From a virus: a DNA stretch of 39,143 bases. The position numbers and the translations under genes were made by a program. Below the pieces are notes generated by a model. It ran no database searches and was not told the origin of the DNA. It saw only the letters and a program-made list of their open reading frames with translations. The stretch is from positions 1-39,143 of the IMG/VR virus record IMGVR_UViG_3300027852_000096; one strand, written 5' to 3'. The first letter of the stretch is position 1, and every line of letters begins with the position of its first letter. This document shows, piece after piece, positions 1 through 39,143 of this stretch.

Positions 1-2
1 GC

Positions 3-545
3 ATGTATGCTGGCTTCTTCTTGCCATTCGCACTTGGAACTGAATATCCATTCCCGCTTGCTATTATTGCAAGCTATCCTGAGATGGCTCTTCCTAGTGT
101 AGCTAATGCTCGTAATGCCTTTATCGCTGATCCGGGTGAAGGTGCAGCTAAGTATCGCAGACGTACTTCGGAGTCATGGCGAGATATTGAGAACCACCAG
201 ACCTCCTCTAGTAATCATAAGCCCTCAGTTGGTCAGCGATGCTTTATGTGGCCATATAAAACTGGTAGAGGTTTTGCTCTTGGGAGTGATACCGCTGATA
301 ATTGGAACTATGGTGGAATCGAGAAGATGGTTGAGAACCATGAGAATGAATCGCCGCTCTTTCAATGCCACATTATAGATATGTTGGATGATACAGTGGT
401 TGGTGCATTAGAAGGTGTCCACGCAACTTCTGGGTTTAATCGGTCGGTTGAACAGGTTGTGACTATTGATGCACAAGATTATATCTTGTTCCAGCGAGTC
501 TTTAGAAGTAATCCTGGTGACTTCATGGCTATAGAGGAGACCTAA
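3..545 (+). CDS. Virion structural protein, probably 5'-truncated
   Basis: The frame is open to the left edge of the window, so the ATG at position 3 may be internal and the gene may start outside. The visible 180 residues have no signal peptide or membrane segment. They are rich in Asn, Ser and aromatic residues, as is common in virion proteins, and I recognise no catalytic motif. The stop is followed after one base by the next ATG at 547, whose SD (GAGGAGA) lies in the last codons of this gene, so the two are co-translated. The position just upstream of the tail-tip genes suggests a structural or tail-associated role, but this is inference from context only. Confidence 0.6.
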   Translation: MYAGFFLPFALGTEYPFPLAIIASYPEMALPSVANARNAFIADPGEGAAKYRRRTSESWRDIENHQTSSSNHKPSVGQRCFMWPYKTGRGFALGSDTADNWNYGGIEKMVENHENESPLFQCHIIDMLDDTVVGALEGVHATSGFNRSVEQVVTIDAQDYILFQRVFRSNPGDFMAIEET

Positions 546-546
546 C

Positions 547-1566
547 ATGTCTTATACACTTACATCTGCAACCGACTGGCGTGATTTACTGGATAAGATC
601 TCTACCTTTGTGGTAGCGGATAGTTGGACTGAAGAATATGATAATGGTAGCTCTACAGATAAACAGATAGCTTTCTCTAAGGGTAACTGCCATATTGCTA
701 TTGGTGAACAAGCTAGCCAAAACCCACTGACACCACAGACGGGTTGGTCAGATGCTAGACTGTACTCAGCACTTGGAACTAGTATTAATACTGGAAACCA
801 ATACTTCTATGGTCACCCAGGATCCCCAGTTACTGGAGTAACTGATATAGAGAGAGTGATTCTCAATGATCTAGCTGCTGCGCTTTCTAATGTGTGGCTT
901 TTCTCTGGCCCAGGTACAGGCCCTGATTACTGTCATGTGGTAATGCAGACTGCTGGCGACCGCTATTCACACTTTAGCTTTGGTGAACTAGACCCACTCG
1001 GAATGTCAACACCCGATGTAGGATACCTGTGTTCTATGTACTACGAGTTCTGGCCTAATGGTACAGCCAACAATCCAACGGATGCTAGTCACAGGTATGG
1101 CCACTTTTGTGATAATACCAATGCCCAAGTTAATATCCTGGCAAATACTCTTCCAGCTAGCGGGTTTCCAAGTGCTGGAGTACTGGTAGATGATGATCTT
1201 ACCCAGACCTTCACAATTGGAGATCAAGACAGTGATCATTATGCATCCTTGAGTGGTAAATTTCTCGACTTCTTCTTACCTGTTTCAAATCAACTTGTAA
1301 CTGGTGGAACTGCACTACACCCAATTCCCGTCTTCTGTCAAAGTTCTGACAATATCACTCACTGCTTCTTAGGCATCTTACCAGGGGTTAGGTTAGTTGA
1401 TATCTCAAACCACACGCCAGGATCTTCACTAACCTTTGGAAGTGAAGAGTGGGTGGTATTCCCCTTTAAGCGAAAGGGAATTGCCGACAATCTAAATATC
1501 GGTAGTGACCCCCAGGATGATGCCAATACTTTGTCTTACGGACTAGCCTACAAGAAAAACACCTAA
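547..1566 (+). CDS. Virion structural protein upstream of the tail-tip module
   Basis: This 339-residue protein starts at an ATG 6-8 bases after GAGGAGA. There is no signal peptide or membrane segment; composition is rich in Gly, Ser, Asn, Thr and aromatic residues, suggesting a beta-rich virion component. The C-terminal part (about 280-335) has a Phe-Gly-Ser-Glu-Glu-Trp stretch followed by Phe-Pro-Phe-Lys-Arg-Lys, a pattern I associate with the ends of uncharacterised siphovirus structural proteins encoded next to DUF2163-type tail genes. It lies between another virion gene and the 554-residue tail protein, all in one late transcript. The exact role (tail, head-tail or decoration) cannot be told from the sequence. 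Confidence 0.65.
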   Translation: MSYTLTSATDWRDLLDKISTFVVADSWTEEYDNGSSTDKQIAFSKGNCHIAIGEQASQNPLTPQTGWSDARLYSALGTSINTGNQYFYGHPGSPVTGVTDIERVILNDLAAALSNVWLFSGPGTGPDYCHVVMQTAGDRYSHFSFGELDPLGMSTPDVGYLCSMYYEFWPNGTANNPTDASHRYGHFCDNTNAQVNILANTLPASGFPSAGVLVDDDLTQTFTIGDQDSDHYASLSGKFLDFFLPVSNQLVTGGTALHPIPVFCQSSDNITHCFLGILPGVRLVDISNHTPGSSLTFGSEEWVVFPFKRKGIADNLNIGSDPQDDANTLSYGLAYKKNT

Positions 1567-1574
1567 GGAGCTAT

Positions 1575-3239
1575 ATGGCTGATGCAATGCTAGAGCTCTT
1601 TGGAGGCAATTCATCTGATAACCCTCTAATTAGTGCAGCAATAGAAGACACCTGCGAGTATGGTGAAATTCTTAGTGGCGGTAGTCTAGGTGCTATCTCC
1701 ACCCCATCAGTACCAGCACTTTCAGGTGTTGATGGAGCTATAGTTTATGGCGATTATGGTGAGATCTACTTTAGAGTCTGGGCAATACCTGGCCTTCTAA
1801 ATCCAATCAATCCTGGTAGAAATGTGAACATCCCATTTACTCTGTGGAATGCCTATACTGTACAAAATAGCCTAACTACTATTGGTGGGTCAGGTCAAGA
1901 TGGTTTATCAACTGATATTACTACACCAGAAGTTTTTGAACCAGTTGAAGACCGTGAGTTCAATATTCAGATTGGTGATGATGCACCATTCACTATCTCT
2001 GCTGACTTCATCTTTACCTTTACTTATAATATTGTAACTTTACTCTTTGAAGTTGATGTCATTGATTGGCTACATGAGATTCCCGATCATCCTGTCCAAG
2101 AAACTTGGGAATGGCTAACTGATGTTATTCAATCTGTTGATGGCTCTGAGCAACGAATCAGTATCAGAACTCAGCCAAGACGACAGATTCAATTTACTAT
2201 TCTACTCAAAGATGATGAAGATCGAGAACGTGAATTAAGGCGTTGGTTTGAGATTATGGCTGCTACTACAGTCATCCCCTTCTACCAATATACCACCCGA
2301 ATTACACAGGATAGTGTTATTACCGATACTAAGATCTACTTTGATCCCGCGAGAACTGATGTACGTGCAGACGAGAAGGTAATTATCTATCACCCACAGG
2401 ATGACACCTCATTTCCCTTAATGCTCAGCACTGTGGTAGCTGATGGTGCAACGCTTGACCCCCTAACCTATAATGTCTATGAGGGTGATTTAATCGCCCC
2501 AGCCTTTGAGTCTAGATTGAACAATCGTACTGGACCACAGATGACTACTGTAGCTGGCCAGCTGACTATTAAAGCTGAGGTATCAGAGTATCGGGATGAC
2601 TTCGATAGGCCAGGTAGTATAGCCAGTATTACTACATTTGATAGTTTAGATGTTATGGACAGAATCCCAAGAGCCAGGGAATTTGTTGATGAAATAGTTG
2701 ACATTCAGCCAGTAATCATTGATAATGAAAGTGGCATCATAGACCGCAGTAGTACATTGCTTCATGCCGCTATCGATGGAAGTCGTAAATGGATCTTCAA
2801 TCGAAAGACCAATCCCACAGAGATGGATTACTGGCGAGATTTCTTAACTGCCAGAAATGGCAGACGCGGATCATTTCTAATTCCAACATGGCGAGAGGAT
2901 CTTTTCCTCGACTCAAACCCGTCGGCTGGTGCACTACAATTCTATGTAGAGGGATTAGACTATGTGAATCGATATGCCGATTTCGATACCTACCAGCGAT
3001 TCCAACTAATCAATCCAGATGGAGATATCGAATACAGAAAGCTTTCGGTTGCCGAGGCGGCATCTGGAGGTCTAACTCTCATCACACTAACAACTGCATT
3101 ACCAATAATCGCAGCATGGAGCAGCGGTTTTACTATCTCATTCTTACATCAAGTAAGATTAAACTCAGACCAAGTTCGATTAACCCATGGGCCAATGGCT
3201 ACGGAGATTGAACTCTCAATCAGAACAGTTGATGGATAA
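1575..3239 (+). CDS. Large tail-tip-associated protein (distal tail region)
   Basis: 554 residues, started by ATG 4 bases after AAGGAG. There is no membrane segment or signal peptide. The sequence alternates beta-type segments and contains a Phe-Leu-Ile-Pro-Thr-Trp motif near residue 440, which I recall from tail proteins encoded immediately upstream of BR0599/DUF2163 proteins in siphoviruses of Gram-negative hosts. Gene order (this gene, gpL-like protein, hub/fibre protein) mirrors the lambda M-L-K-I-J block in a reduced form. I therefore infer a distal-tail or baseplate-like role in joining the tail tube to the tip. No enzymatic motif is seen. The codon use is AT-leaning and uniform with its neighbours. 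Confidence 0.65.
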   Translation: MADAMLELFGGNSSDNPLISAAIEDTCEYGEILSGGSLGAISTPSVPALSGVDGAIVYGDYGEIYFRVWAIPGLLNPINPGRNVNIPFTLWNAYTVQNSLTTIGGSGQDGLSTDITTPEVFEPVEDREFNIQIGDDAPFTISADFIFTFTYNIVTLLFEVDVIDWLHEIPDHPVQETWEWLTDVIQSVDGSEQRISIRTQPRRQIQFTILLKDDEDRERELRRWFEIMAATTVIPFYQYTTRITQDSVITDTKIYFDPARTDVRADEKVIIYHPQDDTSFPLMLSTVVADGATLDPLTYNVYEGDLIAPAFESRLNNRTGPQMTTVAGQLTIKAEVSEYRDDFDRPGSIASITTFDSLDVMDRIPRAREFVDEIVDIQPVIIDNESGIIDRSSTLLHAAIDGSRKWIFNRKTNPTEMDYWRDFLTARNGRRGSFLIPTWREDLFLDSNPSAGALQFYVEGLDYVNRYADFDTYQRFQLINPDGDIEYRKLSVAEAASGGLTLITLTTALPIIAAWSSGFTISFLHQVRLNSDQVRLTHGPMATEIELSIRTVDG

Positions 3240-3242
3240 CTA

Positions 3243-4052
3243 ATGAGCTACGATACATATGAGGAAAGTGTACAGAGTGGCGCACCCATTGAAGGGTTTG
3301 AGTTTGTTGGTAGCTTTACTACATATCGATATACTAGTTCTCAGGTAGATGTTGATATCTTTAGTCAGACCTATACAGCTATTGCTATTGAGCGTAATGC
3401 TGTAAAAGCTACTACTCAGAATGATGATGGTGGGGATCTTGAAGTAACAGTACCATATGATATTCCGCTGGTGGAGGACTATGCATATTCTAAAGCCCCA
3501 CCTAATCTAACACTAGAGATTGTAAGATTTCATGAGGGAACCGACCCTGTAACTGATTGGGTGACCATTTGGAAAGGAATTGTAACTAATTTCTCAGTAA
3601 GTGGTAGAATCTGTAAGATCAGGATTCCAAGTATCTTTTCTGTGGTGCTACGTGGTGAATTACCTAATGTATATTACCAAGGCCCCTGTAATCACCGGCT
3701 ATATGACTCAAGATGCGGTTTAACTGCAACTTCATATCGTACTCAGAGTACTATTACAGCTATTGATGGTAATGAGATTACTGTAGCTGCTGATGGTGTA
3801 GATGATGGCCATCTAGTTGGTGGAGAGTTAGTCGATACTACACAGAGTGAACGTCGATTGGTGATCTCGAATATAGCTAATGTCCTGACACTTAACTTCC
3901 CATTCTACGGTGCTGAAGTTGGAGATTCAGTAGATATGTATGCTGGCTGTGATCATTCGTTTGCTACCTGTGGAACGAAGTTCTCTAACCAGGAGATGTT
4001 TGGAGGCTTTCCTTTCATTCCAGGCATCAATCCATTCGAGGGTGATATATGA
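3243..4052 (+). CDS. gpL-like tail-tip protein (BR0599/DUF2163 family) with candidate Fe-S motif
   Basis: 269 residues. The C-terminal end, with a Cys-Gly-Thr-Lys-Phe-x-Asn stretch and a Gly-Gly-Phe-Pro-Phe-Ile-Pro-Gly motif, is characteristic of the BR0599 C-terminal domain; the first half is DUF2163-like. Four cysteines occur as C149-x8-C158 and C236-x6-C243. Lambda gpL coordinates a [4Fe-4S] cluster with pairs of the same spacing (C-x8-C and C-x6-C, from memory), so this protein probably holds a cluster in the tail tip. It is a component of the tail tip complex, acting during tail assembly and DNA ejection. The stop overlaps the start of the hub protein (ATGA). No good SD is visible at the ATG, so it may rely on coupling to the gene upstream. 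Confidence 0.82.
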   Translation: MSYDTYEESVQSGAPIEGFEFVGSFTTYRYTSSQVDVDIFSQTYTAIAIERNAVKATTQNDDGGDLEVTVPYDIPLVEDYAYSKAPPNLTLEIVRFHEGTDPVTDWVTIWKGIVTNFSVSGRICKIRIPSIFSVVLRGELPNVYYQGPCNHRLYDSRCGLTATSYRTQSTITAIDGNEITVAADGVDDGHLVGGELVDTTQSERRLVISNIANVLTLNFPFYGAEVGDSVDMYAGCDHSFATCGTKFSNQEMFGGFPFIPGINPFEGDI

Positions 4053-7000
4053 TATGGCTAACGCTCTCATTGTTTGTAGTTAGTTTTTTTCTATCATATC
4101 TACTAACGCCAAGCCCAGATGCTGAGAATGTTAGAGCTGGGACACTTGATGATCTCAATTTTCCACAGGCAGATGAAGGAAGCCCAGTTGCATTACTGTT
4201 TGGTAGGTGTAAACTCAAGTCTCCGCATGTTCTATGGTATGGAGACTTTACCTCCTCAGCCGTTCGGAAAAAGGTTAAGACTGGGCTATTTAGTTCTAAA
4301 CGAGTAACAACTGGATATAAGTATTATGTTGGTCTACATCTTGGATTAGCCATAGGTCCAAATGTGAGGATTCGTAAGATTCAGTTGGGCAAGTACACGT
4401 TGTGGTCTGGTACAGCATCAGGCGATGGTAGCCTACTACAAGTCAATAAATCTGGGTTGTTTGGTGGCTCAGATCGTGGTGGCGGATTTGTTGGTGACAT
4501 TAGATTCTATAGCGGTGGTGACAGTCAATCTGAGAATGTTTATCTTGAAGGTCAGCTTGGGACTGTTCCTGCCTATAATAATGTAGCTCATCTAGTCTTT
4601 GAAAAACCATATATAGGTACAGCTCCAAGCCTACGAATTGCAAGTGTTGAGCTGGAACGATATCCCAATAATCTGGCATTAGCATCTGGTGTACAGCTTA
4701 TTAATGATGACCTAAATCCAGCTGAGATACTTTATGATATTCTTACTGATAATTGGGGTGGCCTAAACATAGACCCATATGACATTGATACAGCCTCTTT
4801 CCTTTCTGTGGCTATTACATTAGCCGATGAAGAAAATGGTATGAGTATATTGGTTACAAAGGCCAACAATGGTAAGAAGGTTATCGAAGAGGTTCTTAGA
4901 CAAATTGACGGCATTCTTTATCAGGATCCTGTGACAGGTAAAATGGTACTGCGACTAATCCGTGATGATTATGATGAAGCTACAATACCCCTACTTGATG
5001 AGACTCGTATTGCCGAGATTAGTAACTTCTCCCGTACAGCTTGGTCAGATACACTAAACCAGGTTAGAACTGTATTTACTGATAGACGTAGGGACTATGA
5101 AAAGGGCTCAGCGTTTATTCAAGATATGTCCAACATTGCAGTCCAAGATCAAGTACGAAGTACCACTATCTCCTTCCCAGGTTGTATGGAGCCTGCTCTT
5201 GCTAATCGCCTTGGTGCTCGTGAATTATCACAACTTGGAGTTCCGCTGGTACGTGCTACACTCAGGTTAAAACGGATTGATACTGTAGATCTACGGCCAG
5301 GTGATGTATTTAGAATGAATTGGGATGACTATGGTATTGAGGGTATGGTAATGAGGGTCCAGAAATTTAATATGGGTGAATTAACTGATGGTCGAGTAGT
5401 TCTCGAGGTTTTACAAGATTCGTTTGCTGATGCTAGTCCTATCTATGCTAACCCAGCAGACACAAGCTGGGCTGTACTTGATCGACCAGCTACAGATATT
5501 ACTGAGTTTACTGTATTTGAAAGCCCAAAATTCTTTGTGGATCAAGCTCTAGATATTGATGGTAGTGATAGCCCAGTAACAACCCACCTGTGGGCTTTAG
5601 CCCGTCCACCAGCATATGGTGAAGGCTATGATCTTATTACCTCTAATGATAGTTTTGTTGGTGAGATTACTACTGACTTAAGCCATGTTGAGTTTCCTAA
5701 CTCTGCTACTCTAGTTGAAGGTATCTATCAACAGATGGGACAGCCAACCGGTGAACTTACCAAAATTGTAATTGGTAATTTATACCCCGATGACTTTGAA
5801 CCATCATCTAGTAGTGAATCTGATATCCAGACTCATGGCTATAACCTTATCATGATCAATGGTGAGTTTATGGCCTTTGAAGGAGTCACTGATAATGGTG
5901 ATGGTACTTTTGATTTAGAAGATGTCCACCGAGCGCTCTTAGACTCTCCAATCGAAGACCATGCAATAGGAGATGCTGTCTATTTTATAGACAGCATTGA
6001 CTGGCTCAGTTTCAACAGTCGGGATTACCCCGGTACTTATGGCTATAAGCTACTATGCTTTACTGACCAGGACTCTCAAGATGAGAATGATGTCTCACAG
6101 TCTAACATTGTCTTTGCAGAGCGATATAAACGACCCTATGCCCCAGACTATATCACAGTTGATGGTGAACGAGCCCCATTTGCCATCATAGGTGTTACTG
6201 ATGTCGATGTAACCTTTAGAGCTCGTAACCGTCAAACTGATACCATAGTCTTCTATGATGATACCGCTGAAACTCCAGAAGGTAGTATTACCTATAATGC
6301 TTACTTTAAGATGGGTGGAACAGCGATCTCTAATAATTTAGGGGCTGCTGGTCCAACGATTAATCTTAGCGGACTGAGTGGAGCTGGGTGGGCTCGAGTT
6401 GAACTTGATTCTGTTCTTGACTCAGACCCAAGCCATGAAGCTGATGCTATCGAATTCTTCTATGCCAATTACGTGAGTCTAACATCAGAGCTAGTAACTG
6501 ATGGTGACTTCGAACTTTCGGGTGTCACTAACTGGACTAATGTAAGTGGTACTTTTGCAAAGTCAGCTACAAGTGATTATCACCCCTTATATCCAGAGGG
6601 TGATCAATACCTACATGCAACAGCTGATGGTAGTGAAGTCTACCAAGATATCACTGTCAGTTCATATCAAGGTCAGGCTGGGATCTTCAGGATCTTCCAC
6701 GGTAGTGAGAGCTCAGGTGATGAGAGCTCAGTTGTTATAGAACAACGAGACGGGGGTGGTCTACTTGATTCGATCACTGTACCAGCCTCCTCTGTGGATC
6801 CTGGTAAGTGGGAAGTTATTGATGTGGCAATTCCCATTCGCAGTGATTGCGCTACGTTACGAATCCGGTTGCTAGGCGACACAGGAGCTGCCTTTGAGGA
6901 ATGCTCATTCAAAGTAAATACCGTTACTCGTACTACTGCAATGACTGACTATGACAGTGTTACAGGAGTCACTGTTCAAAGTGCATATGGTCTACGTACT

Positions 7001-7762
7001 ATGGTCTCTACATACTCTGGGCCACTCATCAAGATTAGGGATACAGATGATGACACAGAGACTGACCTATACGCCGATATTGATGGCAATCTTGAAGCCT
7101 TCTACACAGTCGGTGAAGCACGAGTTGTAAAGCTTTATGACCAATCTGGTAGTGCTGCCCATCTTGAACCCTCCTTGGTAGCCAGACAACCACGATTACG
7201 TCACCAGCTATCTCCTACTGGTAGGTGTCACATTGAGTTTAATGAGACACTAAAAACTATGCTCAGTGACCCCACAACTGGTACTAGTCGTCCATATATG
7301 GATGCTAGGCCTAATGCTATCTTACTGGCTGGCCCACGAACTGCCTCGAGTAGTGATGGCTGGTTAGTAACTATCTGGCATGATACTGACACCGCTGATC
7401 CATACTACCGCTGGGGCCTTATTACAAAAGAGCCAGAGGCCTGGGAAGTTTCAGTAAATGGAACTAAGCGTAGTATCACTGGGGACCCAACCACAGGTAA
7501 TCATGTTTGGATTCTTGATTACCAGAACGGCGATGCCTACCAAAATGCTTACACGACTCCTGTGGATTCATGGACTGCCACTGATATTACATACCCTGAA
7601 GATACACTACTTGTTATAGGTCAGGGTGGAGGAGGGCTCTTCAATTGGGAGGGAGACTTCTACGAACTCTGTATCTATACTGGGAACATAGCTCAAGCTG
7701 AACGAAATTCGATGATGAACCAAGCTACTGATTACTGGTGGAATACCACAATTAGTAGCTGA
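4049..7762 (+). CDS. Tail hub / host-receptor-binding protein with carbohydrate-binding-like C-terminus
   Basis: 1237 residues. Residues 1-21 form a hydrophobic segment, and residues 25-90 match the start of the long tail proteins that follow DUF2163/BR0599 genes (gpJ analogues). The middle (about 300-650) fits a hub with fibronectin-like beta segments. Residues about 800-940 resemble a jelly-roll carbohydrate-binding module (start Asp-Gly-Asp-Phe-Glu, typical of galactose-binding-like folds). From about 950 to the end the sequence resembles the arabinofuranosidase-B/LamG type: an Ala-Tyr-Gly-Leu-Arg start, Gly-Pro-Leu-Ile-Lys-Ile-Arg, and Leu-Tyr-Asp-Gln-Ser-Gly near residue 1030. Function: forms the tail tip and probably binds surface sugar on the host. 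The start overlaps the upstream stop by 4 bases; GAGGG lies about 7 bases upstream. Confidence 0.8.
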   Translation: MIWLTLSLFVVSFFLSYLLTPSPDAENVRAGTLDDLNFPQADEGSPVALLFGRCKLKSPHVLWYGDFTSSAVRKKVKTGLFSSKRVTTGYKYYVGLHLGLAIGPNVRIRKIQLGKYTLWSGTASGDGSLLQVNKSGLFGGSDRGGGFVGDIRFYSGGDSQSENVYLEGQLGTVPAYNNVAHLVFEKPYIGTAPSLRIASVELERYPNNLALASGVQLINDDLNPAEILYDILTDNWGGLNIDPYDIDTASFLSVAITLADEENGMSILVTKANNGKKVIEEVLRQIDGILYQDPVTGKMVLRLIRDDYDEATIPLLDETRIAEISNFSRTAWSDTLNQVRTVFTDRRRDYEKGSAFIQDMSNIAVQDQVRSTTISFPGCMEPALANRLGARELSQLGVPLVRATLRLKRIDTVDLRPGDVFRMNWDDYGIEGMVMRVQKFNMGELTDGRVVLEVLQDSFADASPIYANPADTSWAVLDRPATDITEFTVFESPKFFVDQALDIDGSDSPVTTHLWALARPPAYGEGYDLITSNDSFVGEITTDLSHVEFPNSATLVEGIYQQMGQPTGELTKIVIGNLYPDDFEPSSSSESDIQTHGYNLIMINGEFMAFEGVTDNGDGTFDLEDVHRALLDSPIEDHAIGDAVYFIDSIDWLSFNSRDYPGTYGYKLLCFTDQDSQDENDVSQSNIVFAERYKRPYAPDYITVDGERAPFAIIGVTDVDVTFRARNRQTDTIVFYDDTAETPEGSITYNAYFKMGGTAISNNLGAAGPTINLSGLSGAGWARVELDSVLDSDPSHEADAIEFFYANYVSLTSELVTDGDFELSGVTNWTNVSGTFAKSATSDYHPLYPEGDQYLHATADGSEVYQDITVSSYQGQAGIFRIFHGSESSGDESSVVIEQRDGGGLLDSITVPASSVDPGKWEVIDVAIPIRSDCATLRIRLLGDTGAAFEECSFKVNTVTRTTAMTDYDSVTGVTVQSAYGLRTMVSTYSGPLIKIRDTDDDTETDLYADIDGNLEAFYTVGEARVVKLYDQSGSAAHLEPSLVARQPRLRHQLSPTGRCHIEFNETLKTMLSDPTTGTSRPYMDARPNAILLAGPRTASSSDGWLVTIWHDTDTADPYYRWGLITKEPEAWEVSVNGTKRSITGDPTTGNHVWILDYQNGDAYQNAYTTPVDSWTATDITYPEDTLLVIGQGGGGLFNWEGDFYELCIYTGNIAQAERNSMMNQATDYWWNTTISS

Positions 7763-7781
7763 TACTGGAAGTGAGGAAGTG

Positions 7782-8018
7782 ATGATTTTGTTATCGATTC
7801 TTAATACCCTAACAACTGGTGAGATGGTAACTGCGGCATCATTTATCTTTGGTGCTGGGGGTGTTTGGTTTCGTATGAGCTATTTTGGCAAGCAAGTAGA
7901 CTGCCTAGAAAAGCGAGTCGATTTAATGGATAAAACCATATCCAATGGACTTACAGAGAAGTTCATGTCACGGCGTGAATGTGAACTTATATCTAAGCAA
8001 GGTCACAGAGAAGAATAG
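7782..8018 (+). CDS. Small membrane protein of the lysis region (holin or spanin candidate)
   Basis: 78 residues from the ATG at 7782, with GAGGAA 3 bases upstream; a GTG at 7779 is the alternative start. Residues about 3-28 form a single hydrophobic segment (Leu-Leu-Ser-Ile-Leu-Asn, then Ala-Ala-Ser-Phe-Ile-Phe-Gly). The rest is a charged, amphipathic, coiled-coil-like tail. It lies directly after the tail genes and before a hydrolase and the endolysin. That position and architecture fit a class III-like holin, an inner-membrane spanin or a small accessory lysis protein. With one membrane segment and no lipoprotein box, I cannot choose between them. Confidence 0.6.
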   Translation: MILLSILNTLTTGEMVTAASFIFGAGGVWFRMSYFGKQVDCLEKRVDLMDKTISNGLTEKFMSRRECELISKQGHREE

Positions 8019-8027
8019 GAGGCTATC

Positions 8028-8672
8028 ATGCCTATGCTCAAAGGTAAGTACAAAGATCTAAGAAAACACATCCAGCCAGGCGATGTAATTGCCTTTGGCG
8101 GTAAGAGTCATACATCTGAGCTGATCAAGTGGTTCACCCGCAGCGGCGTCTCCCATGTCGGCGTGATCCTCCAGCGGAAGATCACTGGCTATGATAGTAA
8201 TGAATACTTTAACGAGGTCATCGAGTCTACCAGCCTCAACGGCAAGCGCGGTGTCCAGGTCAACCGGCTTTCCGACCGGCTAGAGCAGGACCCAGATGTC
8301 CAAATCTGGTGGTTGCCTTTGTCTCAGATTGCTCGCCAGAAACTTGATGCTGGTAGGTTCTTTGGCTTCTTGCTTGAGCAGAAGGGGAAGGATTACGACT
8401 TCATGCAGGCGGCAGGCTCGGCGATCGACTTCCTCGACAAGCTCGGCGGACCAGGCGCGAACCGCGAGGACTTCGACAAGTTCTTTTGCTCCGAACTCGT
8501 GGCCGCTGGCCTGGAGATCGGGCGCGTGCTGCCGGAGATCAACAGCAGTGAGGTCACTCCCATCGACCTGTGCCGCTTTAAGATCTTTACAGCCAACTAC
8601 TACCAGCTACAAGGGGACCGCCGTGAGATCTCAAGGTACAATTCTGTGGATCCTACAGGGTGGACTAACTAA
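8028..8672 (+). CDS. YiiX/YebB-type papain-like hydrolase (NlpC/P60 superfamily)
   Basis: 214 residues, with AGGAGG 5 bases before the ATG. The N-terminus has Gly-Asp-Val-Ile-Ala-Phe-Gly-Gly, then Ser-His-Val-Gly-Val-Ile with candidate catalytic His43. A Phe-Phe-Cys-Ser-Glu-Leu-Val motif gives candidate nucleophile Cys154. This His-before-Cys order is that of the permuted papain-like YiiX/YebB family (Pfam DUF830), which cleaves amide or thioester bonds. In phages such genes sit by the lysis cassette or tail, so a peptidoglycan or lipid substrate is possible. Between about 8100 and 8570 the third codon positions become strongly GC-rich, unlike both neighbouring genes. The stop overlaps the next start as TAATG, so translation is coupled. 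Confidence 0.75.
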   Translation: MPMLKGKYKDLRKHIQPGDVIAFGGKSHTSELIKWFTRSGVSHVGVILQRKITGYDSNEYFNEVIESTSLNGKRGVQVNRLSDRLEQDPDVQIWWLPLSQIARQKLDAGRFFGFLLEQKGKDYDFMQAAGSAIDFLDKLGGPGANREDFDKFFCSELVAAGLEIGRVLPEINSSEVTPIDLCRFKIFTANYYQLQGDRREISRYNSVDPTGWTN

Positions 8673-9247
8673 TGCCATTTAATAAAGCCATTGAGAAGAT
8701 TATTAATATTGAAGGTGGCTATGTCAATGATCCACAGGATTCTGGTGGTGAAACTATGGCTGGCATATCAAGAAGATACAATCCACAATGGGTGGGCTGG
8801 GAACTTGTGGACCAAGCTAAATCTACGAATCGGACCCCAACTGTAGAAGAGATGTGGCAATCAATCCATAAGTTTTACTTGGACCACTACTGGACTCCCA
8901 TTCGTGGTAATGAGCTTCTTAATGATGATGTCTCTCTTACCCTCTTTGATACCGCAGTTCATATGGGTACTTGCCGTGCTGGTCTTTATTTACAGCAGTC
9001 ATTAAACTTGTTAAATCGGGATAAGTTTAGTTGGCCTGAGATTCTGGAGGACGGTAGAATTGGTCCCGTCACAATAGCTACGCTGTCATTATGTCTGAAT
9101 GAGCCATTTGGTAGTCAACACCTCATTAACGTAATTCAGACTCTTCGTGGGATGCACTATATTCAGCGGGTAAGACAAAAGCCTTCACAAGAACGATATC
9201 TTCGTGGGTGGTTAAATAGGAGGCGAAAGCTTACTGGCGTTTCTTAG
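8672..9247 (+). CDS. Endolysin: GH108 lysozyme with C-terminal peptidoglycan-binding domain
   Basis: 191 residues. Residues 1-20 contain Ile-Glu-Gly-Gly-Tyr, the GH108 (ZliS-type, N-acetylmuramidase) catalytic motif, with Glu14 as the general acid. Asp-Ser-Gly-Gly-Glu-Thr-Met-Ala-Gly-Ile follows, as in this family. About residues 120-185 match the PG_binding_3 domain (Arg-Ile-Gly-Pro-Val-Thr-Ile, Arg-Gly-Trp-Leu-Asn-Arg-Arg). The length is typical for the family. There is no signal peptide, so a holin is needed for access to the wall. It is the last gene of the rightward late operon. Its 3' end overlaps a convergent 58-codon gene (9231-9407) by 17 bases. Confidence 0.92.
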   Translation: MPFNKAIEKIINIEGGYVNDPQDSGGETMAGISRRYNPQWVGWELVDQAKSTNRTPTVEEMWQSIHKFYLDHYWTPIRGNELLNDDVSLTLFDTAVHMGTCRAGLYLQQSLNLLNRDKFSWPEILEDGRIGPVTIATLSLCLNEPFGSQHLINVIQTLRGMHYIQRVRQKPSQERYLRGWLNRRRKLTGVS

Positions 9248-9407
9248 CCGCTCTCTCTTTGATCAATGTACCTAAACCCTTACCTAAAACCACAGGCCAT
9301 AAAAATAAGAAGTACATTACTATAAGCCAGTGATGTAATGCCTTTTGCCATACAAGGAAAAGGTTAAACAGACAACCGATACTTAGATAGATGATGAGTA
9401 AAGTCAT
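9231..9407 (-). CDS. Small two-segment membrane protein, convergent with the endolysin
   Basis: 58 codons on the minus strand, starting at the ATG at 9407. The translation has two hydrophobic stretches: about residues 2-19 (Leu-Leu-Ile-Ile-Tyr-Leu) and about 27-45 (Trp-Leu-Ile-Val-Met-Tyr-Phe-Leu-Phe-Leu-Trp). A basic tail ends in Lys-Lys-Arg-Gln. That is class II holin size and topology, but it sits at the end of the leftward operon and no SD is seen before the ATG. Its transcription would have to pass the 9414-9446 hairpin. A second frame over 17 bases is shared with the endolysin end. It could be a holin, an anti-holin or a fortuitous frame. Confidence 0.45.
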   Translation of the reverse strand: MTLLIIYLSIGCLFNLFLVWQKALHHWLIVMYFLFLWPVVLGKGLGTLIKERAAKKRQ

Positions 9408-9413
9408 AGTAAA

Positions 9414-9446
9414 GCGGGGAGCTGATCAGTCGTCACAGCTCCCCGC
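9414..9446 (-). terminator. Perfect 11-bp hairpin after the SNF2 gene
   Basis: GCGGGGAGCTG (9414-9424) and CAGCTCCCCGC (9436-9446) are exact inverted repeats with an 11-nt loop. In the leftward direction the stem is followed by TTTACT, a weak U-tract. It lies 31 bases beyond the SNF2 stop and is the likely end, or a partial stop, of the leftward replication transcript. It may also stop late rightward transcription, though there is no T-run on that side. Confidence 0.6.
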
Positions 9447-9477
9447 GGTCCCGTCCTTTGGGTGAGAGAGGCAGGGA

Positions 9478-9738
9478 TTATTCCTCGTCTTCGTTCTTGG
9501 CCTTCTTGGACTTCTTCGCGGACTTCTTCAGGTCACTGACCACTTCGTTGAACTCGGCCTTGGTATTCCAGCCATAGCGACCACTAGTGGCCTTCGGAAT
9601 ACCGAGCCGACGCAGCTTCACGCGACAGCCAGCGGGTTCGATCTCGAGCGCATCGGCGAGATCCGTGATGGTGTACTTGAACGCGGGGACATCTTTCTTT
9701 TCTTTCTTCTCAGCCTTCTCGGCCTTTTCCTTAGCCAC
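9478..9738 (-). CDS. Internal in-frame gene: free KLRR-type HTH protein from the SNF2 3' end
   Basis: Inside the SNF2 frame, AAGGAG (9751-9746) is followed 7 bases later by GTG (9738-9736), in frame at residue 450. Translation from here gives 86 residues: a Lys/Glu tail, an HTH with Lys-Leu-Arg-Arg, and a basic/acidic end. Codon use changes at this point: the helicase is AT-leaning, while the 86 codons are GC-rich at third positions, like the free paralogue at 31449-31733. The SD with optimal spacing plus the codon shift suggest this part is expressed separately, probably at a high level, as a DNA-binding protein. The fusion protein should also be made. No experimental support is visible. Confidence 0.6.
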   Translation of the reverse strand: MAKEKAEKAEKKEKKDVPAFKYTITDLADALEIEPAGCRVKLRRLGIPKATSGRYGWNTKAEFNEVVSDLKKSAKKSKKAKNEDEE

Positions 9739-11085
9739 TGTAGGTCTCCTTCGTTTGGATTGAAACCGATTTAAGATCAGTTCAGAAATCGATTGTTTAG
9801 ATAGTAACGCATTATAGATCTCCATGTCAACTGTATTCTGAACTCCTAGCAGAAAAAATTTCACAGGGCGAGTTTGACCTGCTCTGTGGAGCCTAGAGAC
9901 TGCCTGATCGAAGTCAATGTAGCTAAATGTTGAGGAGTAGAAGACACCATTACAAGCCCGTTGTAGGTCAATTCCTACGCCGCCAGTACGTATCTGTGCA
10001 ATTAAAACATCAATCTCATTGCGCTGAAAGGCATCCAGGGTCGCGTCACGGGTCTTACGGGTGCGTCCGATGATTGTTGACACGTTACGCATACCCGGTG
10101 GCATTATAGCCTCAATCTGCCTAATCTCTTCAAGGTACTTACAGAAGATTACCACAGGCAACTCCAACTGCGGAATCAGACTCTTGAGTTTTCTAAGCTT
10201 CGCACGGCCAACTTGATTGATCTCACCATCATCATCTTTGATAAAGCCACCACAGATCTGTTGCAATTTCACAAGCTTAGTAATCACCAGCTCCGCTGTA
10301 ACTTGAGTCTCTGTGGTAAGATCAGTTATCATATGTTCTTCCATCTCTTCATAGATACGTCGCTGTCGACCAAACATGGGAATTTCGATTCTCTCAAGTG
10401 TGAGAGGTGGTAGGGCCAATACTTCCTTAGTAATTCGACAGCAGTAGGGCTTTACAGCGTTTAGTACCTCCTCAAGCTTTCCTGCTTGAAATTTTCGCTT
10501 ATAACCCATATAGCCAGTTGGCTGAAGATATTGAGCATCAAAATCACCCCACCTAGTACCAAATACCTGTGGGGCTAGAAATCTCATCTGAGCCCAGATC
10601 TCCTGTGGATCATCAGTAAGGTCATCAAATGGAGTTCCAGTCAGTATTAATCGTCTAGAGGCGTATTTGATTCGACCTGCAATTTTTGATTGTCGGCTGC
10701 CTCGTGATTTTAATCTTTGAGACTCATCAAAACCCACAAAACTCCATCGATGCTTAGTAAGCTTTTTGTCATATCTAAGCATAGCCTCATAATGGATTAA
10801 CAAGATCCGATGGTCTTGGGTTGATTTATTATAGGAATCCCAGTCAAAGTAGAGAGATATGTTTGGTAGCTGGGCTAATGTTCTCTCCCAGGTAGTTCGG
10901 AGATTAGATAATGGGACTACAAGAAGAATATTCTGTGAAGTTTCTTCACAGAGTTGTTCTATCACTGCAGCACAGATTATAGTCTTACCGGTCCCCTGCT
11001 CTGCGAATAATGCAAAATTCGGTTCACATAATACCTGGTCAACTATGGGGCGTTGGAAATCCCAGAGACGGTTATACCAACTCAT
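9478..11085 (-). CDS. SNF2-type DEAD-like helicase/ATPase with C-terminal HTH domain
   Basis: 535 residues. Motif I is Glu-Gln-Gly-Thr-Gly-Lys-Thr (29-35), motif II Asp-Glu-Ser-Gln (120-123; SNF2 proteins usually end this motif in His), and motif III Leu-Thr-Gly-Thr-Pro (148-152). The C-lobe has Arg-Thr-Gly-Gly-Val-Gly-Ile-Asp near 385 and a motif VI of Ser-Arg-Leu-His-Arg-Ala-Gly-Gln near 405. Such phage SNF2 proteins act with recombination and replication genes as ATP-driven DNA translocases. After a Lys/Glu-rich linker, residues about 465-525 form a separate KLRR-type helix-turn-helix, which also has its own internal start (see 9478-9738). The ATG overlaps the stop of the VRR-NUC gene (ATGA). 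Confidence 0.9.
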   Translation of the reverse strand: MSWYNRLWDFQRPIVDQVLCEPNFALFAEQGTGKTIICAAVIEQLCEETSQNILLVVPLSNLRTTWERTLAQLPNISLYFDWDSYNKSTQDHRILLIHYEAMLRYDKKLTKHRWSFVGFDESQRLKSRGSRQSKIAGRIKYASRRLILTGTPFDDLTDDPQEIWAQMRFLAPQVFGTRWGDFDAQYLQPTGYMGYKRKFQAGKLEEVLNAVKPYCCRITKEVLALPPLTLERIEIPMFGRQRRIYEEMEEHMITDLTTETQVTAELVITKLVKLQQICGGFIKDDDGEINQVGRAKLRKLKSLIPQLELPVVIFCKYLEEIRQIEAIMPPGMRNVSTIIGRTRKTRDATLDAFQRNEIDVLIAQIRTGGVGIDLQRACNGVFYSSTFSYIDFDQAVSRLHRAGQTRPVKFFLLGVQNTVDMEIYNALLSKQSISELILNRFQSKRRRPTVAKEKAEKAEKKEKKDVPAFKYTITDLADALEIEPAGCRVKLRRLGIPKATSGRYGWNTKAEFNEVVSDLKKSAKKSKKAKNEDEE

Positions 11086-11798
11086 GGGTGGAACTTCTTG
11101 TCAGGTGGGGTGGTTAGGGCTCGTTCCAGTTCCCATCCCCAACTAATACGATTTCTAACAGTCTTAATACTTATATCAAAATGTCTAGCCCAACCTATCA
11201 TTGTGTTCTGTTCACCATCAATCTCTATTAGACTACGAGCACTGTTCTGATCATGGGGAAGCCACCGACAATTTTCAGGACAGTAATTCCCGTCAGGGTC
11301 AATACGATCTATTGAGTACTTAATACCGATGTCTGGTGGGTATCCCATATCAAGCCAAAAATAAAAAGCCCCTTTTAACCACTCATCACAAACTCGTATC
11401 CCTTTACCCCCATAATTCTTATAGTATGGAGTCTTCTCATTATAGCACCGTGACTTCATATTCTGCCAAGTTTTATAGAAAGATGAATTTTTCCGTAGCT
11501 TGCTATGAATGTGATACAGTAAAAGCTTGGTAGCTTCTTCTGACGAGGTAGCAACGAAGGCAATACCCCCAGCTTCTTTAATCTGTTTAATAGTGTAGCG
11601 TTGGATCCTTGAGATTCGGCCGGTATCCGGCATTTTAACTTCGATTGCAACGAAAAACCCCGCTACACAACCTACTAAATCTGGGATGCCGGCTGGTTGA
11701 AACGGCCCTCCGTGAACCTTGAACCACCAACCACCTACTGTTGACTTAAGATCCTTTTGAATTCGACGTTGCAGTCTTGATTCTGGTTTAGTAGCCAT
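11082..11798 (-). CDS. VRR-NUC nuclease fused to HNH-like homing-endonuclease and NUMOD-like domains
   Basis: 238 residues from the ATG at 11798; a longer frame upstream would read through the tRNA, so this start is preferred although the SD is poor. Residues 1-92 are a VRR-NUC domain of the PD-(D/E)XK class: Glu-Ser-Arg-Leu-Gln, Gly-Ile-Pro-Asp40, Ile-Glu53-Val-Lys55. Residues about 105-188 match the phage homing-endonuclease type (Tyr-Gly-Gly-Lys-Gly-Ile-Arg-Val-Cys, Ser-Ile-Asp-Arg-Ile-Asp, Pro-Glu-Asn-Cys-Arg-Trp). Residues 189-230 resemble a NUMOD-type DNA-binding end (Trp-Ala-Arg-His, Arg-Ile-Ser-Trp-Gly-Trp). VRR-NUC proteins usually travel with phage SNF2 helicases as junction or flap nucleases, as here. 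The extra domains look like a homing gene captured in frame. Confidence 0.85.
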   Translation of the reverse strand: MATKPESRLQRRIQKDLKSTVGGWWFKVHGGPFQPAGIPDLVGCVAGFFVAIEVKMPDTGRISRIQRYTIKQIKEAGGIAFVATSSEEATKLLLYHIHSKLRKNSSFYKTWQNMKSRCYNEKTPYYKNYGGKGIRVCDEWLKGAFYFWLDMGYPPDIGIKYSIDRIDPDGNYCPENCRWLPHDQNSARSLIEIDGEQNTMIGWARHFDISIKTVRNRISWGWELERALTTPPDKKFHP

Positions 11799-11801
11799 AA
11801 A

Positions 11802-11873
11802 TGGGCAAGGAAGGAATCGAACCTTCATACATAGGTGCAACAACCTAAGCTCTAACCACTCGAGCACTTACCC
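11802..11873 (-). tRNA. tRNA with irregular anticodon loop, most likely GUU (Asn)
   Basis: 72 nt. The acceptor pairs GGGTAAG with CTTGCCC plus discriminator A; the D arm has GCTC/GAGC with GTGG in the loop; the T arm is GAAGG-TTCGATT-CCTTC, with the conserved TTCGA. The anticodon arm is odd: TAGGT/ACCTA gives a 6-nt loop (TGTTGC), or TAGG/CCTA an 8-nt loop (TTGTTGCA). In both readings U33 precedes GUU, so Asn is the best guess; G follows the anticodon rather than the usual A. CCA is not encoded. It lies between the DUF669 terminator and the VRR-NUC start, 3 bases from that ATG. It may be functional, a suppressor-like variant, or decaying. Confidence 0.75.
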
Positions 11874-11882
11874 TTAATAAAT

Positions 11883-11922
11883 GCGGCGCGGATCAGTTAC
11901 CCCACGTACTTCACCGCGCCGC
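11883..11922 (-). terminator. GC-rich hairpin after the DUF669 gene
   Basis: GCGGCGCGG (11883-11891) and CCGCGCCGC (11914-11922) are exact inverted repeats around a 22-nt loop. In the leftward direction the stem is followed by ATTTATTAA. It lies between the DUF669 stop (11945) and the tRNA. It probably ends or attenuates the polymerase transcript and may set the 5' boundary of the tRNA transcript. Confidence 0.65.
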
Positions 11923-11944
11923 GTTTCATGGAGGGTACCATGAA

Positions 11945-12613
11945 TTAGTCTGTCAGGAAGTTCTCTTCTTCAAGTGCTTCCAGCACTGCATTGACCTTCT
12001 TCTTAGCGCCCTTATAGTCGTCGAGATCTACGTCAAGTTCGTAGGTATTAACTACGTCCTCAAGCTCCTCGACATCCATGTCCTTTACCTCATCAGTAGC
12101 CAACTTCGGGGGCTTCTTGCTCTTCTTCTTGCTCTTCTTCGGAGGATCTTCGTCGTCAGTCTCCTCCATAACCTTAGCTACCTCACCAACCCCTTCACCT
12201 GACTCTTCGTAGATCGCATACTGCTCAATACGAGCGTAGTCCTTACCATCGTACTCCTCGTGCTTGATGGTAGCCAGAATCTCGCAGTCGATCAATTCAT
12301 CGAAGACGAGATCCATCGGACCATCCGGGACTTCCTCTTCCATCGCTTCGAGAAGGCCACGAAGATTCCAGAGAGCCTTAGGTGAGAGCGAGGTATTGTG
12401 GAAGACTTTGCTTCCATTCAACCTATCCTCACCAGTATTAAAGGCCTCGAACTCCCACTTCAGATAGTCGTGATCCGAAGAGTTGGATTCTTTTTGTTCG
12501 ATACTCACTACCCGCAGGGGGAAGTCACCCTCAGGTAGCAAGACGAAAGAAGTGACTCCTTCAAAGTCAACACTGACGGACCCTCTTGAAGAGCCCTTCT
12601 TTTTTCTCGGCAT
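11945..12613 (-). CDS. DUF669-type protein, probable single-stranded-DNA-binding partner
   Basis: 222 residues. The N-terminal Lys/Arg patch is followed by a beta-rich core with Val-Ser-Val-Asp-Phe-Glu-Gly-Val and a Tyr-Leu-Lys-Trp-Glu-Phe stretch, as in DUF669 proteins. A low-complexity Pro/Lys-rich linker (about 155-170) leads to an acidic C-terminal helix domain. DUF669 proteins are found beside Sak4-type ATPases and phage polymerases and are thought to serve as SSB-like proteins; the acidic end fits partner recruitment. Here it directly follows the Sak4-like ATPase (stop and start share one base). The codon use is more GC-rich than the polymerase's, consistent with a high expression level. 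The function is inferred from family and context. Confidence 0.75.
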   Translation of the reverse strand: MPRKKKGSSRGSVSVDFEGVTSFVLLPEGDFPLRVVSIEQKESNSSDHDYLKWEFEAFNTGEDRLNGSKVFHNTSLSPKALWNLRGLLEAMEEEVPDGPMDLVFDELIDCEILATIKHEEYDGKDYARIEQYAIYEESGEGVGEVAKVMEETDDEDPPKKSKKKSKKPPKLATDEVKDMDVEELEDVVNTYELDVDLDDYKGAKKKVNAVLEALEEENFLTD

Positions 12614-13428
12614 TACTCATCTCCTTGAATGTAACTCAGGATGTCATCATATGAAGGATCCACGATGACTGATGGAACCTTCACACGCTTGGGTTTACGA
12701 ACCTTGGTGTCATAGATTGGGTGTGGCCCAATCCTAACACAGTATTGAATCTTCTCAACCTCCTTGGGTTTCTTCTTACCTTCAACTTTCTTCTGAACAA
12801 TTTTGGTGCGGATGAACGTATTAGCAATAACATGGACTGAAGCATTAAGATGGTCTCTGACACTGGGCATTAACCTAGCACCAATCTCTGGTGATAGTTG
12901 ATTATCAGCACTAGATTCTTCACCATCATTGAAGATCCTCTCCTGAGCATTAAACACAACCTCAATACCATCATCAGTCAGAGTACGGAAGTTTGTGACC
13001 CAGGCTTTCATCATGGATGCAGCTTGACCCCATTCACGGCGAGTCATTACTCCCCACTCACTTGCACGTTCTGGGTCTTTGTTGGTATCTTCAATCACTT
13101 TCAAAATAGCCATTTGTTGAGCACCAGTGATGGTATCAATCACTACAGTCTTGAATTTATTAGGATGCTTCTTAAGCCACCAATACACCATCTCAAGGTC
13201 ATCCCAGTGCTCAATATCCATAATATCAACATGGTCTTGGTCTGAGATGCTGTCAGTACCCTTATCATCCATATCTAACAAGAGTACTGGACCAGGAAAT
13301 GTACCAGCGACTGTGGTTTTACCTGAGCCGCTACGACCATAGAATACGAAACTTCTATTTTGTAGCACCTCACTAGCCTTTCGTGTTGGTAGCTTATCTG
13401 GAATTTTTACGTCTGTCTTCCCGGCCAT
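12613..13428 (-). CDS. Sak4-like RecA-fold ATPase (single-strand annealing/recombination)
   Basis: 271 residues. Walker A is Gly-Arg-Ser-Gly-Ser-Gly-Lys-Thr-Thr (about 31-39) and Walker B is Thr-Val-Val-Ile-Asp-Thr (about 94-99). The pattern Pro-Gly-Pro-Val-Leu-Leu-Leu-Asp-Met-Asp after the P-loop fits the phage AAA_24/Sak4 group. These proteins stimulate single-strand annealing and work with an SSB, which matches the DUF669 gene that follows. It overlaps the upstream nuclease gene by 35 bases and abuts the DUF669 gene. Residues 215-230 hold a Lys-rich stretch that may touch DNA. A replicative helicase loader is the alternative reading. Confidence 0.85.
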   Translation of the reverse strand: MAGKTDVKIPDKLPTRKASEVLQNRSFVFYGRSGSGKTTVAGTFPGPVLLLDMDDKGTDSISDQDHVDIMDIEHWDDLEMVYWWLKKHPNKFKTVVIDTITGAQQMAILKVIEDTNKDPERASEWGVMTRREWGQAASMMKAWVTNFRTLTDDGIEVVFNAQERIFNDGEESSADNQLSPEIGARLMPSVRDHLNASVHVIANTFIRTKIVQKKVEGKKKPKEVEKIQYCVRIGPHPIYDTKVRKPKRVKVPSVIVDPSYDDILSYIQGDE

Positions 13429-14362
13429 CGTACAACTTCTCCTTTACAAAGTCGGGGTCTCCCCCAGTCAGTTCTGCTCGGCAGATGGCTTCGTAGTCAC
13501 ACCATCCGCAATGTCTTCCAACGGTTCGCTGACTTCGTTTTCCATGGAAGTCTCGCATCTCTTGGGCTGTGCAAACAAGGTCGGTGAAGAGGGTGTCCAC
13601 AACGTCTTTATTCTTCGGAGTAAAGACCCGCTGGAAATAAGATGGAATATTTGCTTTAGCCCTTGATAGTAATTCTTGATTATCTGCTTCATCGAGACCA
13701 TGCTCCTTGATTGTTGCACGAACCACTGATGGTAGCGTATCGATTCGCTTGATGCTGAGTCCGCCAGTCTTAAGCTTCTGTGGTCGTAGTGGTGCCTTGG
13801 ATCGGACAAAGTTCCAGAAGATACCATCGAAGGCTCTAATGCCAACCATCTCGCAAGCCCGTAGGTATACCGCCGTTTGGAGGTTGCGCCATCGGTCATC
13901 CTCGCCCATAATTGATTTGCCCGTCTTATGTTCAACAATCCACCTCAAACCGTTAATCTTTGCAAAGCCATCAATCTTCATTACAAGAATGATATCTTCG
14001 CTAATCTCAACTTCAATCCAGTGTTCGGCACGTTTTCCATTATACAATATATAGCGAACTGTGTCATTACCATAATGATCCAAGTAGGCCTTAAAAATGA
14101 TTCTACAGTCCTCGACTATGTCACCATACATCTCACGCTCTGCAGCAAATATCTTACCTTGCTTGACTTTGATCTCATCAAGCAGCTCAAAGGGATCCTC
14201 TTTGTTGGCTACAGCCTCCAACAACTCGTGCATCATAATCCCAAACTGCAATGGCCGAGATCTCACACGCTTACGAATACCTTCTACATACTTGTAGTGG
14301 TATGATCTACGGCATGTTAAGTATGTTCTAACCTTCGATTGACTTACCTGGAAGCTAGCCAT
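13394..14362 (-). CDS. Cas4/RecB-like PD-(D/E)XK exonuclease with Fe-S cluster
   Basis: 322 residues. The N-terminal Ser-Lys-Val-Arg-Thr-Tyr-Leu-Thr-Cys17 and a C-terminal Cys-x2-Cys-x5-Cys (about 285-294) make the four-cysteine set of the AddB/Cas4 type, which holds a [4Fe-4S] cluster. Nuclease motifs are Gly-Ile-Met-Met-His-Glu-Leu (His near 44), Lys-Ile-Asp-Gly-Phe, Val-Glu-His-Lys-Thr-Gly (the E-x-K) and Gln-Thr-Ala-Val-Tyr. The family cuts single-stranded or duplex ends, producing tails for annealing. Together with the Sak4-like ATPase and DUF669 it makes a compact recombination set. The start overlaps the polymerase stop by 19 bases, and the 3' end runs 35 bases into the ATPase gene. 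Confidence 0.88.
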   Translation of the reverse strand: MASFQVSQSKVRTYLTCRRSYHYKYVEGIRKRVRSRPLQFGIMMHELLEAVANKEDPFELLDEIKVKQGKIFAAEREMYGDIVEDCRIIFKAYLDHYGNDTVRYILYNGKRAEHWIEVEISEDIILVMKIDGFAKINGLRWIVEHKTGKSIMGEDDRWRNLQTAVYLRACEMVGIRAFDGIFWNFVRSKAPLRPQKLKTGGLSIKRIDTLPSVVRATIKEHGLDEADNQELLSRAKANIPSYFQRVFTPKNKDVVDTLFTDLVCTAQEMRDFHGKRSQRTVGRHCGWCDYEAICRAELTGGDPDFVKEKLYDGREDRRKNSR

Positions 14363-16854
14363 TCATCTAGTTCCTTTCCTTGTGACCAGGGACCAATCGC
14401 TGCTTCAGCTGTGATTGGTACTGACATCTTAATTCCGAAGCGATCAAGGAGCTTAGGTCGTTCCATGATCTTGAGTACTCTTGTCACAACTTCTTCGACC
14501 ATTTCCTTACGAACTCTAAACAAGATCGCATCATGGACAGTCCCAAGAATCTTAACATCTCGGCGTCTGTATTCATCTCTAAGCTGAATTGCAGCCATCA
14601 AGTTCCATTCTGCTGCAAAACCCTGAACCGGTGAGTTAATCGCCTGTCGTTCAGCGGCCTTGCGCTCCCATGAGTCTCGCTTGGCCAATGCTGCAGGTAG
14701 GCGTCTCTTGCGTCCCGTAAGTGTAGTGACATATCCATATTCTCTAACGAACCTGATCTGTCGTTTGTGCCATGGTAGTAGTTCTTTGTAAAGGTTAAAA
14801 TAATCACTACGACTCGCTTTCGCTTGGGCCTCAGTAACTGTTACCCCATAGTTATCTCGGGCATATGTCACAAACTTCTTATACCACATTCCATATAAGT
14901 AGCCGAAGTTTGTTGCCTTAGCTTTCTTACGAATGTCCTTCCAAGCTGGGTTTATTTTGATTGCAGCCTTAGGACCGTGGCGAAGTAAAACTTGAATCGC
15001 CTCGCCATACTCAGAGCAACTTGGATTTGATGGCTCTAATTTCTCAGCTGTGGATATGACAAGGTCTGCACGGTCTCCCGTTCTAGCAATCTCTCTAATA
15101 GCTGTTTGCCAATGAATATCCTCGCCTTTTAGAAAGGTCTCTAACATTCGCTCATCACCTGAAAGCTCAGCAGCAATACGTAGCTCTACTTGTGATAAGT
15201 CCGCTTCAATGAACTCCCACCCAGGCTCCGCAGTAACTAAACTACGAATTCTAGAGTCTCGAGGAACCTGCATAAGATTAGGATGCTGGCAGCTTGGACG
15301 ACCAGTTACAGCTCCATGAATCTTGAAGTTTGGATGGAGAAGATTACCATCAAGAAAAGGTTCCCAGCCTTTGATAAAGAAACTCATCTGCTGATTAGCA
15401 CCACGAAGATCCAAGAGTGACTGAGCAATCGGATGCTGAACTCGTTTGAGAACACTCTCACCTGTGGACTTATTTCCAGTTTTAGTAAGATCATCTTTAG
15501 ATGGATTAAGCACTTTAACATCAAGATCTTCGAACAGAATCTTAGCTAATTGTTGAGGTGATCGCCAATTAACATTAGACCAATCCTGACCACACTCTTC
15601 ACCACATGTAAGTAATTTGTGCTTCGCCTCAGCTATACGCTCTGTTAGGTATTTATCAGCTTCCCCAAATTGAGTCAGGTCAATGGTAGCTCCATTATAT
15701 TCAGCATCTAAGAACAGCTCTGAGCAAGGCATAATGATATGCTGAAAGACAGCCTTGACTGTGGGATCCTCATTTAGCTTGCGACCCAATGTAAATCTCA
15801 GCCGCCTAGTATAGTATAGATCCCAGCAATGGTAGATATACATCTCAGGCCACTCGGCATTTATTGGATTGAGATCATAATCTTCAGCACCATAGAACAC
15901 TTGTGAAAGATACTTGAGACCATGCCTATCATTCTCATCTAATGCATAATGGGCAAGCATCGTATCAAAGCTTATCTCCCATCGAACTCCATAATGCACC
16001 CACATCCACAGACAGTCAAACTTCCCATTCTGAGCGACGACACTACAGTCTCTTAGTCGCCGACCAATATGTCTGACCATTGTTCTGTGGAGTTTAGTAG
16101 GCCATGGTCTGTGGGTATGATGTTCAAGAGGAACACTCCACTGAGTTGTCTTGGTACCAAAGCCAATCGATTGTACCCTCGCTCCTTTCTCCCACGGATA
16201 TAAGCCTGTAGTTTCGATATCAAAGGATACTGTACCATTTAGATCTTTAATCATGTCTGCAAATTGTTGTGGTGTATCCACAGAGATTGGATTAAATCCT
16301 TCTTGCTTATTACTACGGCCTTGTGATAAATCCCTGAAGAGTTTGATATCAGCTTCAAGTGTAGCCTGTTTGGTGGGGTCACGTAGGATAGCTGCTGGAT
16401 GGAATGCTGGTACGTAGGTGACTCCATCCTCAGTGATTGCACGGCCTCTGAGCTTAGTGATACCCTTCTTACCTAACACTGACTGGCAGGCTGTGTTACC
16501 AAGGAGTAATATAAAGCTTGGCTCAACCTCTTCGATCTGTCGCTGAATCCATGTTCTGCAGGCTTTGATTTCTGTGGTTGATGGGTGTCTATTCTTAGGT
16601 GGGCGACAGCTTACAGCATTGGTAATAAAGATCTTCTTATCATCAAGACCAACATCATCAAGGATCTCACGCAGTAATCTACCGGCTGGACCAACGAATG
16701 GACGTCCTGAATCATCCTCACGGTGCCCTGGGGCCTCGCCGATGATCATTGTATCACATTGCGCAGGACCGGTACCTAGCAGACAAACGTGTTCTGCTGT
16801 TTCATGTAGTCGACAACTGGTGCACTCAGGGTCTCTCTTAAGTTTCAATGACAT
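14344..16854 (-). CDS. DNA polymerase, family A, fused to an N-terminal Fe-S uracil-DNA glycosylase domain
   Basis: 836 residues. Residues 1-190 are a family 4/5 UDG: Cys11, Cys14, Cys83 and Cys99 with the spacing of the [4Fe-4S] site, motif A Gly-Glu-Ala-Pro-Gly (39-43) and motif B His152-Pro-Ala-Ala. From about 205 a 3'-5' exonuclease follows (Phe-Asp-Ile-Glu-Thr-Thr-Gly). The polymerase part has motif A Asp-Leu-Ser-Gln-Val-Glu-Leu-Arg, motif B Lys-Lys-Ala-Lys-Ala-Thr-Asn-Phe-Gly-Tyr-Leu-Tyr-Gly and motif C Val-His-Asp-Ala, with Ala where Pol I has Glu. It is the main replicase. The UDG may remove or sense uracil ahead of synthesis. SPO1-type polymerases are the nearest precedent I recall for such a fusion. 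It overlaps the deaminase gene by 17 bases. Confidence 0.95.
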   Translation of the reverse strand: MSLKLKRDPECTSCRLHETAEHVCLLGTGPAQCDTMIIGEAPGHREDDSGRPFVGPAGRLLREILDDVGLDDKKIFITNAVSCRPPKNRHPSTTEIKACRTWIQRQIEEVEPSFILLLGNTACQSVLGKKGITKLRGRAITEDGVTYVPAFHPAAILRDPTKQATLEADIKLFRDLSQGRSNKQEGFNPISVDTPQQFADMIKDLNGTVSFDIETTGLYPWEKGARVQSIGFGTKTTQWSVPLEHHTHRPWPTKLHRTMVRHIGRRLRDCSVVAQNGKFDCLWMWVHYGVRWEISFDTMLAHYALDENDRHGLKYLSQVFYGAEDYDLNPINAEWPEMYIYHCWDLYYTRRLRFTLGRKLNEDPTVKAVFQHIIMPCSELFLDAEYNGATIDLTQFGEADKYLTERIAEAKHKLLTCGEECGQDWSNVNWRSPQQLAKILFEDLDVKVLNPSKDDLTKTGNKSTGESVLKRVQHPIAQSLLDLRGANQQMSFFIKGWEPFLDGNLLHPNFKIHGAVTGRPSCQHPNLMQVPRDSRIRSLVTAEPGWEFIEADLSQVELRIAAELSGDERMLETFLKGEDIHWQTAIREIARTGDRADLVISTAEKLEPSNPSCSEYGEAIQVLLRHGPKAAIKINPAWKDIRKKAKATNFGYLYGMWYKKFVTYARDNYGVTVTEAQAKASRSDYFNLYKELLPWHKRQIRFVREYGYVTTLTGRKRRLPAALAKRDSWERKAAERQAINSPVQGFAAEWNLMAAIQLRDEYRRRDVKILGTVHDAILFRVRKEMVEEVVTRVLKIMERPKLLDRFGIKMSVPITAEAAIGPWSQGKELDEWLASR

Positions 16855-17302
16855 CTCCTTGAAGATTCATTATACAACCGTTAGGTACGATACGCAATAC
16901 TGTAATTCCGTGGCCTTCAAATTGATGGAGGTGGTCTATTGATCGATACTCATTCTCAAAGTAGACAGCCCGTATATGTCTAGAAGCTATGATTCGATCA
17001 GTACAGCGTGAACAAGGTGAGTTGGTTATATAAATCACCATCTGAGGCTCATCAGATGGAGCATAAGGAATCTTCCTCAAAGCATTTTCTTCTGCATGAA
17101 TGGTCCTTATACAACTATTCTTCATTATCAAACAACCAACATCTATGCAGTGATCTTCTCCAGGCTCGGACCCATTGTACCCCATGAAGATTTCAAGGCT
17201 AGGAGATACTATAATGGCACCGACATTCAGCCTAGGGCAAGTAGACCTCTTAGCTACTGCTCTAGACATCTCCATGAACATCTGGTGTCTTGAGATCCTC
17301 AT
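16838..17302 (-). CDS. Deoxycytidylate (dCMP) deaminase
   Basis: 154 residues. The zinc site is His69-Ala-Glu71 with Pro-Cys97-Ser-Arg-Cys100, and Gly-Tyr-Asn-Gly followed by Asp-His-Cys (about 41-52) is typical of dCMP deaminases. The enzyme converts dCMP to dUMP with Zn-activated water, feeding thymidylate synthesis or a modified-pyrimidine route. It lies between the TS-fold genes and the polymerase, and its start and the upstream stop share a base (17302), so it is translationally coupled. Length is normal for the family, and the extra cysteines at 52, 57 and 64 may form the second zinc site seen in T4-like enzymes. Confidence 0.93.
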   Translation of the reverse strand: MRISRHQMFMEMSRAVAKRSTCPRLNVGAIIVSPSLEIFMGYNGSEPGEDHCIDVGCLIMKNSCIRTIHAEENALRKIPYAPSDEPQMVIYITNSPCSRCTDRIIASRHIRAVYFENEYRSIDHLHQFEGHGITVLRIVPNGCIMNLQGDVIET

Positions 17303-18039
17303 TAAAAGACCTCGCTTACGTCTTGCTCATAGACGTGAAAGCTGTTAATAAACTGACAGAATTGGCCAACTTCATAATTGGCTTCTTTAGCCACGTATTT
17401 TAGTAGTACTATCGTAAGCCAACAGTCATTAGCCCAGTGATTGATGAAGTCACACGACCTCATAGTATAGGTAATGTGGAGCTTACCATTCCGTAATATA
17501 AAGTGCCAGCCAAGTGAGCATGGAACCCGTCGATGGCCAATGCGGTCAATGTCAGTATGAGGATCCCACATTGAGACAAAGAGCTGGCGTGAGAAAGGAT
17601 TCTTCCTCAGTTCACTAATAACTTTCCTCACCTGTGAGTTCATTGCAAATCGTTCGGGGTAGGTATAAGCCAATTGCAAGCTACAACCGGGGATATCAAA
17701 ACTGTTAGGCACTCCAGTCTTAGGGGGTAATGGTAGGCGATCAATTTCAAGGAACTCCTCCCAAAGATTCCGACGTTGGAGCCAAGATTTACCGGGGTTA
17801 ACGGGATTGCCATTAATACCCCTCCGACGCTCTACCCATTCAACTTCAGCCCATGGCATAGTTGGTCGTAGGTGTTCAATGTCAGGCTCGAGAACGGTAA
17901 AGCCGTAGTTCACTAGCTCGAGAGTTGTGAAGTCACCACTCTTATCTTGCATTCGATTAGCTTCAATCCGAACGCCCATCTCTTTTAGATCTCGCTTAAT
18001 CTCGCCTTCAGCCTCGGTGAAATTCTTGAAGATTCTCAC
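17302..18039 (-). CDS. Thymidylate-synthase-fold enzyme, predicted dCMP hydroxymethylase type
   Basis: 245 residues. TS-family marks are the phosphate-binding Phe-Ser-Arg-Gln (149-152), nucleophile Pro-Cys174, Met-Arg194-Ser-Cys-Asp, and Ser-Phe-His-Val-Tyr (233-237). Counting from the Arg of the Arg-Ser-x-Asp motif, residue +11 is Asp205, preceded by Asn. In E. coli thymidylate synthase this position is Asn177; in T4 gp42 dCMP hydroxymethylase it is Asp, also within Asn-Asp. Asp selects cytosine over uracil, so I predict action on dCMP (hydroxymethylation, or methylation) rather than dUMP. The usual Pro-Cys-His of TS is Pro-Cys-Ser. It overlaps the second TS-fold gene by 4 bases. Confidence 0.8.
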   Translation of the reverse strand: MRIFKNFTEAEGEIKRDLKEMGVRIEANRMQDKSGDFTTLELVNYGFTVLEPDIEHLRPTMPWAEVEWVERRRGINGNPVNPGKSWLQRRNLWEEFLEIDRLPLPPKTGVPNSFDIPGCSLQLAYTYPERFAMNSQVRKVISELRKNPFSRQLFVSMWDPHTDIDRIGHRRVPCSLGWHFILRNGKLHITYTMRSCDFINHWANDCWLTIVLLKYVAKEANYEVGQFCQFINSFHVYEQDVSEVF

Positions 18040-18830
18040 TTCCGTCTCCTCTTCATTCCTGGGTGGTGTTCTCTGAGATATTTACGTAGTACTTCTTTCT
18101 GATCTTCACTCAGTCGCCTAAGCACATCTTTCTGGACATGTAAAGACTGTGAGTGTTTCTGAATCCCGTGTTCCCATTCTTCGCACAAGTATCTTGCTGT
18201 GGCTTTAATGATGTTCTCCCACAGTCTATGATCCTGGTCCTTCACTTGATGTATCATTGCCACGGGATCTTCTTCGTGTGGCAGAATTACAGCAAAGTAC
18301 ATTGGATGTAGGGTCATGTTTGCAAAGTGGAACCTGATCTTAGTGATTGGACAACCATCAAAATCAAATGGCTCGAGCAGCACATCACGCAAGAAGACTA
18401 GGTCGGCCGGGAACTTCTTGTAAAACTCTGTGGTACGGTAGAAGCAGTCAATCTCTGCTGTCTTCTTCACCCACGTAACATTGACTGCCTGGATACATGG
18501 ACCCATCTTACTAGCACGCTTGGACCCCTTAGTCGGATCAGCTTTTAGTAAGTGGTTAAACGTCGTAAAGCCAACACTGCCATATTTGGCTTGATCTCGT
18601 CTAACTCGCCACATCTTGATTGCACTATTGTGGCTCTCTTTATGATGGTAGAGGTTTTTCAACATACTCATCTTCATGCTAGTATAGCCAGCGTCAGACA
18701 AGATTAAGTCATTCTGTGGTGGCCCCTCAAAGGTAATCATTCGCCCTCGAAGAATCTTACGAACCCCGCTGTAGAAGTCAGCAGGCTCAGCAGTTAGCTC
18801 CCACACATGTCGTAACCATTCTTCTATCAT
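18036..18830 (-). CDS. Second, divergent thymidylate-synthase-fold protein
   Basis: 264 residues from the ATG at 18830, which shares its A with the upstream stop (TAATG); a longer frame to 18941 lies inside the upstream gene and is not preferred. Pro-Cys112 is followed exactly 20 residues later by Arg132-Thr-Thr-Glu, the same spacing as Cys174 to Arg194 in the neighbouring TS-fold enzyme. Residue +11 is again Asp (Asp143), and a His-Pro-Met-Tyr segment matches the TS His-x-Tyr end. The canonical Ser-x-Asp is lost. It may be a paralogous subunit, a second pyrimidine-modifying enzyme or a partner that forms a heterodimer. I recall similar proteins in phages with modified DNA but cannot name one. 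Confidence 0.65.
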   Translation of the reverse strand: MIEEWLRHVWELTAEPADFYSGVRKILRGRMITFEGPPQNDLILSDAGYTSMKMSMLKNLYHHKESHNSAIKMWRVRRDQAKYGSVGFTTFNHLLKADPTKGSKRASKMGPCIQAVNVTWVKKTAEIDCFYRTTEFYKKFPADLVFLRDVLLEPFDFDGCPITKIRFHFANMTLHPMYFAVILPHEEDPVAMIHQVKDQDHRLWENIIKATARYLCEEWEHGIQKHSQSLHVQKDVLRRLSEDQKEVLRKYLREHHPGMKRRRK

Positions 18831-19504
18831 TAGTAGTTCGACCTCTGTCTGAATTTGTTGACTTCCGACTTCTTGAAGTAGATTGCAAAGATCTGTTTGG
18901 CCTTTAGTCCCTCTCGAGTGAAGAGTCTTACCATTATCCAAAAACCATTATGGAGGTGTCCATAAAACCTCTCTCGATCAACCAGCTGATGCGTTATCTT
19001 CCATGGTCGCTGTTTTAGACAGTTTCCAGCACAGCCAAGATGGTGGATAGTCCAATACAGATCTTGGACTCGTTCTTCGGGACCGGTATGTTCAGTCTCA
19101 ACTGATAGCTGTATTTTTTCAAGCTTATCACTAGCACATCCTTCTACACACTGAACAACTTCATTGGGGGTAACTCCAGCAAGTAATAAAGCCTCCACCA
19201 TAAAGTGAAGTGCATCAGCTAGTTCCTCCAGATAATGGTTTGAGTTGTTGGGATGCTCTAAAGTAGCCTCCATCGCTTCAGTAAGTTCCTCCGTAGTACG
19301 CCAGAAGAAGTCTTTCAAACGAGCCTGACCAAACTTGTCATTGAGATTGACTGGGCAATCGTCAGTCCAGCATAGCCCATTATGCTTCTCGATGGGAATG
19401 TACTTCTGCATCAGCTCGTGTTGCCTGTGAAAGATCCAGTCTAACATATCCATCTCTGAGAAGTTAGTTGGGACAAGGTCATCCTTTATATCATCGACAT
19501 TCAT
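18830..19504 (-). CDS. All-alpha NTP pyrophosphatase, dimeric dUTPase/dCTPase-like
   Basis: 224 residues. The metal motif Glu72-Glu73-x2-Glu76 and Glu94-x2-Asp97 matches the all-alpha MazG/dimeric dUTPase superfamily. The C-terminus Tyr-Phe-Lys-Lys-Ser-Glu-Val-Asn-Lys-Phe-Arg-Gln with a final Asn-Tyr matches the dimeric dUTPase (dUTPase_2) signature Lys-Asn-x2-Asn-x2-Arg-Gln. T4 gp56 dCTPase/dUTPase belongs to this superfamily. The enzyme hydrolyses dUTP and possibly dCTP to the monophosphate, keeping uracil out of DNA or emptying the dCTP pool for modification. In the operon it lies between the kinase (4-base overlap) and the TS-fold genes. The choice of dUTP or dCTP cannot be made by sight. 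Confidence 0.82.
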   Translation of the reverse strand: MNVDDIKDDLVPTNFSEMDMLDWIFHRQHELMQKYIPIEKHNGLCWTDDCPVNLNDKFGQARLKDFFWRTTEELTEAMEATLEHPNNSNHYLEELADALHFMVEALLLAGVTPNEVVQCVEGCASDKLEKIQLSVETEHTGPEERVQDLYWTIHHLGCAGNCLKQRPWKITHQLVDRERFYGHLHNGFWIMVRLFTREGLKAKQIFAIYFKKSEVNKFRQRSNY

Positions 19505-19986
19505 CCTAGTAGTCCTTTCACCATGCGGCAGATACCGGCTGCTTCATTGTATTTATGGTAGACAATGTGAGCGTGTTCTGCTGCCCACTTGTCGTAAGTT
19601 TGGACAAGCTCTGCATATCGCTCATCTAAAAGTCTCATGTGCTCGTCACTCTCACCGCCTGAGGCTCGGTGCCCAGTAAGCCCTTTGCCAATTGCTCGGC
19701 AGTATATAAAGAAGTTGGTTTGACGATAAAAGACAGCTACTAGATTAGGGGGAATATCCGGCTCTTCTCTACATAATCCTTCATTATATACGTTCTGAGA
19801 CACGACAATATGGCGGTCGATTATCATGTGGTCTAGCTCAAGATATCGCTGAGCCTTCTGTAGCGTTGCACCCCAGCTACGAGGCTTGCCCTCACGTGGT
19901 TGAATGGTAAGACCTGTGGCTTTAGCAATCATACGTGAGAGGGTTGACTTACCTGCATTATCAGGACCCTCTAAAATTATATTCAT
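19501..19986 (-). CDS. P-loop (deoxy)nucleoside monophosphate kinase
   Basis: 161 residues from the ATG at 19986 (AAAGG 10 bases upstream); an ATG at 20004 adds six residues but has no SD. Walker A Gly-Pro-Asp-Asn-Ala-Gly-Lys-Ser-Thr (7-15) and Asp-Arg-His fit the thymidylate-kinase-like fold. The lid region Thr-Gly-His-Arg-Ala-Ser-Gly-Gly is Arg-poor. It is shorter than cellular thymidylate kinase. As first gene of the nucleotide operon, next to a dNTP pyrophosphatase and two TS-fold enzymes, it plausibly phosphorylates a dNMP, perhaps a modified one as T4 gp1 does. A kinase acting on hydroxymethylated pyrimidines in DNA is an alternative. Confidence 0.8.
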   Translation of the reverse strand: MNIILEGPDNAGKSTLSRMIAKATGLTIQPREGKPRSWGATLQKAQRYLELDHMIIDRHIVVSQNVYNEGLCREEPDIPPNLVAVFYRQTNFFIYCRAIGKGLTGHRASGGESDEHMRLLDERYAELVQTYDKWAAEHAHIVYHKYNEAAGICRMVKGLLG

Positions 19987-20003
19987 CTGAGACAAACCTT
20001 TCA

Positions 20004-20032
20004 TTGACTTTCGGTTTCAACTAGATTATATA
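20004..20032 (+). promoter_or_regulatory. Rightward promoter overlapping the leftward one
   Basis: On the plus strand TTGACT (20004-20009) and TATATA (20027-20032) are separated by 17 bases. It would drive the HTH gene at 20080 and the primase-helicase. Its -10 overlaps the -10 of the leftward promoter, so RNA polymerase should be able to occupy only one at a time. Confidence 0.65.
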
Positions 20033-20038
20033 TAGTTG
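20018..20038. promoter_or_regulatory. Palindromic operator candidate spanning both -10 boxes
   Basis: CAACTA (20018-20023) and TAGTTG (20033-20038) form an exact inverted repeat with 9 bases between, which contain both -10 boxes. A dimeric repressor bound here would shut both promoters. The small HTH protein encoded at 20080 is the natural candidate, by position only. Confidence 0.5.
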
Positions 20039-20053
20039 AGTACACGTTGTCAA
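20025..20053 (-). promoter_or_regulatory. Consensus sigma70 promoter for the replication/nucleotide operon
   Basis: On the minus strand TTGACA (20053-20048) and TATAAT (20030-20025) are separated by exactly 17 bases, a perfect match to the bacterial housekeeping consensus. It would start transcription just upstream of the kinase gene and drive the leftward operon to about 9.4 kb. As an unregulated perfect promoter it would be very strong, so early expression or repression through the overlapping palindrome is likely. Confidence 0.85.
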
Positions 20054-20079
20054 TCCTTAAGTTTTATGAGGCGAATTAA

Positions 20080-20265
20080 ATGGATACTAAGGACTGCGTA
20101 CCCGCCAAAGAAGCTGCCAAGGAGATTGGAATCTCTTATGAACTCTTCATGGCGAGGGTAAGAAAAGAGAAGCCACCCTATGATCGCACAGTCAAGATTG
20201 GCTGGGGTCGGTTTATGCACAAGAGAGATATGAAGAAAGCAAAGCAGGACCAACAGGGGAAATAA
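20080..20265 (+). CDS. Small MerR/excisionase-like helix-turn-helix protein
   Basis: 61 residues. Pro-Ala-Lys-Glu-Ala-Ala-Lys-Glu-Ile-Gly-Ile-Ser starts a helix-turn-helix of the AlpA/MerR-like (HTH_17) type, and Val-Lys-Ile-Gly-Trp-Gly-Arg-Phe resembles the wing of excisionase-like proteins. The basic tail fits DNA binding. SD GAGG lies 7-8 bases before the ATG. It is the first gene of the rightward transcript that starts in the divergent promoter region, so it could be the autoregulator of both promoters. It abuts the primase-helicase, with its TAA directly followed by that ATG. Confidence 0.7.
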   Translation: MDTKDCVPAKEAAKEIGISYELFMARVRKEKPPYDRTVKIGWGRFMHKRDMKKAKQDQQGK

Positions 20266-22176
20266 ATGCTTGTACCCAAGGTGTGGCGTGGCCAGCCGGG
20301 TCAGTATTTTTGTATCTCAACAAAAACTCACTCTGGTAACTGGCGGGATCACTTCTTTCCAAGATCGAAACTTCGTGATGTCAAGGCCTTTGTTGAAGAT
20401 AACCTCGACAGAGACATATATTGGTGTCCACATGGCTTTGATCAGCCTCGGAGACGCAAAGATTATGCAGTGCTACCAAAACTCCTGTGGGCTGACATCG
20501 ATGAAGTAGAGCCTTATGGAATGACACCTTTACCTACTATTGTATGGGAGTCCTCCCCTGGTAGGTATGCGGGGCTATGGCGTACTAAAGAGCCAGTCAA
20601 TGAGGACTTAAACCGCCGGCTAACCTACTTCATTGGTGCAGATCATGGGGGCTGGGATATTACTCAGGTACTCCGTGTTCCAGGCACACTTAATTACAAG
20701 TATGAATCACCTCCTACAGTTAAGCTGTTATGGGATGATGGCCCTATCTATGATCTAGAAGAACTTGAAAGAGTTATTCCACAGGATGAATCTACGGATC
20801 CACAAGTTGGAGAAGCACATCAGGTCTATCAACGATACCATGACTCTTTAACTGCATGGGCTCGTCGAACTCTCATCCATGGCAAGCCCAAGGTAGGTAA
20901 ACGATCTGAGATTCTATGGAGGTTAAACCAGGAATGTCTCGAAGCTGGGATGACTACTGATGAAGCCTTCCAGTTATTGGTAGTCTCACCATGGAATAAA
21001 TTCTCTGGCCGACGTAAAGGAGCCGAACAGCTACGTCGAGAGCTGAATAAGGCCCTCGCTCGTAAGATGGAAGCCCAGCCCGTTGCACCTCCATCAAATA
21101 AACGGAGGGCCCAAGAACAATTTGAAACTGCCAGAGAAGAGTACCTCTTTCTACAAACCCCATTAGAAGATGTCAAGGAAGAACAAATTGATTGGCTATG
21201 GTATCCATACCTAGCACGTAGAGAGATGACTATTCTTGAAGGTGACCCAGGCCTTGGTAAATCGTACCTTGCACAAATGGTAGGCGCAGCCTTTGTAGAC
21301 GGTAAAGCCCTACCTGTGGTAAAAACACAACGTCCACACCAAGGAACAGTTGTCTACTTTGATATGGAGAATAGTGCTGGCACAGTAACTAAGCGACGAC
21401 TAACTGACAATGGCTGTCACAATTTAGTCAGCTATTATCAGGAAGAGCACCCCTTTACTATTGATGACGACGAAGCTCTTGATGCTATTTATGATGCTCT
21501 TAAACGACTCAAGCCATCACTGGTAGTCTTTGATACAATCAATACCTACATTGGCAAGGCTGACACATATAAAGCTTCCGAAACTCAGCAAGCATTAAGC
21601 CAATTCTTGGCCATTGCTAAAGAGTTCAATTGCTCAGTACTAGTCTTACGGCATCTTACAAAGAGTACTAAAGAAAAGGCACTCTATAGAGGTCAGGGAA
21701 GTATCTCATTTACAGGCCTAGCCCGTGTAGTAATGACAGTTGGCCAACACCCAGACGATGATGATATAAGAGTGATGGCTGTTACAAAACTAAATGTTAC
21801 CCGTAAACCCCCAGCTATCACCTTTACAATCAGAGCTCTACCTGACACACTCAAGCTTCAAGATAGATCAGAATTTCTGTGGGGTGACTTTGTAGACCTA
21901 ACATCAGATGAGATTCTTACTATCAGTACAGCTGCCGGTGATCGTGAGAGTCGAAAAGAAGACGTTGGCGCTTTCCTGAAAAACATTCTCGGTGATGGAG
22001 CTATCCCACTCAAAGAAATCATTCGGATGGCTGAGGCACGAGGTATTGGAATGAAAGCTGTGAGACGTGAGGCCGACACTCTTGGTATTATTCGACATAG
22101 CACAGGCTTTGGTAAAACCAAGTTAGCGATGTGGAAACTTCCGTCCTGTGACTCCAAACTCGTAGTCCCTGATTAA
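20266..22176 (+). CDS. Primase-helicase: AEP-like primase with RepA-type ATPase
   Basis: 636 residues. The N-terminal part has Leu-Leu-Trp-Ala-Asp77-Ile-Asp79-Glu, the metal-binding Asp pair of archaeo-eukaryotic primases, and Arg-Val-Pro-Gly-Thr-Leu-Asn-Tyr-Lys (about 137-145), a mark of RepB/phage-type primases. From about 300 a RepA/AAA_25 helicase follows: Walker A Gly-Asp-Pro-Gly-Leu-Gly-Lys-Ser (about 326-333) and Walker B Leu-Val-Val-Phe-Asp-Thr (about 420-425), then Arg-His-Leu-Thr-Lys. The C-terminus (about 570-630) looks like a winged helix. It unwinds and primes at the fork for the family A polymerase. Its last 54 bases overlap the convergent gene at 22123. Confidence 0.88.
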   Translation: MLVPKVWRGQPGQYFCISTKTHSGNWRDHFFPRSKLRDVKAFVEDNLDRDIYWCPHGFDQPRRRKDYAVLPKLLWADIDEVEPYGMTPLPTIVWESSPGRYAGLWRTKEPVNEDLNRRLTYFIGADHGGWDITQVLRVPGTLNYKYESPPTVKLLWDDGPIYDLEELERVIPQDESTDPQVGEAHQVYQRYHDSLTAWARRTLIHGKPKVGKRSEILWRLNQECLEAGMTTDEAFQLLVVSPWNKFSGRRKGAEQLRRELNKALARKMEAQPVAPPSNKRRAQEQFETAREEYLFLQTPLEDVKEEQIDWLWYPYLARREMTILEGDPGLGKSYLAQMVGAAFVDGKALPVVKTQRPHQGTVVYFDMENSAGTVTKRRLTDNGCHNLVSYYQEEHPFTIDDDEALDAIYDALKRLKPSLVVFDTINTYIGKADTYKASETQQALSQFLAIAKEFNCSVLVLRHLTKSTKEKALYRGQGSISFTGLARVVMTVGQHPDDDDIRVMAVTKLNVTRKPPAITFTIRALPDTLKLQDRSEFLWGDFVDLTSDEILTISTAAGDRESRKEDVGAFLKNILGDGAIPLKEIIRMAEARGIGMKAVRREADTLGIIRHSTGFGKTKLAMWKLPSCDSKLVVPD

Positions 22177-22683
22177 TCTCTCATGGTAGATATACTCAAT
22201 ATAGTACCGGCACAATAAGTACCGTGAGTAATGGTAGCTAGACAGCAACTTATCCTTTAGACATAGTCTTCCCAACGCAAAGCAGCCATTCTTTAGTAGA
22301 GGAAGGTCAGCTTTATGAGCTGGGAACTTAGTATTAAGTGATCTAAGAGGAATAATCTCCCCCATAGTAAAACCCAATACCTGGGTTAGAATCCACTCAC
22401 CAGGATCTTCCTTCTGTGGTCTTCTGATATTAAAATCAATCTCAGGTAGTTCTCCCTCTGGTGGCTCTACATATGCTGCAATAATATCAGCACGGTGACT
22501 ATTCCAGGCATCATAGTATTGGTGGTTAACCCACTGAAAGATGTTATTTGCTGCAAATATAGTCTGTGCAATAGAAAAGCCCTCCGATTGTGGTAACCGA
22601 AGGACTTTATTCAGAATCCATTCTTCAGGCGATTGTTCAGGGGCAGCCTCATCCCACAGATGTCGAGTCACATAATCAAGCAT
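22123..22683 (-). CDS. Protein of unknown function with an internal duplication
   Basis: 186 residues, not recognised. Two similar modules can be seen: Pro-Glu-Glu-Trp-Ile-Leu-Asn-Lys-Val-Leu (about 19-28) and Pro-Gly-Glu-Trp-Ile-Leu-Thr-Gln-Val-Leu (about 93-102), each followed by a helix-rich stretch, so the protein seems to be built of two copies of a 70-residue unit. The unit resembles the small winged-helix-like modules at the ends of phage primases, but I cannot show that. It is the last gene of a leftward operon of small genes, overlaps the upstream stop (22676-22683), and converges on the primase-helicase with a 54-base overlap. Confidence 0.7.
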   Translation of the reverse strand: MLDYVTRHLWDEAAPEQSPEEWILNKVLRLPQSEGFSIAQTIFAANNIFQWVNHQYYDAWNSHRADIIAAYVEPPEGELPEIDFNIRRPQKEDPGEWILTQVLGFTMGEIIPLRSLNTKFPAHKADLPLLKNGCFALGRLCLKDKLLSSYHYSRYLLCRYYIEYIYHERLIRDYEFGVTGRKFPHR

Positions 22684-22933
22684 GACCTTCCAGAAGACTC
22701 ATTGAAGAGTGCCAGATAAACAACTTGGACTCTTGGGTCATCTGCTCCCATGCTACGTCATCAACCTTCCAGAGCTCATGGTTAATTGCTGGCGGAACTT
22801 GTACCTTAAGCATCCTAGCCGCCTCTTGGTACCTCTGATAACTGAATGCTGGTTGATCCAACATCTCAGCAACCTTGAGAATGCCGTTCGCCCGTCGGCG
22901 TTTACTGAACTGGAGTAATCTTGGGAGGTTCAT
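22676..22933 (-). CDS. Small helical protein of unknown function
   Basis: 85 residues, not recognised. The sequence is helix-rich with a basic N-terminal segment (Lys-Arg-Arg-Arg-Ala) and no cysteine or membrane segment. It overlaps the upstream gene by 32 bases and the downstream gene by 8, so it belongs to the three-gene operon started by the promoter at 23167-23195. No strong SD is visible; coupling to the upstream gene would explain this. Confidence 0.6.
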   Translation of the reverse strand: MNLPRLLQFSKRRRANGILKVAEMLDQPAFSYQRYQEAARMLKVQVPPAINHELWKVDDVAWEQMTQESKLFIWHSSMSLLEGHA

Positions 22934-23135
22934 TGAGCAGCTCCGAATCTCTGTTCTCGAACGCGATGACTACCTGGATAGCCTGTTCATTCTGTAACCA
23001 CTTGAGCACTTCAGTGAGTGGAGCATCTTCACGAAACACCTTGGTATGATTGGCCTTCTGAGAACCTAGAATTCTCATGGTTTGTGGGTCATGGATTGGT
23101 TTGCTGGTCTCAAACGTAGCAACTGCGTATCTCAT
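22902..23135 (-). CDS. Small protein of unknown function, first gene of its operon
   Basis: 77 residues, not recognised. The ATG at 23135 has AAGGAG 7 bases upstream. It is a mixed alpha/beta, charged protein without cysteines or membrane segments. The consensus promoter at 23167-23195 puts it first in the leftward transcript with the genes at 22676 and 22123. Confidence 0.7.
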   Translation of the reverse strand: MRYAVATFETSKPIHDPQTMRILGSQKANHTKVFREDAPLTEVLKWLQNEQAIQVVIAFENRDSELLNEPPKITPVQ

Positions 23136-23166
23136 GCGGGTCTCCTTAGTGAATGTTACTGACTAC

Positions 23167-23195
23167 ATTATATCAAATAAGGTATTCAGTGTCAA
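23167..23195 (-). promoter_or_regulatory. Consensus sigma70 promoter for the 22123-23135 genes
   Basis: On the minus strand TTGACA (23195-23190), 17 bases, TATAAT (23172-23167): again a perfect match. It lies 32 bases upstream of the ATG at 23135 and its -35 overlaps the stop codon of the zinc-ribbon gene at 23192. Confidence 0.85.
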
Positions 23196-23413
23196 CCATT
23201 GATACGTTTAAGCATATACCTATGACCTTCAAGAAGCTTTGTTACCTTATAGGTAAAGCCATCTATTTTGATAGTGCTACCTTTAGTCAGAGGTTTTATT
23301 GGTATTCTAGGTACTGAGGCAACCAGAAAATTATGGCCACACTCATGACATACCTGAGCTTCGCCTGGTTTCAGGCTAGTCTCTTTAAGGCATTTAGGAC
23401 ACTTGAAAGTCAT
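23192..23413 (-). CDS. Zinc-ribbon protein
   Basis: 73 residues. The N-terminal Cys-Pro-Lys-Cys and Cys-His-Glu-Cys pairs (residues 5-8 and 22-25) form a classic zinc ribbon. The rest is beta-rich and basic (Ile-Lys-Ile-Asp-Gly-Phe-Thr-Tyr-Lys-Val), with the look of an SH3-like or small beta-barrel module. AGGAG lies 6 bases upstream of the ATG. Its stop overlaps the -35 of the next promoter. DNA or RNA binding is likely but unspecific. Confidence 0.7.
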   Translation of the reverse strand: MTFKCPKCLKETSLKPGEAQVCHECGHNFLVASVPRIPIKPLTKGSTIKIDGFTYKVTKLLEGHRYMLKRING

Positions 23414-23429
23414 CGACTGCTCCTAAAAT

Positions 23430-23457
23430 AAGAGACGACCTGTCAAAGTCGCCTCTT
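23430..23457 (-). terminator. Hairpin terminator between exported-protein genes and zinc-ribbon gene
   Basis: In the leftward direction AAGAGGCGAC (23457-23448) pairs with GTCGTCTCTT (23439-23430), 10 bp with one G-T, followed by ATTTTAGG. It would end the transcript of the two exported-protein genes. The short U-tract makes it a modest terminator, so some read-through to the zinc-ribbon gene is likely, as no promoter is evident for that gene. Confidence 0.6.
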
Positions 23458-23473
23458 AGTTGATGGTAAGTAA

Positions 23474-23668
23474 TTAGATCGGCCACTCTCCGTAGCCATA
23501 TACCTCGATCATCAGCTCCCAGTAGCAAAGCAACTGAGACGCGGCATTCCACACCATCCCGGTACACGAGTCTGGTAGCTCTGAGGGCATAACCCAGGCC
23601 TTTACCTCAGCGATAGTCGATCCAACCAGACAGGCTAGTACCATGATTACAAGTATAAGCTTTTTCAT
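23474..23668 (-). CDS. Small exported protein with signal peptide
   Basis: 64 residues. Met-Lys-Lys-Leu-Ile-Leu-Val-Ile-Met-Val-Leu-Ala is a typical signal peptide start, with likely cleavage after Ala about 20-24 (Thr-Ile-Ala or Val-Lys-Ala). The mature part of about 40 residues is acidic, with two cysteines (about 35 and 48) that could form a disulphide, and several Trp residues. The SD (GGAGG) is made by the last two codons and stop of the upstream exported-protein gene, so the two are tightly coupled. Superinfection exclusion or envelope modification is a common role for such phage proteins, but this is only a guess. Confidence 0.75.
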   Translation of the reverse strand: MKKLILVIMVLACLVGSTIAEVKAWVMPSELPDSCTGMVWNAASQLLCYWELMIEVYGYGEWPI

Positions 23669-23671
23669 TAT

Positions 23672-24253
23672 CTACCTCCAGTTAATGGTTTTTATTTTCC
23701 TTGAACCAGTCATACTTACGATTTGATCAAGCTTAGTTTCCTTAGGAAAGCGGATTATTACCCGCGGCTCGTCTATACGATTGAGCATAACATGGTTTGG
23801 GTCTACAAACACCGGGCCATCGAGAGTTGTAGCTGTTAAGATCTGATTGTTCTTGGCAACCTGAACAAACACGCCGCAGTCCTGGACTACAAACGACCCA
23901 TCAGCTGTTAAGATTGTTAGGGAAAAGTGTCCTTCTCCACGGGGAATAAACAGCACATCTCTATTAGTTATTATCAGGTTGAAGACTATATAACAGTAGT
24001 TTGGTTCAGTAACAATAGGACCAAAAACCTTTTTTGCAGCATCGGCTAGTGGACTATGAAACTGGACGATATCTTGTCGAGAGTGGATGTACTTCTGCCC
24101 ACTCAGTTCATAGTCCTTATATGAATATAACTCATAGTCATCAGTGCTGCACTTAATGAGTGTCTGAGCTTGCACTACTTCATAGAAGAGGAGAAGTGAG
24201 CAGGTTACTAAGAGGATCAGGAAAAAGGAACGCATGATGACTAGTTGCTTCAT
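23672..24253 (-). CDS. Exported protein with signal peptide
   Basis: 193 residues from the ATG at 24253, 5 bases after AAGGAG; a GTG at 24259 overlaps the SD and is less likely. Residues about 8-28 are a signal sequence (Phe-Phe-Leu-Ile-Leu-Leu-Val-Thr-Cys-Ser-Leu-Leu-Leu-Phe) with likely cleavage at Val-Gln-Ala. A Cys inside that segment does not fit a lipobox well. The mature part is beta-rich with four cysteines, suggesting a periplasmic, disulphide-bonded protein. I do not recognise the family. Its end (Trp-Arg-stop) carries the SD of the next exported-protein gene. Expression passes through the 24270-24347 leader, which contains a terminator-like hairpin. Confidence 0.75.
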   Translation of the reverse strand: MKQLVIMRSFFLILLVTCSLLLFYEVVQAQTLIKCSTDDYELYSYKDYELSGQKYIHSRQDIVQFHSPLADAAKKVFGPIVTEPNYCYIVFNLIITNRDVLFIPRGEGHFSLTILTADGSFVVQDCGVFVQVAKNNQILTATTLDGPVFVDPNHVMLNRIDEPRVIIRFPKETKLDQIVSMTGSRKIKTINWR

Positions 24254-24269
24254 AACCACTCCTTATAAC

Positions 24270-24347
24270 AAAAGCGCGAGCCGTTAATATAACGACCCGC
24301 GCCTACTTTGGAGAAAGCCAATCTGTGACATCGCACGGGTTGTCACA
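24270..24347 (-). ncRNA. Leader with two hairpins and an intrinsic terminator: attenuator or small RNA
   Basis: From the promoter at 24354-24383, transcription would start near 24347. The first 24 nt form TGTGACA-N10-TGTCACA (24347-24324). Further on GCGCGGGTCGTT (24302-24291) pairs with AACGGCTCGCGC (24285-24274), 12 bp with two G-T pairs and a 5-nt loop, followed at once by TTTT (24273-24270). The SD AAGGAG of the exported-protein gene begins 5 bases beyond. So most transcripts may end as an RNA of about 75 nt, or a signal may decide between termination and read-through into the exported-protein genes. Seen in sequence; the choice of role is inference. Confidence 0.5.
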
Positions 24348-24353
24348 TTTCTA

Positions 24354-24383
24354 ATTATATAATAAACAGTTTCAAGGTGTCAA
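24354..24383 (-). promoter_or_regulatory. Sigma70 promoter upstream of the exported-protein genes
   Basis: On the minus strand TTGACA (24383-24378) and TATAAT (24359-24354) are separated by 18 bases. It directly follows the 24392-24421 terminator hairpin, which separates it from the upstream transcript. Confidence 0.8.
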
Positions 24384-24391
24384 TACCAAAA

Positions 24392-24421
24392 GATGCCGGG
24401 GATAATTAAATCCCCGACATC
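24392..24421 (-). terminator. Hairpin terminator downstream of the 24525-25505 genes
   Basis: On the plus strand GATGCCGGGGAT (24392-24403) pairs with ATCCCCGACATC (24410-24421), 12 positions with one C-A mismatch and a 6-nt loop. In the leftward direction it is followed by TTTTGG. It would stop transcripts from the winged-helix operon just before the next promoter. Confidence 0.7.
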
Positions 24422-24446
24422 CCCTCAGCGAAACACCTCAACAGGG

Positions 24447-24482
24447 TCTATGATTAAACTGTAGGAGAAGTTCAATCATAGA
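24447..24482. repeat. Imperfect inverted repeat after the winged-helix gene
   Basis: TCTATGATT (24447-24455) and AATCATAGA (24474-24482) are exact inverted repeats; the stem continues after one mismatch by AAC/GTT. The 10-base loop holds AGGAG. There is no T-run on either side, so it is more likely an RNA-end hairpin or a protein-binding site than a terminator. Confidence 0.5.
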
Positions 24483-24524
24483 TGTATTGTCACATACTGG
24501 TAGCTCGCTTGTCAACCACTAAAA

Positions 24525-24860
24525 TTATGCAGCATGTAGTCGCTGAACAATCACAGCTGCCTCGCGGAGGGAGTCGAACTCACTCAAGGTACGCTGGAGG
24601 GCTCGTCCACCTGCGGGAGTTAGCGACCAGGTCTTGTAGATATCATTCTCCACCCAATTGGTAGCCCACCCGCGGTCACGCATTCCATTCATAATGCCAT
24701 AGATGGAACCGCTGAGTTGTGGGTAATTGTCGCCTGTGTGGTTGGCGATCAGTCGAGCGATATTGGCTCCAGTGGCAAACTGGTGATCTTTCTCCAGCTT
24801 CTTAATTGCCAGTGCAGCTAAAATTCGACGGTGAGACATGGTGTTCGCTGGGCGTTTCAT
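24525..24860 (-). CDS. Winged-helix DNA-binding protein
   Basis: 111 residues from the ATG at 24860, 5 bases after AGGAGG; the frame continues upstream but that part overlaps another gene and lacks an SD. Residues about 8-90 look like a winged helix: Arg-Arg-Ile-Leu-Ala-Ala-Leu, Gly-Ala-Asn-Ile-Ala-Arg-Leu, and Trp-Ser-Leu-Thr-Pro-Ala-Gly-Gly, the last being the typical wing end of PadR/MarR-like proteins. It is likely a transcription regulator, the last gene of a leftward operon. Third codon positions are GC-richer than its neighbours. A direct target cannot be named; the 24447-24482 inverted repeat just downstream is a candidate. Confidence 0.75.
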   Translation of the reverse strand: MKRPANTMSHRRILAALAIKKLEKDHQFATGANIARLIANHTGDNYPQLSGSIYGIMNGMRDRGWATNWVENDIYKTWSLTPAGGRALQRTLSEFDSLREAAVIVQRLHAA

Positions 24861-24868
24861 GTGTCCTC

Positions 24869-24988
24869 CTAAAAATTCCACCATAACCAAGCATGGATAC
24901 GTGGATTGCATTTGAGAGTTAGTCGTTTAGGCCACCAGTAGTGCAGAGCTATATAAAGTGAACGATGAGGCTTTTTAAGTACCATCAT
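24869..24988 (-). CDS. 39-codon small basic Trp-rich protein
   Basis: ATG at 24988, 5 bases after AAGGAG, giving 39 residues, basic and rich in Trp and His (His-Tyr-Trp-Trp-Pro-Lys-Arg; His-Ala-Trp-Leu-Trp-Trp). The stop TAG is part of the SD of the winged-helix gene, so the two are coupled. There is no known family. The strong SD and exact fit between its neighbours support it as real. Confidence 0.6.
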   Translation of the reverse strand: MMVLKKPHRSLYIALHYWWPKRLTLKCNPRIHAWLWWNF

Positions 24989-24997
24989 AGTATCTCC

Positions 24998-25135
24998 TTA
25001 GGTTAAAAGTTTCAAAAGAAACCATGGTAGGCTAATGGTTGCCCAGCCAATTATCTGGCCTAGTGCAAGCCCCTTCCAATAAGCTCGTCGCTCGCTCTTG
25101 GTAGACTTACGTTTCGTCTTGTCTGGGAATCTCAC
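24998..25135 (-). CDS. 45-codon single-pass membrane protein (GTG start)
   Basis: GTG at 25135 with GAGGAGG 6 bases upstream. The first 18 residues are very basic (Lys-Thr-Lys-Arg-Lys-Ser-Thr-Lys), and residues about 21-43 form one membrane segment (Leu-Ala-Leu-Gly-Gln-Ile-Ile-Gly-Trp-Ala). The start lies inside the 3' end of the zinc-finger gene in another frame (29-base overlap), and the stop lies within the SD of the next gene. A typical small phage membrane protein of unknown role. Confidence 0.65.
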   Translation of the reverse strand: MRFPDKTKRKSTKSERRAYWKGLALGQIIGWATISLPWFLLKLLT

Positions 25136-25505
25136 TGGTAGCCTCCTCGTCTGATCCGCAAACTTCATCGGTAGCCAACTTTCTTATAGCCAGTGCATCG
25201 CTAACTAGACTGCGCCATCTGCATAGCAATCGATAACTGGTATCATTGAGGGGCTTAGCTGGAACCATCAGGCTTGCTTCGCCTTCAGGGAGAGCAATCG
25301 AGTAGATGATGGTATCTTCATATTCATAGCCATCAAGCTCAACTGTATTGTTGATTACACTCGGGCTTGGTAATCTGCCCATTTGCCGTAACACCTTGAT
25401 CGCTATGTCTGGGTTCAGTCTAACATAGTGATTCACAGAACTACAGTAACTACAGAGATTAGCAATGTTTTCACCTAGATTACCACAGAGTTTACATCTC
25501 GTCAT
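25107..25505 (-). CDS. Zinc-binding protein of unknown function
   Basis: 132 residues. Cys-Lys-Leu-Cys (4-7) and Cys-Ser-Tyr-Cys (18-21) form an N-terminal zinc ribbon. About residues 55-85 are beta-rich and acidic, and the tail is Glu/Asp-rich. A weak SD (GAGG) precedes the ATG at 25505. It starts the four-gene leftward set with 24998, 24869 and 24525. Not recognised as a family. Confidence 0.65.
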   Translation of the reverse strand: MTRCKLCGNLGENIANLCSYCSSVNHYVRLNPDIAIKVLRQMGRLPSPSVINNTVELDGYEYEDTIIYSIALPEGEASLMVPAKPLNDTSYRLLCRWRSLVSDALAIRKLATDEVCGSDEEATSEIPRQDET

Positions 25506-25730
25506 TGGTCACCTCGAATTGTTGATGTTGTGTTGAAGGCGTACGGGCATGCTGATGGCGTCTGATGGCGTCTGTGGGATGCTAGCGGGTCGTCGCATAA
25601 CACGTATATAATGAATGAATTGCCGGCGCCCGCTGGCGTTCTGATTAGAACCATGAGATCAACCACACAAGCGCTGCGAACCCAGCAACCATAATAGCGA
25701 CATGCAGAACTGACTTAAGTGACCACTTAT
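25506..25730. other. Intergenic region with a possible non-ATG small gene
   Basis: No ATG/GTG/TTG gene fits here. On the minus strand a frame of about 33 codons ending at TAA near 25651 encodes a charged segment then a membrane segment (Ala-Ile-Met-Val-Ala-Gly-Phe-Ala-Ala-Leu). It is preceded by GAGGAGG 5 bases before an ATC codon, so an ATC-initiated or mis-called gene is possible. A 10-bp direct repeat TGATGGCGTC occurs twice at 25553-25572, and a GC-rich hairpin lies near 25621-25640. Confidence 0.35.
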
Positions 25731-25922
25731 TCAGTTGATCTCGGATGCTGTCCTCCTCTGGTAACTGAGAATGATTTTTCGCTCTATCTCAGCTGGCACA
25801 GCGATGGATTGCCATTTGCCACATCCGTTACAACGGCCACGAAAATAGATACCACCGCAGCCATCTTGCTCAACTTCGTCGCGGATTCTTACTGACTCAG
25901 TTGTTGTTGGTTGTTTGTCCAT
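25731..25922 (-). CDS. Small zinc-binding protein
   Basis: 63 residues from the ATG at 25922, 6 bases after GAGG; an ATG one codon upstream is equally possible, and a much longer frame upstream crosses a promoter and is rejected. Three cysteines (Cys-Gly-Gly, then Cys-x2-Cys) and nearby residues suggest a zinc knuckle. The rest is acidic then basic. It has its own promoter (25950-25979) and starts the leftward gene series. Confidence 0.6.
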   Translation of the reverse strand: MDKQPTTTESVRIRDEVEQDGCGGIYFRGRCNGCGKWQSIAVPAEIERKIILSYQRRTASEIN

Positions 25923-25949
25923 CATATACCTCAGGTTCAAGTTATATAA

Positions 25950-25979
25950 ACTATACATTATTACGGTGTCTTGTGTCAA
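25950..25979 (-). promoter_or_regulatory. Leftward sigma70-like promoter
   Basis: On the minus strand TTGACA (25979-25974) and TATAGT (25955-25950) are separated by 18 bases, just upstream of the zinc-binding gene at 25922. It lies back to back with the rightward promoter at 26018. Confidence 0.75.
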
Positions 25980-26017
25980 CGCCATAGTGCATAATGCGTA
26001 GTGGGTAATGAATGGCG

Positions 26018-26047
26018 TTGCAATTAGTCTGCTATTCATTGTATAAT
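26018..26047 (+). promoter_or_regulatory. Rightward sigma70-like promoter for the small-gene operon
   Basis: TTGCAA (26018-26023), 18 bases, TATAAT (26042-26047). It is about 100 bases upstream of the first rightward small gene (26145). The leader contains the TTGGAATGA element and a CAACTCCA/TGGAGTTG inverted repeat (26061-26068 and 26087-26094). Confidence 0.65.
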
Positions 26048-26091
26048 AGACGTAATGACGCAACTCCAGGTAACAATAAGAGACCATGGAG

Positions 26092-26129
26092 TTGGAATGA
26101 GGTTTGCATGTCATTGATTGAACGCACAC
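26092..26129 (+). promoter_or_regulatory. TTGGAATGA element, copy 1
   Basis: TTGGAATGAGGTTTGCAT (26092-26109) then an ATTGA-ACGCACAC part to 26129, 7 bases before the AGGAGG of the next gene. The same layout occurs at 27457-27495 (+) and 33043-33005 (-), always just before an SD and small gene. It may be a phage-specific promoter (TTGGAA with an ATTGA -10-like box about 17-18 bases on) or a leader-RNA control site. Confidence 0.6.
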
Positions 26130-26144
26130 AATAGGAGGTGAGAC

Positions 26145-26330
26145 ATGCATAAAGCACAAGTCATTGCCCATCGTCAGACATACGGAGTCATTTTCTGTGA
26201 TTCCCTGACTTCAAAGAAGCTGTCCAATGACTACGCTGGCCTCTGTGATCTCAATGGTTTCTTGTACTCCACAGGTATCTCGCCGAACGGCAGACGCTGG
26301 TGGCTAAACTTGGAGGCGTCAAGTGTCTAG
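26145..26330 (+). CDS. Small protein of unknown function, first gene of rightward operon
   Basis: 61 residues. The ATG lies 6 bases after AGGAGG. The composition is mixed, with two cysteines (18 and 34), and has no membrane segment. Not recognised. Its last codons hold GGAGG, the SD for the GTG-started gene that overlaps its end by 8 bases. Confidence 0.65.
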   Translation: MHKAQVIAHRQTYGVIFCDSLTSKKLSNDYAGLCDLNGFLYSTGISPNGRRWWLNLEASSV

Positions 26331-26472
26331 GCTCATTAGCTGGTTCAAACGTCTAATCTGTAAGTACCGGGGTCATGACTGGGAAGATCATGGATACGCT
26401 GGCCTAGACAGCGGTGCTATTGACATGGAATGCAACAGGTGTGGTGAGCGACATCACACCATCTTATACTAG
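26323..26472 (+). CDS. DUF1660-like small zinc protein (GTG start)
   Basis: 49 residues from GTG at 26323, with GGAGG 6 bases upstream. Ile-Cys-Lys-Tyr-Arg-Gly-His-Asp-Trp and later Cys-Asn-Arg-Cys-Gly-Glu-Arg-His-His match the layout of DUF1660 prophage proteins (Cys-x-x-x-Gly-His-x-Trp then Cys-x2-Cys-Gly), which look like small zinc ribbons. The function of the family is unknown. It overlaps the upstream gene by 8 bases, and its stop TAG is part of the next SD. Confidence 0.65.
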   Translation: MSRLISWFKRLICKYRGHDWEDHGYAGLDSGAIDMECNRCGERHHTILY

Positions 26473-26483
26473 GAGGAAGAATC

Positions 26484-26771
26484 ATGGGTGTGTACATCAA
26501 CCCTAAGGACGAGACCAAGGAAGAGTTTCTCAGTCACTATCCCGTGGTGGATAGGCCAACTCGAGAAGCCTTCGATGAGGCGCTGGAGGCCGGCGATTTC
26601 TACGTCTGTCTGGTCAACAACGTCGCTTTCACCGCGGCAGCGATTGCCTACAAGTACAGCGAAGTCGAATGTTTCGCTGACTCGATGGACATACAACCAA
26701 GACTGTGGTTCCTCGTTCCCGAGGTAGCACTCCGGCTGGTCTCGAACCTGGGAGATTACATTGGACCATAA
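26484..26771 (+). CDS. Conserved-looking phage protein of unknown function
   Basis: 95 residues, acidic, mixed alpha/beta; ATG 7 bases after AGGAGGA. GC-rich third codon positions suggest good expression. No cysteine pair, membrane segment or catalytic motif. The end overlaps the TTG start of the DUF2786-like gene by 11 bases. Not recognised. Confidence 0.7.
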   Translation: MGVYINPKDETKEEFLSHYPVVDRPTREAFDEALEAGDFYVCLVNNVAFTAAAIAYKYSEVECFADSMDIQPRLWFLVPEVALRLVSNLGDYIGP

Positions 26772-27417
26772 GAAAGTACTCGAGCAGGTCAGGAAATTGC
26801 TCGCTCTTGCTAAGGATGACGCAGCCTCGGAGAATGAGACCGAGGTTGCGATGGCAGCAGCGCATCGGCTGATGCAGAAACACCGCATCAAAGAGGTAGA
26901 GCTAGGCCAGGTAGACTCGGATTTCGAGATCATGGATAAGGATCTTGCCTGGCTCGGTAGCCGTGCAACCCAATGGAAAGGGTATCTGGCTAAGACTGTC
27001 GCCACTCACAACGGCTGCTATGTCTGGGTCAGTGACCGCGACGGCAATCACTTCATTCAGGTCGCAGGTCGTCCCGAAGACGCTGCCATCGTCTACGAAC
27101 TCTACAGGTTCTGCGTCCGTCAGATCATGGCTATGTCTACAATGCACAAGGGCCGAGGTGCAAGGTTTCTCAATGCCTGGCGAATGGGTGTTATCTTCAC
27201 CATCGACCGACGTCTCCGGGTAGTTACCGAGGAGTTAGCGCAAGGTTCAACCGCTCTTGTGGTCATCAACAATCGGGCTGATGAAGCAGCCAAATTCATC
27301 CAAGACCAAATAAAGCTGAGGCGGCCGAAAGCCAACAAACGCCCACTTGACACAGACGGCTACTTACGAGGATGCCATGACGGCGAACAGATCCGCCTCA
27401 ACAAGGAACTCGAGTGA
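26761..27417 (+). CDS. DUF2786 family protein (TTG start)
   Basis: 218 residues from TTG at 26761, with GGAG 6-7 bases upstream. The N-terminus Lys-Leu-Leu-Ala-Leu-Ala-Lys with Glu-Asn-Glu-x-Glu-Ala(Val)-x-Met-Ala-Ala-Ala-His-Arg-Leu-Met-Gln-Lys-His is the DUF2786 signature. The remainder (about 60-190) matches the usual C-terminal part with Arg-Ala-x-x-Trp-Lys-Gly-x-Leu. The family is common in phages and plasmids; its role is unknown. GC-rich codon use like the upstream gene. The stop codon is within the left arm of the 20-bp inverted repeat 27415-27476. Confidence 0.85.
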   Translation: MDHKKVLEQVRKLLALAKDDAASENETEVAMAAAHRLMQKHRIKEVELGQVDSDFEIMDKDLAWLGSRATQWKGYLAKTVATHNGCYVWVSDRDGNHFIQVAGRPEDAAIVYELYRFCVRQIMAMSTMHKGRGARFLNAWRMGVIFTIDRRLRVVTEELAQGSTALVVINNRADEAAKFIQDQIKLRRPKANKRPLDTDGYLRGCHDGEQIRLNKELE

Positions 27418-27476
27418 TGCAAAACTCATTCCAAGGCACAATGGGGAACCATGGAGTTGGAATGAGTTTTGCATCA
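27415..27476. repeat. Perfect 20-bp inverted repeat around an E-element core
   Basis: 27415-27434 and 27457-27476 are exact reverse complements (TGATGCAAAACTCATTCCAA in the left arm) with a 22-base loop. The right arm is the front of the TTGGAATGA element, so the left arm is an inverted copy of it. As RNA it is a very stable hairpin; as DNA it presents two divergent element copies. Confidence 0.8.
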
Positions 27477-27495
27477 ATAATATTGAATGCAACAC
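27457..27495 (+). promoter_or_regulatory. TTGGAATGA element, copy 2
   Basis: TTGGAATGAGTTTTGCAT (27457-27474) then ATATTGAATGCAACAC to 27495, followed at once by GAGGAGG and the 23-codon gene. The 12 bases before it (CCATGGAG...) are also shared with copy 1, so about 45 bp are repeated in total. Confidence 0.6.
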
Positions 27496-27508
27496 GAGGA
27501 GGAACACC

Positions 27509-27580
27509 ATGATTAGATTCATCGACTGGTTAATCAATATCTTCCTGTCCACAGGTTGTGAGAAGGCAAGATGGAGATAG
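27509..27580 (+). CDS. 23-codon leader-type peptide gene
   Basis: ATG at 27509, 6 bases after GAGGAGG, encodes 23 residues with a hydrophobic front (Phe-Ile-Asp-Trp-Leu-Ile-Asn-Ile-Phe-Leu) and ends in Ala-Arg-Trp-Arg. It overlaps the next start (27571) by 10 bases. It may be a tiny membrane-associated peptide or a leader whose translation couples to the zinc gene, whose own SD is poor. Confidence 0.5.
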   Translation: MIRFIDWLINIFLSTGCEKARWR

Positions 27581-27822
27581 TACCAGGCAAGACGCTGATG
27601 AAGTGCGGTCATACTGCACAGAGTGAGAAAGGTTGCGTCATCTGCTTCGGCTTAGGAGTAGGCGCAACTGAGGTAGCTGAAGATCAGCGCCTCGCAAACA
27701 GGTTAGCTCATTGTACTGAGTGTGATAATACCATACGAAGTCATATGGGTCTAGCATTCTTCAGGTATCTACCTGACCAAAAGTTTGACTCCTACTACTG
27801 CGGATGCAATGGCTGGGGTTAA
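27571..27822 (+). CDS. Cys-rich zinc-binding protein
   Basis: 83 residues. Cys-Gly-His, Cys-Val-Ile-Cys-Phe-Gly, Cys-Thr-Glu-Cys and Cys-Gly-Cys provide four metal-binding clusters, enough for two zinc sites. The start lies inside the upstream 23-codon gene; GAAGG is 4 bases upstream. Role unknown; nucleic-acid or protein binding is likely. Confidence 0.65.
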   Translation: MEIVPGKTLMKCGHTAQSEKGCVICFGLGVGATEVAEDQRLANRLAHCTECDNTIRSHMGLAFFRYLPDQKFDSYYCGCNGWG

Positions 27823-27846
27823 ACACAGCACCAAGGAGGCATTATA

Positions 27847-28089
27847 ATGCCGAGAAAAGGACACTCCACAGACGAGAAGAATGAAGAGACCACCAACGGC
27901 GAAGGCTACCGCTTTGGTTGCGTCATCAAGCCCCTGTCGGTCTACGAAGGCCTGAAGATCCTCTGCTTTGTGAAGAACCAGTCGATGACGACACTGGCGA
28001 ATCAGATCTTCGCGGACTACGTCAAACGTCAGCACAAGATCATTCGTCGGGCGCAGGCGCTGCGTGAGGCTCTCGAAGAGGATGAATAG
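27847..28089 (+). CDS. Ribbon-helix-helix-like DNA-binding protein
   Basis: 80 residues; AGGAGG 7 bases before the ATG. After a charged N-terminal tail, Tyr-Arg-Phe-Gly-Cys-Val-Ile-Lys-Pro begins a strand, followed by two helices (Val-Tyr-Glu-Gly-Leu-Lys-Ile-Leu; Met-Thr-Thr-Leu-Ala-Asn-Gln-Ile-Phe-Ala-Asp-Tyr-Val), the RHH (MetJ/Arc) pattern. It likely dimerises and represses a phage promoter. Codon use is GC-rich, suggesting a high expression level, like the KLRR HTH proteins. TAG and the next GTG share one base. Confidence 0.65.
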   Translation: MPRKGHSTDEKNEETTNGEGYRFGCVIKPLSVYEGLKILCFVKNQSMTTLANQIFADYVKRQHKIIRRAQALREALEEDE

Positions 28090-28196
28090 TGTCGTGGCTT
28101 GACTGGTTTCTTGTAGGCCTGATAACCGGGTTTATACCAGGTAGTTTAGTTGGTGAGTATCGATGGCGACAATCCAAGAAGAGTCGTAAGACATAG
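28089..28196 (+). CDS. 35-codon single-pass membrane protein (GTG start)
   Basis: GTG at 28089 overlaps the upstream stop (TAGTG); GAGG lies 8 bases upstream. Residues about 3-22 form one membrane segment (Trp-Phe-Leu-Val-Gly-Leu-Ile-Thr-Gly-Phe-Ile), and the tail is basic (Arg-Gln-Ser-Lys-Lys-Ser-Arg-Lys). Unknown role. Confidence 0.6.
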   Translation: MSWLDWFLVGLITGFIPGSLVGEYRWRQSKKSRKT

Positions 28197-28205
28197 GAGG
28201 CGCTA

Positions 28206-28460
28206 GTGTCACTAGTTAGTTGGATCAAGAATCTTATAGATCCACCGCCACAACCACCGGGTACCTGGGGTTACTATCATAAGACTGTATATAAAAGTAT
28301 AACAGTCACTGATACAGCCTCAGCAGATGAACTCGAACAGCTCATAACAAGTGGTTGGTGTGTTCGCCACCGAATTCCAGTTGACCAATACATGCGATAC
28401 ATACTCACCACTCTCAAGACGGATTATGATCACCCGATCGGTCCACCTACAGACTATTAG
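28206..28460 (+). CDS. Small protein of unknown function (GTG start)
   Basis: 84 residues from GTG at 28206, with AGGAGG 5 bases upstream. A Pro-rich stretch (Pro-Pro-Pro-Gln-Pro-Pro-Gly) at residues 12-18 precedes a mixed alpha/beta part. No known motif. Confidence 0.6.
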   Translation: MSLVSWIKNLIDPPPQPPGTWGYYHKTVYKSITVTDTASADELEQLITSGWCVRHRIPVDQYMRYILTTLKTDYDHPIGPPTDY

Positions 28461-28471
28461 AAAGGAGTAAG

Positions 28472-28594
28472 ATGGGTGGGTACTTTAGTCAGTTCGGCAT
28501 CAACGAAATCATAGGAGCAGGCCTCGTATTCGGATGGTGGGGCTATAAACTCTTTCGCAACATCCGGGAAATTTGGTTAGGAGATGAAGTATGA
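28472..28594 (+). CDS. 40-codon single-pass membrane protein
   Basis: ATG 4 bases after AAAGGAG. Residues about 10-28 form one membrane segment (Ile-Ile-Gly-Ala-Gly-Leu-Val-Phe-Gly-Trp-Trp-Gly), flanked by Lys/Arg after it. The stop overlaps the next ATG (ATGA). Unknown role. Confidence 0.6.
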   Translation: MGGYFSQFGINEIIGAGLVFGWWGYKLFRNIREIWLGDEV

Positions 28595-28881
28595 AATTCG
28601 AAGTATGTCTGTGTGTCTCAGACTACGTAGACCCAGATGACCCAGATTCTGAGTGCGCTTTTGATCTCGCTACCACAGATCATGAGGGCGCTGTCACCTG
28701 TGCCAAGGCTGAGTTGTCTGAGCACTTGACTGACACCGAGTTGGCTACACTGTCTCTGGAGGCTGTATTCGTCGAGTGTGACTCGGGGAACTGGTCTCAC
28801 GCAGGCGCTATGTACCTTATCACAGTCACTGGTCCTGATGAGGTAGTTATTAAAGCTGAGAAAGGAGTAGGCCATGTATGA
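28591..28881 (+). CDS. Acidic small protein of unknown function
   Basis: 96 residues; ATG 7-8 bases after AGGAG. Strongly acidic (Asp-Pro-Asp-Asp-Pro-Asp-Ser-Glu), with five cysteines but no paired zinc motif. The high negative charge is like DNA-mimic inhibitors, though composition alone is weak evidence. It overlaps both neighbours by 4-8 bases. Confidence 0.6.
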   Translation: MKFEVCLCVSDYVDPDDPDSECAFDLATTDHEGAVTCAKAELSEHLTDTELATLSLEAVFVECDSGNWSHAGAMYLITVTGPDEVVIKAEKGVGHV

Positions 28882-29113
28882 CTTTCATACACCACCACAG
28901 TCAGGCATGATACGCCTGCTGGTTCTCAAACACTCAATCAAGCTCGAGCTCAGTGGCATGACCCGGCGGGGTAGATCAGCTACAGCGGTAGCCCGTGAAC
29001 TACTGGGCATTAAGGCTCAATCTCGTCAGACAGTACTAGCAGCTCTCGAACAGTACATCGAAGATGCTCAGGCTGGTAAGTTTGAAGTCGATGAGCGAGG
29101 AGTGAGGATATGA
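28874..29113 (+). CDS. Small basic protein of unknown function
   Basis: 79 residues. A central helix pair (Ala-Thr-Ala-Val-Ala-Arg-Glu-Leu-Leu-Gly; Val-Leu-Ala-Ala-Leu-Glu-Gln-Tyr) follows an Arg-Arg-Gly-Arg patch. GGAG is about 7 bases upstream of the ATG, within the preceding gene. No family recognised. Confidence 0.6.
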   Translation: MYDFHTPPQSGMIRLLVLKHSIKLELSGMTRRGRSATAVARELLGIKAQSRQTVLAALEQYIEDAQAGKFEVDERGVRI

Positions 29114-29340
29114 AGCGAGTCCTATTACACTCTGAGTGGGGCTTTGATAGTGAGTCTTATAACTTCTGGAGCGTGCTAGTGCTACTCCACAAAGGTCGCA
29201 TCATCAAGATCTACAGCTGGTATCACCGGCTATTCTTCTGGGTCGGTAGTGGCTTTAAGCCAGCTGACATGAAGTTTTATGCCGGCTATGAGGGCCGAGA
29301 ACAGATGGCGAGAGACCTCAATCGTAAGAGAGTAACATGA
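29110..29340 (+). CDS. Small aromatic-rich protein of unknown function
   Basis: 76 residues with many Trp, Tyr and Phe and a hydrophobic stretch near 20-50 that is interrupted by charges. The ATG overlaps the upstream stop (ATGA); GAGG is about 8 bases upstream. Not recognised. Confidence 0.6.
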   Translation: MKRVLLHSEWGFDSESYNFWSVLVLLHKGRIIKIYSWYHRLFFWVGSGFKPADMKFYAGYEGREQMARDLNRKRVT

Positions 29341-29519
29341 ACACCTGGATGAGTAACTACTACGACAGGTATCTTGAGTGGATAGACAATGCAAAGGATG
29401 GAGCTACCGTCCATAACTTTCTCGAGGACTGGGATCCTATTGGTGGACAAGTACTCGCAGATCTAATCAACGCTGGCCGAGTTAAAGTGACTGGTCACAG
29501 ATTAAGGAGAACTGAGTAG
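29337..29519 (+). CDS. Small protein of unknown function
   Basis: 60 residues; the ATG overlaps the upstream stop by 4 bases (ATGA). Helical and acidic in the first half, basic at the end (His-Arg-Leu-Arg-Arg). No known motif. Confidence 0.55.
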   Translation: MNTWMSNYYDRYLEWIDNAKDGATVHNFLEDWDPIGGQVLADLINAGRVKVTGHRLRRTE

Positions 29520-29520
29520 C

Positions 29521-29694
29521 ATGAATGAAGAACTGAAGAAGATCCTCGGCGACACGATACTAGGCCCGGCTTTATTCTACGAACGTGGGGAGTTCATCAT
29601 ATGCTTCCTCTCTGTTAAGAATCCGGAGCCGGTAGGCAGTGGCAAAACCATCGAGGAGGCCATAGAGAGTTGGAGGCAAGGTAATGACAACTAA
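29521..29694 (+). CDS. 57-residue protein, paralogue of the next gene
   Basis: ATG one base after the upstream TAG. The layout Leu-Lys-Lys-Ile-Leu-Gly, then Gly-Glu-Phe-Ile-Ile, then Gly-Lys-Thr-x-x-Glu-(x)-x-x-Glu/Leu is shared with the gene at 29684, so the two arose by tandem duplication. Function unknown. Confidence 0.65.
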   Translation: MNEELKKILGDTILGPALFYERGEFIICFLSVKNPEPVGSGKTIEEAIESWRQGNDN

Positions 29695-29929
29695 CGAGCA
29701 CAAACTTAAGAAGATCTTAGGCCCAGAATGTGATAGCGCAGAAGGAGGTGGCCCATCACTATCATATAATGATGGCGAGTTTATCATTTATACATGGCTA
29801 AGCGGCTGGGGTACTGAGATTCTCGCCGAAGGTAAGACGGTGCGTGAGTGTCTCGACATCTTTTTCGACCCGACGAACGTAAGAACCACAGAGTATCGGA
29901 AGCAACTCAAACTGGATGGTAAGCTATGA
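29684..29929 (+). CDS. 81-residue protein, paralogue of the preceding gene
   Basis: It shares Leu-Lys-Lys-Ile-Leu-Gly, Asp-Gly-Glu-Phe-Ile-Ile-Tyr and Gly-Lys-Thr-Val-Arg-Glu with the 57-residue neighbour, with a longer Gly-rich insert and C-terminus. SD AGGCAAGG is about 4 bases upstream, and the start lies 11 bases inside the neighbour. Function unknown. Confidence 0.65.
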   Translation: MTTNEHKLKKILGPECDSAEGGGPSLSYNDGEFIIYTWLSGWGTEILAEGKTVRECLDIFFDPTNVRTTEYRKQLKLDGKL

Positions 29930-30183
29930 CAGTCAGTAGGAAGTCGAGGCCGGTAAAACTACTGCGCTGGAGGACCCACAGAGGAGCCCGTGTATTCACC
30001 GCTGTCTATCAGACTCAGAAGTATGACTACTTGCTGGTAGTCAGATTCTCAGACGAGACCTGGGATTACAAGGCATACGACCTCGATAGTGACAAGGTAT
30101 GCTATGAAGGCTGGGCATGTGAGACAGCTGCCGCCGCGATGAAGCAACTCGAACTCGAAGTAGAGGAGCGTGATGAAGAGTAA
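29926..30183 (+). CDS. Small beta-rich protein of unknown function
   Basis: 85 residues; the ATG overlaps the upstream stop (ATGA). A basic start (Ser-Arg-Lys-Ser-Arg-Pro-Val-Lys) is followed by beta-type segments (Val-Phe-Thr-Ala-Val-Tyr; Tyr-Leu-Leu-Val-Val-Arg-Phe) and an acidic helix. Not recognised. Confidence 0.6.
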   Translation: MTVSRKSRPVKLLRWRTHRGARVFTAVYQTQKYDYLLVVRFSDETWDYKAYDLDSDKVCYEGWACETAAAAMKQLELEVEERDEE

Positions 30184-30463
30184 TAAGATGAGATCATGCC
30201 CAGGCTGCAGTAGTAGAGACAGTCAGGTAAGAAGGGCTCAGTACGGAATACATGTAGGATACGCCCGTGAGTGTCTGGGTTGTGGCTGGCGAGGCCCAGT
30301 ACGCGGTAGCAAGTCAGCCGCTACTCGAGCGTGGAATAAACGAACTGACCCGCGTAGTGAGCCGTGCCCAGAGTGTGGGAGGCCAGAAATACTGCTTCCT
30401 GCCGAAGCGAAACGAGGCTACGTCTGTGATGACTGCGCTAATAAGACAGAAGGAGGCAAGTAA
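30173..30463 (+). CDS. Lar-like (restriction alleviation) zinc protein
   Basis: 96 residues from the ATG at 30173 (GTG at 30170 is the alternative; GAGGAG upstream serves either). Cys-Pro-Gly-Cys, Cys-Leu-Gly-Cys-Gly-Trp-Arg-Gly-Pro, then Ala-Ala-Thr-Arg-Ala-Trp-Asn-Lys-Arg matches the Lar restriction-alleviation domain (Cys-x2-Cys, Cys-x2-Cys-Gly, Trp-Asn-x-Arg). A second zinc ribbon (Cys-Pro-Glu-Cys-Gly and Cys-Asp-Asp-Cys) follows. Lar of the Rac prophage reduces type I restriction; many phage homologues are only loosely related. TAA and the next ATG share a base. Confidence 0.7.
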   Translation: MKSNKMRSCPGCSSRDSQVRRAQYGIHVGYARECLGCGWRGPVRGSKSAATRAWNKRTDPRSEPCPECGRPEILLPAEAKRGYVCDDCANKTEGGK

Positions 30464-30591
30464 TGAAAACGTCACGGTGGTGGGTAAAACTATGTAACCC
30501 ACTCTTCTACCCAATGCTCGTCTTAGTACTAATCGCTGGGTTCGTGGTAGTCACTTGGCAGCAGGTAATGGAGTTAGCTGATGCTGAGTAA
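30463..30591 (+). CDS. 42-codon single-pass membrane protein
   Basis: AGGAGG is 6 bases before the ATG. Residues about 13-33 form one membrane segment (Leu-Phe-Tyr-Pro-Met-Leu-Val-Leu-Val-Leu-Ile-Ala-Gly-Phe), with a basic front, Nin-Cout by the positive-inside rule. It overlaps both neighbours. Unknown role. Confidence 0.6.
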   Translation: MKTSRWWVKLCNPLFYPMLVLVLIAGFVVVTWQQVMELADAE

Positions 30592-30784
30592 AGCACACCA
30601 AAAAACAATGACTATGTATGAGGAAAGATTGTGCAAACTCCACAGAGAATTGGAGGCTGAGAAGCGGCGGGTGAGGTTTTATAAGAGCCTGCTGGAAGGC
30701 CAGCGTCAAGCTGTAGAATTAGCACATGATTACATAGCTTTTCTACTAGGCGGCGGTGAGGGTAAAACCCGGCGAGGTGCGTAA
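30581..30784 (+). CDS. Small coiled-coil protein
   Basis: 67 residues. About residues 12-50 give a long amphipathic, charged helix (Glu-Glu-Arg-Leu-Cys-Lys-Leu-His-Arg-Glu-Leu-Glu). It is started inside the upstream membrane-protein gene with SD GGAG about 10 bases before. It is the last gene before the 235-bp nested inverted repeat. Unknown role, possibly working with the membrane protein. Confidence 0.55.
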   Translation: MLSKAHQKTMTMYEERLCKLHRELEAEKRRVRFYKSLLEGQRQAVELAHDYIAFLLGGGEGKTRRGA

Positions 30785-30867
30785 GTCGTTGCTATCATTG
30801 ACGATCAAGGGAGCTTAGCGGGTGATAAGTTATTTTACGGGTTTTCGCCGGCGTGTATATTTATGTA

Positions 30868-31102
30868 AAAATCTCACTAATGTATAAGTTGTTGAAAATA
30901 CACTACTTATAAAAATCATAGAGCTCCAATAATAGGAAATAGACGCTCCACAAATAGACACTTTCTCAATTAATAGGCAAAAAGCCCTAAGACGGCAATT
31001 TACCTATTAATTGAGAGACGTGCATTTGTGGAGCTATTAATGAGATAGGTATATATACATAAGTAGTATATATATCAACGACTTATACATTAGTGAGATT
31101 TT
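30868..31102. repeat. Nested inverted repeats forming a 235-bp fold-back structure
   Basis: Three nested pairs of arms: outer 30868-30889 with 31081-31102 (22 bp exact, then after one T-G by GTTGA/TCAAC, and CTACTTAT 30903-30910 with ATAAGTAG 31059-31066); middle GCTCCACAAAT (30945-30955) with ATTTGTGGAGC (31024-31034); inner TCTCAATTAATAGG (30964-30977) with CCTATTAATTGAGA (31003-31016). The loop contains GCC/GGC. No gene overlaps it. Candidates: replication origin cruciform, structured RNA, or remnant of a small mobile element with terminal inverted repeats. There is no obvious target duplication. Confidence 0.8.
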
Positions 31103-31448
31103 GTGAATTTAATACGCATGCGCGACCCTGAGCCATCTTGCCATTATGGCATCTGAAAAGCCGAAATCGGCCGGTGGCCACGTCGGTAGAGCGAGCCATT
31201 TTGCTGTGCGTTAAAAGACGCAACACCTTCTCCTCTGTGGACCGCAAGTACGAACCCTGGTCAGACTTACGGATAGTGCAAAATGACGCAGAAGGTGTGC
31301 AAAATGACGCACAGCGAGTAGACAACGCGCTACCGTACGCTACCACACGCTAATATGGTGGACCATAACGACAGGCACGACGATTGCAATAGACTATGTA
31401 CGTGCGACAATGCACAAGACACTGAAACCCTACGATGGAGGAAATGAC
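31103..31448 (+). other. Intergenic region with iteron-like repeats
   Basis: No gene with a proper start is seen in these 346 bases. It holds direct repeats GTGCAAAATGACGCA at 31276-31290 and 31297-31311, 21 bp apart (two helical turns), with an inverted partial copy CATTTTGC at 31197-31204 and TGCGT/ACGCA arms near 31207-31221. These look like operators or iterons for the gene at 31449 or for replication start. No convincing sigma70 promoter is seen. Confidence 0.5.
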
Positions 31449-31733
31449 ATGAGCAAGAAGACCAACAAGGCGAACAACACACCGAAGACCGACGAGAAGA
31501 CCGAAGCGAAGGTCGAAACCTGCACCGTCGCCGCCATCGCCCGCGACAACGGCATTGACCCGAAGATCGCCCGCGCCAAGCTGCGCAGGATCTACGGTGC
31601 GGACGATGCGTCGCCGAAACTGCCCAAGCCCATCACGCAGGGCAAGTGGACGTTCGACGCCAAGTACGAAGCCGAGCTCCTGGAGCTGATGACCTCCGTG
31701 CAGGCGAAGGTCTCGAACAAGGTCTCGAAGTAG
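31449..31733 (+). CDS. KLRR-type helix-turn-helix DNA-binding protein, free paralogue
   Basis: 94 residues from the ATG at 31449, 7 bases after GGAGG (an upstream ATG at 31410 has no SD). A Lys/Thr-rich tail of about 30 residues leads to the HTH: Thr-Val-Ala-Ala-Ile-Ala-Arg-Asp-Asn-Gly-Ile-Asp-Pro-Lys-Ile-Ala-Arg-Ala-Lys-Leu, then Arg-Arg, and a Trp-Thr-Phe strand with an acidic helix. The same layout forms the SNF2 C-terminus and the recoded island gene at 34253. Third positions are nearly all G or C, a sign of high expression or recent transfer. Likely a DNA-binding or nucleoid-type regulator; the target is unknown, with the nearby iterons a candidate. Confidence 0.75.
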   Translation: MSKKTNKANNTPKTDEKTEAKVETCTVAAIARDNGIDPKIARAKLRRIYGADDASPKLPKPITQGKWTFDAKYEAELLELMTSVQAKVSNKVSK

Positions 31734-31742
31734 GCCGACATC

Positions 31743-31772
31743 GGGTGGGCGTCATACATTTGGCGCTCACCC
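31743..31772 (+). terminator. Hairpin between the HTH gene and the next small gene
   Basis: GGGTGGGCG (31743-31751) pairs with CGCTCACCC (31764-31772), 9 bp with one G-T and a 12-nt loop. No T-run follows, so it is more likely a 3' stabiliser or attenuator after the highly expressed HTH gene than a full terminator. Confidence 0.4.
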
Positions 31773-31791
31773 ATTACCTGTGGAGGACCAC

Positions 31792-32016
31792 ATGGACAAC
31801 AAGATCTTTGACTGGCTGCACGACATGATGAAGCCAGCTAACAACGAGACCGAGGTGCTGGTAGTCAAAAACGACGAGCCTGTGGCCTACGGTAGGCTGG
31901 ACCGTACGATTGACCCACATACGGGTGAGCACGTTTTCATGGTGGAGAAGTTCGAGTTCACCGAAGAGCAAGTAGACCGAGTCAATGAAGAGGCCTTGAT
32001 CATCTACATGAAATAG
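31792..32016 (+). CDS. Small acidic protein, last gene of the rightward operon
   Basis: 74 residues from the ATG at 31792, 5 bases after GGAGG. Mixed alpha/beta and acidic, with no cysteine or membrane segment. GC-rich codons, similar to the HTH gene before it. A strong terminator follows (32038-32074). Not recognised. Confidence 0.65.
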   Translation: MDNKIFDWLHDMMKPANNETEVLVVKNDEPVAYGRLDRTIDPHTGEHVFMVEKFEFTEEQVDRVNEEALIIYMK

Positions 32017-32037
32017 CACTGAGTGGGATTAGTGCCG

Positions 32038-32074
32038 GCGGCGATAATGCTTGATTGCGTTGTCGCCGCTTTTT
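32038..32074 (+). terminator. Intrinsic terminator ending the rightward small-gene operon
   Basis: GCGGCGATAA (32038-32047) pairs with TTGTCGCCGC (32060-32069), 10 bp with one T-G, 12-nt loop, followed by TTTTT (32070-32074). The best canonical terminator in the window. Confidence 0.9.
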
Positions 32075-32215
32075 ATTGTCGTGAATACATGTCTAGTGGC
32101 AATTCTAAGCGTGCCAGTGGCGTGCTAGAGCATGACGGATGACAAAAAATGATACGATGTATCACATTTTAATAACCGGTCGCCTAGAGACGCCGCTGGA
32201 CGCGCCATGGATTCG

Positions 32216-32274
32216 TGGTAGCTGGTAGCCATCTTGGTAGCTGGTAGCTATCTTGGTAGCTGGTAGGTGGTAGC
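32216..32274. repeat. TGGTAGCTGGTAG tandem repeats, first array
   Basis: A 19-bp unit TGGTAGCTGGTAGCYATCT occurs at 32216-32234 and 32235-32253, then a partial copy to about 32274. Related TGGTAGCTGGTAG and CCGGTAGACTGGTAG units recur at about 33080-33150. In the space between lie only three leftward small genes. No fixed repeat-spacer pattern is seen, so it is not a CRISPR. Replication or recombination repeats are possible. Confidence 0.7.
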
Positions 32275-32335
32275 TTCACTGGCAGGGCCAGCTGGCAGAC
32301 CACTCAGGTGTCGGCCGATTCATGGCCTGTGGTGG

Positions 32336-32584
32336 CTATTTGAGGTGGATGGTGAATGTATTAAAGTCGAGGTGGTCGATTTGGTCGAGGTTGAATTCGA
32401 AGGCCACATCGGTTTCGCCGTCATACAGGCACCAGCCCCAGCGTGAGCCACCTTCATAGTCGGTACCTTGGCAGAGTATTTGGTTACCTAATTTGATTGT
32501 GGTAGTTGGCCAGCTATCTTCGGTGCAGGTGGCAGACATCATGTCCCGCATGTCAGTTTCCGTGATTGGACAGTGTCGTTTCAT
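32336..32584 (-). CDS. Small protein of unknown function
   Basis: 82 residues; AAGGAG 6 bases before the ATG. Mixed, acidic, with four cysteines not arranged as a zinc motif. It is last of a three-gene leftward operon; all three starts share the sequence AAGGAGCT. Not recognised. Confidence 0.65.
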   Translation of the reverse strand: MKRHCPITETDMRDMMSATCTEDSWPTTTIKLGNQILCQGTDYEGGSRWGWCLYDGETDVAFEFNLDQIDHLDFNTFTIHLK

Positions 32585-32594
32585 GGTCAGCTCC

Positions 32595-32810
32595 TTAGCC
32601 AGTGAAGGTTTCGGCCCACATATTCATGTATTGGACGGCACGTGATTCATTGCCATTGAATCGGGTGACGAGCAATGTATAGGCCTCGGATGTGTAGGTT
32701 GGCAGATTATGTGATTGGCAGAACCATTCATATGCATCGTAGTCCGTGATGTGGTCACGAAATATTCGGCATCGGGCAACTAGTTCATGTTCGGGGACTG
32801 GTTGTTTCAT
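32595..32810 (-). CDS. Small protein of unknown function
   Basis: 71 residues; AAGGAG 6 bases before the ATG. Helical, with Arg-Cys-Arg and Trp-Phe-Cys. It is the middle gene of the leftward operon from 32990. Not recognised. Confidence 0.65.
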   Translation of the reverse strand: MKQPVPEHELVARCRIFRDHITDYDAYEWFCQSHNLPTYTSEAYTLLVTRFNGNESRAVQYMNMWAETFTG

Positions 32811-32840
32811 GTCAAGCTCCTTAGTACTCGAGTAGGTCGG

Positions 32841-32990
32841 CTAGTCTGGGCATTCGCATTCGGCTAGGCGGTTGGCGAGTTCAATGATAGCCATGTCATA
32901 AAGGCTGGTTACGGGTTGTTGACGGTAGAGCTGACGAAGTTCATCAGCCGTCATGTTAAGGGCTTTCAAGGCGATTTTCATTGCATTCAT
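32841..32990 (-). CDS. 49-residue helical protein, first gene of the operon
   Basis: ATG at 32990, 7 bases after AAAGGAG. About residues 5-45 are helical (Met-Lys-Ile-Ala-Leu-Lys-Ala-Leu-Asn-Met; Asp-Glu-Leu-Arg-Gln-Leu-Tyr), ending Glu-Cys-Glu-Cys-Pro-Asp. The element at 33005-33043 lies directly upstream, as before the rightward genes at 26145 and 27509. Not recognised. Confidence 0.6.
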   Translation of the reverse strand: MNAMKIALKALNMTADELRQLYRQQPVTSLYDMAIIELANRLAECECPD

Positions 32991-33004
32991 GGTATAGCTC
33001 CTTT

Positions 33005-33043
33005 CGTGTGCGTATCAATAATGATATGCACGAATCATTCCAA
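33005..33043 (-). promoter_or_regulatory. TTGGAATGA element, copy 3
   Basis: On the minus strand TTGGAATGATTCGTGCAT (33043-33026) then ATCATTATTGATACGCACACG, followed by AAAGGAG and the ATG at 32990. It matches copies 1 and 2 at TTGGAATGA, TGCAT, ATTGA and GCAMAC. TATTGA 17 bases after TTGGAA gives a plausible -10. Confidence 0.6.
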
Positions 33044-33079
33044 GTCGCACCACGTTATAAATCATTCCACGGTAGACCA

Positions 33080-33177
33080 ATCTGGTAGATTTTTATTTCT
33101 GGTAGCTGGCCGGTAGACTGGTAGCTGGTAGGCTTGGTAGCTGGTAGGGCCGGGTGGCCGCAGGGCCGGGTGGCGAG
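33080..33177. repeat. TGGTAGCTGGTAG / GGGCCGGGTGGC repeats, second array
   Basis: Units TGGTAGCTGG, GGTAGACTGGTAGCTGGTAG and TGGTAGCTGGTAGG are followed by GGGCCGGGTGGC twice (near 33147-33174). This GC-rich, GG-rich block ends at 33177, exactly where the RG-free island begins. The change in composition at the junction is abrupt. Confidence 0.65.
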
Positions 33178-33180
33178 TCA

Positions 33181-33202
33181 AATGTTACGAATTTGTAACA
33201 TT
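33181..33202. repeat. Left terminal palindrome of the island
   Basis: AATGTTAC (33181-33188), GAATTT, GTAACATT (33195-33202). The same ATGTTAC-N6-GTAACAT arrangement ends the island at 34653-34672. It begins 3 bases inside the island boundary. A further, related TTACGAATTTGTAA is at 33220-33233. Confidence 0.8.
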
Positions 33203-33238
33203 ACAATATTGTGACAATATTACGAATTTGTAATATTA

Positions 33239-33365
33239 CAATTATGCAATGTACATTGCAACAATGTAACAATTCAATTGTTGCAATTATGCAATGTACA
33301 TTGCAATAATGTAACAATTCAATTGTTGCAATTATGCAACATATATTACAATTATGCAACAAATG
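33239..33365. repeat. 45-bp tandem repeat at the left of the island
   Basis: A 45-bp unit starting CAATTATGCAATGTACATTG begins at 33239 and 33284, with a single C/T change between copies; a partial third begins at 33329. Each unit contains the palindromes GCAATGTACATTGC and ACAAT-TC-ATTGT. It resembles iterons or a strong binding array; no gene overlaps it. Confidence 0.8.
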
Positions 33366-33376
33366 TTACAATGTGA

Positions 33377-33634
33377 TTAATACAATATTGATTCAAACAA
33401 ATGACAAAATGCGTCAAAATTGTCATTTTGAATGTCATTTAATATTGTATTATGATTACAAAAAAATGACATACATTCAATTACACATTGCAATTGCATA
33501 AATGTTTTTACGTCATTTTCATGTGAATGTACGTTATCATAAATCACATTCATAACACGTATTGCGTTATCATCATGTTTAATGTGATCAAAAATAACGT
33601 ATTCGATTGATTTTTCAATCAATGTACGTTTCAT
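33377..33634 (-). CDS. Island gene A: 85-residue protein of unknown function
   Basis: The ATG at 33634 is preceded by AACGAAACGAATGAAACG, the leader shared with the other island genes, which supports it as real. It has no Gly, Pro or Trp, as forced by the alphabet, and five cysteines near residues 50-80. Mixed, acidic/His-rich, no membrane segment. It lies 27 bases after the stop of gene D and so forms a leftward pair with it. No family recognised. Confidence 0.55.
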   Translation of the reverse strand: MKRTLIEKSIEYVIFDHIKHDDNAIRVMNVIYDNVHSHENDVKTFMQLQCVIECMSFFCNHNTILNDIQNDNFDAFCHLFESILY

Positions 33635-33661
33635 CGTTTCATTCGTTTCGTTATATGCACG

Positions 33662-33775
33662 TTAATGCATGATTGATGCGATAACAAACACAAAATACGC
33701 AATGACAATTACAATCGTCATATGCGTTTCGATGAATTCATTTACACGTTTCGTGTTTTTTGTATCATTGTACAT
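33662..33775 (-). CDS. Island gene D: 37-residue single-pass membrane protein
   Basis: ATG at 33775 after AACGAAACGACGAAACA, close to the shared island leader. Residues 1-18 are polar and charged (Asn-Asp-Thr-Lys-Asn-Thr-Lys-Arg), and residues about 19-36 are one membrane segment (Met-Thr-Ile-Val-Ile-Val-Ile-Ala-Tyr-Phe-Val-Phe-Val). Similar in plan to gene B on the other strand. First gene of the leftward island transcript. Confidence 0.5.
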   Translation of the reverse strand: MYNDTKNTKRVNEFIETHMTIVIVIAYFVFVIASIMH

Positions 33776-34089
33776 TGTTTCGTCGTTTCGTTATGTGCAT
33801 TTGCACGTTCAATCATATACATGCATTTATCATGCACAATCGATTAAAAATCATAACGTGTTATTATACAACGTGTTATAATATACGTGTATATCGTGAT
33901 ATCGTGTAATCGTGCAAACGTGTGCAATGCATAATGCATTATGCAATGTATTATTGAACGTCGAATAAACGTGTATATGCATAACGTATTGATATTAAAC
34001 AACATACGATTTTATTGTGTTTTGTCACGATACATGCATTGTCATGTGTACACGCGTCAAACATGACGCACAACGAAACGAATGAAACG
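33776..34089. promoter_or_regulatory. Divergent control region between the two island operons
   Basis: 314 bases without a clear gene. It contains an 18-bp palindrome TGCATAATGCATTATGCA (33928-33945), several CACGTT/AACGTG and GTGTAT/ATACAC pairs, and A/T-rich -10-like boxes (on the minus strand TTGTATAAT near 33873-33865). No TTGACA is possible to the left of an allowed base only by chance; TTGACG occurs at 34201 on the plus strand. Promoters for both operons should lie here, but I cannot fix them. Confidence 0.45.
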
Positions 34090-34212
34090 ATGAAACGCAT
34101 GAACAAAAACATTTCGACGATTATCATGATTACGTTTGCAATTGCATCGTTTGCATTCGTCATTGAATTGATTGAATTCGTATACGTCAATACATACGTG
34201 TTGACGCATTAA
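34090..34212 (+). CDS. Island gene B: 40-residue single-pass membrane protein
   Basis: ATG at 34090 after AACGAAACGAATGAAACG (34072-34089). The basic front (Met-Lys-Arg-Met-Asn-Lys-Asn) and a membrane segment at about 9-32 (Thr-Ile-Ile-Met-Ile-Thr-Phe-Ala-Ile-Ala-Ser-Phe-Ala-Phe-Val-Ile) make a small inner-membrane protein. No Gly, Pro or Trp. First gene of the rightward island operon; gene C follows after 40 bases. Confidence 0.5.
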   Translation: MKRMNKNISTIIMITFAIASFAFVIELIEFVYVNTYVLTH

Positions 34213-34252
34213 ACAACGTGCATTGATGCACACAACGAAACGAATGAATGAC

Positions 34253-34519
34253 ATGAACACGCATGATGAAAACACGACGATGACGATTGATGTGATCACG
34301 TTTGATGACGTTGCGAACGATGACAATGAAACGTTCGACGTTGTGAACGTTGCACGCGCATTGTCGATCGATTGCAAACGTGCGCGTGCGCGTATGCGCG
34401 CGAACGAACGCAACGACAACGATGACACGCGCATCGACGTTCATCGTATCAACAATGTTCACACATACGTGCGTGACGAATTCGACGATGTATTGCGAAT
34501 CGTCACGAATCACAAATAA
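34253..34519 (+). CDS. Island gene C: recoded KLRR-type helix-turn-helix protein
   Basis: 88 residues from the ATG at 34253, 4 bases after AACGAAACGAATGAA (in-frame ATGs at 34223 and 34244 are less well placed). Residues about 30-50 (Val-Val-Asn-Val-Ala-Arg-Ala-Leu-Ser-Ile-Asp-Cys-Lys-Arg-Ala-Arg-Ala-Arg-Met-Arg) align without gaps to the HTH of the 31449 protein, about 10 of 21 identical, with Ser for Gly and Cys for Pro, which cannot be encoded here. The end (Arg-Asp-Glu-Phe-Asp-Asp-Val) matches Lys-Ala-Glu-Phe-Asn-Glu-Val of the SNF2 copy. So this is a real gene kept functional under the island's rule. Probably the island's DNA-binding regulator. Confidence 0.7.
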   Translation: MNTHDENTTMTIDVITFDDVANDDNETFDVVNVARALSIDCKRARARMRANERNDNDDTRIDVHRINNVHTYVRDEFDDVLRIVTNHK

Positions 34520-34535
34520 CGATTTTCGTTTCGTG

Positions 34536-34590
34536 CAACGTGTCGCGCATAAATCATGCGCGATACGTTGTTTATTTATTTTTTTATTTA
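34536..34590 (+). terminator. Intrinsic terminator of the island, written without AG/GG/CT/CC
   Basis: CAACGTGTCGCGCAT (34536-34550) pairs with ATGCGCGATACGTTG (34556-34570), 15 bp with one G-T pair and a 5-nt loop, followed by TTTATTTATTTTTTTATTTA (34571-34590). It closes the rightward operon of genes B and C. Confidence 0.88.
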
Positions 34591-34651
34591 TTTGTAACAC
34601 ACATGTCATGTATGTAATATAATAAAATTGCAACAATTGTGACAAAATCGC

Positions 34652-34672
34652 AATGTTACATTATTGTAACAT
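34652..34672. repeat. Right terminal palindrome of the island
   Basis: AATGTTAC (34652-34659), ATTATT, GTAACAT (34666-34672). Same arrangement as at 33181-33202; the island ends one base later. Upstream, CAACAATTGTGACAA resembles pieces of the left repeat array. Confidence 0.8.
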
Positions 34673-34721
34673 GCCCTAAGCCCCGCCAGTAGCGCCCGCC
34701 AAAATTTTAGAGAGAAGCTTC

Positions 34722-34925
34722 TTACCTTAAGAATCCCCGAGCATCATGGTCGGTTCCTAGCCTCGCACACTCCCCGCACAAAACTAAGAACGGCGGCTGC
34801 TTAGTCTGGAAATAGATCTCACCCACATAAGCCTTACACCTATCACAGTGAATAGTCCCCTCAACTCCATACTCTCTAACCAAAGGCCTCTTATGCCATT
34901 CTACAGCTAATATCATTACCTCCAT
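34722..34925 (-). CDS. Small zinc-ribbon protein
   Basis: 67 residues from the ATG at 34925, 5 bases after GGAGG; a longer frame to 34976 lies inside the upstream gene. Cys-Asp-Arg-Cys and Cys-Gly-Glu-Cys make a zinc ribbon, with an Ala-Val-Glu-Trp-His-Lys-Arg front. It overlaps the upstream stop by 10 bases. Last gene of the long leftward accessory operon; role unknown. Confidence 0.6.
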   Translation of the reverse strand: MEVMILAVEWHKRPLVREYGVEGTIHCDRCKAYVGEIYFQTKQPPFLVLCGECARLGTDHDARGFLR

Positions 34926-35149
34926 AATCTCCTCCAAAATTTTCTCAGCCACATAGTCTTGTTCCGTCGGTTCCACAGCTCGACGGTAATACGTCTATTA
35001 GATCCATACGCATTCCGCCCACACTTACAGATAATTCCCATAGACAAACACCTCCACGGCACCCCACAGACTATTGGTATCTGGTGACCCACTTTAGGTA
35101 CATGCCCACAATGCTTACACGGACTCACAGTCAGATTCTTGCTCTTCAC
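34916..35149 (-). CDS. Lar-like zinc protein
   Basis: 77 residues. Cys-Lys-His-Cys-Gly-His, a middle Cys pair and Cys-Lys-Cys-Gly-Arg-Asn followed by Val-Glu-Leu-Trp-Asn-Arg-Arg matches the Lar restriction-alleviation layout (Trp-Asn-x-Arg end), with a basic Trp-rich tail. It is the second Lar-like gene in the window (see 30173). Possible role against host restriction, by family only. Confidence 0.6.
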   Translation of the reverse strand: MKSKNLTVSPCKHCGHVPKVGHQIPIVCGVPWRCLSMGIICKCGRNAYGSNRRITVELWNRRNKTMWLRKFWRRLWR

Positions 35150-35151
35150 GA

Positions 35152-35436
35152 CTACACCGCCTCCAGCTGCACAACCAGGCCCTTAGGCGTTAGACAGTAG
35201 TCGACGACTATCCACCTGTGTGCTATTTCACTACCATAGCTCACTATCTGTAATAGGCTGGCACAGGGCTGCTCATCTGTGACCTCATATTTCAGACTAG
35301 CCTCCCAGACTGTGGGCTCTAGCGGACAGTATGGGCTCTCACATCTCACCTCAGCTGCAACCAGCCTCCAGTGGCCGTCTGTGATATTCCACTCCTGTGG
35401 CTCACGCTTTAGTTGCTCTATAATCTCCATTGTCAT
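35152..35436 (-). CDS. Small protein of unknown function
   Basis: 94 residues; AGAGG 3-4 bases before the ATG, which overlaps the upstream stop (ATGA). Beta-rich with Cys-Glu-Ser-Pro-Tyr-Cys-Pro and other cysteines that may bind metal. Not recognised. Confidence 0.6.
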   Translation of the reverse strand: MTMEIIEQLKREPQEWNITDGHWRLVAAEVRCESPYCPLEPTVWEASLKYEVTDEQPCASLLQIVSYGSEIAHRWIVVDYCLTPKGLVVQLEAV

Positions 35437-35795
35437 GGTGCCTCTGTGGGTGTAGGGTCTATGTATTGCCAGAAATCTGGCTCCTCACAACTCAGGCCCA
35501 GCTCACAGTCGAGCCAGCCATCGACGTTGCTATAAATGATCCGGTAGCATTCCTTACTTCCGTAATCACCGGCCAGCACGGTTACTAAGTCATCTTCGGC
35601 TCTCGGCAGTTCTCCTGTGGCTGTATGAGTCCACGCCAGCTTGCTGAGTGTTTCTCTCAGTAGCTTGGCCTGAAACTTCTCTAGTAACTTCTCGACCTTC
35701 TCAATGACCCACTCATAGGGAACATGTTCGTCATCTTCTCTGAACCAGTCCCTGAATTCTTTAATAGCTTTCTTACGGTGCTGATCTAAACTCAT
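35433..35795 (-). CDS. DUF551-like protein
   Basis: 120 residues. About residues 1-55 are charged and helical. The second half (Leu-Pro-Arg-Ala-Glu-Asp-Asp-Leu-Val-Thr-Val-Leu, then Gly-Trp-Leu-Asp-Cys, then Trp-Gln-Tyr-Ile) matches the DUF551 pattern of phage and prophage proteins (Trp and Leu-Pro near the start, a final Trp-x-x-Leu/Ile). The family function is unknown. It starts 2 bases beyond the stop of the upstream gene and overlaps the downstream one by 4. Confidence 0.65.
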   Translation of the reverse strand: MSLDQHRKKAIKEFRDWFREDDEHVPYEWVIEKVEKLLEKFQAKLLRETLSKLAWTHTATGELPRAEDDLVTVLAGDYGSKECYRIIYSNVDGWLDCELGLSCEEPDFWQYIDPTPTEAP

Positions 35796-35797
35796 CT

Positions 35798-36064
35798 CTA
35801 CTCCTCGTTGCGTAGCGGCCTGATGCCTGGCCTATACACTCTGTAATCGCCCTTCTCCTCACCTATGATGTTTTCGACTAGGGTACAGTCACAGCCCTCG
35901 TGTAGTGGTGGCTTAAACTTAAAATTGAGTAGTTGAATAGCCGACCGCATGAACAGCTGGCCGTTGCGTGACCTACAGTCCTCGCACTCACAGTGCTCGC
36001 AGGCTGTACCAGTGATCCACACCAGTTGGCCTGTGGGCACTGGAAAATCTATGATGTTACTCAC
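35798..36064 (-). CDS. Cys/His zinc protein resembling a Mu gpF-like C-terminus
   Basis: 88 residues from GTG at 36064, 6 bases after GAGG; an ATG at 36076 has no SD. Trp-Ile-Thr-Gly-Thr-Ala-Cys-Glu-His-Cys-x4-Cys-Arg-Ser-x-Asn-Gly and Pro-Pro-Leu-His-Glu-Gly-Cys-Asp-Cys resemble the C-terminal metal-binding segment of Mu gpF-like head proteins (Cys-x2-Cys, then Pro-Leu-His-x-x-Cys-x-Cys). Here it is a free protein among accessory genes, not in a head operon. A stand-alone minor virion or zinc protein is possible. Confidence 0.6.
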   Translation of the reverse strand: MSNIIDFPVPTGQLVWITGTACEHCECEDCRSRNGQLFMRSAIQLLNFKFKPPLHEGCDCTLVENIIGEEKGDYRVYRPGIRPLRNEE

Positions 36065-36401
36065 TATAATCCTCATTTGTCATGGCTAATAGCTCTGTGA
36101 TAAGTTTCTCAACCTCGCTGCCCGGATAGGCCATCGACGCGCGGGCTAGCTCGAGTAATTTGTCTCTGAAGTCGCCGTAGATAGCGTGTGAGATCCGCTG
36201 TCTGGTCAACCCAATCGCTCGGCTCAGCTGCTCTGGCGGGCAGGTAATTGACTGACCTATTCTGACTTCTACCCTATATTCATACTGATCCAGTGTGGGG
36301 ATCTCAGTTACCAACGTCTCTACACTAACCATCTTCATGGGGTCGAAGGCGTATACATGTTTTAGGCGCTTGGCCTGAATGTTCTTGAGTAACTCGCTCA
36401 C
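36057..36401 (-). CDS. Small protein with HTH-like segment
   Basis: 114 residues. Glu-Gln-Leu-Ser-Arg-Ala-Ile-Gly-Leu-Thr-Arg-Gln-Arg-Ile-Ser-His-Ala-Ile-Tyr (about 58-76) reads like a helix-turn-helix. The rest is mixed. AGAGGAGA is 5-6 bases before the ATG. A regulator is possible; family not recognised. Confidence 0.6.
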   Translation of the reverse strand: MSELLKNIQAKRLKHVYAFDPMKMVSVETLVTEIPTLDQYEYRVEVRIGQSITCPPEQLSRAIGLTRQRISHAIYGDFRDKLLELARASMAYPGSEVEKLITELLAMTNEDYSE

Positions 36402-36417
36402 AGTAAAAAATCTCCTC

Positions 36418-36621
36418 TCAGTGGCTGGTGTACCAAGTGTTATCGGGGTTATTGATCTCCCACAGCCTGTGGCCGTGCTTTAGCTTCTCGCCGGCTACTT
36501 TGTCGCAGCAGTCGAAGCAGATACCACAGCGTAAATCTTGCCACATACCGCACACTTTGCAGTTACTCATCTCTGTGGTTACTATATAGGGATCATGCGG
36601 CAGGTCTAGCTCATCTGTCAT
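36418..36621 (-). CDS. Small zinc-binding protein
   Basis: 67 residues with Cys-Lys-Val-Cys-Gly and Cys-Gly-Ile-Cys-x2-Cys-Cys in the middle, a zinc ribbon or knuckle. The ATG at 36621 lies inside the upstream membrane-protein gene; GAGGAA is 7 bases upstream. Role unknown. Confidence 0.6.
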   Translation of the reverse strand: MTDELDLPHDPYIVTTEMSNCKVCGMWQDLRCGICFDCCDKVAGEKLKHGHRLWEINNPDNTWYTSH

Positions 36622-36727
36622 GTAGATTCCTCATTTGTAGTATGCTGTGCACTAGCAAGCTACCAATTATTCCTGCTATAGCGCCGATGATAACGCCTAC
36701 GATGTAGTATATCATGGTCTCATTCAT
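36611..36727 (-). CDS. 38-codon single-pass membrane protein
   Basis: ATG at 36727 after AGGAG and 6 bases, overlapping the upstream stop (TGATG). Residues about 6-30 are one membrane segment (Ile-Tyr-Tyr-Ile-Val-Gly-Val-Ile-Ile-Gly-Ala-Ile-Ala-Gly-Ile-Ile), with a short basic tail. It overlaps the zinc gene by 11 bases. Unknown role. Confidence 0.6.
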   Translation of the reverse strand: MNETMIYYIVGVIIGAIAGIIGSLLVHSILQMRNLHDR

Positions 36728-36987
36728 CACTTACTCCTCAGGTCTGCATCTTCCCACTTCTTTGTAATCCAGTTCCAGCTTGTATTAGATGCAGGTGCGT
36801 AGCATTGTACGTACATCTGAGTATGTGGCACTCGTGGGTATGGATGATCTAACTTATACGGACCCATGATGTAGTCCTGTGGATCTGTACACGCTGCTAT
36901 AGCCGCCTTACGAGTTGTAAAGAAGCCTCCTATCTCGGCGTGGGATTCATAAATGCCCTGATAATGTACTATCCACAGCTCATTCAT
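36727..36987 (-). CDS. Small protein of unknown function
   Basis: 86 residues; GAGG 7-8 bases before the ATG. Front Trp-Ile-Val-His-Tyr-Gln-Gly-Ile-Tyr and a Thr-Thr-Arg-Lys-Ala-Ala-Ile-Ala-Ala helix suggest a compact alpha/beta fold of a type often seen in phage accessory proteins. Not recognised. Confidence 0.6.
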   Translation of the reverse strand: MNELWIVHYQGIYESHAEIGGFFTTRKAAIAACTDPQDYIMGPYKLDHPYPRVPHTQMYVQCYAPASNTSWNWITKKWEDADLRSK

Positions 36988-37192
36988 GTCTGGCTACCTC
37001 CTCTAAGATCCACCGCTTGACGTCTTGGCGGATGATATTTCTGTGGTTGTCTTGTGCAGTTGCGAGGGCTTTATCTATTAGCGAGAGACAGGTTCCACAG
37101 ACTTCCCGCACTTCTGCTACTTGAAACCTTTCCTCTATGACAGTAACTTGAGTAGCTAGTAGTCTCTTCTTGCAGACATCGCAGCGTATCAT
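36980..37192 (-). CDS. Small zinc-ribbon protein
   Basis: 70 residues. Cys-Asp-Val-Cys-Lys-Lys-Arg at the front and Cys-Gly-Thr-Cys (about 32-35) form a zinc ribbon, followed by a basic helical tail. The start overlaps the upstream stop (ATGA). Role unknown. Confidence 0.6.
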   Translation of the reverse strand: MIRCDVCKKRLLATQVTVIEERFQVAEVREVCGTCLSLIDKALATAQDNHRNIIRQDVKRWILEEVARHE

Positions 37193-37365
37193 TTCTTACT
37201 CCTTGATTGAGTTCTCTTGACTGATAACTGTAGACTGGCTACCATGACCTCGAGCTCCTCGGCGTATGTGATGAGCCGCTTGAACTCGACTACACTTGTC
37301 TGTGGATAAAGTATCCTCAATTCTGCTACCCGTGCTTTAGCTTTCGTGATCACTTTCGTTCTCAT
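37189..37365 (-). CDS. Small basic helical protein
   Basis: 58 residues from the ATG at 37365 (GAGGAAAGG upstream); the open frame continues to 37395 without an SD. Strongly basic, with coiled-coil-like helices (Lys-Ala-Lys-Ala-Arg-Val-Ala-Glu-Leu-Arg; Glu-Glu-Leu-Glu-Val-Met-Val-Ala-Ser-Leu). It overlaps the zinc gene at 37337 by 29 bases. Role unknown. Confidence 0.55.
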   Translation of the reverse strand: MRTKVITKAKARVAELRILYPQTSVVEFKRLITYAEELEVMVASLQLSVKRTQSRSKK

Positions 37366-37516
37366 CTGGCCTTTCCTCGTGGTAAACACAGCCAAAGTAA
37401 CTTGGGACGAAGATCTGATTGATTATCTTGCTGGCAGTCTGGTGGTTGCAGGAACCGAACATACACTCATACCCACAGATGACTACCCTCCACTTACATG
37501 TCATACATTTACTCAC
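37337..37516 (-). CDS. Cys-rich zinc-finger-like protein (GTG start)
   Basis: 59 residues from GTG at 37516, 7 bases after AAGGAG. Lys-Cys-Met-Thr-Cys-Lys, Cys-Gly-Tyr-Glu-Cys, Cys-Asn-His and a last Cys near 43 could bind two zinc ions. The tail is acidic. It overlaps the upstream gene by 8 bases and the downstream gene by 29. Its fit in the operon and the strong SD support it. Confidence 0.6.
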   Translation of the reverse strand: MSKCMTCKWRVVICGYECMFGSCNHQTASKIINQIFVPSYFGCVYHEERPDENESDHES

Positions 37517-37799
37517 CTGTGGTCTCCTTGCGCGATATGGCGACCTCGAAATTAGCAGCCAGTTCTTTCGCCACCGCCTTTTTTATGTCCAAGGTCAACG
37601 ACGGGCTTCCAAACATGGGATCAGATATGAACAACTCGCGAATGTGGTCTCTTACGGTGTATTCTGACATCTGCCGCTCTAGGTATTCTCGCGCTATGCT
37701 TTTGACGGCTTCCTTGGTCCATTCTTGAATGTCATCGCGGCTAATGCCGAGTTCATTGTGCATGAAGTTTTTGAACATCTTGTACTTGGTGTCACTCAT
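37509..37799 (-). CDS. Small helical protein of unknown function
   Basis: 96 residues from the ATG at 37799 (GGAGGAG 5-6 bases upstream; GTG at 37802 is the alternative). All-helical look with Asp-Asp-Ile-Gln-Glu-Trp-Thr-Lys-Glu-Ala and later Leu-Asp-Ile-Lys-Lys-Ala-Val. No cysteines. Not recognised. Confidence 0.6.
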   Translation of the reverse strand: MSDTKYKMFKNFMHNELGISRDDIQEWTKEAVKSIAREYLERQMSEYTVRDHIRELFISDPMFGSPSLTLDIKKAVAKELAANFEVAISRKETTGE

Positions 37800-38100
37800 C
37801 ACTCTCCTCCAGTTTGGCTATGGCTGCACTCGCCTTGCAAGCAAGGCACCACATTTCCGGGCGATCAGGTTCGTAGCCGATGCAAGTAATCTGCGCCTCG
37901 CGCACAGGGGATACTTTTGAACAAAGACCACATGCCGCTTCCTCCACCACATCCCAGGCTTGGAGCAGCGCTGGAAGAGCGTTGACTGCTTCTCCGACAA
38001 GATCATTCCATGCTGCTGTCATATCAAACTGGTTGTCACTACGAACAGCCTGTTCATACTCCTCCAGCAGTTCCTGCAGCCGTGCTATGTCAACTTTCAT
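37792..38100 (-). CDS. Zinc-binding helical protein
   Basis: 102 residues. An amphipathic N-terminal half (Arg-Leu-Gln-Glu-Leu-Leu-Glu-Glu-Tyr-Glu) leads to Cys-Gly-Leu-Cys and Cys-Leu-Ala-Cys (about 58-61 and 86-89), a zinc ribbon with a long knuckle. The region is GC-richer than the genes to the left. It overlaps both neighbours. Not recognised. Confidence 0.6.
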   Translation of the reverse strand: MKVDIARLQELLEEYEQAVRSDNQFDMTAAWNDLVGEAVNALPALLQAWDVVEEAACGLCSKVSPVREAQITCIGYEPDRPEMWCLACKASAAIAKLEESDE

Positions 38101-38311
38101 CGGAGGCCTCCTTCTCTGGGATGAGGTAGTCTTCGATGAGGGTGGCTAACTTGATCGCAAATTCCACCTCGTCCTCCGGTGAAAAATCTGTGTTAGGGTT
38201 TGCCTCTATCCCTGCCGTTATCTGCACCGCTCCTGCTTTGATGCGCCCGGCACGGATGAAGGCAGCGGTACGCTCGTATCGGCGTTCATATGTGGGTTTT
38301 ATCTCATTCAT
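38090..38311 (-). CDS. Small protein of unknown function
   Basis: 73 residues. Basic, Arg/Tyr-rich front (Tyr-Glu-Arg-Arg-Tyr-Glu-Arg), then an acidic helix. AAGGA is about 7 bases before the ATG, at the end of the upstream gene, whose stop lies 3 bases before it. Not recognised. Confidence 0.6.
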   Translation of the reverse strand: MNEIKPTYERRYERTAAFIRAGRIKAGAVQITAGIEANPNTDFSPEDEVEFAIKLATLIEDYLIPEKEASDES

Positions 38312-38314
38312 TTC

Positions 38315-38908
38315 TCATCCTTCCTTCAGGGGTTCGGGTAGGGGTTGCCAGCCCGCGCCTTCCCGGTATACCTCGGGATAACGGTCAAGGTGGACCGGGC
38401 TACAGCACTCGCCAAATTCACGCTTACCTACATGCCGCCAATACATCGGCAGTCCGTTATCGTGTTTCCCTGATTCATAGACCAGGCTGCCGCCCTTGTA
38501 GAGCCAGAAGAATTGACCGCCAATCTTGACACCGAGTTCCGCATTGTTATTGACTACCCACTCCACAGAATCCTTCGATACCCGCCCCTGCGGCTCTGCG
38601 CGGCGGTTCCATGAGGGTAAATCCTCGGGCTTGCTGGGCGCGTCTAGGGTGGAGAGGTAGGTGCGAGCTTCGTGTAGCAGCCGCTCAGTGTCCCCTGGAG
38701 ACTTGATGCCGTGGTGCATTGCTGCAAGTATGTTGTCTACTATCTTCATCACTGTCCCTGCTTCCGCCTTCTCCCGCTCCAGGCGCTTTACCTTGGCGCG
38801 GAGGGTGTTGAGTTCTGATACTACCTCATCAAGAAGCAGCTTCTTCTCGCCCTTGATAACAAGCATGCCCCCTGCTACATATTTCCCCGCTATGTATTTC
38901 TCACTCAT
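38315..38908 (-). CDS. Coiled-coil accessory protein of unknown function
   Basis: 197 residues. About residues 25-85 form a long coiled coil (Leu-Leu-Leu-Asp-Glu-Val-Val-Ser-Glu-Leu-Asn-Thr-Leu). From about 110 a beta-rich part with many Trp and Tyr follows (Phe-Phe-Trp-Leu-Tyr-Lys-Gly-Gly; Tyr-Trp-Arg-His-Val). GAGGAG is 8 bases before the ATG, which overlaps the upstream stop. GC-richer third positions than most of the window. I do not recognise it. Confidence 0.6.
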   Translation of the reverse strand: MSEKYIAGKYVAGGMLVIKGEKKLLLDEVVSELNTLRAKVKRLEREKAEAGTVMKIVDNILAAMHHGIKSPGDTERLLHEARTYLSTLDAPSKPEDLPSWNRRAEPQGRVSKDSVEWVVNNNAELGVKIGGQFFWLYKGGSLVYESGKHDNGLPMYWRHVGKREFGECCSPVHLDRYPEVYREGAGWQPLPEPLKEG

Positions 38909-39143
38909 TCTCTCATCTCCTCTCTCATCTTGGCGGCTATATTGATTCCGCCGTTTAACTGAGTCTCCTTGCCTCTCATTTGCATAAAGCCCCTGAACTT
39001 GTATGTGTTGGTGATACCCACTTTGCTCATTAATCTCCTGTGGGCCTGATTAAGAGGGCCTTGTAATGAGTAGATCGAGGTATCGAGGATCTCGGCAATA
39101 CGAGCCTTACTAAAGCCGGCATTGACTAAGATGGAGACAAACT
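38905..39143 (-). CDS. HTH-containing protein, truncated by the window edge
   Basis: 78 codons of an open frame run off the right edge, so the start is outside. Asn-Ala-Gly-Phe-Ser-Lys-Ala-Arg-Ile-Ala-Glu-Ile-Leu-Asp-Thr-Ser-Ile-Tyr-Ser-Leu (about 7-26 of the visible part) is a clear sigma/LuxR-like helix-turn-helix, then a basic helix (His-Arg-Arg-Leu-Met). A regulator or small DNA-binding protein. Its stop lies in the start of the next gene (ATGA). Confidence 0.6.
   Translation of the reverse strand, partial: FVSILVNAGFSKARIAEILDTSIYSLQGPLNQAHRRLMSKVGITNTYKFRGFMQMRGKETQLNGGINIAAKMREEMRE

What the first reader, a model, noticed from the sequence alone, without database searches (positions are those of the whole stretch)
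30868..31102. 235-bp nested inverted repeats at an operon boundary
Arms of 22 (extended to 28), 11 and 14 bp are exactly nested, without coding content. The compensatory layout is unlikely by chance. It could be a replication origin, a structured RNA, or a MITE-like insertion. It lies by an iteron-like repeat pair.
Basis: seen in the sequence. Interest (0 to 1): 0.75.

Follow-up and report, generated by a model that had tools for sequence, protein, structure and literature searches.

The report
Palindromic phage control region, IHF-type sites
A 235-base, nearly self-complementary, non-coding stretch in a tailed-phage genome carries, in its outer arms, a DNA-bending-protein-type binding motif that related phages keep upstream of promoters, so it is most likely a DNA switch region rather than a jumping element or an RNA.

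Summary
The palindrome is real. Window 30868-31102 (235 bp, 30% GC between flanks of 50-54%) folds far better than shuffles (z about -15 on both strands). Its 28-, 11- and 14-nt arms are nested as described. The window is a fragment of a siphophage-like virus. The element has one copy. It has no Rfam match, no exact target duplication at the arm ends, and no relative in phages, plasmids, IMG/VR, GTDB genomes or 50 polymerase-related records at the sensitivity used. A motif in the outer arms links it to something. Six related phages carry YTAAGTCRTTGATTT in the intergenic region before a DNA-binding-protein gene, usually with a second inverted copy. A matrix built from those six, without the window, has its best hit in the whole window inside the right arm and its second best 86 bp upstream of the hairpin. 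The motif contains the IHF consensus WATCAANNNNTTR. In other relatives it lies about 21 bp upstream of sigma-70-like promoters. I read the element as a phage-own, DNA-level control region with two IHF-type sites in a palindrome, most likely acting on transcription; an origin remains possible. Protein binding and function are inferred. Noticed nearby and much stranger: a 1498-bp stretch (33177-34674) with no AG, GG, CC or CT.

The parts
30868..31102 (.). 235-bp imperfect palindrome, 30% GC, non-coding
30868..30895 (+). outer left arm (22 exact, 28 with one mismatch)
31075..31102 (-). outer right arm
30945..30955 (+). middle arm GCTCCACAAAT (partner 31024-31034)
30964..30977 (+). inner arm TCTCAATTAATAGG (partner 31003-31016)
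31072..31085 (-). family motif TAAGTCGTTGATAT; holds the exact IHF consensus TATCAACGACTTA at 31073-31085 (+). Best family-matrix hit of the whole window
30885..30897 (-). second, weaker copy in the left arm, TTTCAACAACTTA (IHF consensus with 1 mismatch)
30782..30794 (-). third copy TAGCAACGACTTA (1 mismatch), 86 bp left of the hairpin; second-best matrix hit of the window
31276..31311 (+). two 15-bp direct repeats GTGCAAAATGACGCA, 21 bp apart; possible operators
31449..31733 (+). small helix-turn-helix-like protein (94 aa), next gene downstream

Best explanation
A phage-own cis-acting DNA control region. Two inverted copies of an IHF-type bending site sit in the outer arms of a long AT-rich palindrome, with a third copy 86 bp upstream. 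IHF (or a protein of the same specificity) binding both arms would bend the DNA and bring the arms together, setting the activity of the promoter of the following small-regulator operon (31.4-32.0 kb). Shown: the palindrome, the motif, and its conservation at promoter-upstream and intergenic sites in relatives. Inferred: binding, bending or looping, and promoter control. The same architecture could serve an origin.
For: Six relatives (DNA polymerase about 47-50% identical) have a roughly 330-440 bp intergenic region carrying YTAAGTCRTTGATTT, usually with a second inverted copy. In G008 the two copies lie in a near-perfect 27-nt inverted repeat, as in the window. The matrix made without window data has its top hit (17.4) in the hairpin arm and its second at 30782. 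Shuffles of the hairpin reach that score in 1 of 3000; shuffles of the wider region in 0 of 3000. Expected hits of 17 or more in the window are 0.05. In 44 untrained relatives, 6 hits score 20 or more against 0 in Markov controls; L237 adds another copy. WATCAANNNNTTR (PMC8942017) occurs exactly twice in the window, once in the arm. In W02, G004 and G013, two of their three exact sites lie in the motif region. In G016, G027, G031, G032 and G045 the motif lies about 21 bp upstream of a sigma-70-like promoter.
Against: The left-arm copy is a weak match. The orientation is inside-out relative to relatives: the window's sites read TAAGT..TTGA then TCAA..ACTTA, whereas relatives have the reverse order. 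No strong sigma-70 promoter is predicted next to the arms. The window lacks detectable orthologues of the gene cluster flanking the region in relatives, so the position is analogous, not proven homologous. The motif was first spotted by eye when comparing arms, so some post hoc selection remains. The host, and whether it has IHF, is unknown.
Confidence: 0.48

Rival explanations
1. A MITE-like foldback element (non-autonomous transposon) that inserted into the phage; the IHF-type site is part of its ends, as in Correia/NEMIS elements.
For: Sharp compositional boundaries (30% against 50-54% GC), terminal inverted repeats, AT-rich, non-coding. The 155-bp Neisseria MITE carries an IHF site that binds IHF in vitro (PMC2229807).
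Against: Single copy. No relative by exact or gapped terminal-repeat patterns in IMG/VR and 84,980 GTDB genomes, nor by blastn in phages, plasmids and 50 related records. No duplication at the arm ends; the best nearby match (ATTTA, shifted 4 bp) is as good as in 35% of random sites.
Confidence: 0.2
2. A replication origin: AT-rich palindrome plus bending sites plus direct repeats melted by the phage primase-helicase.
For: AT-rich inverted repeats, IHF-type sites and two 15-bp direct repeats lie within about 530 bp; the phage encodes its own polymerase and primase-helicase.
Against: GC-skew extremes do not coincide with the motif in the window or in seven relatives. In several relatives the motif lies directly upstream of a promoter. 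Only two direct repeats; the primase-helicase gene is 8.7 kb away.
Confidence: 0.17
3. A structured RNA: a long hairpin in the 3' part of the upstream transcript acting as an RNase III processing site, attenuator or small RNA.
For: Exceptional fold energy on both strands; no terminator detected on the + strand between the upstream gene and 32037, so read-through transcription is plausible.
Against: No Rfam family. Arm mismatches do not favour wobble on one strand (2 against 3, read from the alignment). No homologues, so covariation is untestable. The motif in the arms matches a DNA site that lies upstream of promoters in relatives.
Confidence: 0.12

Closest known systems
IHF-dependent control regions of phages and promoters (IHF consensus WATCAANNNNTTR, PMC8942017)
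   Same: Exact consensus in the right arm, one-mismatch copies in the left arm and at 30782; promoter-upstream placement of the motif in relatives
   Different: Here the sites sit inside the arms of a 235-bp palindrome and share extra bases (GTNR in the spacer) conserved across the phage group; binding untested
Correia/NEMIS elements of Neisseria (MITEs with an IHF site, PMC2229807)
   Same: Short, non-coding, terminal inverted repeats, IHF-type site
   Different: Single copy, no exact target duplication at the arm ends, no family found, lies in a phage
Intergenic motif regions of related siphophages MW202777, OP947159 and IMG/VR G004, G005, G008, G010
   Same: TAAGTCRTTGAT copies next to genes for helix-turn-helix-like proteins; G008 also as a long inverted repeat
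   Different: Neighbouring genes not orthologous by the test used; site order inverted; longer palindrome in the window

Membership tests
IHF-type binding region | match to WATCAANNNNTTR | tested here: met
   exact at 31073; one mismatch at 30885 and 30782
IHF-type binding region | IHF binds and bends the DNA | not testable with these tools
   needs gel shift or footprinting
Shared control region of this phage group | group motif present above chance | tested here: met
Shared control region of this phage group | same neighbouring genes as in relatives | tested here: not met
   no window match for the cluster proteins at E 0.02; the window is a fragment
MITE | terminal inverted repeats, non-coding, short | tested here: met
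MITE | target-site duplication | tested here: not met
   none at the arm ends; ATTTA offset by 4 bp is at chance level
MITE | several copies or relatives elsewhere | tested here: not met
Iteron origin | array of initiator-binding repeats with adjacent initiator gene | tested here: inconclusive
   two repeats only; initiator unknown
Known structured RNA | match to a covariance model | tested here: not met
   gathering thresholds
Intrinsic terminator | short GC-rich stem followed by U-run | tested here: not met
   one search lists none in the hairpin

The most novel reading that the evidence does not exclude
The palindrome and the AG/GG/CC/CT-free island 2 kb downstream are two parts of one unrecognised replication or packaging control locus of this phage group, each associated with a paralogous small helix-turn-helix-like protein.
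Probability: 0.1. Interest if true: 0.85.

Novelty: new variant of a known kind. Interest (0 to 1): 0.4.

Why it matters
If right, it adds a motif (TAAGTNRTTGAT, IHF-type), which I did not find described in the few paper searches I made, lying upstream of promoters across a broad group of environmental phages, and shows one case where the sites were built into a long palindrome. It gives an exact, testable site for how these phages might use a host DNA-bending protein.

Tried and rejected
Rfam, Pfam and PHROGs on neighbours: nothing informative for the element. Exact arm and gapped arm-pair scans: no match. Flanking proteins as bait in IMG/VR: no relatives; the polymerase alignment worked. The foldbacks in G008 and G010 were first taken as possible copies of the element; they share only the motif. 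GC skew gave no origin signal. A papers search for YuA-like phage intergenic repeats gave nothing on point, nor did one for MITEs in phage genomes. A 5-bp ATTTA duplication offset by 4 bp was rejected as chance level.

Full report
What is there. Window 30868-31102 is a 235-bp imperfect palindrome. The outer arms pair over 28 nt with one mismatch, followed by a 13-nt, an 11-nt and a 14-nt pair nested inwards. The whole element matches its own reverse complement at 72%. As RNA it folds at -95.4 (+) and -105.5 kcal/mol (-), z -15.0 and -15.7; as DNA z -13.8. GC is 30% against 50% (left) and 54% (right) in the adjoining kilobases. Overlapping ORFs are short and look spurious. The neighbours at 30581-30784 and 31449-31733 are both on the + strand.

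Context. The window is an IMG/VR virus record. It holds tail genes, an endolysin, a helicase, a DNA polymerase (PolA-like by the names of its hits), a Sak4-like annealing protein, an exonuclease, thymidylate synthase and kinase, and a primase-helicase. Nearest named relatives by polymerase are Caudoviricetes sp. MW202777 (47%), Desulfofustis phage OP947159 (50%) and a Brevundimonas phage ON529867 (43%). An alignment-based scan gave 80 more loci, and I pulled most of 46 of the genomes behind them.

No direct relative. The element is unique in the window. It had no significant match in phage or plasmid records or in 50 related virus records (best E 0.03, short words only). Exact arm patterns found nothing in IMG/VR or GTDB, nor did paired-arm patterns with a 190-220 bp gap.

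The link to relatives. Six relatives share a cluster of genes for helix-turn-helix-like proteins followed by a roughly 330-440 bp intergenic region (G005 and G006 are near-identical here and count once). In it lies CCTAAGTCATTGATCC (W01), ATTAAGCCATTGATTT (W02), CTTAAGTGATTGATTT (G004), CCTAAGTCGTTGATTT (G005), ATTAAGTCATTGAAAA (G008) and CCTAAGTCATTGTTTT (G010), mostly with a second, inverted copy upstream. In G008 the copies lie in a 27-nt inverted repeat. A weight matrix of these six sites, without the window, was scanned over the window. With the 14-base core the best hit (17.4) is the hairpin's right arm (31072, minus strand) and the second (14.1) is at 30782, 86 bp left of the hairpin; with a 16-base version 30780 ranks first and the arm third, behind a hit inside a tail gene. 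Dinucleotide shuffles of the hairpin reach the top score in 1 of 3000; of the region in 0 of 3000. A Markov control predicts 0.05 such hits in the window. Among 44 relatives not used for training, 6 sites score 20 or more against none in Markov controls, including an inverted pair 75 bp apart in G013. L237 holds a further exact TAAGTCATTGATTT.

What the motif is. Its reverse complement fits the IHF consensus WATCAANNNNTTR (PMC8942017). Exact matches are rare in these genomes (2 in the window; 0-4 in the relatives checked) and concentrate in the motif regions: W02 two of three, G004 two of three, G013 two of three, G008 one of one. W01 and G010 have no exact match, so the match to IHF is a group tendency, not a rule. 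In G016, G027, G031, G032 and G045 the motif is followed after about 21 bp by a sigma-70-like promoter and a small gene; these five look like one clade, so they are not five independent cases.

Mechanism (inferred). Two IHF-type sites in the arms of an AT-rich palindrome would let a bending protein bring the arms together and so control the promoter of the downstream small-regulator operon. That IHF is the protein, that bending occurs, and that the target is transcription are all inference. An origin would use the same parts. The GC-skew test gave no support for an origin, though skew in phages mostly follows gene direction.

Limits. The left-arm copy is weak, the order of the two sites is opposite to that in relatives, and the neighbouring genes are not detectably orthologous. 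The comparison that revealed the motif was partly made by eye before the test. Without close relatives neither covariation nor an empty site can be examined.

Seen in passing. Window 33177-34674 contains no AG, GG, CC or CT over 1498 bases; the next longest such run in the window is 39 bases. Relative G002 has the same kind of island (22744-24045; runs of 365, 73 and 852 bases), with its own open frames. Weaker depletion surrounds a helix-turn-helix-like gene in OP947159 (16 such dinucleotides per 300 bp against a mean of 77) and MW202777. The window island holds an open frame (34250-34519) resembling the protein at 31449-31733 (E 2e-4 in a single comparison). This is reported separately because it is not part of the finding, but I consider it the most surprising feature of the window.

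Noticed in passing
window 33177-34674: 1498-bp island with zero AG, GG, CC or CT on either strand (every G preceded by a pyrimidine, every C followed by a purine); next longest run in the window is 39 bp. It bars Shine-Dalgarno-like AGG, yet contains a 90-codon open frame (34250-34519) resembling the helix-turn-helix-like protein at 31449-31733. Possible causes not tested: a DNA-modification or nicking motif avoided, primase sites avoided, context-specific mutation.
   Followed up: partly
L118:2744-4045 (G002, IMGVR_UViG_3300042475_004015): A second such island in a related phage (runs of 365, 73 and 852 bp free of AG/GG/CC/CT; CG also looks absent by eye), flanked by tandem repeats and TTGGTAGAGA repeats, with two open frames.
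   Followed up: partly
L111:1131-1640 (OP947159), L112 around 10087 (MW202777), L247:1482-1800: Weaker depletion of the same dinucleotides around or near a conserved small helix-turn-helix-like gene in other relatives.
   Followed up: partly
window 32211-32266 and 33095-33150: Repeats of GGTAGCTGGTAG left of the island; G002 also has TGGTAG repeats beside its island.
   Followed up: no
window 33236-33370: Tandem 45-bp units, two of which hold the palindrome GCAATGTACATTGC, inside the island's left end.
   Followed up: no
window 26065-26109 and 27430-27474: A 45-bp sequence repeated at 82%; the second copy overlaps a 20-nt perfect inverted repeat (27415-27434 / 27457-27476).
   Followed up: no
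L130:4203-4342 and L131:19164-19460: Long inverted repeats in the intergenic motif region of relatives G008 and G010; G010 arms ACTCACGACTTATACCAT resemble the window arm.
   Followed up: yes
window 11802-11873: tRNA gene with an unusual four-base anticodon call (gttg), minus strand, overlapping the start of an HNH endonuclease ORF.
   Followed up: no

Follow-up and report, generated by a model that had tools for sequence, protein, structure and literature searches.

We found that, in a lineage of tailed phages, a single transcription unit per genome shows strong, graded selection against the dinucleotides AG and GG in its sense strand, which is equivalent to selection against CT and CC in the template. 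The rule spans both strands in the strongest islands, among them that of the phage DNA analyzed here, and in some of these it also covers the DNA upstream of the promoter. The selected unit encodes or adjoins a small helix-turn-helix (HTH) protein, often together with a transmembrane (TM) microprotein; its promoter, where recognizable, is host-type and sigma70-like. Hereafter, RG denotes AG and GG, and CY denotes CT and CC; RG on one strand is CY on the other.

Extent and gene content of the island

The window, that is, the whole stretch of DNA analyzed (39,143 nt), comes from IMG/VR and is the contig of a tailed phage; it contains tail genes as well as genes for a PolA-type DNA polymerase, an exonuclease, a Sak4-like annealing protein, and a primase-helicase. 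A direct count revealed that positions 33178–34673 (1496 bases) contain no AG, GG, CT, or CC on either strand; the preceding forbidden dinucleotide starts at 33176 and the following one at 34674. A previous sequence-only reading of this DNA had reported the same zero count and the same coordinates, which proved right to the base, and the approximately 250 occurrences that it expected from composition agree with 500 mononucleotide shuffles (mean 250.5, minimum 219). Based on the window's own frequency of these dinucleotides (0.236 per step), zero occurrences over 1497 steps correspond to a log10 P-value of approximately -175, and the second-longest RG/CY-free run anywhere in the window is 39 bases. 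Once dinucleotide counts were fixed, no tri- or tetranucleotide in the island deviated by more than about 2.4 standard deviations, which means that the rule operates exactly at the level of dinucleotides. Avoidance of restriction sites, which would usually remove a longer, palindromic motif, was considered and set aside, as three- and four-base words showed no further anomaly. An assembly artefact is very unlikely to be the source of the island, because islands are present in 15 other phages (see below), including one phage represented by two independent assemblies (G003 and G004).

Two 45-bp direct repeats that are 96% identical (33236–33325) lie in the left end of the island, which is AT-rich. 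The island is also bounded by an imperfect terminal inverted repeat, whose 48-nt left arm (33182–33229) is 73% complementary to the right arm (34625–34672). With regard to a transposon or cassette, neither a flanking direct repeat nor a transposase was noticed, and the inverted arms are of low complexity.

The island contains four genes, arranged as two divergent transcription units that start from its middle. The leftward unit (minus strand) consists of a 37-amino acid membrane microprotein (33662–33775), in which one TM stretch (MTIVIVIAYFVFVIASIM) was predicted by eye, and an 85-amino acid protein (MKRTLIEKSIEYVIFDHIKHDD..., 33377–33634) that matches no known family. The rightward unit (plus strand) consists of a 40-amino acid membrane microprotein (34090–34212, open from 34063), again with one TM stretch recognized by eye (MKRMNKNISTIIMITFAIASFAFVIELIEFVYVNTYVLTH), and a predicted HTH-like DNA-binding protein of about 90 amino acids (34253–34519; the frame is open from 34226 and 34253 is the likely start). 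The latter has a conserved VARALSI..K.ARARMRAN motif, and its HMM match was obtained with a model that itself includes this sequence. Synonymous recoding with the codon usage of the phage predicted 10–30 forbidden pairs per gene, whereas all four genes contain zero; for example, 26 would be expected in the 85-amino acid ORF and 30 in the HTH gene by synonymous randomization. Beyond what had been noticed from the sequence alone, the island consists of transcription units with genes, and related phages carry partial, strand-biased versions of it.

Each of the four genes is preceded by the same element, AACGAAACGA, which is located 8 nt before the ATG of the 85-amino acid ORF (33643–33652, minus strand), 7 nt before that of the 37-amino acid ORF (33783–33792, minus strand), 8 nt before the ATG at 34090 (34072–34081, plus strand), and 9 nt before the ATG at 34253 (34234–34243, plus strand). 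No further copy occurs anywhere in the window, the expected number being 0.02, and each of the four lies 7–9 nt before an island ATG. Since a normal Shine-Dalgarno sequence cannot be written without RG, AACGAAACGA is probably its stand-in, that is, a putative RG-free ribosome-binding element. The rightward unit ends with an intrinsic terminator that also lacks RG and CY (34535–34571, plus strand); it has a 16-bp stem, a T-rich tail that extends to about 34590, and a folding energy of -26.5 kcal/mol (z -5.8). Divergent promoters presumably lie in the central region between the two units (33793–34062), where the ORF layout places them, the promoter scan being indecisive.

Partial and strand-biased islands in other phages

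Neither the island DNA nor its HTH protein retrieved any match when used directly as a query. Relatives were reached via the neighboring replication genes (polymerase and primase-helicase), and their genomes were scanned for stretches depleted in RG or CY, each stretch being given a log-likelihood score. The earlier reading had suggested that other RG-free segments be sought in phages, and 15 further phages have one island per genome, ranging from partial to nearly complete. Among named phages and contigs, RG was observed 12 times against 65 expected in Desulfofustis phage LS06-2018-MD02 (L007), 9 against 61 in Manatee Spring phage MW202777 (L008), and 66 against 319 over 2.8 kb in Brevundimonas phage Polewnik, and CY was observed 59 times against 387 expected over 3.0 kb in Brevundimonas phage Strzyga; a contig of a gammaproteobacterial MAG (L219) has 10 against 50 and 3 against 41. 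The remaining islands are from IMG/VR. Those with two depleted counts are G001 (6 against 76 and 3 against 73 expected), G002 (8 against 79 and 2 against 77), G023 (3 against 71 and 5 against 57), and G026 (4 against 94 and 6 against 95). The others are G003/G004, one phage in two metagenomes (16 against 91), G007 (12 against 94), G022 (12 against 74), G028 (17 against 133), G042 (14 against 82), and G006, in which RG is depleted over 814 bases (14 against 103) and CY over only 272 bases.

Among 186 loci longer than 10 kb, island scores ranged from 32 to 237, whereas non-island loci had a median of 10.5 and a maximum of 19, except for one at 29; this segment (L162) is a G-poor stretch and was kept out of the island count. 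The HTH promoters of G009, G012, and G014 show weak RG dips, which were likewise left out of the count, as G-poor leaders can yield such dips. Outside the single depleted segment of each genome, the observed/expected ratio (O/E) is about 0.85–1.0. The free presence of these dinucleotides in the corresponding region of relatives had been named in advance as grounds for refutation. Relatives do contain some AG, GG, CT, and CC there, in a gradation from nearly none to ordinary, so that these grounds apply in part; on the other hand, the depletion recurs in 15 other phages, which implies a selected trait.

This distribution also bears on evasion of CRISPR or restriction, by which NGG/NAG or CC protospacer adjacent motifs (PAMs) or short restriction motifs would have been lost. 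The four dinucleotides do cover an NRG PAM, and depletion of PAMs in phage genomes has been documented (Kupczok and Bollback 2014, PMC4246573). In both cases, a short motif of phage DNA is selected against; however, PAM depletion is a genome-wide underrepresentation, whereas the islands are near-absolute, strand-biased, and confined to one transcription unit, leaving a motif-rich remainder that could still be targeted. In addition, the same rule is found in Brevundimonas phages, a Desulfofustis-named phage, and a gammaproteobacterial MAG contig, whereas two phages of the very Brevundimonas strain used by the island phages (B. pondensis LVF1), StAshley (50 of 70 kb examined) and Babayka, have no island. 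In partial islands, it is mainly the sense strand that is depleted, and L008 and G004 keep much CY. The idea of a CRISPR-blind cassette, put forward by the sequence-only reading, conflicts with this one-strand avoidance in many relatives, with abundant NGG/NAG elsewhere in each genome, and with a rule shared by phages of unrelated hosts but missing from phages of the same host. We consider such evasion extremely improbable.

In partial islands, the loss occurs mainly on one strand, the sense strand being free of AG/GG and hence the template free of CT/CC. For example, the TM genes of G003/G004 have a sense RG O/E of 0.0 and a CY O/E of 0.9, and the HTH gene of L008 has values of 0.38 and 0.87, respectively. 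The onset of RG depletion coincides with the promoter, at approximately -52 to -81 relative to the ATG (L007, L008, G003, and G022), and a sigma70-like -10 element is found near -60 in six genomes; in L007 the depletion extends to an intrinsic terminator. Across the graded series, CY is lost second, near the 5' end. Clearing extends to both strands, with nearly the same limits on each, in G001, G002, G023, G026, and the window. In G002 and G026, both kinds of dinucleotide are even missing from about 100–120 bases upstream of the predicted -35 element, save for one AGG in G026. As the region upstream of -35 is not part of the mRNA, the clearing in these two genomes appears to act at the DNA level.

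These observations allow an explanation at the RNA level to be weighed, in which an endoribonuclease of phage or host cuts RNA at purine-G during infection and the island mRNA has lost every cleavage site. In weaker islands, the primary bias is indeed directed against AG/GG in the RNA that extends from the promoter to the terminator, the one-strand depletion in Polewnik and Strzyga resembles one long RNA, and a sense RNA that lacks the motif is what escape from a MazF-type enzyme should leave behind. On the other hand, two-strand clearing with nearly identical ends in the strong islands would require matching antisense RNAs, and antisense and upstream DNA should be unconstrained, which is not the case for the antisense strand in G001, G002, G023, G026, and the window or for upstream DNA in G002 and G026. 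We know of no ribonuclease with a bare dinucleotide rule, and an RG-specific RNase would destroy nearly all other RNA. The concept itself has a parallel in the single-protein-production system, in which engineered ACA-less mRNA is reported to survive MazF (PMC9102682, PMC5408214). That system shares with the islands a motif-stripped transcript that stays usable while others are destroyed or blocked; it is engineered, based on a triplet, and restricted to RNA, whereas the islands are natural, based on dinucleotides and, when strong, extend to both strands and to upstream DNA. Overall, escape from an RNase appears unlikely.

The two Brevundimonas phages show further features. Polewnik has sharp strand switches at 3959/4024, 6816/6831, and 7174/7178, and Strzyga also switches sharply. 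In both phages, one-strand depletion runs about 765 bases past the visible terminator (the terminator itself was seen in Polewnik) and crosses a conserved gene on the opposite strand, leaving CT/CC in the template of that gene. Such sharp flips are what diverging replication forks would give, and primers often begin with a purine; the phage primase (the AEP-type primase-helicase) or a nuclease of phage or host could initiate or cut at CT/CC, and the island could be kept free of primers or breaks, for example, as an origin. A primase or nuclease signal had already been among the ideas of the sequence-only reading. However, the boundaries correspond to promoters and, in L007, to a terminator rather than to one origin, the depletion of the two strands in L008 is arranged convergently rather than divergently, and the primase-helicase is equally present in island-free genomes. 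A replication signal of this kind seems improbable to us.

Codon and amino acid usage provided additional evidence for selection. Glycine is absent from 11 of 12 HTH proteins (its frequency in the set is 0.2% compared with 7.6%), and Arg, Asn, and Thr are raised where glycine is excluded. In the HTH genes, ACG makes up 74% of Thr codons (25% in the background), GAA makes up 98% of Glu codons, Arg is encoded by CGN only, and Ala codons have shifted from GCC/GCT to GCG/GCA. Sites that remain (in G001 and G002, and sense RG in G006) are mostly Shine-Dalgarno sequences, the codon of the conserved Trp, Pro codons, and AAG codons; in the most depleted HTH homologs (G023 and G026), the conserved Trp is replaced by His. 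Over all depleted segments, 241 CY are left compared with 2106 expected, and each CYN triplet is depleted 5–20-fold, CTC being the least and CTT the best tolerated. Substitution rates (dN of 0.13–0.19 at a dS of 0.75) give a dN/dS ratio well below 1. The shifts in Thr, Ala, and Ser codons need transversions; thus, mutation pressure alone is insufficient, and the pairs themselves are harmful in the unit.

Accumulation without selection, for example, through directional deamination of C before a pyrimidine, has some appeal, since an absorbing mutation process naturally yields zero counts and the GC content of the window island (34%) is below that of the window (46%). Yet such a process would not produce the transversions from ACC/ACT to ACG and from GCC/GCT to GCG/GCA, the exclusion of glycine in favor of Arg, Asn, and Thr, or the 2.6-fold enrichment of CpG in the window island, and we regard it as hardly tenable. 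An edited or templated DNA segment, another early idea, is disfavored by the same transversions and by the low dN/dS. Ribosome use without an anti-Shine-Dalgarno, also proposed from the sequence, does not fit the relatives, in which AAGGA-type Shine-Dalgarno sequences are the most persistent exceptions; replacement of this signal is limited to the most extreme islands.

Every island contains or adjoins a small HTH gene, which belongs to one of two types and often precedes a membrane microprotein gene; the assignment is based on weak profile support in Strzyga and Polewnik and on a motif in L219. In a second survey, a strong HTH hit was accompanied by an island at that gene in all five genomes, and none of the eight genomes without a strong hit had one. 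Exceptions are G009, G011, G012, and G014, which have HTH homologs of the L007 type and no clear island, and L219, whose HTH gene is ordinary and whose adjacent unit is depleted instead. The HTH proteins are small and basic, and the L007 type has a lysine/alanine-rich tail. Family and PDB searches revealed no significant family or fold match, a model of the SW-type HTH protein (pLDDT 71) had no PDB match above chance, and that of the window type (pLDDT 50) was too poor for a fold search. No homolog was found in a search of bacterial genomes, nor in a viral scan with the window-type protein. By eye, the proteins resemble Lsr2/H-NS-like small DNA-binding proteins with basic tails, a likeness that the family and fold searches did not extend to a significant match.

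The association with islands, including the five-of-five and zero-of-eight correspondence, would be expected if the HTH protein were a nucleoid or shut-off protein that occupies AG/GG:CT/CC everywhere while its own site-free unit stays expressed. However, binding to double-stranded DNA should show no strand bias, and weak islands are biased; the ordinary HTH gene of L219 next to a depleted unit and the four homologs without a clear island also argue against it, and the binding activity has no family or fold support. We therefore regard a silencer that spares its own gene as quite doubtful.

Predicted cytosine modification and early transcription

The window contains a nucleotide operon on the minus strand, which may provide a clue to the underlying mechanism. 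It includes a thymidylate synthase (TS)-like enzyme with Asp at the position of TS Asn177 (RSCDFINHWAND, 17302–18039), a second conserved protein that resembles TS distantly by eye (GPCIQ..., RTTEFYKKFPAD, 18036–18941) and has no PDB match, a dCMP deaminase (16838–17302), a dUTPase/NTP pyrophosphohydrolase-like protein (18830–19504), and a thymidylate-kinase-like protein (19501–20004). Asp occupies the Asn177 column in all 14 aligned members of the TS-like family. The replacement of Asn177 by Asp in thymidylate synthase is known to switch specificity to dCMP. Of the Lactobacillus casei TS variants in PDB, N229D scored best against the family profile, which also matches T4 dCMP hydroxymethylase and CMP hydroxymethylase. 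Thus, the first enzyme is a predicted dCMP hydroxymethylase, and we infer that island phages make a modified cytosine. T4 and other phages containing 5-hydroxymethylcytosine (hmC) have genes for dCMP hydroxymethylase, dCMP deaminase, NTP-pyrophosphatase, and a kinase, all of which are predicted here too; the modification in the present phages, unlike that of T4, is predicted from these genes.

Our leading, albeit tentative, mechanism is that context-specific hypermodified cytosine blocks RNA polymerase, so that the unit read first must be free of CT/CC. A further modification would be added to cytosine only where a pyrimidine follows. Modified CT/CC in the template would stop or slow the host RNA polymerase, and on the other strand it would hinder less. 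The virion DNA would then be mostly unreadable at entry, the CT/CC-free unit would be the first that the host polymerase can transcribe, and its HTH product might subsequently open the rest of the genome to transcription. This model would account for the strand bias, for the added sensitivity of the DNA around the promoter, and for the fact that extreme islands are cleared completely. A phage origin of the agent is more likely than a host origin, given that the same rule is seen across different hosts and that phages of the same Brevundimonas strain have no island. With regard to the HTH association, the HTH protein itself could equally be the agent.

Several observations speak against a cytosine modification. 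The enzyme operon is also present, by homology, in G008, G009, and other island-free genomes and, by annotation, in the island-free Pseudomonas phage PMBT14, Serratia phage Serbin, and Gordonia phage SheckWes, indicating that it is not sufficient for an island. In Strzyga and Polewnik, the depletion covers the opposite-strand gene, which has CT/CC in its own template. Moreover, host RNA polymerase reads the glucosylated hmC DNA of T4 efficiently, and a block would thus need something else or something bulkier, and we know of no enzyme or modification with a CT/CC cytosine context. T4 also ties the state of cytosine to transcription, through Alc-type termination on cytosine DNA; to our knowledge, however, it does not possess a unit cleared of a cytosine dinucleotide. 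Separately, clustering of 27 genomes in search of a single gene that would explain the islands revealed none common to all island genomes and missing elsewhere, clade effects being dominant. In addition, 7-deazaguanine modification was examined as a candidate and set aside: a TGT/DpdA-type domain (PF01702) was detected in none of 25 genomes, some of them represented by fragments, and in all 14 controls, in a search that very divergent DpdA could escape.

Implications for phage gene expression

Whatever the agent, we consider it somewhat probable that a genome-wide process during infection makes AG/GG:CT/CC-containing units unreadable at some stage, and that one unit, restricted to the other twelve dinucleotides, must stay readable. 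The readable unit would encode a DNA-binding regulator, in many cases along with a membrane microprotein. Searches of an open-access collection of papers for a dinucleotide-free island, for early transcription of hypermodified DNA, and for glycine-free phage proteins found no precedent, and the earlier reading's statement that it knew of no described precedent stands within that collection. We know of no other described system in which an entire natural transcription unit has to avoid a dinucleotide, even at the cost of losing glycine, proline, tryptophan, and its Shine-Dalgarno sequences.

The islands imply that an enzyme or process following a two-base rule has consequences for gene expression or genome integrity. 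What they predict is a new cytosine modification that is context-specific and governs transcription, or else a new RNase or silencer, and any of these would be a potential tool. They also offer natural RG-free ribosome-binding and terminator elements as well as naturally glycine-free proteins. As the cultured phages Strzyga and Polewnik, which infect Brevundimonas pondensis, have the trait, these predictions are testable now.

Forbidden pairs and strand switching in related islands

AAG/CTT is the best-tolerated form of the avoided pairs (AG/GG, or RG, and CT/CC, or CY, on the opposite strand) across all islands. In three IMG/VR relatives, AAG is repeatedly retained before CGN (G001 21569, G002 31721, G006 38954 and 39194), even though AAA would avoid the forbidden pair. 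In the Brevundimonas phages Polewnik (6816-7437) and Strzyga (7321-7870), the depleted strand alternates sharply, in short arms of 100–360 bases, around a second centre. A distant phage (L162) has an RG-poor segment within a G-poor stretch (1663-2075).

Other genes of the window

Positions 17302-18941 appear to encode two adjoining conserved thymidylate synthase-like enzymes, which are present in nearly all relatives. Both have Asp at the Asn177-like position, the second as judged by eye only. A protein containing DUF2786 and DUF7168 domains (26761-27417) is conserved in several island phages. The 107-amino acid ORF at 31410-31733, which also weakly matches an HTH profile, corresponds to a portion of a ~240-amino acid protein conserved in relatives and is possibly a truncated form of it.

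Flanks and ends of the island

The left flank (33100-33170) contains short, RG-rich tandem repeats (TGGTAGCTGGTAGG); GG-rich repeats also lie immediately 5' of the island of Desulfofustis phage LS06-2018-MD02 (900-1110). Many islands are followed at the 3' end by a conserved RG/CY-rich box (loci of relatives G001, G002, G006, G022, G023, G026, G028, and G042), with the consensus (C)CGCCC(C)GTCCAAAAATT...CACGCACCTGGTCC...ATATTT.TRGGTTTT.AGA.TCACGTAATTACGTG. The corresponding place in the window (34674-34712) reads CGCCCGCCAAAATTTTAG.

Imperfect terminal inverted repeats (33182-33229 and 34625-34672) occupy the extreme ends of the window island, which also contains two 45-bp direct repeats (33236-33325). 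The layout of these inverted and direct repeats resembles that of a cassette or a protein-binding array.
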